Shown one piece after another: positions 1 through 64,000 of a DNA stretch of 64,000 bases. Position numbers and translations under genes: made by a program. Position 1 is the stretch's first letter. Each line of letters begins with the position of its first letter. The notes below the pieces were generated by a model. It was not told the DNA's origin. It ran no database searches and was given only the letters and a program-made list of their open reading frames with translations. The stretch covers positions 496,001 to 560,000 of the forward strand of contig JAGPNK010000016.1 of the NCBI GenBank assembly GCA_020746835.1, written 5' to 3'. Origin of the DNA: Stachybotrys elegans (Eukaryota; Ascomycota; Sordariomycetes; Hypocreales; Stachybotryaceae).

Positions 1-326
1 TAGACGCCGTTGCCCTCGGAGGGGCCGAGGCCCAGCTTGGGCGCCAGGTAGAGCAGGATGTTTGCCGTCTGGGAGATGAGCAAGTCTCCGTGGCGCAATG
101 CAGGGACGGCAAAGGCGGGCGGGTTGGCGTCGTCGCCGTTGTCCGACATCAAGCCCGTGACGAGCCCGACAGCCTCTCCAGGATCCTTGCTTCGGTCGGT
201 GAAGGGAACGCCAGCCTCAACAAAGAGCAGACGGATCAGCTCTCCGCGACCGGGGAGGCCAGGCCAATAGATGAGCTCGTAGGGAGCATCCTCAGTCTTG
301 AGGCGCTTGGACTCAGGCTCAGCCAT
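1..326 (-). CDS. Glutathione S-transferase-like protein, N-terminal part (runs off left edge)
   Basis: The first 108 codons of a minus-strand gene are present and the rest lies beyond the left edge. After a short charged leader (MAEPESKRLK), residues about 14-40 read like a thioredoxin-fold GST N-terminal domain: a beta strand (ELIYWPGL), then PGRGELIRLLFVEAGVPF, which matches the sigma/mu-type 'GR.e.iR.l...g..f.d' signature. Further on there is an ALRHGD-type segment and LLISQTANILLYLAPKLG, which fits the glutathione-binding Ser-(Gln) turn and the following helix. Family knowledge suggests glutathione conjugation or a related thiol role in the cytosol. The ATG at 324-326 is the only sensible start, and no intron is visible in the part present. 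The substrate cannot be told. Confidence 0.75.
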   Translation of the reverse strand, partial: MAEPESKRLKTEDAPYELIYWPGLPGRGELIRLLFVEAGVPFTDRSKDPGEAVGLVTGLMSDNGDDANPPAFAVPALRHGDLLISQTANILLYLAPKLGLGPSEGNGV

Positions 327-1259
327 GGTTGGGGTCGATGCAGTCTCCCGATGATTTTTGTTGAGTGGTGAATGTGGTGAGAGTGGTGAGAATGGATGTG
401 AGGGTGAGAAGAGGCGATGGTTGCACATGCAAGGAGGAGGAGAAGTGGCCGAGCCCCATGGTCCACTCCGCCTCAATGGCAAGAGGGAGGGTACAGAGTA
501 GAGTCCATCATGTTCGGATCTGCATTAATGCGGCACATGCAGTACCCGAGTAATTCATCCCATTCGGCATCATTTGGATCGTTCTAGTTTCGTCATCCCA
601 CTGATGCATGTGGGTACGATATCGTTATCCACGCTGCTGACTGAGGAACGTATTTGGCCGTCAAGCGACTGCAGCTCTGCAGGTACCATTTGACATTAGC
701 AACTATGGCCTGTTTGAATCCCTCACCTTGCTGTTCTGCCCTGCATTCGGGCGCTTGGCGTTGAATGGGAGTGGGATTTTTGCCAAGCCATTGTATGCTG
801 TTTTGGGAGAATGCGGGAAGGGGAATGTCGTCTGGTTCCGCGGGGAGCTTGGACAGGGGTCATGTTCAGCTGGGAGAATCCGTATCACAAAGCTTGGGCT
901 CACAGAAATGACAGACAATTCATCTGTGTAATGGTGGAATGGCGCAGAGACTGCCGCATTCATCTCCGAGCCCCTCTCGTCATGATGTGTGACAGCTCCT
1001 TCCTTCCTGTTTCATTAGGCAGCGCTCAAGCTCCGGAGAGCTCCAGAGCTTCGCCCTCAACCCCACGAGGTCCAAGCTTCAGGCCCCACCGCTGTACCTT
1101 CCCGCTACGAATGGTGCAGCTGACGACATCGGCCGCTTTATCTCGTGCCTGTTGCTCATCCAGCGCGTATGCACATCCGCCCTCCCTTCAATCCGCCCAG
1201 ACCGCTGAGGACCTCCTGCGCGCGCGTCCAATCGTATCGACTTTCCCGGCACGTCCATC
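327..1259. other. Intergenic region between divergent GST-like and amidohydrolase genes
   Basis: This 0.93-kb stretch separates two divergently transcribed genes and must hold both promoters. I see no convincing coding exon, RNA gene or repeat. Open frames across 811-1617 on the plus strand are antiparallel or out-of-frame shadows that run into the next gene. Confidence 0.5.
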
Positions 1260-4159
1260 ATGGACGACAAACTCGGCCTTCCGTCGTACGAAGCTGTCGC
1301 GGGATCCGGCACCGACACCCGGCGCTCGAGGCAGCGACCTCGGCGCAGCGTTCGGCGTTCCCGAGCCATTCGACTCCTTGCCCTCGCCTGCTTGGGCTTC
1401 ATTGTGCTCGCGCAGTGGTATCAGCTCCTGCGCGCAGACAACGCGGACCCGAGGCTGTCTCTCGAAAAGCTCAACGCGGATCTCGCGACGTGCAAGAAGC
1501 TCCAGTCAAAGCCAAAGAACCCAATCGGCGCTGGTCGCGATAAGAACGCCAGATACATTGATGGCGGCAAGCCTACTCTCATCAAGAATGCTACCGTCTG
1601 GGTTGGTGAGCCCGTAAAGGGTACCAGTGACGCAGATGCTAGGGCTGGCAAGGGCTGGGAGTGGATTCAGGCCGACGTCCTTCTCGAACACGGCCTGATC
1701 AAAGAAGTCAAGTCGGGCATTGCCTTGAGCTCGCTGCCAGATGATACTGTTGTGTTTGATGCCGCCGGTCGGCAATTGACTACCGGTGTCATCGACATGC
1801 ACAGCCATGCTGGCGTCGACTCTCTCCCTGAGCTCGTCGGAAACGACGATACCAACGAAATGTCCGCCGACGTCACTCCGTGGGCACGATCCATCGACGG
1901 CATCACCCCCTTCGACAAACAAATACAGACGATCAAGTCGGGAGGTGTCACGACTTCCTTGATTCTCCCAGGCTCGGGCAACAACATTGGTGGCGAGGCG
2001 TACCTCATCAAGCATGCTGTTGGGAAGCCTGACGGTCGTCAAGAGGTCAGTGCCACGGATATGCTTGCCGACCCCGACCGCAACTGGCGCTACATGAAGA
2101 TGGCATGTGGCGAGAATGCAAAGAGGGTATATGGGCGTGTTGGGCGACGCCCCTATAGCAGGATGGGAGAGAGCTACGAGTTCCGCCATGCCTTTGAGCA
2201 AGCACGAGATCTTAACCAAAAGCAGGACGACTGGTGTGCCAAGGCTGAGGATGTCGGTGTTGAGAATATGGACGAATACCTGCCCCAGGAGATTTTCTGG
2301 GAGACGCTTGGCGCTGCTCTCCGTGGCCAGGTGCACGTAAATGTGCACTGCTACACTGTCCCCGACTTGGAGGCCATGGTTGATCATACCAACGAGTTTG
2401 AGTTTGCTGTCCGGGCCTTCCATCATGCCCACCAGACGTATCTTGTGCCCGAGGTATGTATACCGAAAACCCGTTACTGTCCGCAGGCTAACTAGGACAG
2501 ATCCTGAACCGAACATGGGGAGGTCGACCTCCTGCTTCTGCCCTCTTTGCCGACAACATGTACTACAAGGCAGAGGCGTACATTGGCTCCGAGTTTGCGG
2601 GCAAGATCTTGTACGACGCAGGTTTGACACCGGTCTACGTCAGCGACAACCCTGTCCTCAACGCACAGCATGTTCTGTTTGAGGCAGCAAAGGCCTACCA
2701 CTATGGTCTTCCCTACCATGCCGCCTTGTCCGGCGTCACATCGGCGCCTGCTGAGCTTCTCGGAATGGGAGAGCGCCTGGGCAAGGTCAAGGCTGGCTTC
2801 GACGCCGACATTGTTGTCTGGGACAGCGACCCGCTAAGTGTCGGCGCTGCTCCCGTCCAGGTCTGGATCGACGGCACTGCACAGTTCGAGGATCCTTTTG
2901 AGCTGGAGAAGCCTCTGGTGGGCCCACTGGTTCCCAATGAATCGCTTGGTGAAATTGTCGAAGAGCCCACCGGTTTCCGCAATGCCATCTTCACCGGCGT
3001 CACCAGAGCATACCTCTCGGACGACGAAGTCTACGAGTCTGACGAAGGCTTCAGCGTAGTCATTTTCGAGGCCGAAATCGCTTGCGTTGGTGTCTGCAGG
3101 TTTGAAATCGAGAACGCATCATCTAATCTGAAAAAGGTTGATCTGAAAAACGGCTGGATCACGCGCTCCTTTACGGGCGTAGCCGGCACTATTGGATTGA
3201 ACGATATTGATGCTGAGACGTCGACTGACAACGGAGACAACCCTGTGGTGTTTTCTCGCGCTGTAGACGGGCTTGCCCTGGGCAGCAAGAAGCTTCACGT
3301 GGCTCACAAGTACGGAGTCACCAAGGCCATCTCAGCGCCTACATTCTCCGGCGGCAATACGCATCACGGTACCAGCGTTGGGTTCATCACGTCTGCAGAG
3401 ACTACTCTAGACAAGGATGCCATCTTTGCCTCGGACGTGGCAGTGCACTACACCTTGGACCTCAACGTGCGAGGAGTGACGAGCTACTCGGCGGCTTTTG
3501 GAGGACTTCGCCAGAAGCTGCTTGTGGCTGCGACAAATGATGCCCCGATTGTCGATCCGTTCTCCGAGGCTGCGTACCTCAAGAAGGTCATTGATGGCGA
3601 GAAGGTTCTGGCCCTGACTATTCACAGCGTCGAGGGCATCGCCACGGCACTTCGAATCAAGTCGGAGATCGAGTCTCTGCTAAAGACGTCGACCACCTCA
3701 CCACGAATCAAGCTAGCTATCATTGGCGGAGCCGAGTCTCACCTTGCTGCCAAAGAGCTGGCCGAAGCATCCGTAGGGGTTATCCTGTCACCGCTGCAGT
3801 CAACCGGCGCCAGATGGGATCAGCGCCGGGTCCTCACGGGTGCACCGCTTACCAACGGTACCGCTGTCGACATCCTCCTCGAAGCCGGCGTCTTGACGGC
3901 CGTGGGTCTGGAGGAAGACTGGCAGGTCCGCGACCTGGGCTTCGCAGCGGGCATCGCGTACAAGAACAGCAACGGGCAGGTCAGCGAGAAGCAGGCGCTG
4001 GATCTGGTGAGCATCAACGCCCACAAGATTCTGGGTGCGGAGCTGCCGGCGATGGAGGCGAAGAAGCACTTCATTGTCACCGAAGGCTGTCCGTTCGAAA
4101 TTGATTCGCGCATCAAGGCGGTTGGCTCGGGGCGTGACGAGGTGGCATTGTTTGTGTAG
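1260..4159 (+). CDS. Membrane-anchored amidohydrolase (CE9-like), two exons
   Basis: The exons are 1260-2453 and 2501-4159. The 47-bp intron (2454-2500) starts GTATGT, contains GCTAAC and ends ACAG; splicing gives 950 aa and joins LVPE to ILNRTWGGRP in frame. A short basic N-terminus (RRSRAIR near residue 40) precedes one hydrophobic helix (about 44-62), so this looks like a type II signal anchor with the catalytic part outside the cytosol. The metal-binding His-Ser-His of the amidohydrolase barrel is at residues 181-183 (VIDMHSHAG). A second metal-dependent-hydrolase-like stretch (LGKVKAGFDADIVVWDSDPL) follows about 400 residues later. Fungal relatives are grouped with N-acetylglucosamine-6-phosphate deacetylase-like CE9 proteins, but the substrate is unknown. 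At 950 aa it is about twice the size of a single amidohydrolase domain, so a duplicated or extended barrel is likely. Confidence 0.8.
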
Positions 4160-4691
4160 GGCGTGTCCAGAATGCGGTAGCTTTTTTTTTTTGGGCATTG
4201 TACGAGAGGAAGATTATGAAACATGTAGATTTGGATATCCATATGCGCCTCGTACCTGATGGGAGCCGAATCACTGAATGGCGTGATGCTGGTGTCATTC
4301 AACCCACGATGTGTGATAACGTTATGCGATCACGTTATCATCATTACCAATACGGTAGCGCGCGGCTATGACATAAGGGGTGCGGCTGATGACAAAAGCC
4401 AGGCGGCTTCAAGGCCAATGCCCATTTCCCTATCAGCGCAAGATCCGGAAAGAATGGGCTTTGAGGGAGCACAGACGGATCGGTGCGCCGGTGGGATGTG
4501 GGGGATCTGATATCGCAGGCGTGGCTGGTGGGGAAGCAAAACGCATTTATTAAACACCCACCCGAGCCTCCTGTCCGTCCTCGACGACTAATACTGCCAA
4601 GACGCAACGTACAGACGGATTGCTTATGATCCTGTATCGAGCCGTCAGGCCAATCTCTACAATCATCACCAGAAAACTCCAGACACGAACA
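4160..4691. other. Intergenic region
   Basis: This 0.53-kb stretch lies between two plus-strand genes. It holds a T10+ run near 4181-4192 just after the amidohydrolase stop, likely part of its 3' end, and the upstream region of the dioxygenase gene. No coding feature is visible. Confidence 0.45.
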
Positions 4692-5610
4692 ATGAGTCTC
4701 GCACCAGTCATTGCCCTCTCCCACGGCGGAGGTAACACCATCCCCCCCCCTGCATATCCAAGCAAAGGAGGTATGTATGTACTAACACGCATCGCCAGGC
4801 CCCATGCCAATCCTGGAGCCGAGCGGCGGCATCCACAAGGACGTTGTCTCCTCGCTCAAGACGCGCGTGCCCAAGATTCTGGGCGTCGGCACGCCCTCGC
4901 AGCCGCGGGCCATTGTCCTCGTCACGGCGCACTGGCAGACGCCGCAGCCCACCGTCACCTCGGCCGCCAAGCCCGACCTGCTGTACGACTACTACGGGTT
5001 CCCCGCCGAGGCCTACTCGCTCAAGTACCCGGCGCCGGGCGAGCCGTCGGTCGCGCAAAAGGTCCGCGAGGCGTTTGCCGCGCAGGGCTTCGAGGCGGTG
5101 CTCGACCCGGAGCGCGGCTGGGACCACGGCGTCTTCGTGCCCCTGCTGCTCGCCCTCCCGCAGTGCGAGATCCCCATCGTCCAGGTCTCCATCCTCGCGT
5201 CCCAGGACGCATCCGCCCACCTCCGCCTCGGCGCCGCCCTCGCCCCCCTGCGCGCCGACAACATCGCCATCGTCGGCTCCGGCTTCGCCTCCTTCCACAA
5301 CCTCCCCAAGATGCGCAGCCTCATGGGCGGCGGCGGCGGCGGCGGCGTCGTCCTCGGGCAGCTGCAGGAGTGGAACGCGGCGCTCAAGCAGGCCGTCACC
5401 TCGGAGGATTCCGAGGAGCGCTGGCGGAGGCTGGAAGGCTGGCGCGACTTCCCGCACGCTGATGTCGCGCACCCGCCGCGCGGGGCCGACCACTTCATGC
5501 CGTTGCTCGTCGCGGCGGGCGCGGCGGGCGCGGAGAAGACGAGGATGTACAAGGATATGTTCCTCGGGGTGGAGATTTATACGTTTTATTGGGGAGACGA
5601 GGTGGCATGA
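4692..5610 (+). CDS. LigB-type extradiol ring-cleavage dioxygenase (4,5-DOPA dioxygenase-like)
   Basis: The exons are 4692-4731 and 4799-5610, with a 67-bp intron (4732-4798; GTAACA...CTAACACGCATCGCCAG). The product is 283 aa. Splicing restores the family motif SHGGGPMP at the N-terminus, whose His is an expected iron or zinc ligand. Other landmarks are TAHWQ (second metal His), GWDHGVFVPLL (catalytic His region), GSGFASFHNL and DHFMPLLVAAGAAG, all in the order and spacing of LigB/YgiD-type DOPA dioxygenases. These non-haem enzymes open catechol rings; plant and fungal members act on DOPA. A run of eight glycines (about residues 182-189, GC-rich DNA at 5327-5347) forms an unusual loop. Fungal annotations vary between aromatic ring-opening and DOPA dioxygenase, and the substrate here is unproven. 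Confidence 0.85.
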
Positions 5611-6284
5611 ACCTGTACCAACAACTACCTAATGAAGACATGTTTCCTATCATAGCGTATTAAAATCCATTTCATCTATCCCAAACGTCAGGTATTCCCG
5701 GATCGTCCATCCATGCATCCATCACTCGAGCATAAAATCCTCACGACATCCCTCGACATCTCATCATTAATCTCACCATTCAACCCCAGCACGAAGTTCC
5801 CCGCAACCAATCCTCAAACCCACGACCCGTGTTCCCTTCCAGAAAACGAGTGCGGGTTGTCGGTGTGATCTGCGACATATACAAAGGATCTATTTAACTT
5901 CCGGTCTTGCAGGAAGTGAATAAGACAAGGTTGATATAAACGGCAATTTAGTTGAAGGTTTCAGTCACAAGACAATCAAGGTACTTGGAGTGGAATTGTA
6001 TCCATTGTATTCATCTTGGATCCTCGAGATGCGCCTTCAAATGCTCAGAATGCCTCCAGACCAAGGTGCTTCCCCAAGGCCAGTTTTTTAATCCCTATGC
6101 CATGCCATCCCATATGTACTGTAAAACCAGTGATGTGCAGTTATGGGCATATATGTATATATCCTCGCTTCAAAAAGGGGGGGTATCATGCGCTTGTAAA
6201 AAAACAAAGTCGCGGCGTCAAAAATCATTACACGTCAAGAAAGGCTCTTTCCCTTCTGCCGTTCTTGGTTTCCTCCACTTGCTC
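5611..6284. other. Intergenic region between convergent genes
   Basis: This 0.67-kb stretch lies between the 3' ends of the dioxygenase (+) and arrestin (-) genes. It is AT-richer than its flanks. No gene, RNA or repeat array is visible; it probably contains both 3' UTRs. Confidence 0.45.
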
Positions 6285-7721
6285 TCACGATGACAAGAAT
6301 TCGTAGGATTCCCTCACGCTAGCTTCCGGGCTCGCACCCTCGGCGTCGATGAACTCGAGTTGGTCCTGCACGGCCATGACGGGCGAGTCCGGGCAGGCGA
6401 CCGGGTAGGCGGGGGGGCTCGGAGGCACGTCCTGGTAGACAGGGGGGGCTTCATTGTCCCAGCTGACGCCGAGGCCCGGGTACTCGGTCAGGATGATGTT
6501 GAAGTGCATGCGCAGGATGCGGCCGGTGCCGGTGGGCGTGGCGAACTGGGCCTTGCCCTCGATGCCCTGCTCCTTGGAGACAATGAGCTCGACGAGGAGC
6601 GAGTGGGAGACCTCGGTGCCGTGGGCGGTGCGGGTGTCGCAGGCGTACTTGACGTCCTTGTTGGGCTTGATCTTGTTGACAGAGTAGTCAAACTCGAGCT
6701 CGACGCGGCCGCCGTTGTTGTTGTAGTCGGCCTTCCAGCCGTCGTGGAAGAACTTCTCGCCCAGGCAGCGCGTCTCGGTGCGCGTGGCCGAGTTCTTGGC
6801 GTGCTCCTCGTTTCCTTGCCCGGCGACGGCGGCGTGGGCCTTGCAGGCGGGCGCTCGGGTCTTGATGGTCTCCTCGAGCCTCCAGGTGAGTTTCTTGAGC
6901 TTCCAGACATCAATCATGTTGGGGTTCTCGATGGGGTTGGTGAGGCCATCCAGGCGCAGGGTCAGCTTGTTGTTGCTGTTGGGGTAGATGACGGTGGTGT
7001 ACTCGGCGTCGGCCTTGATGTTGGTAGGGGGGAAGACGCGGATGGAGTGGTGGGGGACTTCGGGGGTAGGGATGGAGCGCTTGACGGGGAGGGTGCGCTC
7101 GAACTTGATGGGGGACTGGCTCCCCACGAAGCACGCCTCGGCCTTGAACTCGTAGGAGATGGAGATGAGGGGCGAGTCAACGGTGGCGGGAAGGTCGCCA
7201 GCGAGGAGGACGGAGAAGGGGAACTGGTGCTTTCCACGGTAGAGCCTCGTGGGGTGTGCGAGGAGATTCCACGTCTTGAGCTCGCTGTACTGGTGCTGGC
7301 AGTCGGCGCAGTGGGCGTGGAAGGGGCGCTTCTGGGTGGTATGCAGGTTGAGGACGGCATGGAAGGACTCGACATCCAGGTAGTCGTCCTTGACGTGGAG
7401 GAACATGAGGCCGGAGACGAGGGCGCCGGAGCTGTCCTGGGCGTTGCCGTGGAAGACAATGGGGGGGCTCTCGATGCTCCAGTCGATGGAGGCGGGCGAG
7501 GGCATGGCCGAGGAGAAGTGGGCGTGATGGAACAGGCTGAACTGGTCCTTGTGGACCTTGCCAAAGGGCAGCGACAGGCGGTGGTGCTTCTTGAGCGAGG
7601 GGACGGCGTCGTGGTCATCGCTGTCCGAGTCGCTGGCGTGTCGGCGAGACGCCGCGGCGAGCTTTGCGTGGGAGAAGTTGCCCGACGCCGGCCGCAGGAG
7701 CTGCGTTACGCGGTGCGGCAT
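6285..7721 (-). CDS. Arrestin-domain trafficking adaptor, Art1/Ldb19-like
   Basis: A single exon encodes 478 aa. The middle (about 60-400) is an arrestin-like beta sandwich: an N-terminal lobe with ASIDWSIESPPIVFHG and SGLMFLHVKD, then a second lobe with ISISYEFKAEACF and VFPPTNIKADAEY, a pattern like the Ldb19 family. Near the C-terminus are two PPxY motifs, PPVY (426-429) and PPAY (436-439). In yeast arrestin-related trafficking adaptors, PPxY motifs recruit the WW domains of the Rsp5/NEDD4 ubiquitin ligase, which then ubiquitinates plasma-membrane transporters for endocytosis. The same role is a reasonable inference here. The N-terminus is Ser/His/Asp-rich and probably flexible. The start ATG is at 7719-7721. 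Confidence 0.8.
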   Translation of the reverse strand: MPHRVTQLLRPASGNFSHAKLAAASRRHASDSDSDDHDAVPSLKKHHRLSLPFGKVHKDQFSLFHHAHFSSAMPSPASIDWSIESPPIVFHGNAQDSSGALVSGLMFLHVKDDYLDVESFHAVLNLHTTQKRPFHAHCADCQHQYSELKTWNLLAHPTRLYRGKHQFPFSVLLAGDLPATVDSPLISISYEFKAEACFVGSQSPIKFERTLPVKRSIPTPEVPHHSIRVFPPTNIKADAEYTTVIYPNSNNKLTLRLDGLTNPIENPNMIDVWKLKKLTWRLEETIKTRAPACKAHAAVAGQGNEEHAKNSATRTETRCLGEKFFHDGWKADYNNNGGRVELEFDYSVNKIKPNKDVKYACDTRTAHGTEVSHSLLVELIVSKEQGIEGKAQFATPTGTGRILRMHFNIILTEYPGLGVSWDNEAPPVYQDVPPSPPAYPVACPDSPVMAVQDQLEFIDAEGASPEASVRESYEFLSS

Positions 7722-10700
7722 GGTGAAAGACTGAGGGTGGGAATAATGGGAACAAGGGTTCCTGGTTGCTGTTGATTGGGCAATAATATGCCGGGTAACT
7801 GGAGATTGTTTGCAATTGCAATTGAGGTAGGTGGTGGCTGAGAATAGGAGTTGTTGGTGTCTTTTATCGCATCGTGGAGCTTCGAATCGACTTATAAGTC
7901 GCTGGCGTGTGTCTCCTGAATGTCTCTTTTCCCCGCGTTTTCCTTCTTCTCTTTTTCTTTTTTATTACAAGTCTTGGCTTCTTGTACTGCGTCTGGCCCG
8001 ATTGGGTTATGGGCAAGTTATGCAGGGTGGGTTGACGTTGGTTCCCCGCGTTGTGGAAAATCAGTCGAGATGCGTCAGCTGAGACTCTTCCGAGGAGATG
8101 CAACGGACGACCTGACGATCCAGCCCAGTGGTCACAAGGTTCGTCAGGAAAGGGGGGGGATGGAGGGGGGGGATGATCCTGCTAGCTGCTTGGAGCGGCG
8201 GGTCTTGGTCCTCCTGTCTGGCTCTGTGGCTGGCCTTGCCGAAAGCTGGGGAGAAGGGTCAGGGAGGATGGCGAAGACGTGTTGATGATGGGGTGGTGAT
8301 GTGACGTGTAGTCGTTGACGTGAGTAGATGCGGGTGGACACAGCCAATGCTTCCTTTCTCTTTAAACCAAAGATAAAGATCAAAGAAGAGGATGGTGCAA
8401 GTGCTTACAAGATCTACCAGAAGAATCGATCCCCAAGGGCAGATGACGGGGACGGCCGCCGAGTCTATATACGTTCCCCATATTGACGTCTCTCCATGCC
8501 CAAACCAGGGCAAATAGGAAAAAAATTCAAGGGGGAAAAAAGAGATGCTATTCCCGGGAACGATCACGGGGTCCATGATGGCTCTGTGACTCGAGCCATG
8601 CCAAAGGGGAAACTATGTGTCATAGTGCGGCAGCGAGTCGCTGGAGCTTCCGGCGCTGGGCTGGGCGAGATGCCGGCGTGTGGCGCCATGACCAGGCAGG
8701 AAAACACGATGGATTCGATTCATCCAGCCATGAGAGATGCTGCTGCTGTTGCTCCATGTCGGTTGGTGGATCTCGCTTGAGCCACAGGGGAGCAGCAGTG
8801 GAGCCTCCTTTTGCGCCTGGGAATGTTGGAACGTAGAAGGGAATCTCTGACCGACAATGGCTGATGATGTTTTGGTTCTTGCTCATTTACTCTCGGTAGA
8901 TTTTTCTCCATAGTACCACGGCTACCGACGGCTCGTGGAACCAGCCACTGCGTAATACCTTAGGTAAATGCAATGGTTTCGTAATGCCCATCCATGCATC
9001 ACGAAACAAACCACTTACACCAAGCCCGCGTCACGCAATCATAAGGCGGTATCCCGTATTGCGCGTGCGTTTGTCATAATGGACATGTCAAGCCGCGCGC
9101 CCTGCACGGCAGCGTGTGACCAATCTTGGCTCCGATGGCGGCATGGCTGGCGGTACGACTAAGGCACGCCGAGAGGGAGTCATCTGCCATAATTTTTTGA
9201 ATCGCATCTCACCACTTGGGAGCCCGAACGTGCTCCGAGCCTCATCCGCCTGCTTTCGCCCCACAGCCACCTTGTCATGTTATTGCCGGGCCCGGCTCCG
9301 TGCCGTCTAAACGTACGTCGACGCAAAACACATAATTACATCAGTTATTCTTCTGCCAGGGTCATCTAGTCGGTGAGATGAGGTGGTGGGTGGCGGCCTT
9401 GCTCAGAGGTGGACCGTGAAGAAAAAAAAAATTAAGAAAAAAAATAAGAAGCATCCATGGAAGCTTGACGCAAGCACCCTTCGTTCTGTTTCTTTCCTTG
9501 AAGCAGCCGGCGACAATGCCAGCGGAAGCTCCACGGAGCTCTCTGAATCCACCTTGTACGTACCAATTTTCGTCACATGGCCCCAGACCCTCGTCCGACT
9601 GTGGCTCCCAGCAAAATTTTCCCTGTAAACCGCCAGGCAAGGCACACGCAGGCTTGATTGGACCTCGTGCCTTGGTGCAGAATTTTCCATCTTTTCTCTG
9701 CCGTGACACAAGGAAAAAATATACCTGCACCCCTGCAGCCCGTCCCACCGTGGAACCGATCTAGGCAACGTCTTGCACGATCAGGAACCGATCAGCTTGT
9801 CTCAGTTGCTTCTTCCAGATCTTTCTTTCCATTGAAGCCAGCATATTTCGCCGAATCTGCCATCCCAGTCAATCTCTCTATGCCGAAGTGACTGACGATG
9901 TTTTGTTTGCCTTCTTTTTCTATGTGTCTCTTCTCTACTGTTTTATTTTAACCTGAGCTCCTCAGCCCAGAATCCTTTTAGTCCCACTGAATACCATCGT
10001 ACGGTGATCGGCACTGTCCGACACCAGGCACCCGGCGCCAGCTCCCGCCACCAGAGCTCCCTCGAAACGCATTTGTCAAAGCTGCCAACTCGTAACCGCT
10101 GAGTACGTAAAATATTGCCGGGCCTCCCATCCCATTACCTAAACTACTTGTACCTTCGAGTGGCCTCGTGCTCGCCAGGCAACGACACCCAGCTTGGCCG
10201 CTCCGTTACCTCGTCTCAAGCAATCATCTTTGTCAATTGGTCCACGTTTCTACTGCTAAGGTAGGTAATATTATGCGTAGGGCTCCATCTTCTCTTCTCT
10301 CATCTCCGCCTGACTGCAGACGCGCCTCAGCATATGTCCAGACCACCGGTCAGCATGCCGGCGCCCTGACCGGAATCTGTCCCGGCGCACCGCTCTCCGG
10401 TCAAGCTCGGATCTTGGGAAATTTTTCTACAGAACCTCTTCCCACAGACCCATAATACTCGGTCAGCCTAGAAATTTCCAAGAACGTTGCTCCTCGGGAA
10501 GCCCAGCTGGTCCACCGGTCGATCCACTGCTGATCCTCACGATCCAGACAAGAACACAGGCCATGGCCAGATGCGGCTCTTGCTTCTAGTGCTTCTCGGG
10601 TTTTCTTCTAATTCTTCAGGCCGCTTTCAGTCTGAGCTCCGGTGCACTAACGGCCACACGGTTGATGCTGATCAAGCGGAAGCTATGACTTGATACGTCG

Positions 10701-11596
10701 AGCTGGTCACAACTCTACCTCGGGGTGTTTTGTCGGGACCTTGATGGTTGTCATCTAACCACGACAGTCCTAACTCACATCCTAACATCTAGGTCGGCAC
10801 CTCTCCTCAAACTCTTGTGTGCTGGGCTACTGATACTCCGTCTTTCCTACCATGGAAAGGAGGACATCAGTCGTTTTTCTTGAATGAGCGAAAGCCGAGA
10901 GGAAATGCGAGATAATGATGGGAAGCCATTACTTCGCTGAGGGTATTCGGCATGTCGAAATGCGAGCAGCGATAGCTAGCCTTGGTCCCCATGGCTCACC
11001 ATGTGATGTGACCTGAACAGAGCATTACGTAGTCTTGCAGTACTAAGAATTTCAGGCTGAAGCCAACGTCATCTGCAGACAATCAATTGCACCGGAAAGA
11101 TCGCGCCCGATCGAATTCATATGTATGCGATGTAACATCTCGCGCATTTCCATGGGACCCGCCACCACATTCGTACTCTGCACTGCATTTTCTCTGTCGA
11201 GAGCGCAGCTATTCACCTCGATTGAGGGTGACTTGCGAGCCTCCCTTGCGCACGTTGGACCCGGGCTGAATCATACAAGACCGAAGATACTTGGAGGTCA
11301 AATACAATATGTGAGTTTTCAATGCGCTCAGAGGAGTGAGGAGTGATATTTTCTGTGTTCTGTGTCAATCAATGATCCTGTGTCAGCTGAAGCCTGTAGT
11401 GAAGCGACCTGCCCCGGATAAACGTTGTGTCGGCTCCGAAGAAATTTCCAGGCTAGGCACAACATCAACAACTGTAGCGGCGTGAGCTGTCGGCACTGCA
11501 GCAATTCACCACCTCGCGACCGATTCCTCCAACCGACGCATACGCACGCACGCACTTCAATACGATACAACTGCGCCCCTCCATATTACCGTTACA
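7722..11596. other. Long gene-poor region (3.9 kb)
   Basis: This stretch separates the divergent arrestin (-) and SmE (+) genes. Only short open frames with no recognisable domain are present. I found no credible chain of spliced exons, no tRNA and no transposon ends. It includes poly-A/T tracts near 9420-9450 and C/T-rich stretches. It may contain long 5' leaders, a non-coding RNA, or decayed sequence that I cannot resolve by eye. Confidence 0.35.
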
Positions 11597-12326
11597 ATGA
11601 CCGGTCGTGGTGGTGGTGGCGGCGGTCGCCGTGTTCTCCTCCCACCTATGTGAGCCCCACGTCTCAGCTCCCACCAGAGCATATACTGGCACGCCTATAC
11701 ATGTAATAAAGCTGACTCTTTCTCAGCAACATGATCTTCAAGCTTCTTCAGAGCGTGAGTCGCCCTCCTGCTTTTGTGCGCTCCGATTGGTCTGGCTGGG
11801 TGTTTGGGCGGTCGCATACGGATGCTGGGTATTGGGCGATTCGGGAAACCCATGGCGAGAAATAAACACGGCGGTCGGCCTCGTGCTTTGGATACCTACG
11901 AAGGTGCTAGCCAGGCCCTGCTGTTTAGAGCTCTGTCCCATGCGCAATACCGCCCGCCCGCGACCGCTGTTCGGACGCAACAGCATAATTTCGACGGGGG
12001 AATGAGCGCACCGCTAACAACGGGCAGAATGCGACCGTCAGCGTATGGCTCTACGAGCAGCTATCGATTCGAATCGAGGGAAAGATCAGGGTCAGTTTGT
12101 CTGCGCAGATACATGTTCCGGGCTGACTTGTCCAGGGCTTCGACGAATTCATGAACTTGGTCATCGATAACGCATACGAGGTCAAGCAAGTTACCAAGAC
12201 GAATGAGAAGGAGACGCGCAGGCATCTGGGTACGGCAACTCTCAATCTTGTAATTGGCACGTGCTAACGTCGACAGGCCAAATCCTGCTGAAAGGAGACA
12301 ATGTCTCACTAATTCAGAGTCTATAG
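11597..12326 (+). CDS. SME1: Small nuclear ribonucleoprotein E (SmE)
   Basis: Five short exons give 95 aa: 11597-11649, 11727-11754, 12028-12090, 12136-12229 and 12277-12326. The introns are 77, 273, 45 and 47 bp, all GT...AG. Joined in frame, they give PPINMIFKLLQS, then WLYEQLSIRIEGKIRGFDEF, MNLVIDNA and finally GQILLKGDNVSLIQSL. These are the Sm1 and Sm2 motifs in the specific form of SmE (INLIFK.LQ, WLYEQ, EG.I.GFDE.MNLV, LKGDN). SmE is part of the heptameric Sm ring that binds U1, U2, U4 and U5 snRNAs in the spliceosome. The N-terminus has an unusual GRGGGGGGRR stretch. No exon is long enough to stand out as an open frame, so the gene is easy to miss. Confidence 0.93.
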
Positions 12327-12838
12327 ATGATGGGGAAACTGGCATATCCAAATTAATAAACACGCGTTACGATTCAGTTCCTAGGTATCATTTGTGCCCA
12401 GCTGTTTGGAATTTGTGACACGGAGGTTCAATGTCGAAATGGAAAGACTCCATAGACGTCATTTGAATTGCTCAAACGTAAATTAAATAGACCATAGGCA
12501 ATTGTTCAGTATCATTCCATACGCATTCGACTGTCTGGCTGGAAACATCACAATCCTTTTCAACTAATAAAGACAAAGTAAGTAGATAAATAAATAACAG
12601 AAATAAACAAGTCATTGGCTCTCCAAATAAGGGTTTTTAACGTTCCCAACTAGGCACTATTAGAACTGGCTGTGCTGTGGTTCGTAGAGTTCGAGATGAT
12701 GTCAAAACGTACAGGGTAGGTGGACCCAGCTGACCTCCGAGTTCAACCTTTGCCTCCAACCTTAGCATCTGCAATTGTTTCGCTTCCTCCAAGTGGCAGT
12801 TCGTCTATCAAACCAGGGAATGTACATCGCGCGGTGAG
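12327..12838. other. Intergenic region
   Basis: This 0.5-kb AT-rich stretch lies between SmE and Mdm10, both on the plus strand. It should hold the SmE 3' end and the Mdm10 promoter. Nothing else is recognisable. Confidence 0.45.
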
Positions 12839-14174
12839 ATGCGCGAGTTTATGGACTATGTCCACAACGCCTTTTACGAGGCGACGGGGTGGAACCGCGA
12901 CAATTCGTACGCGGCGCTCAACACCACCTCGGATGGTACGCCTTGGCCTCCCGTGAAAGCAGCGCATCGCTGACCCGACCCCAGCTCTGTTGAACTTCCA
13001 GACGCCCCAGGGCCTCCGACTGACCCTCTCCTCGCTCGCCAGCCCGAACTTTGCGACCTCGTACCAACTCGGCTCCGTCGGCGTCGTCGATGGCTCCATA
13101 TCCTACCTCTTCTCCTCGGTGCCCCTTCGAGTCCACCTGACGCCGCAATCCGAGACCGTTCCCTTACCCGAGCTCCTGCGATCGTACCGCCCTCTTGCGC
13201 CGCTTCCGCGACGAGGCGAACCGCTATGCCGGGCACCCGAAGACAAGCCCGAATCATCACTGCTCTACGGCCGTCTATATCTGCCACAGTCGCTATTAGA
13301 AGCGCTCTTCGTCACGAGGGTGTCGCCGAGGCTGCAGGTCCAGCTGAGTGCCGTCTCCGGGCAACACCTTAGAAATGGCGGAACGGCCGTGGCGCTGGCG
13401 CAGTACGATGTAGGCAGGTATGCCTTTGAGGGTCTGGCATCTTCGGACGGTGGCCTGCTAGGCCTGAGGGGCGTGTACAACTCCGGAGGCGATGCGGCCG
13501 ACCCTCCTCCTGCCAAAGAGGCAGCCGACGCCCAGGCGGGAGAGAGGGAGAGGATATATGGGCGCTTCAGCACCGGGGCGGAGATTTACTACGGCACACT
13601 GAACAAGTCGGGCGGCGTGAGTGTAGGGACGCGATTCGCAACGCTGCCATCGCACAAGGGGACGCCGCTGTGTTCTACGCTCACGCTGAATCCTCTAATG
13701 GGCAACATTGCGGCTACGTATGCGGTCGCCGCCGGCAAACACTGCAGCCTCGCCACGCGCCTCGAGTTCAACGTCTTCAGCTACGAGAGCGCATGGGCAG
13801 TGGGCATGGAGCTATGGAGGAAGCCAATGGCACGGCTGGCGCTGGAAGACGAGTCGCCCCTGGCCGGCCTCCCCACCATCAGGAGCGGCCCTCGGGACCG
13901 CAGCTTCCAGGCCAAGATGGAGTGGAGGCTCGACGACCCAGAGCTGCCAGTCGACCCCGTGGCGGCCGTCACAGCTGCCAAAAGCCAGAAGTCGCAGGCC
14001 GAAGAAGAGTATGCGGGCGTGCTGAAGGCGCGGCTCGACCAGAACCTGCGGATAGGGATGCTGTGGGAGGGCAGAGCCAAGTCGCTCCTCTTCAGCCTCG
14101 GCAGCGGCATCGACCTGAGGCAGCTGGACAAGCCGTTCAGGACGCTGGGCCTGGAGATACAATTCTCCTCATAG
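12839..14174 (+). CDS. MDM10: Mitochondrial distribution and morphology protein 10 (Mdm10)
   Basis: The exons are 12839-12935 and 12985-14174, with a 49-bp intron; the product is 428 aa. The N-terminus [24 protein letters not shown] and the continuation [42 protein letters not shown] are hallmark Mdm10 sequence. The C-terminus ([29 protein letters not shown]) is a typical outer-membrane beta-signal strand. Mdm10 is a 19-stranded beta-barrel of the mitochondrial outer membrane. It anchors the ERMES ER-mitochondria tether (with Mmm1, Mdm12 and Mdm34) and also joins the SAM complex for beta-barrel assembly. The first exon ends within codon 33, and splicing restores SD-A-LLNF. A polar insert about 218-235 ([16 protein letters not shown]) is probably a loop. 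Confidence 0.95.
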
Positions 14175-15181
14175 CGAACCCGGTCTATCATGTACGAGTA
14201 GTATCAACTTGTCAGATTAGCGTGTAGAAATAGGGCATGATAAAAGCCTGTTCAAGAACACGCACAGTCAACGAAAAATGGATGATACACAGGTTTGACA
14301 AATCTGATGGGCCGTTTATTACTTAGTAGTATGGAGCCTTGCCGTCTTAGCCGGTCTCAGGCGCTACTCGTCAGCAGAAGGGGATTGTGGGATTCAAAAG
14401 TAAGGTTGTTTGGTGCTAACAAGTCTCTCCCGCGAACCTTGATGGCCCATGTCCCTTGATGGCCGAGCCATGGCTTGCCTTAGTGTCTTCCGAACGTCAG
14501 CCCAGTCTCCGATATAGTAAGACTTGGACGAGGATTTTCATGTTCACGGCAGTCTCGGCATGCCGCGTCGTTGGAATAGGAACAGAGCCCGTCCTGTCAG
14601 CACCCGGATGGCTGCGCATTCCACAGCGCTATCGCGTGGGAGGCAGCACGCTACCTATACTTTTGCTCGCGGGAAGATCCGAAGTCGCCAGTGGCTTCGA
14701 GGCCGGGGCTGATACCTGATACCGTGACGGATTTGCCAGATTCGGCATGCCAGATGGCCAAGCCCTGATTGCGATTCGGCTCCGGTGCCGTCGAGGCCCA
14801 CTGCGAAGTGCTTGTCTTTGAATCCATGCGCACATAGCAGTAGAGTTCGCGCCGCCTGACCATGAGTTTGTGATAAAGGGAAGGTTGCTTCCCTTTGACA
14901 GGAACGCCCTCGCACACCAAGTTTCCTGGAACATACCGGCCATCTTCCATTCGCCAAGCACGGGTTTTACCTAAAGGCAATACCTCGCCTTGCGCTGCGT
15001 CTCCATTCTTGAGACACCTTGGTGCCCTTTATTAGGAACTCTGCAGCCCACCGACAGCGAATCAGAGTTATCAAGGTTCGCAGGAGGCGTTTCGACCTGT
15101 CATCGCTCTGCAGCTGTTGGACGCCCTATATTACACAGGTGAGAAACACATTCCTGTCGCAATCGCAGCTGCCGTGACAAA
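14175..15181. other. Intergenic region
   Basis: This 1.0-kb stretch lies between Mdm10 and the ZIP transporter, both on the plus strand. Several open frames exist (for example 14629-14961) but they overlap one another on opposite strands and none resembles a protein family. I see no RNA gene. Confidence 0.4.
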
Positions 15182-16378
15182 ATGGCTGACATGCGCCTAC
15201 AGCAACCTCTTGTCGGCATAGTCCCTCCATCGACTGCCGAAGCAGCTCACGCAGCCCTAACAACCACATCAATATCGCTACCCTGCCTCACCTCCCCCCT
15301 CGCGGCGATGGCGGACAATGCCTGCAATGGAGATGCCGTGGATACGAGCAACCGCGGCCTCAGGATCAGCGCCATCTTCATCATCCTCGCTGCATCGCTC
15401 GTCGGCTCCTTCGCGCCCATAATATTGGCCCGCCAAAGCAAGATGCACGTGCCCAAACTCACCTTCTTCGTATGCAAGTACGTCGGTACCGGCGTCATTA
15501 TCGCCACGGCATGGTTGCATTTGCTGGCGCCGGCGGTAGAGAATCTGGGCGACGAGTGCTTGGAACCGATGCTGGGGGATTATCCCTGGGCCTTTGCAAT
15601 TGGGCTGATGACGGTCATGCTCATGTTCTTCGTGGAGATGGTGGCGATGCGCTTCGAGAAGGATGATGAGCATTCGGGCAGCGAGAGATACATTTCCACA
15701 CCCGACAGCCAGGCCGGGGAAGGCACCACGCTGAAGAAGCTTCGTGAACAGCCGGAAGCATGCCCCCACGTGAACGATATCGAGAATGCCAACGCCGCAA
15801 AGATACCGGGGCGGCCCGACGATATCAGCTATCCTCCTGGCGGAGAGGACCATATGAGCCACCGCCGAGAGCACCGCGATCGAGATACGCACTTCGGCTT
15901 CGCAGGCCAGCTTTTGTCCGTCTTCATCCTCGAATTCGGCGTCATCTTCCACAGCGTCTTCATTGGCCTCACGCTCGGCACCACGGACGAGCTGGAGATC
16001 CTGCTCATCGTGCTCACCTTCCACCAAATGTTGGAGGGTCTCGGTCTCGGATCTCGACTGGCGGATGCGCCGTGGCCTAGAAACAGGACTTGGGTTGCCT
16101 ACATCTTCGCATTGGGATTCGCGCTCTCAACGCCCATTGGTATTGCGGCCGGCATCGGGGCGCAACCAAACAATGCCAACACGCAGAAGCTGCTCAACGG
16201 CATCTTCGACTCCATCAGCGCGGGAATCCTCATGTATACGGGGCTGGTGGAGCTCCTGGCTCACGAGTTCATGTTCAACGAACACATGCGCAAGGCGTCC
16301 TTCTCGATGCAGCTCGTTGCGTTTGGCTGTGTGGCCTTTGGCGCGGGTATCATGGCCCTCTTGGCTAAATGGGCTTGA
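15182..16378 (+). CDS. ZIP-family zinc/iron transporter
   Basis: A single exon encodes 398 aa. Eight hydrophobic segments are visible: three in the first half (IFIILAASLVGSFAPIIL; FVCKYVGTGVIIATAWLHLL; AFAIGLMTVMLMFFVEMVAM) and five in the second. Between TM3 and TM4 lies a variable cytosolic loop (about 165-240) with His-containing segments (HVND, HMSHRREHRDRDTHFG), typical of ZIP metal-sensing loops. The conserved amphipathic TM4 (EFGVIFHSVFIGLTLG) and TM5 (LTFHQMLEGLGLG) carry the His and Glu that form the metal site in fungal Zrt1/Zrt2 proteins. The likely role is uptake of zinc, possibly iron, across the plasma membrane. Which metal, and whether high or low affinity, cannot be decided from sequence alone. 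Confidence 0.92.
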   Translation: MADMRLQQPLVGIVPPSTAEAAHAALTTTSISLPCLTSPLAAMADNACNGDAVDTSNRGLRISAIFIILAASLVGSFAPIILARQSKMHVPKLTFFVCKYVGTGVIIATAWLHLLAPAVENLGDECLEPMLGDYPWAFAIGLMTVMLMFFVEMVAMRFEKDDEHSGSERYISTPDSQAGEGTTLKKLREQPEACPHVNDIENANAAKIPGRPDDISYPPGGEDHMSHRREHRDRDTHFGFAGQLLSVFILEFGVIFHSVFIGLTLGTTDELEILLIVLTFHQMLEGLGLGSRLADAPWPRNRTWVAYIFALGFALSTPIGIAAGIGAQPNNANTQKLLNGIFDSISAGILMYTGLVELLAHEFMFNEHMRKASFSMQLVAFGCVAFGAGIMALLAKWA

Positions 16379-16799
16379 TCGGAGGACACTGGATTGAGTA
16401 ACTTGTACCTTTTGTGCGTCGTAACATAGCCTTGACTTTGTGTGAATATAATATTGTGAAGTATGAAGCTACAGCTCAACAGCCACGAACAGCGTCTCTT
16501 TGCGAATCCCCCAAATGGCTTAGCGCTTCACAGTATTGCTGTGCGCCGACCTTATCTAATCGGATCGATCCTCTAATTCTGGGACGCGCCAAGTGGTCGC
16601 ATGTCGACCCTTTCCATACCTACATACTTACCTGTGGTGGCCTTCTCGACTCTGGTTCCAGTCGCTATTATCAATCATTCTGTTCTAGACAGACCCAAAA
16701 GGTGCCTTTTTTTTCACCGTTCGAACGTAAATTTCCCCCAACAGTTGCCAATTGATGCTTCTGGTCTAGCTACACCTGACCACCCACGAGTACTCCGGA
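16379..16799. other. Intergenic region
   Basis: This 0.42-kb stretch lies between two plus-strand genes. Nothing beyond presumed 3' and 5' untranslated sequence is visible. Confidence 0.4.
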
Positions 16800-17756
16800 A
16801 TGGCAGACGGCAAAGTGACAAAGGACAGCTTCATGAGAGGCCATGTCCCCAAAGAGACCCCTACCGGCAAGATTGCAAGCGACCTATGGATGAAGCACTG
16901 TGGTTGGTTGGAAGGGACAGATACTTCATGGACGAACGATTGGCTATGGAGGCCACTCGATGCATTCTTCCTGGGCTATTGGTCTTATTCGCCTGTGAAC
17001 ATACGCAATCTTCCACCACCAGTCCCCAATGATCTTGACCCGGCAGAACGCAAAAAGGGGGCTGTGCTCTGGGACGACGCCTTTGAAGACCTCCTCCGGA
17101 TCTCTCTCAAGCAGCAGCACATCCCTATAAGCTGGTACGTTGAGCGAAGGAAGTACAGACTCGAGGAGATGCGGAGGACAGGCGCTCGTCGGGAGGCGCT
17201 TGAGATGAATGGGCTTATCAATGCCGGTCTGGTTGCTCCCGCGCCTTCAGGAGTTACCTTCGACCCTGAGAGAGATGATTGGGTCGTTACGACGTCAATC
17301 CCGCCTAGCCTAATACGGGCGGTAGAAGACATGGCTTTCGGATCCCCCATTCTCGATTCTGACTCTATAATGGAACGACTATCCATGCATCTTCTTTCGG
17401 CGGACGTAGCCTCATATAGCATTGGGTTGCTTGCCTCCGAGGATCGCTACCCAGCCGACGAACTTGAGCTATACGACGAAAGACGCGCTGCCGTTGCCGA
17501 ACTTCAAGGTTCTTGGGAGGAGGTGCTGGCAAAAAGCGGACATCGGGAGAGCAAGAGAGGAGGCACGTTCGTCATACGCGAGCCAAACGCCCAGCAGATC
17601 AGCGAAGCCTTCCAGGCCGCCATCAAAGAGTACCAAGAGTTGCACAAGAAGCCAGGGACTGCTTCCGGTCTCACCACGGGATCATATACTAGGGACGGGG
17701 AAAAGGTTCGCTTTGCTTTCTATGAGTTTGTACAACCCAGTGAGAAGAAGTCTTAG
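16800..17756 (+). CDS. Hypothetical protein, Trp-rich N-terminal region
   Basis: A single exon encodes 318 aa; I do not recognise the family. The N-terminal 60 residues are rich in Trp and aromatic residues (WMKHCGWLEG, SWTNDWLWRPLDAFFLGYWSY), then the protein becomes charged and helical (WYVERRKYRLEEMRRTGARREALE; LELYDERRAAVAELQGSWEEVLAK). There is no signal peptide or clear membrane helix and no obvious catalytic motif. Codon use and frame length support a real gene, and the ATG at 16800 is the first in frame. It lies between the ZIP transporter and ADE5,7, which gives no functional hint. A cytosolic or nuclear lineage-specific protein is the simplest reading. Confidence 0.6.
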   Translation: MADGKVTKDSFMRGHVPKETPTGKIASDLWMKHCGWLEGTDTSWTNDWLWRPLDAFFLGYWSYSPVNIRNLPPPVPNDLDPAERKKGAVLWDDAFEDLLRISLKQQHIPISWYVERRKYRLEEMRRTGARREALEMNGLINAGLVAPAPSGVTFDPERDDWVVTTSIPPSLIRAVEDMAFGSPILDSDSIMERLSMHLLSADVASYSIGLLASEDRYPADELELYDERRAAVAELQGSWEEVLAKSGHRESKRGGTFVIREPNAQQISEAFQAAIKEYQELHKKPGTASGLTTGSYTRDGEKVRFAFYEFVQPSEKKS

Positions 17757-18036
17757 AGACCGAGAGAGGCGGGCCAGCTGGAAAATCCATGAAAGGGAGC
17801 TGGCCCAGTAGGGGACGACCAGAACCGGGTGGAAACGGCAGTACGGGTCACACTGGACATTGTGAAGCCTCCCTGACAACCCTGATTCTTGTATTTGGAT
17901 AGTATTAGCAACCGTAGGCTCAAGTATATGGGGGAGGACTACATTGGAATCAAATGCTTTTACTTATTTTACTGCTTTTGTTTATATGAGGGCCTTCTTC
18001 CTTGCTCTTTGATGGTATTTACGCCCCAAAATATAT

Positions 18037-20385
18037 CTACCTCCACGCCTCCAAGCCCTTGACCACGCAGCCAGGGCCCTCGCCTCGCTGGACCAGGCGG
18101 CCGATCTTGTACACCGTCTCCGAGGCACCCAGGGCCTGGGCCACCTCGTCGGCCTTGCTCGCGTCGACGGCCACGACCATGGCGATGCTCGTGTTGAAGG
18201 TGCGGCACATCTCGGAGCCGGCCACGTTGCCGGCCGTCTTGAGCCACTGGAACACGGGCAGCATCTCCCACGTGCCGAACTCAACCTCGGCGGCGAGCGC
18301 GTCGGGCAGCATGCGCGGCAGGTTCTCGACGAGGCCGCCGCCCGTGATGTGGGCCAGGCCCTTGATCTTGTCCAGCACGGGCAGCAGGCTCTTGACGTAG
18401 ATGCGCGTTGGCGTCAGGAGAGCCTCGCCGACGGTGCGGGATGCATCCCAGGGCGCCTTGTCGGTGTACGCGAGCCCCGCGCTCGCGACGATCCTGCGCA
18501 CGAGGGAGAACCCGTTGGAGTGCACGCCCGCCGAGGCGAGACCCAGCAGCACGTCGCCCTCGACCATGGCGTCCTTGCGCGGCAGCCTCGCGGCCTTGGT
18601 GACGGTGCCGACGGCGCACCCGGCCGCATCGTAGTCGTCTTGCTGGTACATGCCTGGCATCTCAGCCGTCTCACCGCCGACCAAGGCGCAGCCGGCCTGC
18701 CGGCAGCCGTCGGCCACACCCTCCACGAAGGCAGCGGCTGTCGAAAGATCCAGCTTGCTGCAGCCGTAGTAGTCGAGGAACATGAGGGGCGTGGCGCCCT
18801 GGACGACCAAGTCGTTGACATTCATGGCGACCAGGTCGATGCCCACGGTGTCGTGCTTCTTCATTGCCTGAGCAATCATCAGCTTGGTGCCGACACCGTC
18901 GATGGCGCCGACGAGGATGGGAGCATCCGGGTAGCCACACTGGGATAGATCCAGCTCTCCGCCGAAGCCGCCAATCTCGGCATCGGCTCCCGCCCGCTTC
19001 GTGCTCGCCACGGCCTTCTTGATCTTCTCGACGAAGTCGTTGCCGGCTTGGATGTCAACGCCGGCCTGGGCGTAGGTCATGGCTGCCTTCTCGCTGGACC
19101 TGAAGGCGCGGTGGGCAATGTCCTTGCGGTAGAACATGCCCTCGAACTCGATGACCTTGGAGTCGAGAGAAGCGTATGCCGAGTCCACGGCCGCCCTCAG
19201 CGACTCGCCCACGGCGTTGATGGCAATGACTCTGCCTCCAGACGTCTTGAGCTGAGCACCGTCCAGGACGGTACCTGCGTGGAAGATGGTGCTGCCTGCC
19301 GGGGGTTGGCGCACCGTCATGGGCGTGCCCTTGGCATAAGACCCGGGGTAACCGCCCGCGGCGAGCACGACAGTTGCGCTGAACTTGTTCTCGATGTTGA
19401 GGTGGCAGTTGTCCAGGTAGCCGTTGGCACATGCCAGCATAATCTCAGCCAGGTCCGTGTCGGCCGACAGCAGAGGAAGCACAGTCTGGGTCTCGGGGTC
19501 GCCGAAGCGCACGTTGTACTCAAGCACCTTGGGGCCAGACGCAGTGATCATGAGGCCCGTGAAGAGGACTCCGCGGAAGGGCTGCTTCTCGCGGCGCATA
19601 CCGGAGATGGTGGGCTCCAGAATCTCGCGGTCGATCTGGTCCATGAGCTCCTTGGTGGCGATATTTGTGGGCGCGTAGCATCCCATGCCGCCGGTGTTGG
19701 GGCCCTGGTCTCCGTCGAATATCCTCTTGTGGTCCTGGGCGAGGGGGAGGGAGCGGATGGTGTAGCCATCGCAAAAGGTGAGAACACTGAGTTCATCACC
19801 GAGGAGGAGCTCCTCGATGACAATCTCATCACCGGCAGCACCAAAGGCCTTGTCGACCATGATCTGCTTGATGGCCTCCTTGGCCTCTGCCTTGGTCTGA
19901 GGGAGAATGACACCTTTTCCGGCAGCCAGACCAGTGGCCTTGATGACAACGTCATGGTTGACGTTGTCGATGTAAGCGAGGGCTGCCTGGTAGTCGGAGA
20001 AGTTCCCATATGCTGCCGTGGGGATGTTGTACTTGTGCATGAAATCCTTGGAGTACGTCTTGCTGCCCTCGAGGCGAGCTGCAGCCTTGGAGGGGCCAAA
20101 GCAGGGGATGCCAACGTTCTTGAAGAAGCCCTCGACACCATCCACGAGGGGTGCTTCAGGGCCGGGGACCACCAGGTTGATGTTGTTGGCCTGGGCGAAC
20201 TTGACCAAGGCGGCAAAGTCATCAGCAGGCACGTCGGCAACGTTGGTCACCTTTTCACAGGTTGCCGTGCCACCATTGCCGGGGACGGCAAAGATAGCCT
20301 CGACTCTCGGCGACTGGCTGAGCTTCCAGGCCAAGGCATGCTCTCGGCCACCGTTGCCGATGAGGAGGATCCTGACGTCGGCCAT
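18037..20385 (-). CDS. ADE5,7: Bifunctional GAR synthetase / AIR synthetase (purine biosynthesis)
   Basis: A single exon encodes 782 aa with two fused enzymes. Residues 1 to about 430 are phosphoribosylamine-glycine ligase (GARS): the N-terminal [16 protein letters not shown] motif, the ATP-grasp segment with GLAAGKGV, and VRFGDPETQ near residue 300. Residues about 440-782 are phosphoribosylformylglycinamidine cyclo-ligase (AIRS): [51 protein letters not shown], and [14 protein letters not shown]. The protein therefore catalyses steps 2 and 5 of de novo IMP synthesis in the cytosol. The fused arrangement and length match yeast Ade5,7. No intron is present. Confidence 0.97.
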
Positions 20386-21263
20386 CTTTTATCGCCGAGG
20401 CACAGGCACGAGCAAAGCCACGAGCACGGGCACGACGAGGAAGCTATCACCATGTATATGATTAGCCGTCTGAGACAAAGTCACTGAACAGGGCTGGCCA
20501 GAGAGGCCTGTCACGGCGCATGGAGGGGGACTGGGGTGGGTGGTGGGTCAATGTATTCACCAGCTGTGAGTCCTTGTAAAAGCTATCGAGGGGGCCAAGG
20601 TCGGCTCTCTCTCGTATATAGATTGCTGTGAATGCCGTGCGCAAACGATATCGTGCTTGCTGTCAGTATGTATGTAGAGGCTTTACATGTAGGTGTGGCG
20701 AATGCCCAACTGAACTGTACAGTGCGATGAACGGTCCAAAAAATAACCTCAGAAAAATTTCAGATGCCCCACCAAGCGCCTTGATCAAGGTCTTCCTACA
20801 TGGTAGATGTATGCAGCAGGGTGGTAAAGGTCACGCCAGTACAAGTATGTCTTTGGATATAAGCATTGGGCTGCAGTGCTTCATTTTGTTTAGATCACAG
20901 AGGCCTAGGCGTATGTGTGTCTTAAATACATGTCAAAACATAAGCAAATTGATGTAGAAGAAAAGGCATCATCTTGCCTTGCATGTGTAGATTTACGTGA
21001 GCAGATACCAACAATCTGATTGGCTGACACTTAAAGTGGAACGTGCGACCCGTAACGCTCCAGGATACTTGCAACGCGCAACGCTTATTGGCTAGCCTGA
21101 CATCCATTCCCCGCTAGGGTTTGTGACCCTACCTGGACATCGAAAAATTGACATTGCACTCTCTCAACACCAAGCCGAGCTGCGAGATTCGTGATCCCAC
21201 ACGCTTCCGACAACCACCACCAAGACACCTACCCGTTCATCCTCCCCCCCCAACACCGCAAAG
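20386..21263. other. Divergent promoter region between ADE5,7 and RPS19
   Basis: This 0.88-kb stretch separates the divergent ADE5,7 (-) and RPS19 (+) genes. It probably carries both promoters and 5' leaders. A C-rich, pyrimidine-biased leader (TCCTCCCCCCCAACACCGC) immediately precedes the RPS19 ATG. No further gene is seen. Confidence 0.45.
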
Positions 21264-22035
21264 ATGACTGGCGGAATCACCGTGCGCGACGTTTCTGTAG
21301 GTCCTCCCTGAAAGAACACCACGAAAGACGACACACCAAAAACATACACGCACACGAAACCTCGCCAATCTTTCCACGAGCCGCCCGTCCGCAACATGGA
21401 CCTGCCAGACTGAGAACAGGCGCCGGCCAGCTCGCTCTGCCTGCGGGCTGCGTTGCGGACAACAAGGGTGCCGAAATGGAATTGAGGGAGCAGGCGCGAG
21501 GGAGTCGAAAGACTTCTGATGACGGAATCATTGCTAATGGGTTTGTGTGTTGCCAGGCGCAAAAGTTTATCGAGGCCTATGCTGCCTTCTTGAAGCGTCA
21601 GGGCAAGCTGCCCATTCCCGGTAAGCCATCCTCGCGAGACAAAGGTTTGTGACGGGACGCTAACAGGACGCAGGTTGGGTTGACACCGTCAAGACTGGTC
21701 CCTCCAGGGAGCTCCCTCCCCAGGACCCTGACTGGTTCTACGTCCGCGCCGCTTCCGTCGCCCGCCACATCTACCTCCGCAAGACTGTCGGTGTCGGCCG
21801 CCTCCGCAAGGTGCACGGTACCGCCAAGAACCGCGGCAACCGCCCCTCCAGGCACGTCGATGCCTCTGGCTCCGTCGACCGCAAGATCGTCCAGGCCCTC
21901 GAGAAGATTGGCGTCGTTGAGATCGACGAGGACAAGGGCGGCCGTCGCATCACCCAGTCCGGCCAGCGTGATCTGGACCGTATCGCCCAGACCACCGCTG
22001 AGGCTGACGAGGAGGACGAGGAGGATGACGAGTAA
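21264..22035 (+). CDS. RPS19: 40S ribosomal protein S19 (eS19)
   Basis: Three exons (21264-21296, 21557-21620, 21674-22035) encode 152 aa; the introns are 260 and 53 bp. The spliced start MTGGITVRDVSAQKFIEAYAAF and the following LKRQGKLPIPGWVDTVKT, WFYVRAASVARHIYLRK, VGVGRLRKVHG and SGSVDRKIVQALEKIG are diagnostic for eS19. The protein sits on the head of the small ribosomal subunit and is needed for 18S rRNA maturation. Compared with animals, the C-terminus has a short acidic tail (EADEEDEEDDE), usual for fungal forms. The long first intron right after codon 11 is typical of fungal ribosomal-protein genes and may influence expression. Confidence 0.97.
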
Positions 22036-22876
22036 ACAAAGACGCGGGAGCTTGACGTAAAAAATCATGGCGGCTTAGGCATGGGATAACGGCGTACGGT
22101 CTTAGGTTTCTTCGAGATGTATGAATGAGATTCCCTCGACATGGGCCATTCGGCGACTCAATTGACCCTTACTCGTGCTCAATGTGGGAAATGCCCCCCG
22201 TATATTATGACTTGATCTACTGGCAAGCGCTGTGTGTTGATCCTCGATGCGATGTGTGCACGATGCTAGGTGACGACTGGCAGCTGTCGGCGGGCTGTTA
22301 ATATGCGAGCTTGTTTGTGTAGTGTGGCGTGGGGTTGACATGAAGCCTCGTTGATGCAGCATCTTAGCCTTACCGCCGAGCCGCATGAGTTCACACTCGC
22401 GCTTCTCTCAAGCTCCCTTTGGTTACCAAACAATCTCCGCCTCGCAGCTGCAGCCTTTATCCTTATAACTCGCCTTCACCGGGTGTTTACCCTTCTATTC
22501 CTTTTCTTCTCCTACATCCTTCTGAGGGCTCTCTTCAGAGCGCGCCGGGCGTCTTTGAGTCCTGCCGCCCATCTATTCAATTGTTACTCACATTATGATA
22601 CTTGGGCCTGCACGCCCAGTTATACGCAGGACATTGTGCGGTTTCAATTGCCCAATCAGATATCCATTGCCAGCTCTGAAGTGAGTTTCCCAATCTACCT
22701 GCCACCAGTGATGAGCCGACATACTTACACGCACTTTCAGCAAGGCCTCACCATACATTGTCCAGCATTTGAGTGGTTCACCCTCTTAGAAGCAGGTAAG
22801 CACATCTTTTGCATCCTATTCCACAATGGCACAACTGACATGCCCGATTCATAGGTGACGGCTTCCATGCTACATC
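22036..22876. other. Intergenic region with probable 5'-UTR introns
   Basis: This 0.84-kb stretch follows RPS19. Its distal part looks like the spliced leader of the next gene: 22681-22740 (GTGAGT...TTTCAG, 60 bp) and 22796-22854 (GTAAGC...CATAG, 59 bp) have good intron ends. The final leader exon starts at 22855 and carries an in-frame TGA at 22856-22858, so translation should begin at the ATG at 22877. The open frame across 22351-22854 is therefore probably not coding. Confidence 0.5.
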
Positions 22877-24328
22877 ATGTCAGACCCCGGGACAGAAGCC
22901 AGCAAAATGGTAGAGTTCGACTCAGCATATCGCGAATCTGACCAATTCTTCTATTTTCACCATGTGATCAGCGGCGAAGAAGCTTCATTGAAGATTGAGG
23001 TCATCGGCCCCAATCTCACCCACACGTTCCACCATTCCCGAGCACGCCAGCACATGTCCTTCAGCACAGTCGTGAATAATCTTTCATCGAAGACGGTGGG
23101 CTATCTTGCACTCGTACAGCCCAAGGATGGCAAGCGAGTCGTTCTCACATGGGCCGAGAGCGGGCACGGAGGAGGGATATATGGCGACGTCCTTGATCCT
23201 GCTCCAGGCATCTTGTCAAACCAAATCTGGACGCAGCGGACCATCATGCTCGGCAAAGTAATGGGCTTCAAGATGCGCAGCATCTACGACGGCCGGAAAC
23301 CGGATGGTGTTTCAAATTGGGGGGTTTATCGCGGATCGCACGTCGAGGTCAAATTAGCCACGCACGCAATACTTACTCTCCTGAAGGAATGCCGGGTCAC
23401 CGAAGATCTGGATCACGTAACTCTCGAACACCTTCAGGCGTTGCGGCAAGTCCAATGGGAGAAGGATATGCGGCCAACGTTTGAGATTTACTTTTCGAGA
23501 AAGAACTGCCCCCTTTGCGGCAACTTCACCAAGAGGCTGAGCGAGGAAACGGGAATCCCAATCAGCTTGGAGTGGCGAGATCGTCTGGTGCCGATAGAGT
23601 ACAAGAAAGGTAAACCCCTGCGGTCAAGACGGCCAGGTGGGGAGCAAGCTACCGAGGAGCAGGAGGTCGAAGAGCAGGATTCCGACTTTGGAGATGGCCT
23701 TTCCAGGGAAGAGGCTATTGATCTCACAGAGGAGATGGCTGTATCTGCGACTCAGGTTATTGACTTGACCAACCAAGCAGCTTCTGTTCCCCCAGCGCCA
23801 TGCTACAACGAGAGAATCGGAGCATATATCGATGGCCTGGCATATTGTGTCGGCCAGATTGATCAGTCTCCGCAGACGGCACGACAGGCGATCCTGGATC
23901 TTGCGGAGAGGCACCGTGCCCAGCACCTAAGCAGAATAAGCAAGCCCTTGCCCCCAACGGCCGAGGTTGAAGCACCTTTGTGGATGGGCCTGCCGACGCC
24001 GCTGCCGACGCCCACGAAGTCGGCAGACCACGACGACGGAAGCGCACGGTCACCGAGACCGTACTCGTGGAGCAAGAACACCGAGGCAGGGCCCGTATCG
24101 ACGCCAACTTCTGGACGCTACCCGAGTCCGGAGCGGAGCAGCGTGCAAGAGAGCCGGCCTAGGATTTTCTATGCCACGAGCTCGGGACAAGCTGGAGAGC
24201 CCATGGCCTGGACGACGACGCCGGCTGCCCCGAGCCCTTTATTTGCCAACAGGCCGACGCCGAGCTTCTTGCACCGCGCGCGCGTTGCTCGACCATATGC
24301 GATTAACGGCAACGCCGGAGGGATGTAA
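22877..24328 (+). CDS. Putative zinc-dependent deaminase-fold protein with two SUMO-interacting motifs
   Basis: A single coding exon gives 483 aa, not assigned by simple recognition. Residues about 100-240 look like a cytidine-deaminase fold: a glycine-rich turn (SGHGGGIYGD), then GSHVEVKLATHAI with His155-x-Glu157, and 54 residues later FSRKNCPLCGNFTKRL with Cys211-x-x-Cys214. In deaminases the His and the two Cys bind zinc and the Glu is catalytic. The spacing and the strand before CxxC fit; the Pro usually just before the first Cys is replaced by Asn, and the Pro falls after it. Residues 280-284 (AIDLT) and 294-298 (VIDLT) match the SUMO-interacting motif core, inside an acidic region. The C-terminal 140 residues are Pro/Ser/Arg-rich and probably disordered. 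Function is inferred only: a nuclear nucleic-acid or nucleotide deaminase-like protein is possible. Confidence 0.55.
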   Translation: MSDPGTEASKMVEFDSAYRESDQFFYFHHVISGEEASLKIEVIGPNLTHTFHHSRARQHMSFSTVVNNLSSKTVGYLALVQPKDGKRVVLTWAESGHGGGIYGDVLDPAPGILSNQIWTQRTIMLGKVMGFKMRSIYDGRKPDGVSNWGVYRGSHVEVKLATHAILTLLKECRVTEDLDHVTLEHLQALRQVQWEKDMRPTFEIYFSRKNCPLCGNFTKRLSEETGIPISLEWRDRLVPIEYKKGKPLRSRRPGGEQATEEQEVEEQDSDFGDGLSREEAIDLTEEMAVSATQVIDLTNQAASVPPAPCYNERIGAYIDGLAYCVGQIDQSPQTARQAILDLAERHRAQHLSRISKPLPPTAEVEAPLWMGLPTPLPTPTKSADHDDGSARSPRPYSWSKNTEAGPVSTPTSGRYPSPERSSVQESRPRIFYATSSGQAGEPMAWTTTPAAPSPLFANRPTPSFLHRARVARPYAINGNAGGM

Positions 24329-24797
24329 TAAGCACGGAATGACGATCTCATCTTACAAGTGCACATGCATTCGGACGAGCCAGGAAAATCTGCCGCTCAG
24401 ATATCGCGGAATCCATTTATACTGGTGGATAGGTAGTATAGTTTTGCTAGTTTATGTTGGTTGCTTCAAGACATCGATAGACTTCAAATATCACACCCAA
24501 TCATTTGTTCCGCCTTAAACCCAATTCAAGATAAGAAACAATACATCACATTAATAAACCATCTTATCAGCAGCTGCGCCGTGCAGTGGTGGATTCCGTG
24601 ATATGGCTGGCCACTGGCAGTGAATCACCGACGTCACTTTTTTTTTTCTTCTAAAGAGGCGGCGGTGCATATTTATTTCATTTTCAACCTACCTACAATG
24701 GACCATCACCACCACCAACGCCAGCATATGCACCTCCTCTTTCTCCTCTTTCTTACACCGCCCATGGACCTTGGATGACACCAGCAGCCCGCCCGCC
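24329..24797. other. Intergenic region
   Basis: This 0.47-kb AT-rich stretch lies between two plus-strand genes. A T10 run sits near 24640. Nothing else is recognisable. Confidence 0.4.
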
Positions 24798-26953
24798 ATG
24801 GCCTCTGTTCCGGCGCTGACGCCCGCGCAGACGCACGCGCTGCTCGACATCCTGACGCACAACCAGACGTACGCCGAGATCCAGGGCTTCCGCTCGCCAG
24901 GCGCCGTCACCTCCTACGGCTTCCCCTTTGCCCGGGCCACCGTCGTGCCCACCTCGTCGTCGAGCGCCGCGCCCAGCGTGCCCTCGACGCCCGCCGCCTC
25001 CGTCCCCGGCACCCCGCGCGCAAGGACACCCCTGCCGCCCGACGACGACGATGACGACGACGATGGTGGCGGCTCGACCTCGCCCCTCCTCCAGACGCTC
25101 CTCACGAGGGTCGTCCTCCGCCTCCCCGCCATACGGGACCTGCCGCGCGACTTCTGGTCCGTCCGCGTCCAGGGTCTGCTGGCTCGGCTGGGCGAGGCCA
25201 ATCTGTCCGAGAGCTACGACAAGGGCGCCCTTGGCACGCGTAAGACGCTGGCCACGGGCGCCAGCAGCGTCATCGAGATGGTGGCCCGCGGTGCCCTCTC
25301 CGGTGTCGCCAAGCAGGACCCGGATCCCGCCTCCCAGAGGCAGCAATACGACCACACCAAGGCCGAGGACCTCGAGAGGGCCTGGAACGACGTGGTGCAG
25401 GGCCTCGTGCATGGCCATCTCTGGGACGACATGTTTGCGCACTTGAGCAAAACCGAAGACCTGGAATCCTACTCTCCGGCCGTCAAAGCCGCCGCCGAAT
25501 ACGCCATCATCCAGTAAGTCATCCCCCCCTCCACCACATGCGGACAACGCACATTCACTAACACGAACAAAATAGCCTGGCGACGCTCGCCCACCACATC
25601 TTCGTCCTCTCCCCCGAGGGCCAGTATGTCCTCAAGTTGCTGGAGAACCTGCACGGCCTCGCGCCCTACAAGATGATCCGGCAGACGCTGCGCGTCGGCA
25701 ACGCCGCCACCATGATTAGTGGCATGGTGCGCCTCATGCTCGCCAAGATCAGCGTCACCAGCCTGACCAACTGGTTCGGCCTCACGCAGAACGCCGACGA
25801 CGGCATGAACCTCCTCCAGCGCATGATCTGGCTCGTCCTCTCCTGGGACGCCTCCGAGTTCAAGAAGAGCTCTGACCGCGTCGAGCGCGCCAAGGAGAGA
25901 CCCTCGGACGCCGTCCTCGCCGCCATCCGCGAGCACGTCTCCGACCCGCGGCCCGAACACGAAGCTGTCCGCGCCGCCAGCCGCGACAACTCCCAGTCCA
26001 TCATCGCCGCCATCCTCTACTCCGAGGACCCTGCCCTCGTCGCTACGCTCACCGAGTCCACCCACGCCCAGTGCCTCGAGTACTACTCCGCCCTCCTCTC
26101 CATCCGCGACCGCGAGGCCATCACCACCGCCCTCTGCCGCCAGCCCCCCGACCTCTTCACGCAGATGGTCCGCGATGCCGTCACCGCCTACGAGCCCATC
26201 ATCCGCATGGTCCATTCTCGCGTCGACCTGCGCGAGCACCTCGAAGCCACCCAGGGCTTCATCGACGAGTTCATCAAGACGAGCAAGCCGCAAAAAGCCG
26301 ACGGCGGCAGCTCTGACGCCGCGCCGCCTCCCACTGTTGAGGATTACATCGATCTGTTTATGCGGAACCGTGGCTTCATGTATAAGTGGCTCCACGCCCT
26401 GGGTAGCAAATGCCCCGACGTATGGGAACAGCTACGGCAGTGGACCAACGAGGTCATGGTCAAGTTCCGCAAGGGCTACCCCTCAGACAAGCCATCAGCC
26501 GCTACGGACACTATGCAGCAGCGCCTTAACGATCTCTTTGCCTCCCTCCCACCCACCGCCCAGGACACCGTTCTCTCCGCCATCAACGCTCACGAAACCT
26601 ACCTCTCCACCATCACGACCCTCTCCCGCACCCGTCTCCAGGCCCTTGCGAACCCAAAGGCATCGACCTCGCGCACCACCATGCACGGGCCGGGCGTCTA
26701 CCTCGCCCGCTGGCAGAACCTCCTTGATGATACGGCCATAACGCCCAGCACCCCTAAGGGAGCCGTGCGCCACGGCCGAGATGTCAAGAACACACTTTCC
26801 ATGGGCAAGACGGGCGTGGGAAGCACGACAGGCCCGGTGAAGGTGACTTCAGCGGAGGAGGAGCCTATCGCGCCAGATGTCAGCATCGTCGTCAAGGAGA
26901 TGGGACCAGGCTTTGTGCGGATTGTCCAAGAGATTGGTGGACCGGACTCATGA
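24798..26953 (+). CDS. PX-associated-domain protein (Ypr097w-like, DUF3818-type), two exons
   Basis: The exons are 24798-25513 and 25576-26953 (62-bp intron; GTAAGT...AATAG), giving 697 aa and joining EYAII to HLATLAHHIF. The start ATG sits in a strong GCCATGG context. The N-terminus (LTPAQTHALLDILTHNQTYAEIQGFRSP) resembles the PX-associated B domain of fungal lipid-binding proteins. A flexible Ser/Pro/Asp linker with eight Asp follows (about 80-92). From about residue 110 on, helical segments including LRVGNAATMISGMVRLMLAKI and LLQRMIWLVLSWDASEFKK resemble the DUF3818 region of yeast Ypr097w. I do not see a clear PX domain between them, unlike the long form of the family. The family is linked to membrane and lipid binding; the exact role is unknown. 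Confidence 0.6.
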
Positions 26954-27325
26954 TTTCTGGGAGAGGATTCAATTGGCTTACTGAGAAAGGCGGGATACAT
27001 TGTTGTTCCTTCTATAGATTTGCTTCCAAAGATTTACACATAATGCTTCATGAATTCTATGGTACAGCATTTACCTCTGGCCAATATTGTGAATGCAGTA
27101 AGGTTATACGTAGGTATACTGAAGATTAACCGTCTCACCGTTGTAATGATATTATTCACTGTTTGCTGCAACAAGTGCCTGAGGGGCAATATGTAAAGTA
27201 GGTTTGTGAAAGCGTGTATTTGAAATACAAGACTAAAGCGTAGGACAAAAGAACCTTCTTCCGTAATATAGAAACCACCCTCCTTGCTTCATTAGGTTAC
27301 TTGGTATCAATAAACTTTCCAGTCA
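26954..27325. other. Intergenic region between convergent genes
   Basis: This 0.37-kb AT-rich stretch lies between the 3' end of the PX-associated gene (+) and the end of the repeat array (-). No feature is seen beyond probable 3' UTRs. Confidence 0.4.
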
Positions 27326-27862
27326 TTAAAGGTTGCATTCCGCAGGGTATAGTCGTGTCGCACCCTTCTCGCCCTTTTCCACCACATGGCCAATGCATTC
27401 AAAGCCACCATCTGAACGTCCTTCATCAAGGTCGTCTCGTTTCACCACTGTGTGGCCAATACACTTGTAGTCACCATCCATGGCCTGGCTGCCGTTGCTT
27501 TTCTCAACAACCGTATGGCCTATACACTCGTATCTGCCATCCGAGGGTCTCTCAACTTTTGCGCCTCCCCTGGTGACGGCATGACCAATGCAGTCATAGT
27601 CAACATCCATGACCCGCGTGCCGCCCTTCTCTCCTTTGATGACTGTATGGCCTATACAGTCATAATTGCTCTTCATATCGTACTCATTGCCATCATCATC
27701 GGCCCTCACCACCGTATGGTCGATACAATTGTAGTCTCCCTCCAGTGTTTGCTGCTCAACTTCCTTACTACCTGCCACGGTATGGCCGATACAGTCGTAG
27801 GTGCTCCTCAAGGTCCGCGAATCTGCTTCGGGATCCTTGCTAACTGTATGATCAATGCATTC
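27326..27862 (-). other. In-frame 3' extension: eight-unit Cys/His repeat array beyond a TAG stop
   Basis: This 178-codon open frame directly follows the TAG of the HAM1-like gene, in the same frame, and ends with TAA at 27326-27328. It encodes eight copies of [Y/F]-[D/E/K/N]-C-I-[G/D]-H-[T/A/V]-V spaced 21-23 residues apart, with charged linkers. There is no in-frame ATG until the middle of the array (YDMKSNYD), after the third unit, so it lacks a start of its own and is best read as an extension of the upstream gene. Copies differ mainly at silent positions (Cys TGC/TGT; Ile ATC/ATA/ATT; Val GTG/GTC/GTT), which argues that the protein sequence is under selection. Possible routes to expression are UAG readthrough, A-to-I editing of UAG to UGG, or an unseen splice event. 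Confidence 0.7.
27380..27862 (-). repeat. Tandem CIGHTV repeat array (8 units, about 66-bp period)
   Basis: The units (core with its Tyr/Phe codon) lie at 27842-27865 (Tyr position occupied by TAG), 27776-27799, 27710-27733, 27641-27664, 27575-27598, 27509-27532, 27446-27469 and 27380-27403. Start-to-start distances are 66, 66, 69, 66, 66, 63 and 66 bp, always multiples of three. Linkers are Asp/Glu/Lys/Gly-rich and vary freely, while Cys, Ile and His of the core are invariant. One Cys and one His per unit suggest metal binding or an unusual solenoid, but no known family comes to mind. Confidence 0.85.
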
Positions 27863-30558
27863 CTAATAGGCGTTGAAGGTTCGGCCGTTGGCTCCAGGAA
27901 TATTCTCCTTGCCCTCGACAGGGTTGATGGCAGGAGCAAGAGTCGCATTGTTGACGCCGCCGTTGGTATAGGTGGCGGTGTGGCCATTGGTGTAACCATT
28001 AGTATGACCATTGGTGTGTCCATTGGTGTGGCCGTTGGTATGGCCGTTGGTCTCGTCCTTAATACCATGCGGCTTCTTCTCAATCTTGGGAGCGTGAGGA
28101 ACATCGCTGCTCCTGCTGGCATGACCGATGGAGAAGACGGGAGACTCCCACTTCTCACCCTTGCGTGCCAGTTCCTTGTACTCGCTGGCCTTGGTGCTGA
28201 TGCCACCAGGAAGGCTGATGTCGGGGAAAATGCTGTCTTCCTTGACCATGGCGACGTTGACCTTCTTGTCGGCGGCAACGGCCTGTGCCTTCTCCTTGTT
28301 CTGGAGCATGCGCTTCTGGAAGGCGTTGAAGTAGCGTCGGTAGATGTTGGGAGCTTGGTCAGGGCTGGCCTTTGCCTCATCCAGAGCACGATCAGCCTCC
28401 AGCTTGACCTGATAGAAGATACCGTCTAGCTGGTTGCACTGATCCTTGATAGCCTTCTCAACGGCCTTCTGAATGGGAGGGCGGAGGACCTTGAGCATGA
28501 TGGGCTTGAAGATACCAAAGAGCAACTTGTGGTTGGACTTGACGAGCTTGATGTTGAGATGCTTGACATCAACATCGACCTTCTCAACCTTGAAGTAGTT
28601 CTGACGGTCGTTCTTATCAGCGCTGGAAACCTTCATCTTGAAAGAGAATCCATCGCCGGGAAGAATGATGTCGGCGACACCAGTGTCCGTGAGGGAGGGG
28701 AAGCCAGTCTTGCGCTTGACGTGGTAGCTGATATCGCGAAGATCCATCTGGATGCCGGAAACCTTGACTTCGATGGTGTTCTTGTGCTTGTTGGCAATCT
28801 TCTTTCGACCCCATCGGAAGTAATGCTCGCTGGCGACTTCGGCAACGTTTGGCATAAAGTTGTCGCTCTCTAGAACGAGGTTCTCGATGATGGCGTCGAA
28901 CTGAGGGTCGGAATACTCAATGCGAGGGACAGGGATGTATGCCGCGTTTTCCATAATGGCCGGGATGATGACTTCCGTCACGTCCTTGATAAGGTGAGGC
29001 TTGAAGACAGGCTTGCCATTCTGGTCATTGCCGAGATCCTTGAACAGCTTCGTGATTGCGTGGGCAAATGCTGCGTTCTGAGGATCCTTGTCAAACTGGT
29101 CGGCAAGGAACTTGACCTCGTCAACCACGCGGTCGGTGTGGGTTCGGTACTTTTCACGGAGCAGATATCTGCCGTGGTCATACAGGCGGTCCCATTCCTG
29201 GCTGGACTCATCTTCCAGGATGTAGCCCTGCTCGAGGAGACTGCGGCGGATGTAGCGGTCGACGTTCTTGAACCAGTTCTTGAGCTCCTCGTCGTTGTCG
29301 GCGTCCTTGTAGATTTGGTCGATGGAAGCCCAGAGATCGGAAGTGGAGGTGCCGTTGGCAAAACGCTCAATCAGAGTGCGCAAGTCAGCCTCGGCGGCAG
29401 CAAGGCCAGTTCGAGCCTCCTTGGCCGAGCCGGCAGAACCCTGCGTAAGGTGACGACCATGCTTGCCGTAGTTCTCAGCCAGGCGCAACAGAGTCTCGAC
29501 GGCCTGCATGTAATCGGGGTGCTGCTGGCACTCGAGAATCATCTTCTTGAGACGGAAGATGATCTGCTCCTTGCGCTCCTGAGGCATCTTCTTGTTGAAG
29601 TACTCACGAGCCTTTGTGCGGTAAGCCTCGCTGAGCTCCTTGGCGTTGTTCTTAGTCTCGGGATCCAGACGATCTCCAAGCTTTTGGCTGGCGACATTGC
29701 GAGCTGCGCCCTGACCAGCGACCTGGTCAACCTGCTGAGGATCATTCGCGGTTGGGTCGTAGAGGTTGACATTGCCAGCATTGGCGCCAGCCTCAGCCAC
29801 ATCCTGTGCATCCTTCTTGGGGCTTCCGCCATACACTTCGCGGACCTGCTTCCTCAGGGTTTCCTTGGACAAATCGGGCTTCTCATGCCAAGTGTTGTCA
29901 TCAGCGGGACGGTCAACCTGCTGGAGCTGGTCTTCGGAGGGGCGAATCTTGGTGGCCGTGTTGACAGCGGCATCACCAGCCATGTCGCGGAGAAGAATGG
30001 TGGAGTCCTTGACTACATGGTTGTTAGAGAGGTTATGATTGCGGGGCGTGAATCGACTTACGCAGCTTGCGGAACTGGCCGTTGGTGATGAGCAGGGTGC
30101 CAAGCACTCTAAGGCCTTCGAGAGCCTCCTCACCATCACGCTGAGCCGTCTCCTTGTTGACGGGAGTGTTGGGAGTTGGGACGCTCTTGGGGTCGAAGTG
30201 GGTGGTTTGCCAGATGAAGTCCTGGAGCAGGTTGCCCTCGTTCTTGGAAAGAAGGAGGTTCTTGGCCTGCTTTACGACCTCCTTGACATCCTCAACAAGG
30301 ACCTTGCCCTCGCCCGAGAGCTTGTCGGAAGGCCGGGAGAGAGCACGGGAGTTGAGGAAGCTGTTGAGAGCGACATCGATTTGGTCGTTCTGAGGAACAG
30401 TTTAGCATGAATCAATCGAGGGAGGGGCGTGAGAGGAAGCCTACCGAAGGGACCTTGCCATTCTGGAAGGCGGTGAAAATGCCGTAGAGCTGGAGCTTGC
30501 GGTTGACATCGGCCTCCTTCTGCTCCTTGTTCACGGGTTTGTTGACGTTGGTGGACAT
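27863..30558 (-). CDS. HAM1-like / TULIP (BPI-fold) lipid-binding protein, three exons
   Basis: Exons in coding order are 30558-30445, 30389-30062 and 30012-27863 (introns of 55 and 49 bp), giving 863 aa up to a TAG at 27863-27865. The N-terminus (MSTNVNKPVNKEQKEADVNRK) and long helical region fit the HAM1-like N-terminal domain. The C-terminal half, with IPVPRIEYSDPQFDAIIENL, VLESDNFMPN, VSGIQMDLRDISYHVKRK and ADIILPGDGFSFKMKV, matches the fungal DUF4449/HAM1 C-terminal domain, often labelled 'bactericidal permeability-increasing alpha/beta domain'. Such TULIP folds bind lipids. The tail has an N-G-H-T tetrapeptide repeat and then NPVEGKENIPGANGRTFNAY before the stop. The same frame continues past the stop into eight repeats (27326-27862). 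If the TAG is decoded, the product would be 1042 aa with those repeats as its C-terminal domain. Confidence 0.8.
27968..28051 (-). repeat. N-G-H-T tetrapeptide repeat in the HAM1-like tail
   Basis: About six near-perfect 12-bp units encode Asn-Gly-His-Thr (one Asn-Gly-Tyr-Thr), at roughly residues 800-826 of the HAM1-like protein. They form a short low-complexity, His-rich linker shortly before the stop codon. The Gly-His-Thr triplet is also part of the core of the downstream repeat array. Confidence 0.85.
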
Positions 30559-32889
30559 GATGGGCCAACGACGGTGTGGGTATATAAATTATGAATGCAG
30601 GGAGTTGACAATTGGTTTGCTGCGTCGTAAGAGCGGCGGGTTGTCGATTATGGGGCAGCTAATTAGCAACCAGACTGGTTGATGAGAATGGTGTTTTTAG
30701 GACGGGGGGGGGTATAGAAAGGGTATCACAAAGCCAACTAAGGGTACAATGTTTTGGGGTATCAGGTGTACAGGGATGAAGAATGAAAAGTAAAAGTAAA
30801 AGGAGCCAGAGATGGTGGAAGAGAGGAACCCAAGGTTATAAAGTCGACGGGATGGAAGCTCAAGTTGGGTAGCGGGAGCTCGTACGCTTGGTCCATCAAG
30901 GCTGGGCAGGTACATACATGGCAGCGAATGGTGGCTGGCAGGCAAGTGCCTGTGGTGACGTTGAGAAGGCGTGGCTCACCACAGTCTAATACGTCATCGG
31001 CCACTACCTTGATACCCCAGGTAAACGGGGCCACCAACCACCAGCCCAGCACACAAACAACGGGTCGAAAGGAGATGCAGGCCTCGACCAGCCCAGAAGC
31101 CGTGTTCAGGCACACGGAATCGGTACAAACCCGCGACTCAGCTCTTCAATTGGCCATCATTGTCGCGCGCACCCGGCTGACGCTGTACACACGATGCAAA
31201 AGTTATGGTCGGGCAGATGCAGGTTGGTGTGAAACTCGCCAAATTACCAGCATCTTGGCGTCCCTGGTCCAAGGAAAGAGTACACTATGTACTGACAGTT
31301 TGTTACTGAATCGAATGGCGATATCCCATCTAAAACGTGGCCCATGCGGCGGCCAACGTCCTTGGAGGCGTCGCGCAGTCCCTCGGCGACGCATCACAGC
31401 TCTGATCTGCCGTGCCGGGAAGATCGTTCCGGCCAAGCCTTCCTGACCCCTGTAGACGCATCCCGGGACCCTCTCTACCATTCTACCGCGTCGTCACCCC
31501 TGCCTTGGCTGGCGTCTGCCATGATAAGACAACTTGCTACGCAGGAGTCGACAAAACTTGCTCCCCAAGAACAGCCTGATCCAGTGGCTTTAGGACGAAA
31601 CTTCGACAACCTACGACCGCAGCTGAGCTGAGCAGGATGGGCTGTTTACTGGCTTTGTCTCTGCTAGCGCGGGTGGGTTGTGTGCTGATCGTTTTGGGCC
31701 AAGATTAACCGTGCTGAAGATTAGTCCATGACGTCAAACATAGGCAGTTGGCGATTTGGGTGTGCGTGCGAGGGAATGCGACAGGATGCTTTCACCACCT
31801 GGAGCACATCTCCGGCGCAGAGAACGTGGCCCAATGGCGTCGAGCTATCATGCAGCATGTTCGGACTAGTCAGATCATGGACTCATGATATCCCTCCTGC
31901 CTGGCCTGCCCATGACCCATCATCGGTTCCAGCTTATTGGTGATACATCTCGCTTGCGCCGTGTTCATCAGCTGCAGGCTCCCACACAAGACACGCCCGC
32001 GCGGATGCCTGCATGCCCGGGTCTGGTTGGCAAATCTCGATGTAATGATTGCTTCATGTCAACGACATGATCCTCGAAATCGATGCTGAAGCGGACATCG
32101 CAAAATCACCGGAGCTGGACGCACGATTGACCGGTTGAACATATATTCTCGGACTACATACATCCTGCAAATACCCTGTTGGTCACTCTATTTTTTCTTC
32201 TTCTTTTTTATCAAAGCTCGATGCATGACACCAACACCACAAGAATCAATTCTCGCCTATCCCGATATACCCGATAGCGACGAGGGTTGTGATACTCGGC
32301 CACAACGGGTCACAGAATCCCGATGAGCCATCTTACTGGGTTCTTTCAAATCATGCAACCAATTCCCCTACAGTGACCACCATCACCAAATTACATATGA
32401 TCCTTGCCGTAAAAAGCCCCCGTCTCCTCATTCGTTCCCTAGTAAGAAGCCGTACATGCTCATCCCACCTCCGTTCATGGCCACCGGCTCCCCCACATCG
32501 ACACGCGTCAGGATGACGATAGGGCAAGGCATCGTCTTCTCTCACTCGAACCTAATGGTGCCGCCCGTCCACAAGCACCGCATCCAGGCACATATGGCGT
32601 CAGGCTTCGTCGAGAGTCGCGTGACACCTTGTGTGCCTGGCGCTTACCCCTCGTCGCGTTGGCCCGTTGCAGTAACTGATCGAGATGCGCCCCGGCCTAA
32701 GTGAGACGGGTTCGCACGCCAGAGTACACTTGCACACATGAATTCTTTTATTGGCTTTCGCAGACTTGCCGCCGCAGTGATATCAGGAAAAATGTCTTTT
32801 CTGTCTCGTCGCATGATGGAACGCAATTTCCCCCATCCCTCAAACCTATAACCGCTACGCTGTACAGATCAAAACCATCAAAAGGCCCT
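30559..32889. other. Long intergenic region (2.3 kb)
   Basis: This stretch lies upstream of the HAM1-like gene and downstream of the DUF4360 gene (both minus). Short open frames overlap each other on both strands and none shows a domain, signal peptide plus mature pattern, or credible splice structure. No RNA gene or transposon feature is visible. Confidence 0.35.
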
Positions 32890-33524
32890 TCAACACTCCC
32901 TCCACACATACGTCAGAGTCTCGGTGGTAACGAGGCCATTCCGTGTTCCATAATACCCTGTGTCTTGGATAATAACCCTGAAGTTGGGGTTCATGATATC
33001 CGCCTGTCCGCATTGCGACCAGACGCGGTTCTCTGCCGGGACATCAATCTCAATCACCAGCGGACCATTGACTGCGCCGCCGTTGTTTGTCCACGAGCCA
33101 GAGACAGACGTCTACATCATCAGCAAACGAGGAAAGCTCCAGAAAACAAAACCAAGTGGTGTATGCTTACCGTCGCAATAGGCTCCGACGTCCAGAAGTT
33201 GGTCAGGTAGTAGCTCAGGCCGGAGCCATTGGGGAAGTATCCGTGGGCGCGCACCTTTGCGTGCTTGAGGCTCACCTGGTACTTGGCCTCGCCGCCGACG
33301 GTGAAATGCAGCGCGCAGTTCTGCGTCACGTCGGTGCCGGGCCCACGCGAGGAGAAGCCGTGCAGCCGGTACGCGCGCCCGCCGTCCGCCACCTCGACCA
33401 GCGAGTCCTGCGGACACCCGCTGCCGGAGTGGGAGACGCTCGAGATGAGGGGATCCGATGGCTCCGCCACGGCGAGGCCGAGGACGGAAGCCAGAGCAGC
33501 AAAGAGCGAAGTGGGAAAGCGCAT
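32890..33524 (-). CDS. Small secreted protein of the DUF4360 family
   Basis: Exons in coding order are 33524-33171 and 33111-32890 with a 59-bp intron (GTAAGC...GATGTAG); the product is 191 aa. Residues 1-20 (MRFPTSLFAALASVLGLAVA) form a clear signal peptide with an Ala cleavage site. The mature protein starts with EPSDPLISSVSHSGSGCPQD and continues with GPGTDVTQNCALHF, and ends with RNGLVTTETLTYVWREC. This order of short beta-strand motifs, with Cys near each end, fits DUF4360. Members are common in fungi and some bacteria, are exported and have no established function; small size and Cys content make an extracellular or effector-like role possible. Confidence 0.82.
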
Positions 33525-34481
33525 AATGGATGCTTGTGCGAAGAGAGCTTCGAGGCTTTCAATGGTTGTAATTCTTACTCGTACTTGGGATATATCACAT
33601 CACGACCAAGCCCTCGGAATCATCGTCCTTTAGTACTTCTTTCACAACGGCAAACCCTCAATCTTTCCAAGAATCCCAATTGCCAAATTTCTTGCCACCT
33701 AGCCCGGTACTAGGCTTCCTCCTGGCATGATGTCGGGTCGAGAGCGCACGATGGCTAATTTATCCATATTAACCAAAACGATTACCACGACTCCCAGCAC
33801 TTGAGCTAACCTCGACTCTGGCTCGGGACAGGGCCTTGCATGCAGAATAGACTGTTCCAATTAATATACACGGGCGAGGAAGAAAAGGGTCCAGGCGACG
33901 TTCCATCGGACCGTGCTGAGCATCCTCCTCCAATTCACAGGACAAGGCACAATCTGGGGTTAATATACGCGAGCAATGATGCGGCAGGCGGGTCTCATCT
34001 TTTCTTATATTGTGGCGCCTGGCCCTACAGTCTCGAACGTCATGGATCACCGAGGCCCAGGGTCTGCGTAGCAACGGCTGTCACGGCGGAGCGCATGTTG
34101 GCCTCCAAGGGTTGCTGCCATCTCTCATCGGTCACGGAGCGGTGAGCCGTGAAGGGTTGCAGCTGGTCAAGCGGGGTAGGCGTCTTCAGCTCCGAACGAT
34201 CGCAGGCAGTTAGCTGCTATATAGATTGCGTTACATTGGTCAATGGAGCCTGAGGTCCCTTGAAGTGCTTACCATGGTTGCATTTGACCGACATCTCCTG
34301 CAAAGCACCATAGACGTCGAGGCCTACCTGGAACTCGCTTGGGCACTCTCCCAAACAATCAATGAGTAATACCTCACTTGTATGCAAATGGATTTGAGCC
34401 ATTATATTGTCATAAGAGTCATGTTGATTCATCCCCAACGCCTCTACCTTTTACACTGTGTGTAGAAAAAAATGAATGCAA
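33525..34481. other. Intergenic region
   Basis: This 0.96-kb stretch lies between the CSN5 3' end and the upstream side of the DUF4360 gene. No recognised gene; small open frames look random. Confidence 0.4.
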
Positions 34482-35570
34482 TCATTCATGTACCTTAGTC
34501 TTGGTCCCTAGGTCGTTGAATACCTTGGCCTTGATATCCATGGCGATGAGCCCAGACTTCTCCTTCGTGGCAATGAGGTTAGCATCCTCGCTAAGCCTGG
34601 CAAAGGCCTTTTCGGCCGCCCTGCTCGATCCCGCCGGATACCCCTGCGCAAGGCGGGTGCGCGTCGCCGCCGAGACCGCCTCCCTAATCTTGCTGCCGAG
34701 GTCCAGCATCTGCTTGTTGCCGTAGTCGCGGTTCGTGATGGTTGGGTTTTGGCTGAGCGTCTGCACCCAGTACTTGTGCCACAGCAGCTCGAGCAGGTGG
34801 GCGTCGAGCGTGCTCTTGAAGTGCGACACCTCGAGGCTGTAGTAGCGCTCGGCGTGCGCGCCAAACTCGGCGGCCTTGGCGAGCGGCACGGCCTGAAACC
34901 CGTCCGAGGTGACGGCGCCGCTCTGCTGCTCCGCGGTGTGGTTGGCGGGGTACGTGCGGAAGGCGCCGATTTCGACCTTGCCGGCGTTAATGGTGCGGTC
35001 CGGGTCGATGACGACGGCGAGGAAGGGGTCCTGGAACTGCTGCTGCATAAACTCGGTCTCGACGTCGATGCCGCTAAGCCAGCAGCCGTAGCCGGGATGG
35101 CTGTGGTACCAGCCGACGACGTTCTCCTGGCGGCCCTGGCTGCGGCAGAGCTCGAGGTACTTGACAATGTACTCGTTGGCTTCGCCCTGCGCGTTGACGC
35201 GCGTCTCGGTGCCTTCGACGGGCAGGCGGAAGGCATCCGTCACGACAAAGGTGTCACCGTCGACGTAGCCCTGCATCAGCCCCATGACCTCAAGGGAGCC
35301 GCCGGAGCGGGCGTGCATGGTCATCTTGATGAGGGCGACGGCGCTTATTCGTACATGCTTGAAGTAGTTGGGGTCTTGGGTCCAAGGACGGTCCGCCGTG
35401 GCGGCTTTGTGTGCTTGCTCGTCATAGTTGTAGAGCGCGTCCCGCTTGGGGTCGACGAGCTTGATGTTGTTGTGAAGCTCTGCATGAAGGGTATCGATGT
35501 CAGCATTCAATCGACAATTGGCATTAATGGAGGGGTTTTACTAACCCCAGGACTTGAAGGCTGTTTCCAT
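34482..35570 (-). CDS. CSN5: COP9 signalosome subunit 5 (JAMM deneddylase)
   Basis: Exons in coding order are 35570-35546 and 35479-34482, with a 66-bp intron (GTTAGT...CATGCAG); the product is 340 aa. The spliced start METAFKSWELHNNIKLVDPKRDALYNYDE is the usual CSN5 N-terminus. The MPN+/JAMM zinc site is complete: Glu72 (in SLEVMGLMQG), His134-Ser-His136 and Asp147 in the stretch HSHPGYGCWLSGID. CSN5 is the catalytic subunit of the COP9 signalosome and removes Nedd8 from cullins, thereby controlling cullin-RING ubiquitin ligases; in filamentous fungi it also affects light response and development. The last residues (GTKTKVHE) are read without a final intron. A GT...AG pair of only 38 bp there could alternatively change the last few residues. 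Confidence 0.95.
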
Positions 35571-36162
35571 CTTGACCACGGCGCAGGCAGCACAGCTGAC
35601 TGGTATGATGGATGTCACAGGAAGGTATGCGGCGTGCTGGAGCTCACCCCGCTAAGTGGCTCTCTTATCGCCTTATCGATAGCAAATCGATAACATAATC
35701 ACAGCTTGGTGAGCTCCTTGCTCCTTGCTCCTACAATGGCAGTAGACCTGATGATGTCTCTCAATCAATAGGGTTTGCATTGAAAAGGCGGATTTCTAAG
35801 GCACATTGCCGTAGAAATGATCCGGAACCCATTTCCTATGGCAGTTTATTCACAGGGTAAGCATCTCATTCACCACTCTAATTCACCAAACACACAACTG
35901 ACCTGGATGGCATCAGTGTCCAGGCGAAGAAAATCATGGGCAACCGGTCTATAAGACAGACTTGCACGTATTCTCCTCATGAACTTGGTCATTCAATACG
36001 TTGGAGGTCATTTCCAAGAAGCGGCGAGATTGATTAAACAAACTAATTTGAGTTGCGAATAAACAGACCCGGATATCATCCCTTAAGCCCAGCCTACCAT
36101 TATACCCTTCCATCCATATCCCTTGCCAGCAAGTCCCATAATCCCATCGAGCCACCTGCGCT
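35571..36162. other. Intergenic region
   Basis: This 0.59-kb stretch contains the CSN5 upstream region and the 3' end of the next minus-strand gene. No other feature seen. Confidence 0.4.
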
Positions 36163-39100
36163 TCAGCCAGCAAAAGCCACAGGGTGAGCCTCCCTATTAA
36201 TGCCCAGCCTGAACCGCGGGACCCGATCCAGCTTGTTGAGCGCGACGGTTGGCATCCGGAGCACCGTCTCGCGATACATGGTCTGGTTCGTCCAATCATA
36301 CGAACAACCCACAGCTCTCTGCATACCGCCCTCGGCGGCGCAGAACATGAGCGTGGCCGGCGGGTTCACAGCCTCAAACATGGTCAGCTGCATGTTGTAC
36401 GTATCCACAAGCGTGAAGATCTGCAAGGGGAAAAAAAAAAAAGAAAGCGAATCGTTAGCCTCTCTTGTCTCTCATATCAGGCACAGGGTCTCACTACTTA
36501 CTCGCGTCTGTCCGGGGACAGCACTCTTGGCACGTTCCACCTTGACCCTGACGTCGGGATCGTGCTTGTACGGATCCACGCCGATCGTCTCGTTGTACTC
36601 GTTGACGACGGACCTGCTCAGGGGGCTCCCGTTTGTGCTCCAGGTGAAGCGCTCAAAGTTTCCGCCAAACAGGGCGCGCTCGATTGTGGGCGCATTCAGA
36701 TACCCCTCGAAGCCAAAGTACTCAGCCTGGATCTCCGAAAACTTGCCACCGTACAGGATGCGGATCAGACGGGGCATGTTGTACCAGCCATACAGGAACA
36801 ACAGAAGGAAGATGACGCCGAAGACTACCAATACAGCCCAGGTGCTCGAGGTGGTTACCGTGCTGCCGCCAAAGCTGAATGTTGAGGCTGCGCGCACGCT
36901 GGGAGCAATGGCGAAGAAGACGCAAGCCAGAACCAGGATCACGCCGTTGTACTCGACCAGCTTCCCGGCGAAGAAGCGCTTCCAGGATGGGCCGGTAGAG
37001 AACCACACACGGTAGAAGGACTTCCATCGGATGGAGGCGCCCCAGGCTCCATCGATAATGATGGAATCATCATTCTCAATGGCTGCGACCTGGCAGTATG
37101 GGGTGATGTCCCAGAGGGAAGACATGTAAGCATCCTCCATGTTGTGCCACGACTGGGCTGGGTTCAATGGGAGGGTGCAGATGTACCTCTCCAGCAGCTT
37201 ATCCGAGTCGTTGGCAAGAGACAGCCGGGAGAAGGCCTGGAAGGCAGAGTCTGACTGATCAACTTGCGGACGTATACGCAGGAGACCCATCAGTGCATAC
37301 GCCTGGTCACCCTGGAAATGCTCCGTCGTCTGCCGGGTGTAGAGGCACTTGAGCGCCAAGACAGCAAGCTCCAGACGGCTCAGATCAATGTTGCCGAGGT
37401 AGTGGTCAATCAGGTGCCGCGAGATGTCGGCGTCAATGTAGGTCCACACGCGCGTGGCGAACTGGTTTTTGGGCACAACCCAGGGCTTCTTGAGGTCGCC
37501 GCCGCGCGTGTATACCTTGATGCTTTTGCCGGGGGAGAGCAGGACCTCCGGGAACGTCCACATGCGGTCTCCCCATTCGCGCAGAAGCGTGCCCGTGTGG
37601 TTGTTGGAGGCGTAGTCGGCCTGCTTGCCGCGACCGACGGCAATAATCATGTCCTGGGCGCCGCGCAGAACATCCGAGATGCGGAAGACCTAGACAAGCC
37701 AGTCAGCAACAGCACGCGCGAAATAATTTGAGCTGCGTATACGCACATCAGACTCGAGCTCCCCCTCATCTCTCATACAGCGGCCGGCAACCCAAAAGGC
37801 CGGCAGCTTAGCTGCGCGACAGGCCGTCTCGGCGATGAAGTTGAGCGCTGCCATGTCCTCCTTGGAACCGTGGTCAAAGTGCTTGGTCGAGTACGCCACA
37901 AACATATACCTGAGCACGGTATCCTGACCATCCGTGTCCTCCCACTCGGAGACGTTGCGGACGTCGACGCCGCAGACTTCCTCGCTCTGCGGGTTGCGGA
38001 GGAAGCACAGGTGGCGCGGCTTCAGTAGCCGGTAGACCTCGTTGTTCCTGGCTGAAGGGGCAGAACCTGTGCTGTTCTCGAGCACGTTGCTCCATACCTT
38101 GGGGCACCCATGGTAGCTGTACAAGACGGGGGCGTAGTAGAGACTGTTGCGGGGGACTGCCGCGGTCATTTCCCAGAACTGAGAAGGGTTAGTATATCTC
38201 TGCCAAGTTGGGGACAAGATACTCACGAAAAAGGTCATAGCAAGGGCAGCCGGGAGAGACCTCCCAAACATAACCCACCAGTGAGTCTTATCCTTCTCAT
38301 CGTAGGTAAAGTCCAGAACCCAGGTCGCGATGCGAATCTTGTAGGAGGCAACCGACTGGATAAAAGTACGCTTCCAAGTCGAGGTCCCGGGCCCCTCAAA
38401 GATCTCATCCGTACAGGCGACGTACAAGTTGCGCAGATAGCCATCAGTGTGGTGTAGATAGCGGTCGGAGCGGCCCTTGTAGTCCAAGTGGCCTGCAAAG
38501 TCCCTGTGGCGGTAGACGACGTCGGCGTCTCTGTACTTGTAGCCCGGGTCCTGGTACATGACGGGGTTATACCACCGGAGCTTGGTCCGCGGGTGGAAGA
38601 AGTGCCGCGAGCCCTTGAGCATGACGGGGAACTCTTTGCTTGCAACCTGAAGGGGGGAGGGTATGTCAGCGTCATGTTGTCTTGGGAGTCGGTGGAGTTG
38701 GGAGTATTCACAATTTCGTGGGAGCGAGCGGGACTGGTTTCTAGATCAAGGGGTCCTTCGGTAACCTGGGAAATGAATTTATTACTCCTATCCACAAAAG
38801 CAGTGTCGAATGAGCTTTACCACAATGCCACCCTGCTGCTGCTGCTGTTGCTGCTGCTGCTTCTCGTGCTGGACGTAGGTGGTCTCGAGAATGTTAGCAT
38901 TATATTCTATTTGTCTTTGGGTAGAGTGCTTCGACATACCTGTTGCTGATACGACATCTGGGGTGCATGTCCGATGGGATCGACATACTGCTGCTGTGCT
39001 GGCTGGAAGTGAGGAGGCATCCCGCCGGGCACGGACGAGCCGCTGATGTCGCGTCTCGGGACGCGGCCAGGACTGGCGGTCATGGCAGGTGTCGTGGGGT

Positions 39101-39512
39101 TTCCGTGGGGGGAAGTCTGCGCCAGTTAGTGGTTTACTTGAACAGTCTTAAGACTCTTGGATGTCTTAATGGGAATCAAGGGGCTGTTGGCAGGAAGCTT
39201 TGAACAAGAATGAACGGAAAGCTCGACAAGCCAAAGGGGATCGGGGCATGGATATATATGTATATCTTCAGAGGGGTAGAGAAAGGGGAGACCTACATTT
39301 GTATAGCCTGTGTTGTAGGGGTTGCCATAGGCTTGTTCCTCAGCCGCACGCCTCTAGCCGCATGGTTAGTTCACAGTTATGAGCGAGTAAGGAGATGTCA
39401 CATACCATCTCCTCATCAGTAGGATCGACGGCACCGCCATGCTCAGCAAGCTATCAGAGAAGGTCAACAATACATCTCAAACTCTTCGACCAAAACAGAT
39501 GCTCACCACCAT
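36163..39512 (-). CDS. HET-like multi-exon membrane protein of unknown function
   Basis: Ten exons in coding order: 39512-39507, 39450-39406, 39353-39297, 39116-38940, 38883-38821, 38765-38712, 38646-38227, 38178-37747, 37689-36502 and 36420-36163. Splicing gives 899 aa without stops. The first coding exon is only six bases (ATG GTG). The N-terminal 130 residues are Gly/Pro/Gln-rich, with a nine-Gln run. The middle shows weakened HET-domain hallmarks: CRAAKLPAFWVAGRCMRDE, FRISDVLRGAQDMIIAVG and RMWTFPEVLLS (460-470), which resemble the 'W.D..CI', 'iY..A..v...lG' and 'R.WTlQE' parts of HET. Two hydrophobic helices follow near 667-683 and 702-720, and the C-terminal part is folded. HET proteins act in non-self recognition; whether this divergent membrane form does is unknown. 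The 48-bp intron 38179-38226 is in frame and could be retained. Confidence 0.72.
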
Positions 39513-40614
39513 CTTGAAGGATCCGGCTGTAACAAGGAGTCTGTCTAATCAGAGATGGGATGGGAGATAGAAAGAAGGCGTGTCTGACGAGGTGAGGGGG
39601 AAGACATCCGTCCTCGAGGGCCGCAAGGACGGCCACCCAGGCTCTTTTATTCCATCCTGCCTTGACAGTCTGGACCACTCGCCGGATCGGAGTGAAGCAC
39701 GCATTACCAATCCAGGCAAGCCCTCAGCTGTTTCGTGTAAGCGCTGAACTCTCGGGAAGGGGAAGGGGGAGTCTAGATGCAGGGGGGAGATTATGCTGCG
39801 TTCTCCTGATCCATCGCATCGGCATGGTACCCAATGGCTGCCTGTACCGATAACTACAAACCAACTCTTCCCTCCCCCCCTTTCCCTTCCTGGCATGTTG
39901 CCTAGTTTCTGAGCCCCGGCCTCTTCGTATTTCGATGCTCCCCGGACCCCATCGAGAGCCTCATCAGCACACCACGAGGCGGTCTGGCCTGGGCCACATC
40001 ACACACGGGAGGTGAGGGGCCATGCTCCAGCTATACCAAACTCACCCGCAAAGCATCGTCGGCAGCAGCGGTGATTGGTAGCCTTATCTGATGGATGCAT
40101 GTCATCCCTGCAAAGGTTGTACCAGAGGATTCAGCTCCTGGCCACGGCATACATTAGCGGAAGGTATAAGCAGATGGCTAATTAAAGGGCGTGGTCAGGG
40201 ATTCATTCAAGCTTACTTGCTTTCTTTTTCGTTTGTCGCCCTCTGCTGACTGCATTAACTAATGCCTTTCAGCTTTTGGTTAATGGTCGTGGTCGTGCTG
40301 ACAGATTAGAATATCACCCAACCAAAGGGCGCCGTCTACTATATCGCTCGTGTTTTATCGCAAGACTATCGGTTCCGGTGGCTGCCTACTATCGGCTGAG
40401 GGCTCAGGTTCAGTGCAACCTCTTCGACTCAGCCGCAGTAGGATCAGCTCGGTCTCGACCCCAACTGTTTCATCCCGCGACATCGGCAGTTCATTTCTGC
40501 ATTTGGGCAGCCGTACGGAGTAGAGGTTTTATGAATTGGGGGCAAAGGAAGGAATAGGATAGGCACCTTCTCCTTGAACCAGCACACAGTCTCGCGCCGT
40601 CGTCCTGCATCACC
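39513..40614. other. Divergent promoter region
   Basis: This 1.1-kb stretch separates the HET-like gene (-) from the CorA-like gene (+) and should contain both promoters. No gene or RNA is seen. Confidence 0.4.
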
Positions 40615-42182
40615 ATGTCTTGGGCTGCTGTAGAAACTCCGCACGCGGCCTGGGAGCGAGAGGCCAATCCTACACCCGTTCTGTCAGAATGGGCGATGAA
40701 GATATGGGAGGTGACACCGGGTAAGAAGAAATCTCAGCTCTTTCTTGTGTTGGGGGGACGGGAGAAGCATGGGTAGTATGCATGGTGGCTAACACCGAGG
40801 AGCGTTCCCTCGGGGTCGTTGGACTCACGAGAAGACGGCACAGTGTCTCCTCGAGCCAGCCAGTCTGCGAATAATGTAAGGCCAAAGACGCATCTTTCTT
40901 TCATCCCGTGAAGACCCAGGATAGTGACAAATTCCCTGGGCTTCTTGTAGTTTTGCTCCGCTAGATTACCCGCGGAAAGACCACCTCGCGCAGTTCAGAG
41001 ACGTCTTCTCCAAGCTCGACATCCCCGACGCCTTCAGCCTCGAGCGCGTCAAGTCGGTGAGCCACAGCTTCTGCCGCCAGACTGACACGCACGGCGCCGG
41101 CGGCAGCCTGCGCACGCGCTCCTGGTTCCATTTCCTCTGCAAGAATATCAAGATCCGCAAAGACAAGGACGGTCAGTCGCACGTCATCAACCACACCGGC
41201 GGCAGCCAGGGCTTCGCACCGTCCAACCTCCCGCAGGCCGACTACACCTGGCTGCGCTCGGGCTTCTTCCTCAAGGTCGGCGATGAGGGGCGCGACGTGG
41301 TGCTCGCGTGCTTTGGCGCCACGGCCAACGTCCAACGGAGGCTGAAGGACTTCGTCGCTACGGGTCGCTGGGATGATGTGACAGCGGATGCGTATATCCT
41401 CTTTGACTTGATCCTCGAGGGGCTGTATCTCGACATTGACGAGGGCGTGTGGAATATGAATACCGTGTTTGGTCCTCTCGAGCATGTAAGTCGCTCCTCG
41501 CGCATGCTCCCTCTCCTTGAAGAAGGATGAAGCTGCTGACTCGGATGCATAGAACATTCTCGAGTACGCCCACAACAAGTACGACCGACGCAAGACATCC
41601 AAACTCCCCTTTGTAGACCTGCACAACTGCGCCAAGCAAACCATCTACTTTGCCGAGGCCCTCGCAGCCTGCGCCATGACCGTCGATGCCGCACAACAGC
41701 ACACATCACCCTCCCCTTCTTCCTCTGACTTGGTCCACACCCAGCTCCGCGAACGTCTCGCTTACCGCAAATCGCTCCTCGCCTCGACGGAGCTCCGCCT
41801 GTCCAGCCTGCAGCGCCGCATCGACAACATCATCACGCTGTCCTTCAACCTCGTCACGCAGCAGGACTCGATGGTCATGACGCAGGACTCGAGCTCCATG
41901 CGCATCATCGCCGCGATTACCATGGTGTTCCTGCCGACGACGGGCGTGGCCACCGTGCTGGGCTCGCAGCTGTTCGAGTCGGAGAGGGCGTCGTCCGATG
42001 GCGATGGCTGGCGCGTGCACGTGTCGCCGCTGTTCTGGCTGACGTGGTGGGTGTCGATTCCGCTGACTGTGTTTGTGATGCTGCTGGCCTCGTGGTGGAC
42101 GTGGTGGAAGAGGATGGAGAGTCCAAGGGAGGAGGTGGTGAGGGTTGTGAGAAGAGTGACGACGTTTAATTCGAGAAAGTGA
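40615..42182 (+). CDS. CorA-like (Mg2+ transporter superfamily) membrane protein
   Basis: Four exons (40615-40720, 40800-40875, 40951-41485, 41553-42182) encode 448 aa. The second, 76-bp exon is deduced because only its inclusion keeps the frame and gives the family-like run LRIIFAPLDYPRKDHL. The N-terminal two-thirds is soluble and helical (KSVSHSFCRQ, SWFHFLCKNIKI, ILFDLILEGLYLDIDEGVW), as in fungal CorA-like proteins. A long helix (LRLSSLQRRIDNIITLSFNLVTQQDS) leads into two C-terminal membrane helices near 356-380 and 399-420, joined by a short loop. The Gly-Met-Asn signature of true CorA channels is missing (TVLGSQLF instead), so magnesium transport is not certain. The C-terminus is short and basic. 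Confidence 0.78.
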
Positions 42183-42679
42183 AGTGCCAATTACTAAGTG
42201 CCTTCCTGTTTTAACAACTTGATGATATCATAAAATACACAATGCTACTTGCACAAAACAATATGTATCTGATCCCATTAAAGAACGAATCATCCGCATC
42301 TACAGGTAGTTGATTCACACCACAGCCTCTCGCCATCTCGTCTACCAACCACCGTCTCACAATTTCCACAATAACGACTCCCAATCCAGCAACCAAGCCT
42401 CGATCGATCTGCATCCGAACCTCCCTTCCCGGCCTAACTGAGCAGAACCATCCGTCCCTTCCAGCATCGCAAATCCGGTACGCCCAAAACTTCCACCAAT
42501 CGCCCTTTTCTCACAACACCAAACGCCGGAGCTTCACGATATCGGCACATATAAGTCTCAACATCATCGCCCATAAACACCCCCTCTTTCCGTTTCGCTA
42601 TGCAGTCACTACGCCAGACTCGTATCCCTTGCTCTCCCGTCAAAAGGAAATAAGAAAGAAGAGAAGAAACTATAGCAAA
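42183..42679. other. Intergenic region
   Basis: This 0.5-kb stretch lies between the CorA-like and AA9 genes, both on the plus strand. It is AT-rich near the CorA-like stop. Nothing else is recognised. Confidence 0.4.
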
Positions 42680-43485
42680 ATGCGCCCCTTCCTCCTCCTT
42701 GCCGCCGCCGTCACCTCCGTCTCGGCCCACGGATACGTCGACAACGCCACCATCGCCGGCCAGCTCTACACCTTCTACCAGCCCTACTCGGACCCTTACA
42801 TCAACCCGCCCGTCCCCCGCATCGCCCGCAGCATCCCCGGCAATGGCCCTGTAGAGAACGTCAACCTCGTAGACCTCCAGTGTAACGGCTGGTCCGCCGG
42901 CGGCCAGGTCGGCAGCAGCCCCGCGCAGCTCCATGCGCCCGTCGCCGCCGGCAGTACCGTCAACCTCCGGTGGACCCTCTGGCCCGACTCCCACGTTGGG
43001 CCCTCCGTCACCTACATGGCCCGCTGCCCGGACGCCGGATGCCAGAGCTGGCAGCCCGGCTCGCAGGCCGTCTGGTTCAAGATTCAGCAGCAGGGCCGCG
43101 AGGGCACTTCCAGCAGCTGGGGCGCTGTGCGTTGGCTCACCAAGCCCCCTTCTCATCTTTTCTTCTCCAGTATACACTAACACGCGCCCAGTCCTCTCTC
43201 ATGGTCCCCGGCAACCGCGGCGTCGACTACACCATCCCCGGCTGCCTCGCCCCGGGCTACTATCTTGTTCGCCACGAGCTCATCGCCCTGCACTCGGCCT
43301 ATTCGTACCCAGGCGCCCAGTTCTACCCAGGCTGCCACCAGCTCCAGGTCACTGGCGGCGGCACCACCCGGCCCAGCAACCTCGTCAGTTTCCCCGGCGC
43401 ATACTCTGGCTCTGACCCTGGCATCCGATACGACGCCTACCGACGTACGTTTTCTTCCCACCCCCCTCTCCCACCTTCTCTTTCT

Positions 43486-43518
<33 letters not shown>

Positions 43519-43588
43519 AGGCTTATTGCTAATACCGACGATAGCCAGCACGTACACCGTCCCTGGTCCTGCTGTTTTCACATGCTAG
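42680..43588 (+). CDS. AA9 lytic polysaccharide monooxygenase
   Basis: Three exons (42680-43126, 43192-43444, 43545-43588) encode 247 aa; introns of 65 and 100 bp. Residues 1-16 are a signal peptide ending ...SVSA, so the mature protein begins with His17 (HGYVDN), the N-terminal ligand of the copper histidine brace. The second ligand is His105 (WPDSHVG) and the axial Tyr is Tyr194 (GAQFYPGC). The second-sphere His177 (YYLVRHELIALHSA) and Gln192 are also present. Cys pairs (QCNGW with GCLAPG; CPDAGC) fit AA9 disulfides. AA9 enzymes cleave cellulose and some hemicelluloses oxidatively outside the cell. There is no cellulose-binding module; the protein ends TVPGPAVFTC. The second intron contains a (CT)n microsatellite. 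Confidence 0.93.
43480..43513 (+). repeat. (CT)n microsatellite in AA9 intron 2
   Basis: About 15-17 CT dinucleotides lie within the second intron of the AA9 gene, just upstream of the acceptor region. It may act as the polypyrimidine tract and is likely to vary in length. Confidence 0.85.
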
Positions 43589-45278
43589 ATCTGGACGTCT
43601 TGATCAGGAAGGTCGCGATATACACAAGGGAAGACGGAGATCATTGTGGATACATGGTGGTTTGCATGTACATATCTTCATCGTTGACCCTGCGCTCACC
43701 CGCATCTTGCGAGGGTCTTTGAATACATCTTGCATATATGCCATGCCCAACCGAGAGGGTGGAGTTTCATCCCCTGTTGAGACACTTATGCATATAGTCC
43801 TTTGGTTTCATTCACCTGCGTGTTCAAGCTAGCTCTGTCCTATCATACACGTCTGACAGATCCCCTCTCAGGCATCACCGCATCCTGATGCCAAGGCCAC
43901 AAAATATATGCTCTTGCGAGGTGCCCTATAATGCCCACAACATACAAAAAAACTAAATCCCATATGCGCGCAGAGTGGGAATTGGGTAAAACTGGAGAAA
44001 TGGGGAATAATAAGAACAATAATGACAACACTGCATGGAGCGAAAATGGGGGGTATGTGTCAAAAGTAGATGCGTTGTTCATCAAGTGTCATCCCAGTAA
44101 AAGAAAGAAAAAAAAAGAAGAAAAAATCAACGCCCCTGGCCCAACAGAAGATGGAAAGGCCACGCAAACGCTCCTGATGATGCCACAGTGGTTCCAATTC
44201 CCAAAACAAAATGTGCCGTTTGTCGCCTCGCCGACCCGCTCCTGATGCCCTGTGCTCCAAAATGAACAATAGACGCTCCGACGTGATGCCGTAAATCTCA
44301 AGTAAATGAAGACAAATGAAAACCACCTCTCGCCGTGCGCGGGCATAACTCGGGCTTCACCGATGAGCGCGTCTGGCCTAACCCAGCCCTATTTCACCCG
44401 CCAATGCGGTGGGTCGGGTAACTTAGGGTCGGCTCGGGCAAGGGTCCTGACGGTTCGTGAAGCCTCTGGTGCGCTTTTGCCGTGGTTACCGAGTCTCGAA
44501 TCTGAGACATTTGCTGTTGTTTCTGTGGCCCTCGGTCCATTGCCGATGACCAATGGGCTGTCCGTCGTTACGCCAGTGAGCTTTTTGCACATGTCAAGAA
44601 GCCCACGCAGAGCCCCGCGACGCGGCAGTCCCCGAGAGAGCCTCATATTCTTTCTCGTCCTCCTCCTATTGCTTCTCCGTCGTCAGGCGGAGACGTCTGG
44701 CATCATAGTCTTGTTGATCGCTCCGACATTATCATCCAAGGCATGCTCAGCCTTGGATTCAAGACGTATGTGCATCATCATCATAGTGCCCACCCCCGCC
44801 CCCTTCGATATTTTCCAGAACATTTTTTTCGGTCCGTGGACAGTGAGGTGAGGTATTTGCCACCCATATGGCAGGTTGGTAAGGGTCCTGATTGGTTGGC
44901 TTGTGGCCAGGCCAAGCTTTTCGCCCCGATCTCGAGTCAAGGATGTTGCCAACTTTGATGGCTCTTCCATCTCCACCGAGGAGGAAATTGACTGTCGCAC
45001 ATGGCGCGCGAGAAAACTTGGTAGGTCAAATTGACCAGTTCCCCATAATTATCTCATGACGGGTTTCGTTGTCAAATGCTTTCGGCTGCCATTGCAGGAG
45101 CGGGACTGTGCTGCCGAAACTGTTCCACATCGCCCGGTGGGAACTTTTGTCCCAGGAACGACCTGCCCGAAATCGCAGTAATTAACAAAAATTTTGCCAA
45201 GCTCCGAAAGTGAAGGAACCTTTGCAGGATAGTGTGCGTTTGTGTCTGGCTGCGGTTTGACCCCTGGTGTGTTTTCGA
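43589..45278. other. Intergenic region between convergent genes (1.7 kb)
   Basis: This stretch lies between the 3' ends of the AA9 gene (+) and the disordered-protein gene (-). It includes an A/G-rich stretch near 44100-44125 and many T/C-rich segments. No convincing gene is seen. Confidence 0.35.
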
Positions 45279-47072
45279 TCAATGGCTGATGGGGATCCAT
45301 CGCACCGGGACGCCGTCGGCTCCAATCTCGTAAGGTTTGACAGACATCTTGCGCGGTGGCAGGGCCCATCGGGCCCGGCCGGGCTGCTGGTCGTCGAGCT
45401 TGCCTCGCTTGCGCATCGCCATCTCCATGACGGCAATTCGGATGAAATCCGAGTTCTCGCGCATCTCGCGTTGTCGCATGCCAGGTGGCGGCGCGGGTGA
45501 CGGGCTGGCAGGTGAAGCTTTCTGTGACGGCTCCTCGGGCGACGTAGAAGGAGCCTGGAACTGCACGTAGGGAGAGTTGCGGTTAGACGACGACGTAGAG
45601 CGAGAGCGTTGGACCTTGTAAGTCTGCATTTGAATGGAAGCCGAGAAGCTGCTGGCAGAGACGGCGGGCTGGTTCTCAAAGAGGCTGCTGGTAGTCGGGT
45701 TGAGGTAGCGACGGAGCTCCGCGGAGGGCATCTCCTGAGAAAGCGGAGGTCGGCGCTCGTCCATATAGGGAACCCTAGAGTCCATTGTCAAGATAGATCG
45801 AGTGAGAAAGTCGTCCGATGGAAGAGACGAGAAGTTGATGGCGGAAAAGGATTTGGCAGCTGAACGGAGGGCCCTCAGCGAAGCCGTCAAGTTCGACTTG
45901 AAAAAGGCAGCGCGCAGAGGCTTGAAAGCTCCAATTGAAGTTTGGCGGTCAGTCGAAGCGCTGCGCTTCTCAAAGTGCTCCTTGAGACTGAGCTCGTCTT
46001 CGTCATCGTCCTCGTCCTCGTCCAGCACCATAACCTCGGCGGCAAGGGGATGCTCAGTGGCGGTGTCGGGTGGTGAGCGAACGGGCTCCAGGGACTTGCG
46101 CATTGGGCTGATCCGGCTCCTCCGGGAGATGATGGAGGACGGCGGGCTGGAAGGCGTCTCGATTGACGAGACCAGATCGGTGGTGAAGGAGTTGCCGAGA
46201 GTCGGGATGGAATCCGCGGATCCGGTACGGGTAGACATGACAGAGCCGACATTGCTGTCGGTCATGCTGAAGAGATCATCGAGATCCTCGGGAGGGGTCA
46301 GGAGCACGTCCAGAGGACCCTTGGTGAGGGTCCAGCTGAGTTCCTTCTCGGAAATCTGCTGCCTGCTGATGATGTCGTCGAGAGTCAGCACCATGCTTTC
46401 GGGCTGCTGACGCTTTCTCCGAACGGACCGTCGGGGCCGGGGAATATCGGTAACGGCGAGAAGAGCAACCAGGGACGGCGAGATCGATTCGGGCGTGTGG
46501 GCGTCCCGAGGCGCTTTCTTGCGGTGGGCGGCATGGCGCTTCTGAGGATGGGCGGCGTTGCGGGTGGCATTGCTGGTGTTGGGGATCTGGACCGGGCTGG
46601 AGGGCGTCGTGGGCCTCACTTGGGAGTAGCCGGCGGTGCTGTTGGAGGAGCTCGACAAAGGTCGAGGAGAAGATTCTCGCCTTTCTTTTCGTTTAGACAT
46701 GGTGTCATCTGACGATGAAGTCGTGGTGGTAGCCGTAGCTGTGGCGTATATAGGTGTAGAGGAAGTGGATCGGCGAGATACGAAGGTGACGTCGGGTCCA
46801 CTGTCCACATGCTTCGGTAGGTTCTGGATGCTGGCGGCGGTGCTGCTTCTGTGCGATGAGGAGCGAGTGTTGATCCCTGAAGGTGAGGAAGTGCGATGCA
46901 TGCGCTGATGGATGTTGGAAGAAGAAGAAGGAGGAGGAGAAAATGAAGGGGAGGAGGAAGTTTGAGGCCGAATGTGTGGTGATGACGGGGGCGAGGGCGA
47001 AGTAGACAGAGGCGAAGCAGGGTTGGGCCTGGTGGAACGGTTCGAGTAGAGGAAGGATCTCGGGGTCATCAT
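45279..47072 (-). CDS. Conserved, largely disordered Ser/Pro-rich protein
   Basis: A single exon gives 597 aa from the first in-frame ATG pair (47072-47067). The open frame continues upstream to 47168 but only with a GTG, and a CTGAC...CCATAG intron-like end lies there, so MMTPRSFLYSN is the likely start. Most of the protein is Ser/Thr/Pro-rich and low in complexity. Three segments look ordered: ISPSLVALLAVTDIPRP with LVLTLDDIIS-like context (about 205-250), an acidic VMVLDEDEDDDEDELSLKEHF, and the C-terminal MRENSDFIRIAVMEMAMRKRGKL followed by GRARWALPPRK. No transmembrane segment or catalytic motif is visible. I do not recognise the family; a fungal regulatory or scaffold protein is possible. 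Confidence 0.6.
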   Translation of the reverse strand: MMTPRSFLYSNRSTRPNPASPLSTSPSPPSSPHIRPQTSSSPSFSPPPSSSSNIHQRMHRTSSPSGINTRSSSHRSSTAASIQNLPKHVDSGPDVTFVSRRSTSSTPIYATATATTTTSSSDDTMSKRKERRESSPRPLSSSSNSTAGYSQVRPTTPSSPVQIPNTSNATRNAAHPQKRHAAHRKKAPRDAHTPESISPSLVALLAVTDIPRPRRSVRRKRQQPESMVLTLDDIISRQQISEKELSWTLTKGPLDVLLTPPEDLDDLFSMTDSNVGSVMSTRTGSADSIPTLGNSFTTDLVSSIETPSSPPSSIISRRSRISPMRKSLEPVRSPPDTATEHPLAAEVMVLDEDEDDDEDELSLKEHFEKRSASTDRQTSIGAFKPLRAAFFKSNLTASLRALRSAAKSFSAINFSSLPSDDFLTRSILTMDSRVPYMDERRPPLSQEMPSAELRRYLNPTTSSLFENQPAVSASSFSASIQMQTYKVQRSRSTSSSNRNSPYVQFQAPSTSPEEPSQKASPASPSPAPPPGMRQREMRENSDFIRIAVMEMAMRKRGKLDDQQPGRARWALPPRKMSVKPYEIGADGVPVRWIPISH

Positions 47073-49616
47073 GGTCAAAGACAGCACAGGCCCGCAGGCC
47101 GTCGTGGGACTGGAGACTGGCCTGCCTTGCCTACTATGGAGAGAGTCAGAGTAGGTCAGCGGGGACACCTATCCCAGACACTTTGCCAGGCAAGGGTTGG
47201 GCTCGTCGTCTTGGCTCCGGGCTGGTTTTGATTGACCTGACCAGTCATGGGTTTCGGTAGTGTAATCAGGGTCTGGCAGAGGAGCAGCAACTGACAGCAG
47301 GAGCCCACGCCTGAACCAGCCACTGGGGAACGTCTGGTGCGCCGTTCGCTCGCGTGAGGTACTGGAAGGTAGCGTGTCCCAAGGGGCGTGTCGCTGCGAT
47401 TTCCAGTACGTAACAGCCAGTCCAAGGGAGAGAGGCGGACAATGGTTGGCTCGGAGCAGCGTCGCCGCCCGTCCCGCTCAAGTCTCGTTCGCTTGTCGGA
47501 TCCCTTTTCCTGGTAGACTTGACGCTACGCAAGTAGAGTCGGTATTTTGTATATTTTTTGGTGCCTTGCAGATAACTGTCGTGTGCCTCGGCGGAGCTGT
47601 CGGGTGGAGGTCGTCAAGTATGACGAGAGGAAAAGAAGACAAGGTGTGACAAGGTCGGTCGCACGCGGACGTGGGATGGAGGTTTCTTTTTCGGTCTCTT
47701 GTATAGGTATTTTTTAAGGATTCAGGAGGAAAAGGGGAGTGAGAGGCGAAGGCAGGAACAGTCAGAAGTGAGCCACCAAAAGGCGAAACACGTTGGCGTC
47801 CAAGATAGGAAGGGGCGCTCGGTGTTCCTGGATGTGCCTGGATCTGTCTCCGAGCTGGTTTGCCTCTCGTGAGTTTCTCTCCGGTCTTTTTCGCCTGAAC
47901 TCTTGGGTTCTTTTTCTTGTCTTGTCTTGTGTGCGCCCGGTTCTCGTGGTTCAGTCCCCCTTCTCGTCCCTGCTGCTGGTTTGTCGATCTATCTCCCTTT
48001 GTATTTGTGGGAATGCAGGCAGAAGCTGTCAGACGTCGCAGCTGACGGCGGCACCCAATAGAATTATAACAATAAAAAAGGGGGCAGGCAAGCTGGCGCG
48101 GACTCTGCAGATGCCGTGCGACGTTTCTGTGCACACCGTCCCTCGTTCGGCTGGTCGGGGTGTTTCGCTGCTGCGTTGTCTTTGCTGGCACGGGTGGGCG
48201 GACGAGCGAGCGTGGGGGCGTCGGGGCGTCGAGATGGAGCGAGGGAGCTTTCGTCGGGTTGTACCGCGCAGCAGAGCAGACAGAGGAGAGCAGAGTCCCG
48301 ACGAGTGTGTAGGTAGGTGGTAGGTCGGGAACGCGGAGAGGTTATAGGACGGGTTTGGGTCATCTACAGGAGCAGGAGCAAACGTTCCATCTACGTAGCA
48401 GCGATCGCATTGTTATCTAGGCTGTGTCATGATCTATCTCAGCTCAGCCAAGTGTGTGACTGGCGGCGCATGTGGCCCAGAGATAAGGAAAACAAGCTGG
48501 ACTTGGCTTGGGGGTGGATGGTGGGTGGTGGTGGGTGGTGGGTGGCGGGCTGCCTGATTCGGACAGTGGCCTCCAGCTGGCACTTCTCCCTTTGCGCGTG
48601 GCATGAAGATGGAGAAGAGATAAGCAACAACGCCTTTCCCATGGGTTCGGTTGGCTGGTAATGGGCATTATGGGTAAGGTTGGGTGTGCGGCGTGTGGCC
48701 ACGGCCTCAGTCTTCTCCCGCCAGCCGCTGCAAGGCGCCCTGCTAACTGCCAGGCTCCGTAAATCGGATAGCGTCCGCCTCTTTGTTGCTGTAATTACTA
48801 TGTCGATATGATATCCCGCGTGCCCACCTGCCTCGACGACGTGGCAGCGGCGTTTGTCGCGGAAGGGGCATCAATCTCGACCTGTATAAACTGTATTTAT
48901 GCACTCACGCATGCAGAGATCCATTCCAAGCCGTGACATTTCGCCGACACACCCTCGGCTTTCTTGTGATACGAGGAGGCTGTACCGAGTTAGTACCCAG
49001 TAAGGGGTCGTCCTCAACAATTTTCTCAGAATAATGAATCCATCCCATCTCTTCCGCCCAGTGTCATTCGGACTCGACACAGGTCCTCTCCGTGACCTTA
49101 GTAGCGACAGTCCGCCCGGTCGCCCGAGCCCGAGCCATCCGCACGCGCCTCGACACCGTCATCTTTATCCTTCTCTTCCCTCGTTGCTTAGCACTCCCTT
49201 TCCTCCCTCTGACCTCCATCTTCACTGTGCATCGCCCTTCTGACTCGCCGCCAAGAAAGACCCTTCCCAGCGCACAGTACATAGGTTCGCAAGGCCCTGG
49301 CTGATCATCTTGCAATTTCATAAATCCTTCCCCCAGTGTTAATGAGAGACCGGCAGGCGGGGCCAAAGGACCACGTAGACCATGTCGCTCATCGCCGCCC
49401 TGCCGCTGTTGCCTGCCCTGTTTGCGCGGCCTGTTGACCAGGGTATCGCTGCCCGATACGCACACACTCAAGAGAAGAAGAAAAAAAAAGGGTCCTAGCA
49501 GTTGAGCAATTTCGCTCATCGCTTTTTCCTTTCCCACCCAGCAATTAGACGGGTGATGGTGGTGTGCCATTCCTGGCAACCTTGATTCCGACTCCGACTC
49601 TCTCACGAGAAACCTC

Positions 49617-49631
49617 CACACACACACACAC
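49617..49631. repeat. (CA)n simple repeat
   Basis: A run of about seven to eight CA units. It lies in gene-poor sequence and has no visible function. Confidence 0.85.
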
Positions 49632-50098
49632 ATTCTCTTTCTACCCACCACCCCAGATTCATGTGAGAGTCACCAGATGCATCCGGCTGCTTTCAGCACC
49701 TCGCCTTATCACCACACTCCCATTCGCCCTCCCACCTGTCACCCCTGCACATGATGCCGTCATCTCCGCTCATCCTCCACCCACCCTTTCCTGCGCTATA
49801 ACGCGGGGGTTTCCAGGTTTCTTGCCAGGGGCACAAGCGATCCCCCACAGCCTGTCTTTTTCTTCTTCTCGAACCCTTCCATTGCTACATATGTATTATT
49901 TTTTGTGCTCGTCCGCCTCGTTGTGCTTTGTCGTTGCCTAGAGCGACAATTCATGTCCTCCCGATCGTCAGTACTAAATATGAAAACGAGGCAGTCGGTC
50001 ATCATGGCCGTATTAGACTGAACTAGCCGGACCTCCATCCATCATGCGCGCACATACCATCGCGAGCCATCTTGAAACGGCACAGGTAGCTTAGTGCG

Positions 50099-50120
50099 TG
50101 GTGTGTGTGTGTGTGTGTGC
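50099..50120. repeat. (GT)n simple repeat
   Basis: A run of about ten GT units followed by GCGCGC. This Z-DNA-prone microsatellite lies in gene-poor sequence and is likely polymorphic. Confidence 0.85.
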
Positions 50121-50784
50121 GCGCGAAACCATCACCACAAGCCTCACTTACCCTATAACATTCCATCTCATATGCATCCACACCCAAACCCAACCACAAC
50201 CACACTACATTTCATTCTCCCACTTCTTCATTCGTCCGTCCCCCCAGTCATCACACCTCCCATGCGCGCACACATCTGCCCACCCATCTTGATGTCATCT
50301 CCAGCCCCTCCTTCATCTCGATCTCATCTACATAGATCCGATGTTTTCTCATTTTTCAGTCCACTTGCCAACGCTGGCATTCCCTCTGCTGTTACATCGA
50401 ATGTGCCTGACGCATGCCAAGCCATTTCCTTCGCATAAATCAAACACACACAAACTTGTCATTGGTTCTCAATGACGGGCCAGGCCGAACTGTCACGTGG
50501 GCTCGCTCTCATAATATTTCATTCAAACTCGCTTCGCAGTATTGCTCCGACATAATCTCTCTGGCACTATAACGTAAGAGTTGCTGCGACGGGCTGTATC
50601 CCCAAGTCTGCATGTATATCCTATCAAGTGTAAAGCCGCCCCTCTTCTCCATTGCTGGTATAACGCCGTCTACATATAAACCCAATCAGCCTAGCCATAC
50701 GCTGCCAGTAAAAAGAAAACAAAGAGTGGAAATGATTAAGTATATATATATATGTTTGGTGCCTGGCTTCCGCGCTGGCAACCA

Positions 50785-53700
50785 TCAATGCCCCTTCTTG
50801 GAGCCTGGTGCCCAGCTCATGCGCTTGTTCATGGTGGGTATTCTGCTCTCCCGCATCTCTGGCACCCCCTCACCCGTCTCTGTCTCGCTATCCTTTAGGC
50901 TGCTGCCGTCACGATGCGTCATCAGGTGAGTCAAGGCGTTGAACTTGTCCTTGAACCCGCCTCCTCCTCCACCTTTCCGCCGATCAATCGGCCCCAGGTT
51001 GCTTGCGCTTGTACTTGGCCTCTCGCCAATCTTGCGTCGCCCCGGTGATTTTGACAGGTTGCTTGCGCTCGTCTTGGGCCTAATCATATCTGTCCCAGGC
51101 CCGGAGATATCTGTCATCGACCCCTCCACTGGCGTTGGTGGGGTCATCATCAAGAAGGCTGGCACCGCCGGCCGGTTGTTATTTGTGCTGCCGCTGTAGG
51201 ATCTGTTGCTCGCTATGCTGCTGCTTCGACTCATGGACCCGGGGCCAGGAATGCTGCTGTGCGTGCTGCGCGTCGATCGAGGAGGCGATCGTGAATAGTC
51301 CACCGGTGAGGTTCCATACATGCTCGACGAGTCGTCGCTATCGTTGATGCTCCCAGCGTACTGCTGGGAGCTGTTCTTGGACGAGGTAAGCAGCACCGAG
51401 CTACCCGCCATCTCCCTGAGCTTATTGCGCTGCTGGGCATTGGGCTTGTGCCGCGAAAACTTGTTCCCGATGATGGCGCCCGTGTGGGAGATGAGCGCCT
51501 TGACAACCGCCTTCTTCAGCGCAAGCGCCAGGTCCAGGTTAGACCACGTCTTGTTCTGCCACTCGATATCCGGAAGGCGGAACACGAAGTCGTGTACGTC
51601 CTCAAAGTTTCTCTGATCCTTGCCCTTGTAGCTCAGGCAGAGGACGACCGAAGGCATCTTGATGTGCGCAAATGTCATGTAGTTGCTGGCGCGCGTTATC
51701 ATCTTGGTGAGATCGTCCGATCGCTGCTTGTCATCGTAGGTTCCTCTGCGGAGCGCAAACCTGGACAGCTTCTTGTTTTCACTGCCGTTGGACTCCCGGG
51801 TCTCCTTGGAAGAGAAGCCTGTGGATGAACGTCCAAGGATCCCAGGGCGTGGACCGCTGCGTAGCGAATCCTGGGACGCCTTCTTGGCGAGTGTCTTATC
51901 TGGAGCTCGAGATCGGAAAAGTCTAAAGGCGTGCCCCTCACCGCTGTGAATGCTCACGGCCTTCTTGGAGCTACGCTCCTGTGGCGCGAGGGAGTTCAGC
52001 GTTGGTCGCAATCGAAGCTCGAGAGATCCCGCGCGCGTAGCAAATCCAGAGGACGCATCCTTTTCCACCGTCAAGTTGCTCAGTTTGCTGGTCGAGCTCT
52101 CCATGGACTCTGTGTCCCCGTCCTCCAAGCTCAACAGGTTCGTCCTGCTGGCCGAACCCTCGTGCTTGTGGCTTGTGCCCGTATCCCCATCCATGCCGGG
52201 GAATATGTACTCAAACAGGCGCTTGCCAACCTCGAGCTCCAGCTGAACCTTCATCGGGTGCGCCCTCACCTCAAAGCGGTCCATGACGGGAATGCCGGCA
52301 ATAGCTTCGAGCATGTGCCAGTAGACTCGTATCATGTCTGTGCTCTCGTTTTCGTGGCCTGCCCCCCTCTCAACATCATGGTAAGGTCCAATCATTTCTG
52401 GATATGTTGAGTCGGGCAAAAGGTTAAGTCCGAGGATCCGCCCAACCCTGAAAAGATTCATATGCGAGCCATCTGAGTTGTCTGTTCGGTCATATTCGAG
52501 ATCCTTCAACTGCAGCTCGACCAGTGGCTCGTTCGAGTCGTGCATCAGATGCCATACGATATCCTGCACTGAGATGCTCCATTTCAGCAGAGCGTGACTG
52601 TCCGAGGCAGAATCATATTTCCTCTGCGACGTCGTGATTGCCTTCATCATGAAGAACAGCTCGTCCTCGCAGACAGCCAGGTCGCGCTCCAGCAGCAGAC
52701 GATCCTCCCACCCGCGCTGGTCCAAATACTGAGAGTATATCTGAAAGTGATTCTTGATCTCTTCCATCTGCCTGATCCGGTCCTGAAGCTTCTGCACCAT
52801 CTCCGGCGTCCCGCTAAGATCGCTGAAGTCGGATGCAAGCATAATCTTCTCCAGTCGCTCGCTTCGCGTCTTTTCCAGTGGCTCGTTGTACATCAAGAGG
52901 TCCAGGACAATGACGTACATGGCGTAGTACTGTGACGAGTTGCAGATGGCTCGCGCTTGCGGGAACTCGACCCAGAGGTTATCCATTCTGGCCTCGGTGA
53001 CTTCTGTCGAAGGAACGTCGACCTCTTCGCAATTGACCTCGTCGTTGTACTTTAGGCGGAGGTTGTTGTACTTGTCATATCGAAGCATGGCCGATGTCTT
53101 TTGGACCACCCGTTTGAAGCCAAAGGGGTCTGTCTGGAAGTCGAACATGACCTCCATGGGCACCCAAGGCGGCCAAGTCGAGCCCGTGGGCGTGCCGTAT
53201 TGGCTGCCGAGGTGGCTAGACAGCAGCGTGGTGAGGTACCACTTGTGATGCGTCACAAAGAACTGCGTGCTGTCCATATTGAGGAGGAACCTGCGCTGCA
53301 CAAGGCCGCTCACGTCATCAGACAATCGGTCCTTGTCCATGACCTCCACAACCTTCAGGTCCATGCCCTTGGCGGTGATGAGCACTACATGCTTCTTGTT
53401 CTTGTCGCTCTGCAGTTGGATCTGGGGGGCAATCAACCGAACGTGGTAGCTGTTTTGCGGACCAAACTCGTCAGAGATGCCGTGCGTCAGGTCTTCGATG
53501 GTGCCGTCAAAAGCGTTGTTGTGGTTGGTGCTGAAGCTAGTACTCTTGAATCTCCCACCCTCGCTGAGAATGTTGAGAATGCGCTCCTCGATATCGTGCG
53601 TGTTGTTCTTGTCATGTGTTCCGTTCTCAGGAGGGGATGCGGTTCGGCCTGTGCCTGATGTCGAATTGGGCTTGGCTGGCCTAGACGACTTCGCCTTGTT

Positions 53701-56700
53701 TCTCTCTTCTATCATGTCAAGGATAAACTTGATGGCGGGCCGTGACATGTAATAGATGAAACCACGACGCTGGCTGTTCTGGTGAATGTACCGAAGCACA
53801 ATGTTCCGCAGTGTGTTGTTCCACTTGAGCTGCATGTTGTGGATGACGAAGCGATTGCTGAAGTCGCTTTCAAACTCGGCGTTGGATGGAATGTTCAGCG
53901 TATCCTCGTGCAAGTTGATTTCGGTATCTGAAGCACTCTTTTGGCTGCTGTGTTTGATGTGACTGTCGGCCGGTGTCTTGGTTTGCATCTGCTCCAGCAT
54001 CTTCTCCAGGAAAGCCTTCTTGGTGTGCAGGACATGGGTGTGTTTCCGCAACGTCTCGAATGCCTCTATTGCTTCCGGGTCCTTGTAATCCGTCCGGATG
54101 ACGGTCAGCTCAGCCTCGCCCAGGTCCCTGCTATGTGACTTGATCTGAGTGTTTAGTCGTTCAAGGCGCTCCTTGACCAGCTGTGCCTGTACTCTCTTTG
54201 GATCGTCATCATGGCTCATGATACAGAAGTGAGTTAGCTTTGACTCGTTGCCGAATGGGCTCGTGCGTGTTGGGTCGCCAGCAATGATCCCCCAACATCC
54301 GTCTGCCGGAAGTAAGTCAGCCGCGGGATGAAGGCCAGAGGCAGGATCTTCGTGTTGGGGTGAGGCTCAGTGGGAAGGATCCAGTCCAGCTCGACAAAGT
54401 CATCCATGTCAATCCAGCTGTAGTCATTATCAGGGATCTTGAAGCGGGAGATATCAGGCTTGTCATCTTGCTCATGCACAAGGGCTCCCAAAGATCCTTT
54501 CTTTATGGCTTCCGTAGTCGTTCCTTGGAGGCTTGCCGAAATAGCTCGTACGTCCGCACTGGCTAGATCCAGCTGGGCGGCGTGGATCTTGATACCTGTA
54601 GTCCTGCTTTGTGCGTTCTTGCTCTTCACCAGCGTGTTGAACTCTTCTCGTCTCTGGTGGAGATCCAGCACAAAGCTTTCCAAACGAACCTTGAGGCCAG
54701 TTGCTGAAACGGCATTTTCTGAGTACTCCTCGGCGTCCTTGTGCTTGTATATGTGACTGATGAAGAGGGGGGCCAGGAGAATGTTGTATTTGACGGTCGC
54801 CAGATGCCTGCCGAACTTCTTGCTATTCTTCTCACGGCCCGGGAAGAGACTACCCTGCCGAATGGGAAGCGATAGGGGCTGGCCAAAGAGCTTCCACCAA
54901 CTGAAGAAGTGCGTAAAGAATCGAGGCGTCACATGGATCGTGTTGTAGCTTCTGGACGGCTGTGGGGTTTCTGATAGCCATTCTCGGTCGACTGGTGCCC
55001 GGACGGCAATCGACAAGTGTATATGCCGACTTCTGAATCCGCGCATGGCATCGTACGGCACCCCGTCAACATCCTTTGCAAAGTGAGGATTCTTGAGCAC
55101 CACCTCGTAGTGCGGCTTGAAGTTGAAGCTACGAACACCATTTTCGATTGCGCGCTCGAACATCAGGCCCATCATCCACTGCACCTTACCTGACAGTTTC
55201 ATGACCACCTTCTTGAAAGCAGCGCCTGACCTGGCTGCCTCTTCTATCCGATTGGCTTCGTCACTTCGGAACATGGCAGCCTGCCGGACGCAATGGCTGT
55301 AGTCGGGGATAGCCATGATGTACTCGCCGCTGTCGACTGTCATGAAGCTTTTGGGATCGTCGTGGGTATTGATCCCCCACCTAACGTCATTGCGCCAGCA
55401 CATGAGGAACCCGGCGCCTGCTCCAGTGACGTGATACGGATCGCGAGTACCCTTGAGAGAGAGATGCATCTCACCGTCCCCCTTCCAGGCAATGTTGATG
55501 CGTGAGTGGAAGTTGAGCCGGATCTTGTCCCAGAATCCTACTCTTTCTGACAGATCAACCTGGGGCTTGGTAAAGCCTTCGATAGCCATCATCATGTCTT
55601 GGATGGCGGGTTGATAGCAAGGACCCCACGTTATGCGAGTCGGGAGGGCGGTGTTGATGTCCATGAATATGTCCGAATACATCTTTACTGGCCCAATTGT
55701 GCGACGGACTTCAATCGCAAAGCTGCCCTCGTTCGACGCAGCTGGGTCTGAACTGCGTGGGGGTATGATACTAACCCTTACTTTTCGAGTTGACTCGGGG
55801 CCCCGGAATTCCTCGGCGATAACGAAATTGGTCTTCATCGAGACGGCTGGCAGTCTCGCAGACTGTCCTATCTTAAGCGTAGGGATGTGAAGTAGGGGCA
55901 GTGGGTAGTCGCGAAGGGTAACGCGAGCCTCGTCCATCTCAATGGTCACATGCATTGGGACCAAAAGCCCATATTTCATGTCCCGCGGCATCCCTTTTCC
56001 TATCCTGTGCAGGAAGTCGGGCACTTCCTGGAGAGCAAACGTGGGTTTGTCAATAGTCAGGTGCAGATCGGATACCAGTGCCGACATGAGCGCGGGCCTG
56101 TGAGGCACATCGAGGATATCTTCCGTCTCTTCAATATCGTCAGGTAGATGGTTGCCGCCCCAAAAGACCTCGCGGAAGTCCTCCACCATACTCTTGGTCA
56201 TCTTGCATGCGCGATCGATGCGTTTCTTCCAGGTCTGGGAGTTGTAGATGTGCATGTGAATCCGTGCCTCTTCCTCGGCAACCTTGGCGCTGGCGTTTAC
56301 GCCTATGGTCTCTTTATCAGGTTGGTAGCGCGGTGCTCTGCCTCTGTCAAGGCCCTGGCGACGGTGGTTCCTATCCGAGTCTTCACTGCGGCTTCGGAAC
56401 CAAGAGGAGGACCCTGCCTCGGTGCGTCCCCGTACTGCTGCTGTGGAGCGTGAACGTAGTTTGTGGCCGCCATGCCTCACTTCTTCTTCCCAAATTTTCT
56501 TCATCTTCATCTCGAAAGCTTCCTCGCGGGCAATCCGCTGTATCTGCTCGATCTTTCCAGTCCGGTAAATCATACCGAGCTTCCACTCGAAAGCGCCATC
56601 CTCGAGTTCGAAAAGGAAATTCCTAGCCCTAAAAGAAACCTTGGGCACCTTCTTCGGCCCCTCTGGCTTCTTGTCGAGAATGTATTCGTTGGTTCCCGTC

Positions 56701-59696
56701 TTGAATCTGTGATGAAGCTGCTGGACCGACTTGACCACGTTGACAATATTATCGGTAATGCGGTTGACAATGACCTCATGGGAGACGGCGAAACGTACAG
56801 CGTCTCCGTTGACGTCAACCATCTTCTCCTCGACGTACGCCCCAGAAGATGTCTTGCGTCTCGCTTCCCGGAGATCAACGCGAGCTGACTTGATGCTGAG
56901 GAGCCTCGCCCATACATTTTGCATTCGCGGAGCCTCAACAAAGACTCGCACAAGTTTTGATGTCAAGAATGGAGTTGCCCATCGATTTTGGCCAGTCTCT
57001 AGCCCGTATAGGTGAAGCATCATCCGCGGCTCGTGAGGGAAATCTGCTTTTATCTGGACAAGAACCGCCTTTATATCGATGGTTGTCAGCTCTGGCGCGA
57101 GGGTAGAGGCCAAGGTGCTTGACGATGCCCGGTCTGGTGATATCAGGTCTGGGCTTAAATAGGTCCCTTGCTGTCGTGGTCTCGGACGGCTGTCACGGTT
57201 CGTCTTCATGAACGCTTTTCGAAGTGTCATGACGGCTACTCCAACTGCATAATGCCGATATAATGAGTATTGCATCATGATGGACCTAACCGTGGTCTGG
57301 ATATTGAATAGAGGGCCATGCTTATCGCTGGAGGCGGAGAAGGCGAGCTCAAGACGAGGAACGGTAACGAAGGGCTCAGCTTCGGCATTGTCGGCGCTTC
57401 CCATGATTTGCGCATCAATGCCTCGCGCGTGTAGCACGAGTTTGCGCCCATCACCCGGCATCTGCGTCTTCTTTTTGATCTTGGAGGAAGCCGATGAGTC
57501 CATCGCCTCCGAATCGGACTGTGTTAACGACCGGCTGTGCGATCGTCTTCCCAGCGTCCTGCGCTGAAGCCCATCGATCCGCTGGGCACGATACTCGGCA
57601 GACAAATGATCCAGATGCAACGAGACCCCCCGGGTGTCATCCGAGATATCTTCATCGATCCCGGCGACTTCGACGTTAAAGTCCGTTGCCTCGATATGAT
57701 ATCGCAGCAGCCAATCTGGCATTGATCGCAGGAAATTCCTTTGCCCCGACGTCTTAGATACCCGACGCTTGTCCGGCTCGACATCAATGTGCAACTCCCG
57801 AACAATCTGGCGAAGACCGTCTGTTATTTCGGGCCTGACCATACTGATGGAGAAAGACTGGATGTTCCCCGAAGCATCTACAGATACATCGGGTCGAGCG
57901 GCCAGGTGCACCTTCATGTCGAAGGACTCGGTTGTGATCAGGTTGAAGCGCTCGTCAAAATTGGTCTGGTAGTACAGGTGGTGGGATTGCAATCTGAGCG
58001 CGCCATCGAGCGAGTAATGCAGGTCCTCCACTACGGAGTGAGAGGATTCCATATCCAGAGATATAGAGGAGATGGAGGAAATAATGAGGTCATAGTCATC
58101 GGGATCGTCGGTCTTCTTCAGGGGCTTGAGCTTGATTCTTAATACAGGCTCGTGCATGGAGAACTTGATGTTGGCCTTCGGAAGAAGTCTTGAGATGAGA
58201 TGGCGCCTCTCTTGCCGTGTTGCAGGCTTCTTGGGCTTGGGCTTGGGCTTGGGCTGAAGAAGCGCAATGAGCAACGGTAGGTGACGAGGGTCCAGATCAA
58301 CGGATGGGGACGTAACCACCGAGTTGGCAAAAAGAATATTTGCGTTCTTGCCCTCGAGACTCTCATCTGAAGTGCGCTCCACCGTCTTGGAGGGCAGGGT
58401 GGTCCTGACTGTGGTTGTAGCCATGGGTATGTAGACGATCCTCTCCGGTCTCCCGTGGCCGTCATCCAACCCGACAGAGATCGACAAGGCGGCGGCCAGC
58501 GCTTCGTGGGCAATGTCTTTGGAGGGGAAGTACATGCGGTGGGCGGGCGACTTGGGGTCCAATCGATGGAGATCAATGCCGACTTCCTTCATCGTCGCAT
58601 TGAGCAGGATCGGGGATGCCGCGGATCGGATGGACTCGACCTTTTTGGTGAGGCCAACGGAGCTGACGGCGAATTGAACCTCCTTGATTCCGCGAAGTAT
58701 AGAGCTGAAGAACTCTTTCGAGTCGGATACTGTGCGCATCAAATCCTCATTGGTACTTCCGGGCTGTTCTACCTCCTGCATTACGCCGCCCAAGAAGATG
58801 TCAAGGGGCTCCTCCGGATCGGTTGGCTTCGCGGCGTTGCGAGACTGCTTGTAGCGGTGGGCGCACAGTAGCATGTCGTCGACAGGCAGGTGAACTCTGC
58901 CTAATTTCAACGAAATGGTGGCGTTTCTCAATCCATCTCGACCCTCATACAAGAAGCCATGGATATTCAGGACGATGTGGTCCAGGACCTCGATAGACTC
59001 ATTGCCCTCGGCAGTAAAGAGCACACTGCGCAACGTGATGATCCATTCGGCTTGGCGCTTGCGCCGTTGAGCTTGCGACCTCTGGAAGAAGAGTCGGGCC
59101 CTGTCGACCATCTTTGTTCTCGTATCGACTGCAATGGTGAAGGTTCCAACTTGAACACTTCCGACATCCTGTACTGTGAGGGTCGAGTCCCTGGCAACGA
59201 CGTCGACCATGCGCAGCCAGTCGATTCTGCGATGTAGTTTCTTGATCTTCTCCTTGATATTGGTCAACCGTTTCCATGTCTCGCTGCGAGTTATCGATGA
59301 CGTATTGCGGCTTGGTGTGCGCTTCTTGTGGCGACGGCCATGATCAGGATCGTGTCTGTCGTCTCTTGCATCACCCTCCTCCTCCTCCTCTTCTTCCCCA
59401 ACAGCCGCCTTGTTTCCTTCGAGCTCGCGGATATCGAGGGTGACAGCTACTTCGGTCAGAACGATACTGAGCCAGGTGGGCTGGGAGAATGTCGGCCGAT
59501 GTATGTTAAGGCCGATGCCACGGAATTCGAGGGTACAGCCATCACGGGGCGTGTACTTGACACGGCGTATGGAAAAGTAGCCGATGCGCTGAATGGATAC
59601 ACCGGTCGCTATTCGAACAATCGCGAAAACAACAAAGGACGACAGGTAGAATAGGACAAGGAGGCCGAATACAAAGGTCGGGCTAGGGAGCGTCAT
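50785..59696 (-). CDS. FMP27: FMP27/BLTP2-type bridge-like lipid transfer protein (with one-base frameshift)
   Basis: Two long open frames on the minus strand form one gene of about 2970 codons. The first runs from ATG 59696 (MTLPSPTFVFGLLV..., an N-terminal membrane helix) and contains the GFWDK motif near residue 1386. The second holds the WPPW motif near residue 2174 and the FMP27 C-terminal region. The frames meet in a C5 run (plus 54289-54293; GGGGG on the coding strand). The conserved PRLTYFRQTD lies just before it in frame one, and GDPTRTSPFGNE just after it in frame two. One extra G would make the gene continuous. FMP27/YPR117W-type proteins (Hobbit/BLTP2) form long hydrophobic grooves that move lipids at ER-plasma membrane contacts. 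The ER anchor fits the N-terminal helix. Start codons further upstream are GTG or poorly conserved. Confidence 0.88.
54289..54293 (-). other. Apparent one-base deletion in homopolymer within FMP27
   Basis: The coding strand reads ...GATGTT GGGGG ATC.... Five G's put FRQTD and the following GDPTRTSPFG in different frames; six G's would join them. No intron of usual size fits between the two conserved motifs, which are only about 17 bases apart. A sequencing or assembly error is most likely; a real frameshift or programmed -1 slip is possible. Confidence 0.8.
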
Positions 59697-61027
59697 GGTG
59701 CTGGAGGCTCGGACAAGCCGAAGCCAGCAAGCCGGCTGCGCGCATTGCATTAGATGGCATACACCGCAAGAGATTTGAAGAGCGCTCACGTCAGAGTAAC
59801 TGCAACTGAACTATTGTTCCATGCTATCAGAGAAATGCAGAGGGATCGAGATCGCATGCAGAGGCTAGGAGACGGCTACTGCCGTGCGGCATTGGAAGTG
59901 GCGTTGTCGGTTGCACCTGGTAGGGAGTCTTGGCGTCGACGGTCGGTATGGTCAGAGGTACTGTATTAGATCGCGAGAAATGCTGTGTGCGCCGGAGGGT
60001 GTCGGACGTCGGTTTCGCAGCTGGCCACAAACGGGATTGAGAGCGCTTGTTTGTCGACCTGGGTGTATGAGGGAGGAATGAGATAAGACGCCACTAGACG
60101 CAGCGGAGCCAGGGCAGCGAGTCGATTCGAGGGCGCGAGTGGCGACGAGGGATGCCTCGAGGGAAATACCACGGAGAGAGGGGGAAAGGCGCGGGAGTCG
60201 AGGTCTGCGTCTGACGGAAGCCAAGATAGAAGAGAGGTTGGAAGATAACACCGAGGGCACTGAACAGCCAAGTCAGCAAGTCAGACCCGACCAAACCGGA
60301 AATCAGCTGGAGGGCAGCCGAGGCCACTGCACGCGCACGCACTGCACTGTTAAAGGCCCCCCACAGCTGAACGGCAAGCCCTGGACAGAGCCTGGAGGGG
60401 TAAATGAGAGCCGCTCAACCAAAGAGTCATGTCACACTCGTTTCGTGATTGGCTTCAATTCTCATTGTTCAACCATTCCAGGAAACACGGTGGACGTGCT
60501 TGCTTGCTTGCTTGCTTGCTCGCTCGCTCGGCGGCTCTGGCAACGATCTGCCTTACCCGCAGCTCGGTCCATTCCTTATGACGATCACCAGGACTAAAGT
60601 AATTAATTGACCTAACTCTAGCTTACCTTACATGTAATAATGGATGATGAACTCGCGGCCCTGGAGGGAAATTCGCACATGTACCTACATACATATCAAC
60701 ACAGGAAGTCTCCCAGCTTCCTCTAGCAGCCATGGATGATTAATTGTCCCCCTTACAGAGCACCCTGTTTTCCCCGGCAGCATAAGAACGAACCCCTGGT
60801 GGGATCTGGACCCGTATGGGTTTTAGGGAGACATCAGTCATCTTGACCTGATCAACCAGGTACACAACACTAAGAAAAAAAATACAGTACGAAGCCATCG
60901 TCCGTCCCCAAGACCTTGCTTCTAGCCTTCAGGCCAGTATCACACTCAACGCGACGCAACAACCAGCAAAAAAAGACATGAATACAAGAAACCAACAAAA
61001 AAGAGACAGCCGAAGCTGTTCGTATAT
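59697..61027. other. Intergenic region upstream of FMP27
   Basis: This 1.3-kb stretch carries the FMP27 promoter and leader. It contains a short tetranucleotide run (GCTTGCTTGCTTGCTTGCTC) near 60500-60525. No gene is recognised; open frames here overlap on both strands. Confidence 0.4.
60500..60530. repeat. (GCTT)n/(GCTC)n simple repeat
   Basis: About seven tetranucleotide units, first GCTT then GCTC. The run lies in intergenic sequence and is probably length-variable. Confidence 0.8.
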
Positions 61028-61110
61028 TGAGGGACACCGGATTTGAACCGGTAACCTTCAGGATATTCCGATTTCTGGAATCTGACGCGCTACCGTTGCG
61101 CCAGCCCCCC
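61028..61110 (-). tRNA. tRNA-Trp (CCA), with short intron
   Basis: This 83-nt gene reads on the minus strand with a seven-pair acceptor stem (GGGGGGC with GTCCCTC, two G-U pairs), D-arm GCGC-AACGGTA-GCGC, anticodon CCA (nt 33-35), a short intron of about 11 nt after the base next to the anticodon, T-arm ACCGG-TTCAAAT-CCGGT, and discriminator A. TGGCGCAACGGTAGCGCGTC is the classic tRNA-Trp 5' half. A T6 pol III stop follows about 25 bp downstream. It differs from its twin at one base, inside the predicted intron. Confidence 0.93.
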
Positions 61111-61213
61111 TTGATGATCGTGGGTGAACAGAATCCGAGCATAAGGGCAGTGAGGAGAAATGGGAGAAACCCGACAAAAATCCAAAAAATCCAAAAAGTA
61201 AATTGTTGGCGTT

Positions 61214-61296
61214 TGAGGGACACCGGATTTGAACCGGTAACCTTCAGGATATTCCAATTTCTGGAATCTGACGCGCTACCGTTGCGCCAGCCCCCC
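61214..61296 (-). tRNA. tRNA-Trp (CCA), with short intron (tandem copy)
   Basis: This 83-nt copy has the same structure and sequence as its neighbour except nt 41 (T instead of C, in the intron). It lies 103 bp from the other copy in the same orientation and has its own T-rich pol III stops just downstream (about 61173-61199). Open frames here reading WRNGSASDS...KVTGSNPV are tRNA shadows. Confidence 0.93.
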
Positions 61297-62039
61297 AAGG
61301 CTGTTGTGGCTGACAAACTTCCAAGTCGAATAAATAAAGTCGGGCTCAATGTATGACAAGTCTTCTTCAACTATCCAAAATCACTACCCTGTATGTGGAG
61401 GGCTAGACTAGAGGCAATCGCACTTTTGCCACAACCCAAGCCAGAAAGTCTGTCGGGGGTTTGAATCACGATACTTGTTTGTGTACTTTTCTTATTTGCT
61501 GATGATGTCGTCTGCCATCATATCCTGGTCATTGCTGAAGATGATGGCTGTTTCTTCTGGAGTTGGACCTAAATGGCAAATGTGTCGACAGTGCCAAGAA
61601 GTCTGTGTCTAGCTTCATGATCTACTCCCGTACCCACCACCTTAAATAGCCATTGAAGCACGGTGCTGCTATCGACCAAGGATGCCGATTCGTGTTGCGC
61701 TTTAGTCGGAGTAGGTTGCCGAATGGTTGCGTCTATCAACAGGAGAGTGCTGATCTTTCCGCGTCGTAGACATAGACCAAGGCAATACGAGGTTGTTCAA
61801 GGCCGTTATGAAATGGTGTCAACCACGCTTCAAATGGGAACACTTGATGCAGCGCTGGCTGGTATTCTTGTACATGTCGTTACACTATTTTACACTGCTA
61901 AGGATATCTTGCATCCATATGGGTGGTATTCCAAAATGCAGCATGGTGCTGCGGACTGAGAGCCGTCTCAGGCAATTCTCAAAACACGACAGCTGTGAGC
62001 AGCGAGCTCAGTTCCACCGTGTCGGACACGTGGGACGCC
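61297..62039. other. Intergenic region
   Basis: This 0.74-kb stretch lies upstream of the tRNA pair and downstream of the small membrane-protein gene. No gene is recognised. Confidence 0.4.
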
Positions 62040-62848
62040 TTACTTTGCGCCTTGGTCTTTCGTCGTCTCTGTTTTATTTTTTGCCTGGAGGCGTTGGAGC
62101 TCTGCGATGCGTTCATCGACGAGAGCAATGTCTGCGTCGAATCGAAGCATCTTCTCTTCCAGCATGTGACTGTACTCTTGGTCCGATAACTTCTTCAACG
62201 GAACCCATTGGGAGTTCATCCAGCTGGGGTCTTCACCCGCCAACTTCTCCCTGCGCGTAGTCAGTTTGTTGGCAATCATCTGCCCAACTCCGCCAAACAC
62301 AGCCCACATTGCCGTGGTGGACTTGATAGTAGAAATGTCTGGAGCACGTTAGAAGCCGCCTCCATTTCCAATGCCACGGAGCCATACGCGTGATACTGAC
62401 AAAGGCGCCGGCAACAGCACCCGAGATGGTGCTGACCAAAGTCTTGTCAATCGGCTTGACCCGTTCCTCACCACCATAATATCGCATGCCGATTGTTCGT
62501 GCAACTGTCACCAGTCAGCCTTTTGGTTGCACCACGAGTGTTGGCAGCCAGTGAAACCTACACCAATAACTGCCTCCCAACTTGAGCCAATGAGTGCCAT
62601 TCACCAAGGCATTGAGGAGTGGGCTGGTTTCTGTCGCAATACCCATTCCAACACCCACTACTGCACCGGCAGCACCTAAAGTATCCTTGTGAGCTTCGAT
62701 CCATAACAGACTGGCTCATCATTGGCTTACCGGACCAGGCTGCAACCTCGAGGGGAGGAGTCACAACTTCCAGGACTGTAGGGGGCAGTAAGCCTCGCCC
62801 CTGGCGTCGCCTGGGAGGCTCCGAGGGAGGCACACTGGCATCACTCAT
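62040..62848 (-). CDS. Small glycine-rich membrane protein (Tim17/22-like features), four exons
   Basis: Exons in coding order are 62848-62731, 62675-62562, 62504-62388 and 62338-62040 (introns of 55, 57 and 49 bp), giving 215 aa. Only these splice sites keep one frame. The proline-rich N-terminus (MSDASVPPSEPPRRRQGRGL) is followed by glycine-rich hydrophobic segments: GAAGAVVGVGMGIATE, then SYWFARTIGMRYYGG, then STISGAVAGAFVSI, and later AMWAVFGGVGQMIANKL. GxxxG-rich paired helices of this kind resemble Tim17/Tim22/Tim23-type inner-membrane proteins, but I cannot assign a subfamily. The C-terminus is a charged coiled coil (MLEEKMLRFDADIALVDERIAELQRL). A mitochondrial inner-membrane or assembly factor is a reasonable guess, not proven. 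Confidence 0.65.
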
Positions 62849-63681
62849 GATGGGCGATTGTCGATAGCTGTCAAGATAATGAATGAACAGATCTCACGGA
62901 ATGGTGCGGCGCGTGGGGCTTTGTCCAGTCTCCTCTGCAGGCCAACAGCAGGGCCGTGGGTGAGGGAGGACAGATGCCTGCCTGCCTGCTTGCCTGCCTG
63001 GTTTGGTGCCTCCTTACCAGCCAATCAATGCGATACGTCGAGTGAGAGCCGCGCCGTGTGTGGGTTTTGGTCCACGCAGCGGCAACCTTTTCCGCCTAAA
63101 AGTCGCTCAGTATTGGCTGAAGGAGGAGCAGGGCGCAGAGCGTATTGGGATTATCCGTCAAATCATGAGGGGAGTCAAGCTGGCTCTATGTATTCAGGGC
63201 AGTGCAGTGTGTCAAGGTTCGAATAGAGGCACCAATTGGCAGGCGGCAAAACGATAAAATCATAATAATGGGCAACACAAAAAGGTAGAATGGCAACTTT
63301 ACGGCGGGCTAATACCAAACGGGTCTAGCGCCACCCACTCCTGGTCGGTGAAAATTAAGAACCCTCACAAACTTGAATGCCTCAGTCGTCTTTTTTCCCT
63401 ACAGCGAGAGTAATTTTCGTCTCCTCCAACCCAACCCCAGACACTGTAACGCTTGTCGGGGTCCTGTTCTCTACCACGATTCTCCCCGGCTGCCCTCGAC
63501 GTCCGCCGACTCGACTCGTCAATTGACCTCTGCGAAATCTCCAGCGCCAGGCGCTCGATATCCCCCCTTCGATTCTTTCCCTGTTGAGGAGGAGCTGCTA
63601 GGTCCGGCTCCAGCCTCATCTAACGTCTACGCGCATCGGTCCCAGAATCCGTTGCGCGTGGCCGCCTGCAATACCGCCAAC
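62849..63681. other. Divergent promoter region
   Basis: This 0.83-kb stretch lies between the small membrane-protein gene (-) and the eIF4B-like gene (+). It includes an imperfect (CCTG)n/(CTTG)n run near 62974-63001 and a pyrimidine-rich leader before the eIF4B-like ATG. No additional gene is recognised. Confidence 0.4.
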
Positions 63682-64000
63682 ATGGGTTCGTCGTCACCCC
63701 TCCCCCGCAGCCGCACCCTATGCCCATCCCACAGCAGCGCTGACCATGATGGTGTTCCAGCTCCCAAGAAGAAAGAGCAGCAGCAGAAGATGTCCCTGGG
63801 GGACTTTCTGAATGAACCAGGTTAGTCTTGGCACCCCTCCATGCCCACGCCACCCCAGGGTTGGCATGTGGTTGACCCTTGGTTTGCTTTGCTTTGCGTC
63901 GCGGGGCTCTATCCCATTGCGCATCGCATCGCATCCCAACTCTGCATGCTGTGCAGCAGTATCATCATATGTGTCAACACTGGCGTTGTGTTGTGTTGCC
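63682..64000 (+). CDS. eIF4B-like translation initiation factor, N-terminus (runs off right edge)
   Basis: The first coding exon is only four bases (ATGG, 63682-63685). A 75-bp intron (63686-63760; ends GTTCGT...GTTCCAG, branch CTGAC) is followed by exon 63761-63820. Joined, they read MAPKKKEQQQKMSLGDFLNEP, which is the usual start of fungal eIF4B (MAPKKK.QKMSLGDFL). The next intron begins GTTAGT at 63821 and no acceptor with obvious coding sequence appears before the window ends. eIF4B stimulates the eIF4A helicase and 40S binding through an RRM that should follow further downstream. The call rests on about 21 residues. Confidence 0.68.

Follow-up and report, generated by a model that had tools for sequence, protein, structure and literature searches.

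A UAG stop codon at a repeat position in a HAM1-like gene of Stachybotrys elegans, a candidate for stop-loss editing

Stop-loss A-to-I RNA editing, by which a UAG stop codon becomes UGG, has been described in Sordariomycetes. For instance, white collar 1 of Sordaria gains an extension of 131 residues in this way, and there is peptide evidence in Sordaria for 15 transcripts with stop-loss editing (PMC6794485). In Fusarium graminearum, this type of editing is common, with 323 genes reported (PMC4817773), and in Fusarium hyphae UAG stops are edited rarely and at a low level, with extensions of 28 and 11 residues (PMC11169179). Here we describe a HAM1-like gene of Stachybotrys elegans in which the UAG stop occupies a position of a tandem protein repeat whose remaining units lie behind it in the same frame. 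The window, as we call the whole stretch of DNA that was analysed, comprises 64,000 nucleotides of contig JAGPNK010000016.1 (assembly GCA_020746835.1), and all positions are given in window coordinates. The features are as follows:

30445..30558, minus strand: exon 1 of the HAM1-like gene, with the ATG at 30558-30556
30444-30390, minus strand: intron 1, GTAGGC...CAG
30062..30389, minus strand: exon 2
30061-30013, minus strand: intron 2, GTAAGT...TAG
27863..30012, minus strand: last exon up to and including the TAG stop, encoding HAM1_N (in part) and HAM1_C
27977..28051, minus strand: low-complexity NGHTNG tail of HAM1 before the stop, a coding tandem repeat (period 12/36, 82% matches)
27863..27865, minus strand: TAG stop in place of the aromatic residue of repeat unit 1, with the putative edited A at 27864 in the context TT-A-GGAA
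27842..27865, minus strand: core of repeat unit 1, (TAG)ECIDHTV
27380..27799, minus strand: repeat units 2-8
27326..27862, minus strand: downstream extension of 178 codons, open to a TAA at 27328-27326, with the homolog P0002

Exons 1 and 2 were read by hand. The splice point after exon 1 was set by continuity with P0004, a homologous protein (MSTNVNKP...KVPS|NDQ), which is contiguous across both introns. Two Pfam domains score above the cut-off, HAM1_N (PF19343, E=3e-188) and HAM1_C (PF14613, E=4e-69), and the body of the gene is an ordinary member of this family. The initial annotation spoke of a lipid-binding protein, a label whose basis is only some homolog names (e.g., "Bactericidal permeability-increasing protein" among the HAM1 homologs listed) and a sub-threshold Pfam match (JHBP). 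No title among the papers listed in a literature search on HAM1-like proteins (PF14613) dealt with the fungal family. DNA similar to the NGHTNG tail occurs elsewhere in the genome (C18:244015-244197 and C12:185281-185347; L002-L005). A convergent neighbour on the plus strand (25562-26953) encodes DUF3818 (PF12825), a domain of PX proteins, and about 370 bases separate its stop from the end of the repeat extension.

The minus strand around the stop reads ...ACC TTC AAC GCC TAT TAG GAA TGC ATT GAT CAT ACA GTT..., so it can be read directly, as had been claimed, that the HAM1-like gene ends in NAY-TAG and that its frame continues at once into ECIDHTV. A run of 178 open codons has a probability of about 0.0004 if stop triplets are as frequent as in the extension itself and of 0.005-0.006 if they are as frequent as in the whole window, genes included; in dinucleotide shuffles of the extension, the frame was never open (0/5000). 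The open length by itself is weak evidence; the repeats are decisive. G+C at codon positions 1, 2 and 3 is 0.59, 0.41 and 0.54 in the extension and 0.59, 0.36 and 0.71 in HAM1, and the third-position G+C of the 372 bases past the extension is 0.36-0.41. We read the flatter profile of the extension as that of a coding sequence with weaker codon bias, as expected if it is rarely translated.

The eight units share the consensus (Y/F)-x-C-I-x-H-(T/A/V)-V, the cores of units 2-8 being YDCIGHTV, YNCIDHTV, YDCIGHTV, YDCIGHAV, YECIGHTV, YKCIGHTV and FECIGHVV. The residue preceding x-Cys is, just as the initial annotation had it, the TAG in unit 1, Tyr in the next six units and Phe in the last. The units start at 27865 (the TAG), 27799, 27733, 27664, 27598, 27532, 27469 and 27403, which gives spacings of 22, 22, 23, 22, 22, 21 and 22 codons; the aromatic residue of unit 2 follows the TAG by exactly one unit, 22 codons, so that the stop is itself in register with the repeat. 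In 217 codon comparisons over the cores, the units differ 24 times at codon position 1, 25 times at position 2 and 130 times at position 3. By the Nei-Gojobori method, pS among the unit cores is 0.80 and pN is 0.13 in the HAM1 frame, and therefore selection acts on the repeat protein. The ratio in this frame is 0.16; in the remaining frames, it is 2.66 and 1.04 (sense) and 1.43, 0.32 and 1.99 (antisense). Such a pattern is that of an old array maintained by protein-level selection. At this locus, Tandem Repeats Finder reported the NGHTNG stretch only and not the eight-unit array, and when the repeat was searched for across the genome (43.4 Mb, 61 contigs), this locus alone matched.

A search with the 178 residues of the extension against 5.8 billion proteins (E<=1e-3) returned a single match among 108 candidates, P0002, a protein of 149 aa (E 1e-53) that is 64% identical to the extension, without gaps, across 146 residues and up to the last residue. 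It is listed as a separate protein starting with Met. The corresponding search with the HAM1 tail gave 1333 matches, of which the best 120 were examined. The top match, P0004, shows 91% identity across 717 aligned positions, and the best named homologs among the matches listed come from Sarocladium strictum and Stachybotrys chartarum. A comparison of the stop position with related species had been suggested; in this one relative, P0004 ends at the same residue, ...GANSRTLNTY, as the protein of the window, ...GANGRTFNAY. P0002 and P0004 are probably encoded on one contig, because both entries give a longest contig of 3458 nt, a value found nowhere else among the matches listed; a HAM1 frame followed by P0002 fits by size into this length. 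Furthermore, P0004 is unbroken across both intron positions of the window gene. If the gene calls in its protein collection are unspliced, as we presume, the 3458-nt contig would therefore be a spliced transcript, which suggests that the stop is still carried after splicing. The stop at this place and the repeats downstream of it are very probably common to the two species, the relative being read at the level of its proteins. Given the end of P0004 and the ungapped homolog P0002, a recent nonsense mutation or a sequencing error is unlikely. Identity between the two species is 93/149 in the extension, 588/639 in the HAM1 core and 60/72 in the HAM1 tail.

In these searches the extension was seen in two species only. 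At E up to 10 (366 candidates), no protein of fused size had a repeat tail that matched, and none of the 120 examined of the 1333 HAM1 homologs contains the repeat motif. Pattern matches to the relatives' HAM1 DNA in viral and in bacterial or archaeal contigs were not confirmed (0/54 and 0/110, respectively). Close HAM1 homologs end in RTLNTY, GTMNAY and RTLGTY, in a set in which most rows were picked for ending in Tyr. Among the 120 examined homologs, in which related species are over-represented, the last residue is Tyr in 36 and Ile in 46, so that 82/120 end in one or the other, often as VTI, SGY or NAY-like sequences. Such ends are perhaps a C-terminal docking signal, and the free C-terminus of HAM1 looks functional. 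Because the free C-termini of relatives are alike and no tail of a fused-size protein was found, the stop looks old; probably, judging from these sequences, the repeats begin behind it. The same two observations speak against the idea that the TAG is a former Tyr codon of a fused protein.

How, then, could the extension be translated? Its first in-frame ATG (27676, residue 63) comes only after units 1 and 2 and the core of unit 3, and translation must therefore pass through the stop or begin at a non-ATG codon. We consider it highly likely that the extension is translated as part of HAM1 through some form of bypass. The best explanation of this bypass appears to be stop-loss editing to Trp, to which we assign a probability of roughly 0.6, editing as the route, its stage and its level all being inferred. 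The canonical stop of HAM1 is UAG, as stop-loss editing sites require. In F. graminearum, editing prefers C/U at -2, U at -1, A/G at +1, G at +2 and A/G at +3 and +4 (PMC9600606), and the sequence at the stop, UUAGGAA, agrees with this preference at each of the six positions (U at -2, U at -1, G at +1, G at +2, A at +3 and A at +4), a property that it shares with 11 other TAGs in the window (12/850 in total). The predicted fraction of structures in which the A lies in a hairpin loop varies with the flanks: it is 0.79, 0.78, 0.27 and 0.21 with 15, 20, 25 and 30 nt, and 0.06, 0.05, 0.04, 0.75 and 0.77 with 40, 50, 75, 100 and 200 nt. Flanks of 30 nt are the size used in the literature; when 300 other TAGs from the window were sampled and folded at this size, the mean was 0.31 and the median 0.10, against 0.21 at the HAM1 stop. 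The picture from hairpins is mixed. Sites with all six preferred bases have been reported to lie in hairpins less often than editing sites generally (PMC9600606).

The means for editing are probably present as well. Tad2 and Tad3 are essential tRNA enzymes (PMC11156358), and the MV pair of Ame1 (residues 500-501) is essential for editing (PMC11087585). The genome has three DUF726 loci (L008, L009 and L010), and L010 carries MV, S, D and H at the exact spacing of Ame1 residues 500-501, 531, 589 and 629, while at the MV position L008 has AQ and L009 has SL. By its sequence, L010 is thus an Ame1-type cofactor gene. The nucleophile elbow reads GYSLA in L010 and GYSVG and GYSLG in L008 and L009. 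As a positive control for editing, a PUK1-like in-frame TAG was sought, and none was identified: the genome gave 136 kinase matches, of which 3 loci (2 on the wrong strand) and 11 of 12 fetched stretches (all but L053) were read, and by eye the stops in the kinase stretches seem intronic or fall at or near the edge of the match. A search of the genome for the mating-type alpha box was empty, and so were its controls.

We propose that the HAM1-like gene would give rise to two proteins. By the usual route, translation would stop at the UAG and yield HAM1 ending in Tyr. At some point in the life cycle, most likely during sexual development, a Tad2-Tad3-Ame1 deaminase would edit a fraction of the transcripts at the A of position 27864, and the resulting UGG (Trp) would supply the aromatic residue missing from repeat unit 1. 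The edited product would carry a 179-residue domain of eight repeat units fused to HAM1. A more far-reaching possibility, to which we would give even odds, is that the stop is a built-in part of the repeat, the domain having evolved behind the HAM1 stop, with editing writing the aromatic residue of unit 1 and making the fusion stage-specific. The initial annotation's view of a regulated bypass is supported in part: the frame continues, the repeats are selected, the HAM1 of the relative ends alike, the context is ideal for editing and the genome has an Ame1-type cofactor gene. What finds no support is a former Tyr codon of a fused protein.

Other routes have to be weighed against editing. Ribosomal readthrough, in which the UAG would be decoded rarely by a near-cognate tRNA (Tyr or Gln) and a little extended HAM1 would be made in all stages, fits the frame, the selection and the position of the stop equally, and insertion of Tyr would even provide the commonest residue at that repeat position. 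The sequence 3' of the stop, GAATGC, is nevertheless unlike the leaky motifs UAG-CARYYA and UGA-CUA, and the folding of four stretches around the stop was no better than that of shuffles (z-scores 0.35 to 1.51), so that we regard readthrough as unlikely, if the foremost of the alternatives. Alternative splicing, in which the TAG would be spliced out and the repeats joined to HAM1, is very improbable. There are 27 GT-AG pairs of 40-250 nt that preserve the frame, the TAG lies within CCTATTAG, an acceptable 3' splice site, and the genuine intron 1 of HAM1 likewise has a weak donor, GTAGGC. Among the best 25 of these 27 pairs by donor match, however, no more than 2/4 donor positions beyond the GT agree, and those that have a branch motif leave little or nothing of the unit 1 core; in the pair whose acceptor is the TAG itself, the donor is GTCAAC and there is no branch motif. 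Moreover, the stop is retained at this place in the apparently spliced contig of the relative.

In the relative, the repeats have a protein entry to themselves that starts with Met (P0002), as would be the case if a separate repeat protein were made from the same mRNA by an internal start or from a promoter within HAM1. We find this improbable, since the first in-frame ATG of the window is residue 63, yet the earlier units 1 and 2 and the core of unit 3 are equally intact, and the stop stands exactly one unit period ahead of unit 2, a spacing for which a separate gene would have no need. It is also hard to see the extension as a relic, that is, a once-fused tail severed by a nonsense mutation, or as an assembly error, and we think this as improbable as splicing: the homolog of the repeats is open and ungapped for 146 residues, the HAM1 of the second species stops at the very same residue, and similar free C-termini are seen in the HAM1 proteins of other fungi, even though the TAG is one base away from TAT, TAC or TGG and the extension is less conserved between the two species than the HAM1 core or tail. 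There is, finally, very little chance that the repeats are non-coding elements of RNA or DNA in the 3' UTR, such as UGUA-type protein-binding sites. TGTA is found in 5/8 unit cores, but in units 1, 5 and 8 TGCATT breaks the UGUA and retains Cys-Ile, and the changes are concentrated at third codon positions.

A Cys-x-x-His pair is present in each unit of the repeat domain, and the unit cores are mostly strands in a low-confidence structure model (mean pLDDT 51.7, two sequences); the other four models reached 26-30, and that of HAM1 had a mean pLDDT of 35.9. Our guess is that the domain may be a beta-rich module for binding or one that binds metal. In Pfam, the extension matched LAL_C2 and SOGP_4th under the cut-off, and these matches were taken as chance, as was its best match in the PDB (E 0.18).

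If the proposal is true, this would be a stop-loss event with sequence evidence for a selected long form. A selected repeat domain behind a UAG whose context is ideal for editing would directly test whether such extensions are adaptive. It would make clear, too, that a whole domain can be missed by gene models that end at UAG in fungi of this kind. In the titles and abstract openings of the literature on fungal stop-loss and readthrough extensions, we found nothing on this gene, but the comparison with described systems is instructive. Like functional readthrough of fungal metabolic enzymes, the locus has a C-terminal extension past a stop; unlike them, with their short UGA context (PMC4207609), it has UAG-GAA and, as judged by eye from its C-terminal ECNL, no peroxisomal-type end. 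It differs from other HAM1-like proteins (PF19343, PF14613), given that the repeat motif is absent from the 120 examined of 1333 homologs. With the correction of premature stops in PUK1, CHE1 and AMD1 of F. graminearum, it shares a UAG inside one conserved frame, but in those genes the unedited product is truncated, whereas the unedited HAM1 product is complete (PMC4817773, PMC11169179). With Sordaria white collar 1, it shares a canonical UAG, a long open extension, a Sordariomycete host and the preferred UAG context (PMC6794485); in contrast to that gene, editing of HAM1 is predicted, the extension is a selected eight-unit repeat and the stop lies at a repeat position. The predicted event belongs to a known kind, and what is unusual about it is the strength of the sequence evidence for a selected long form, together with a stop that is itself a residue of the repeat.
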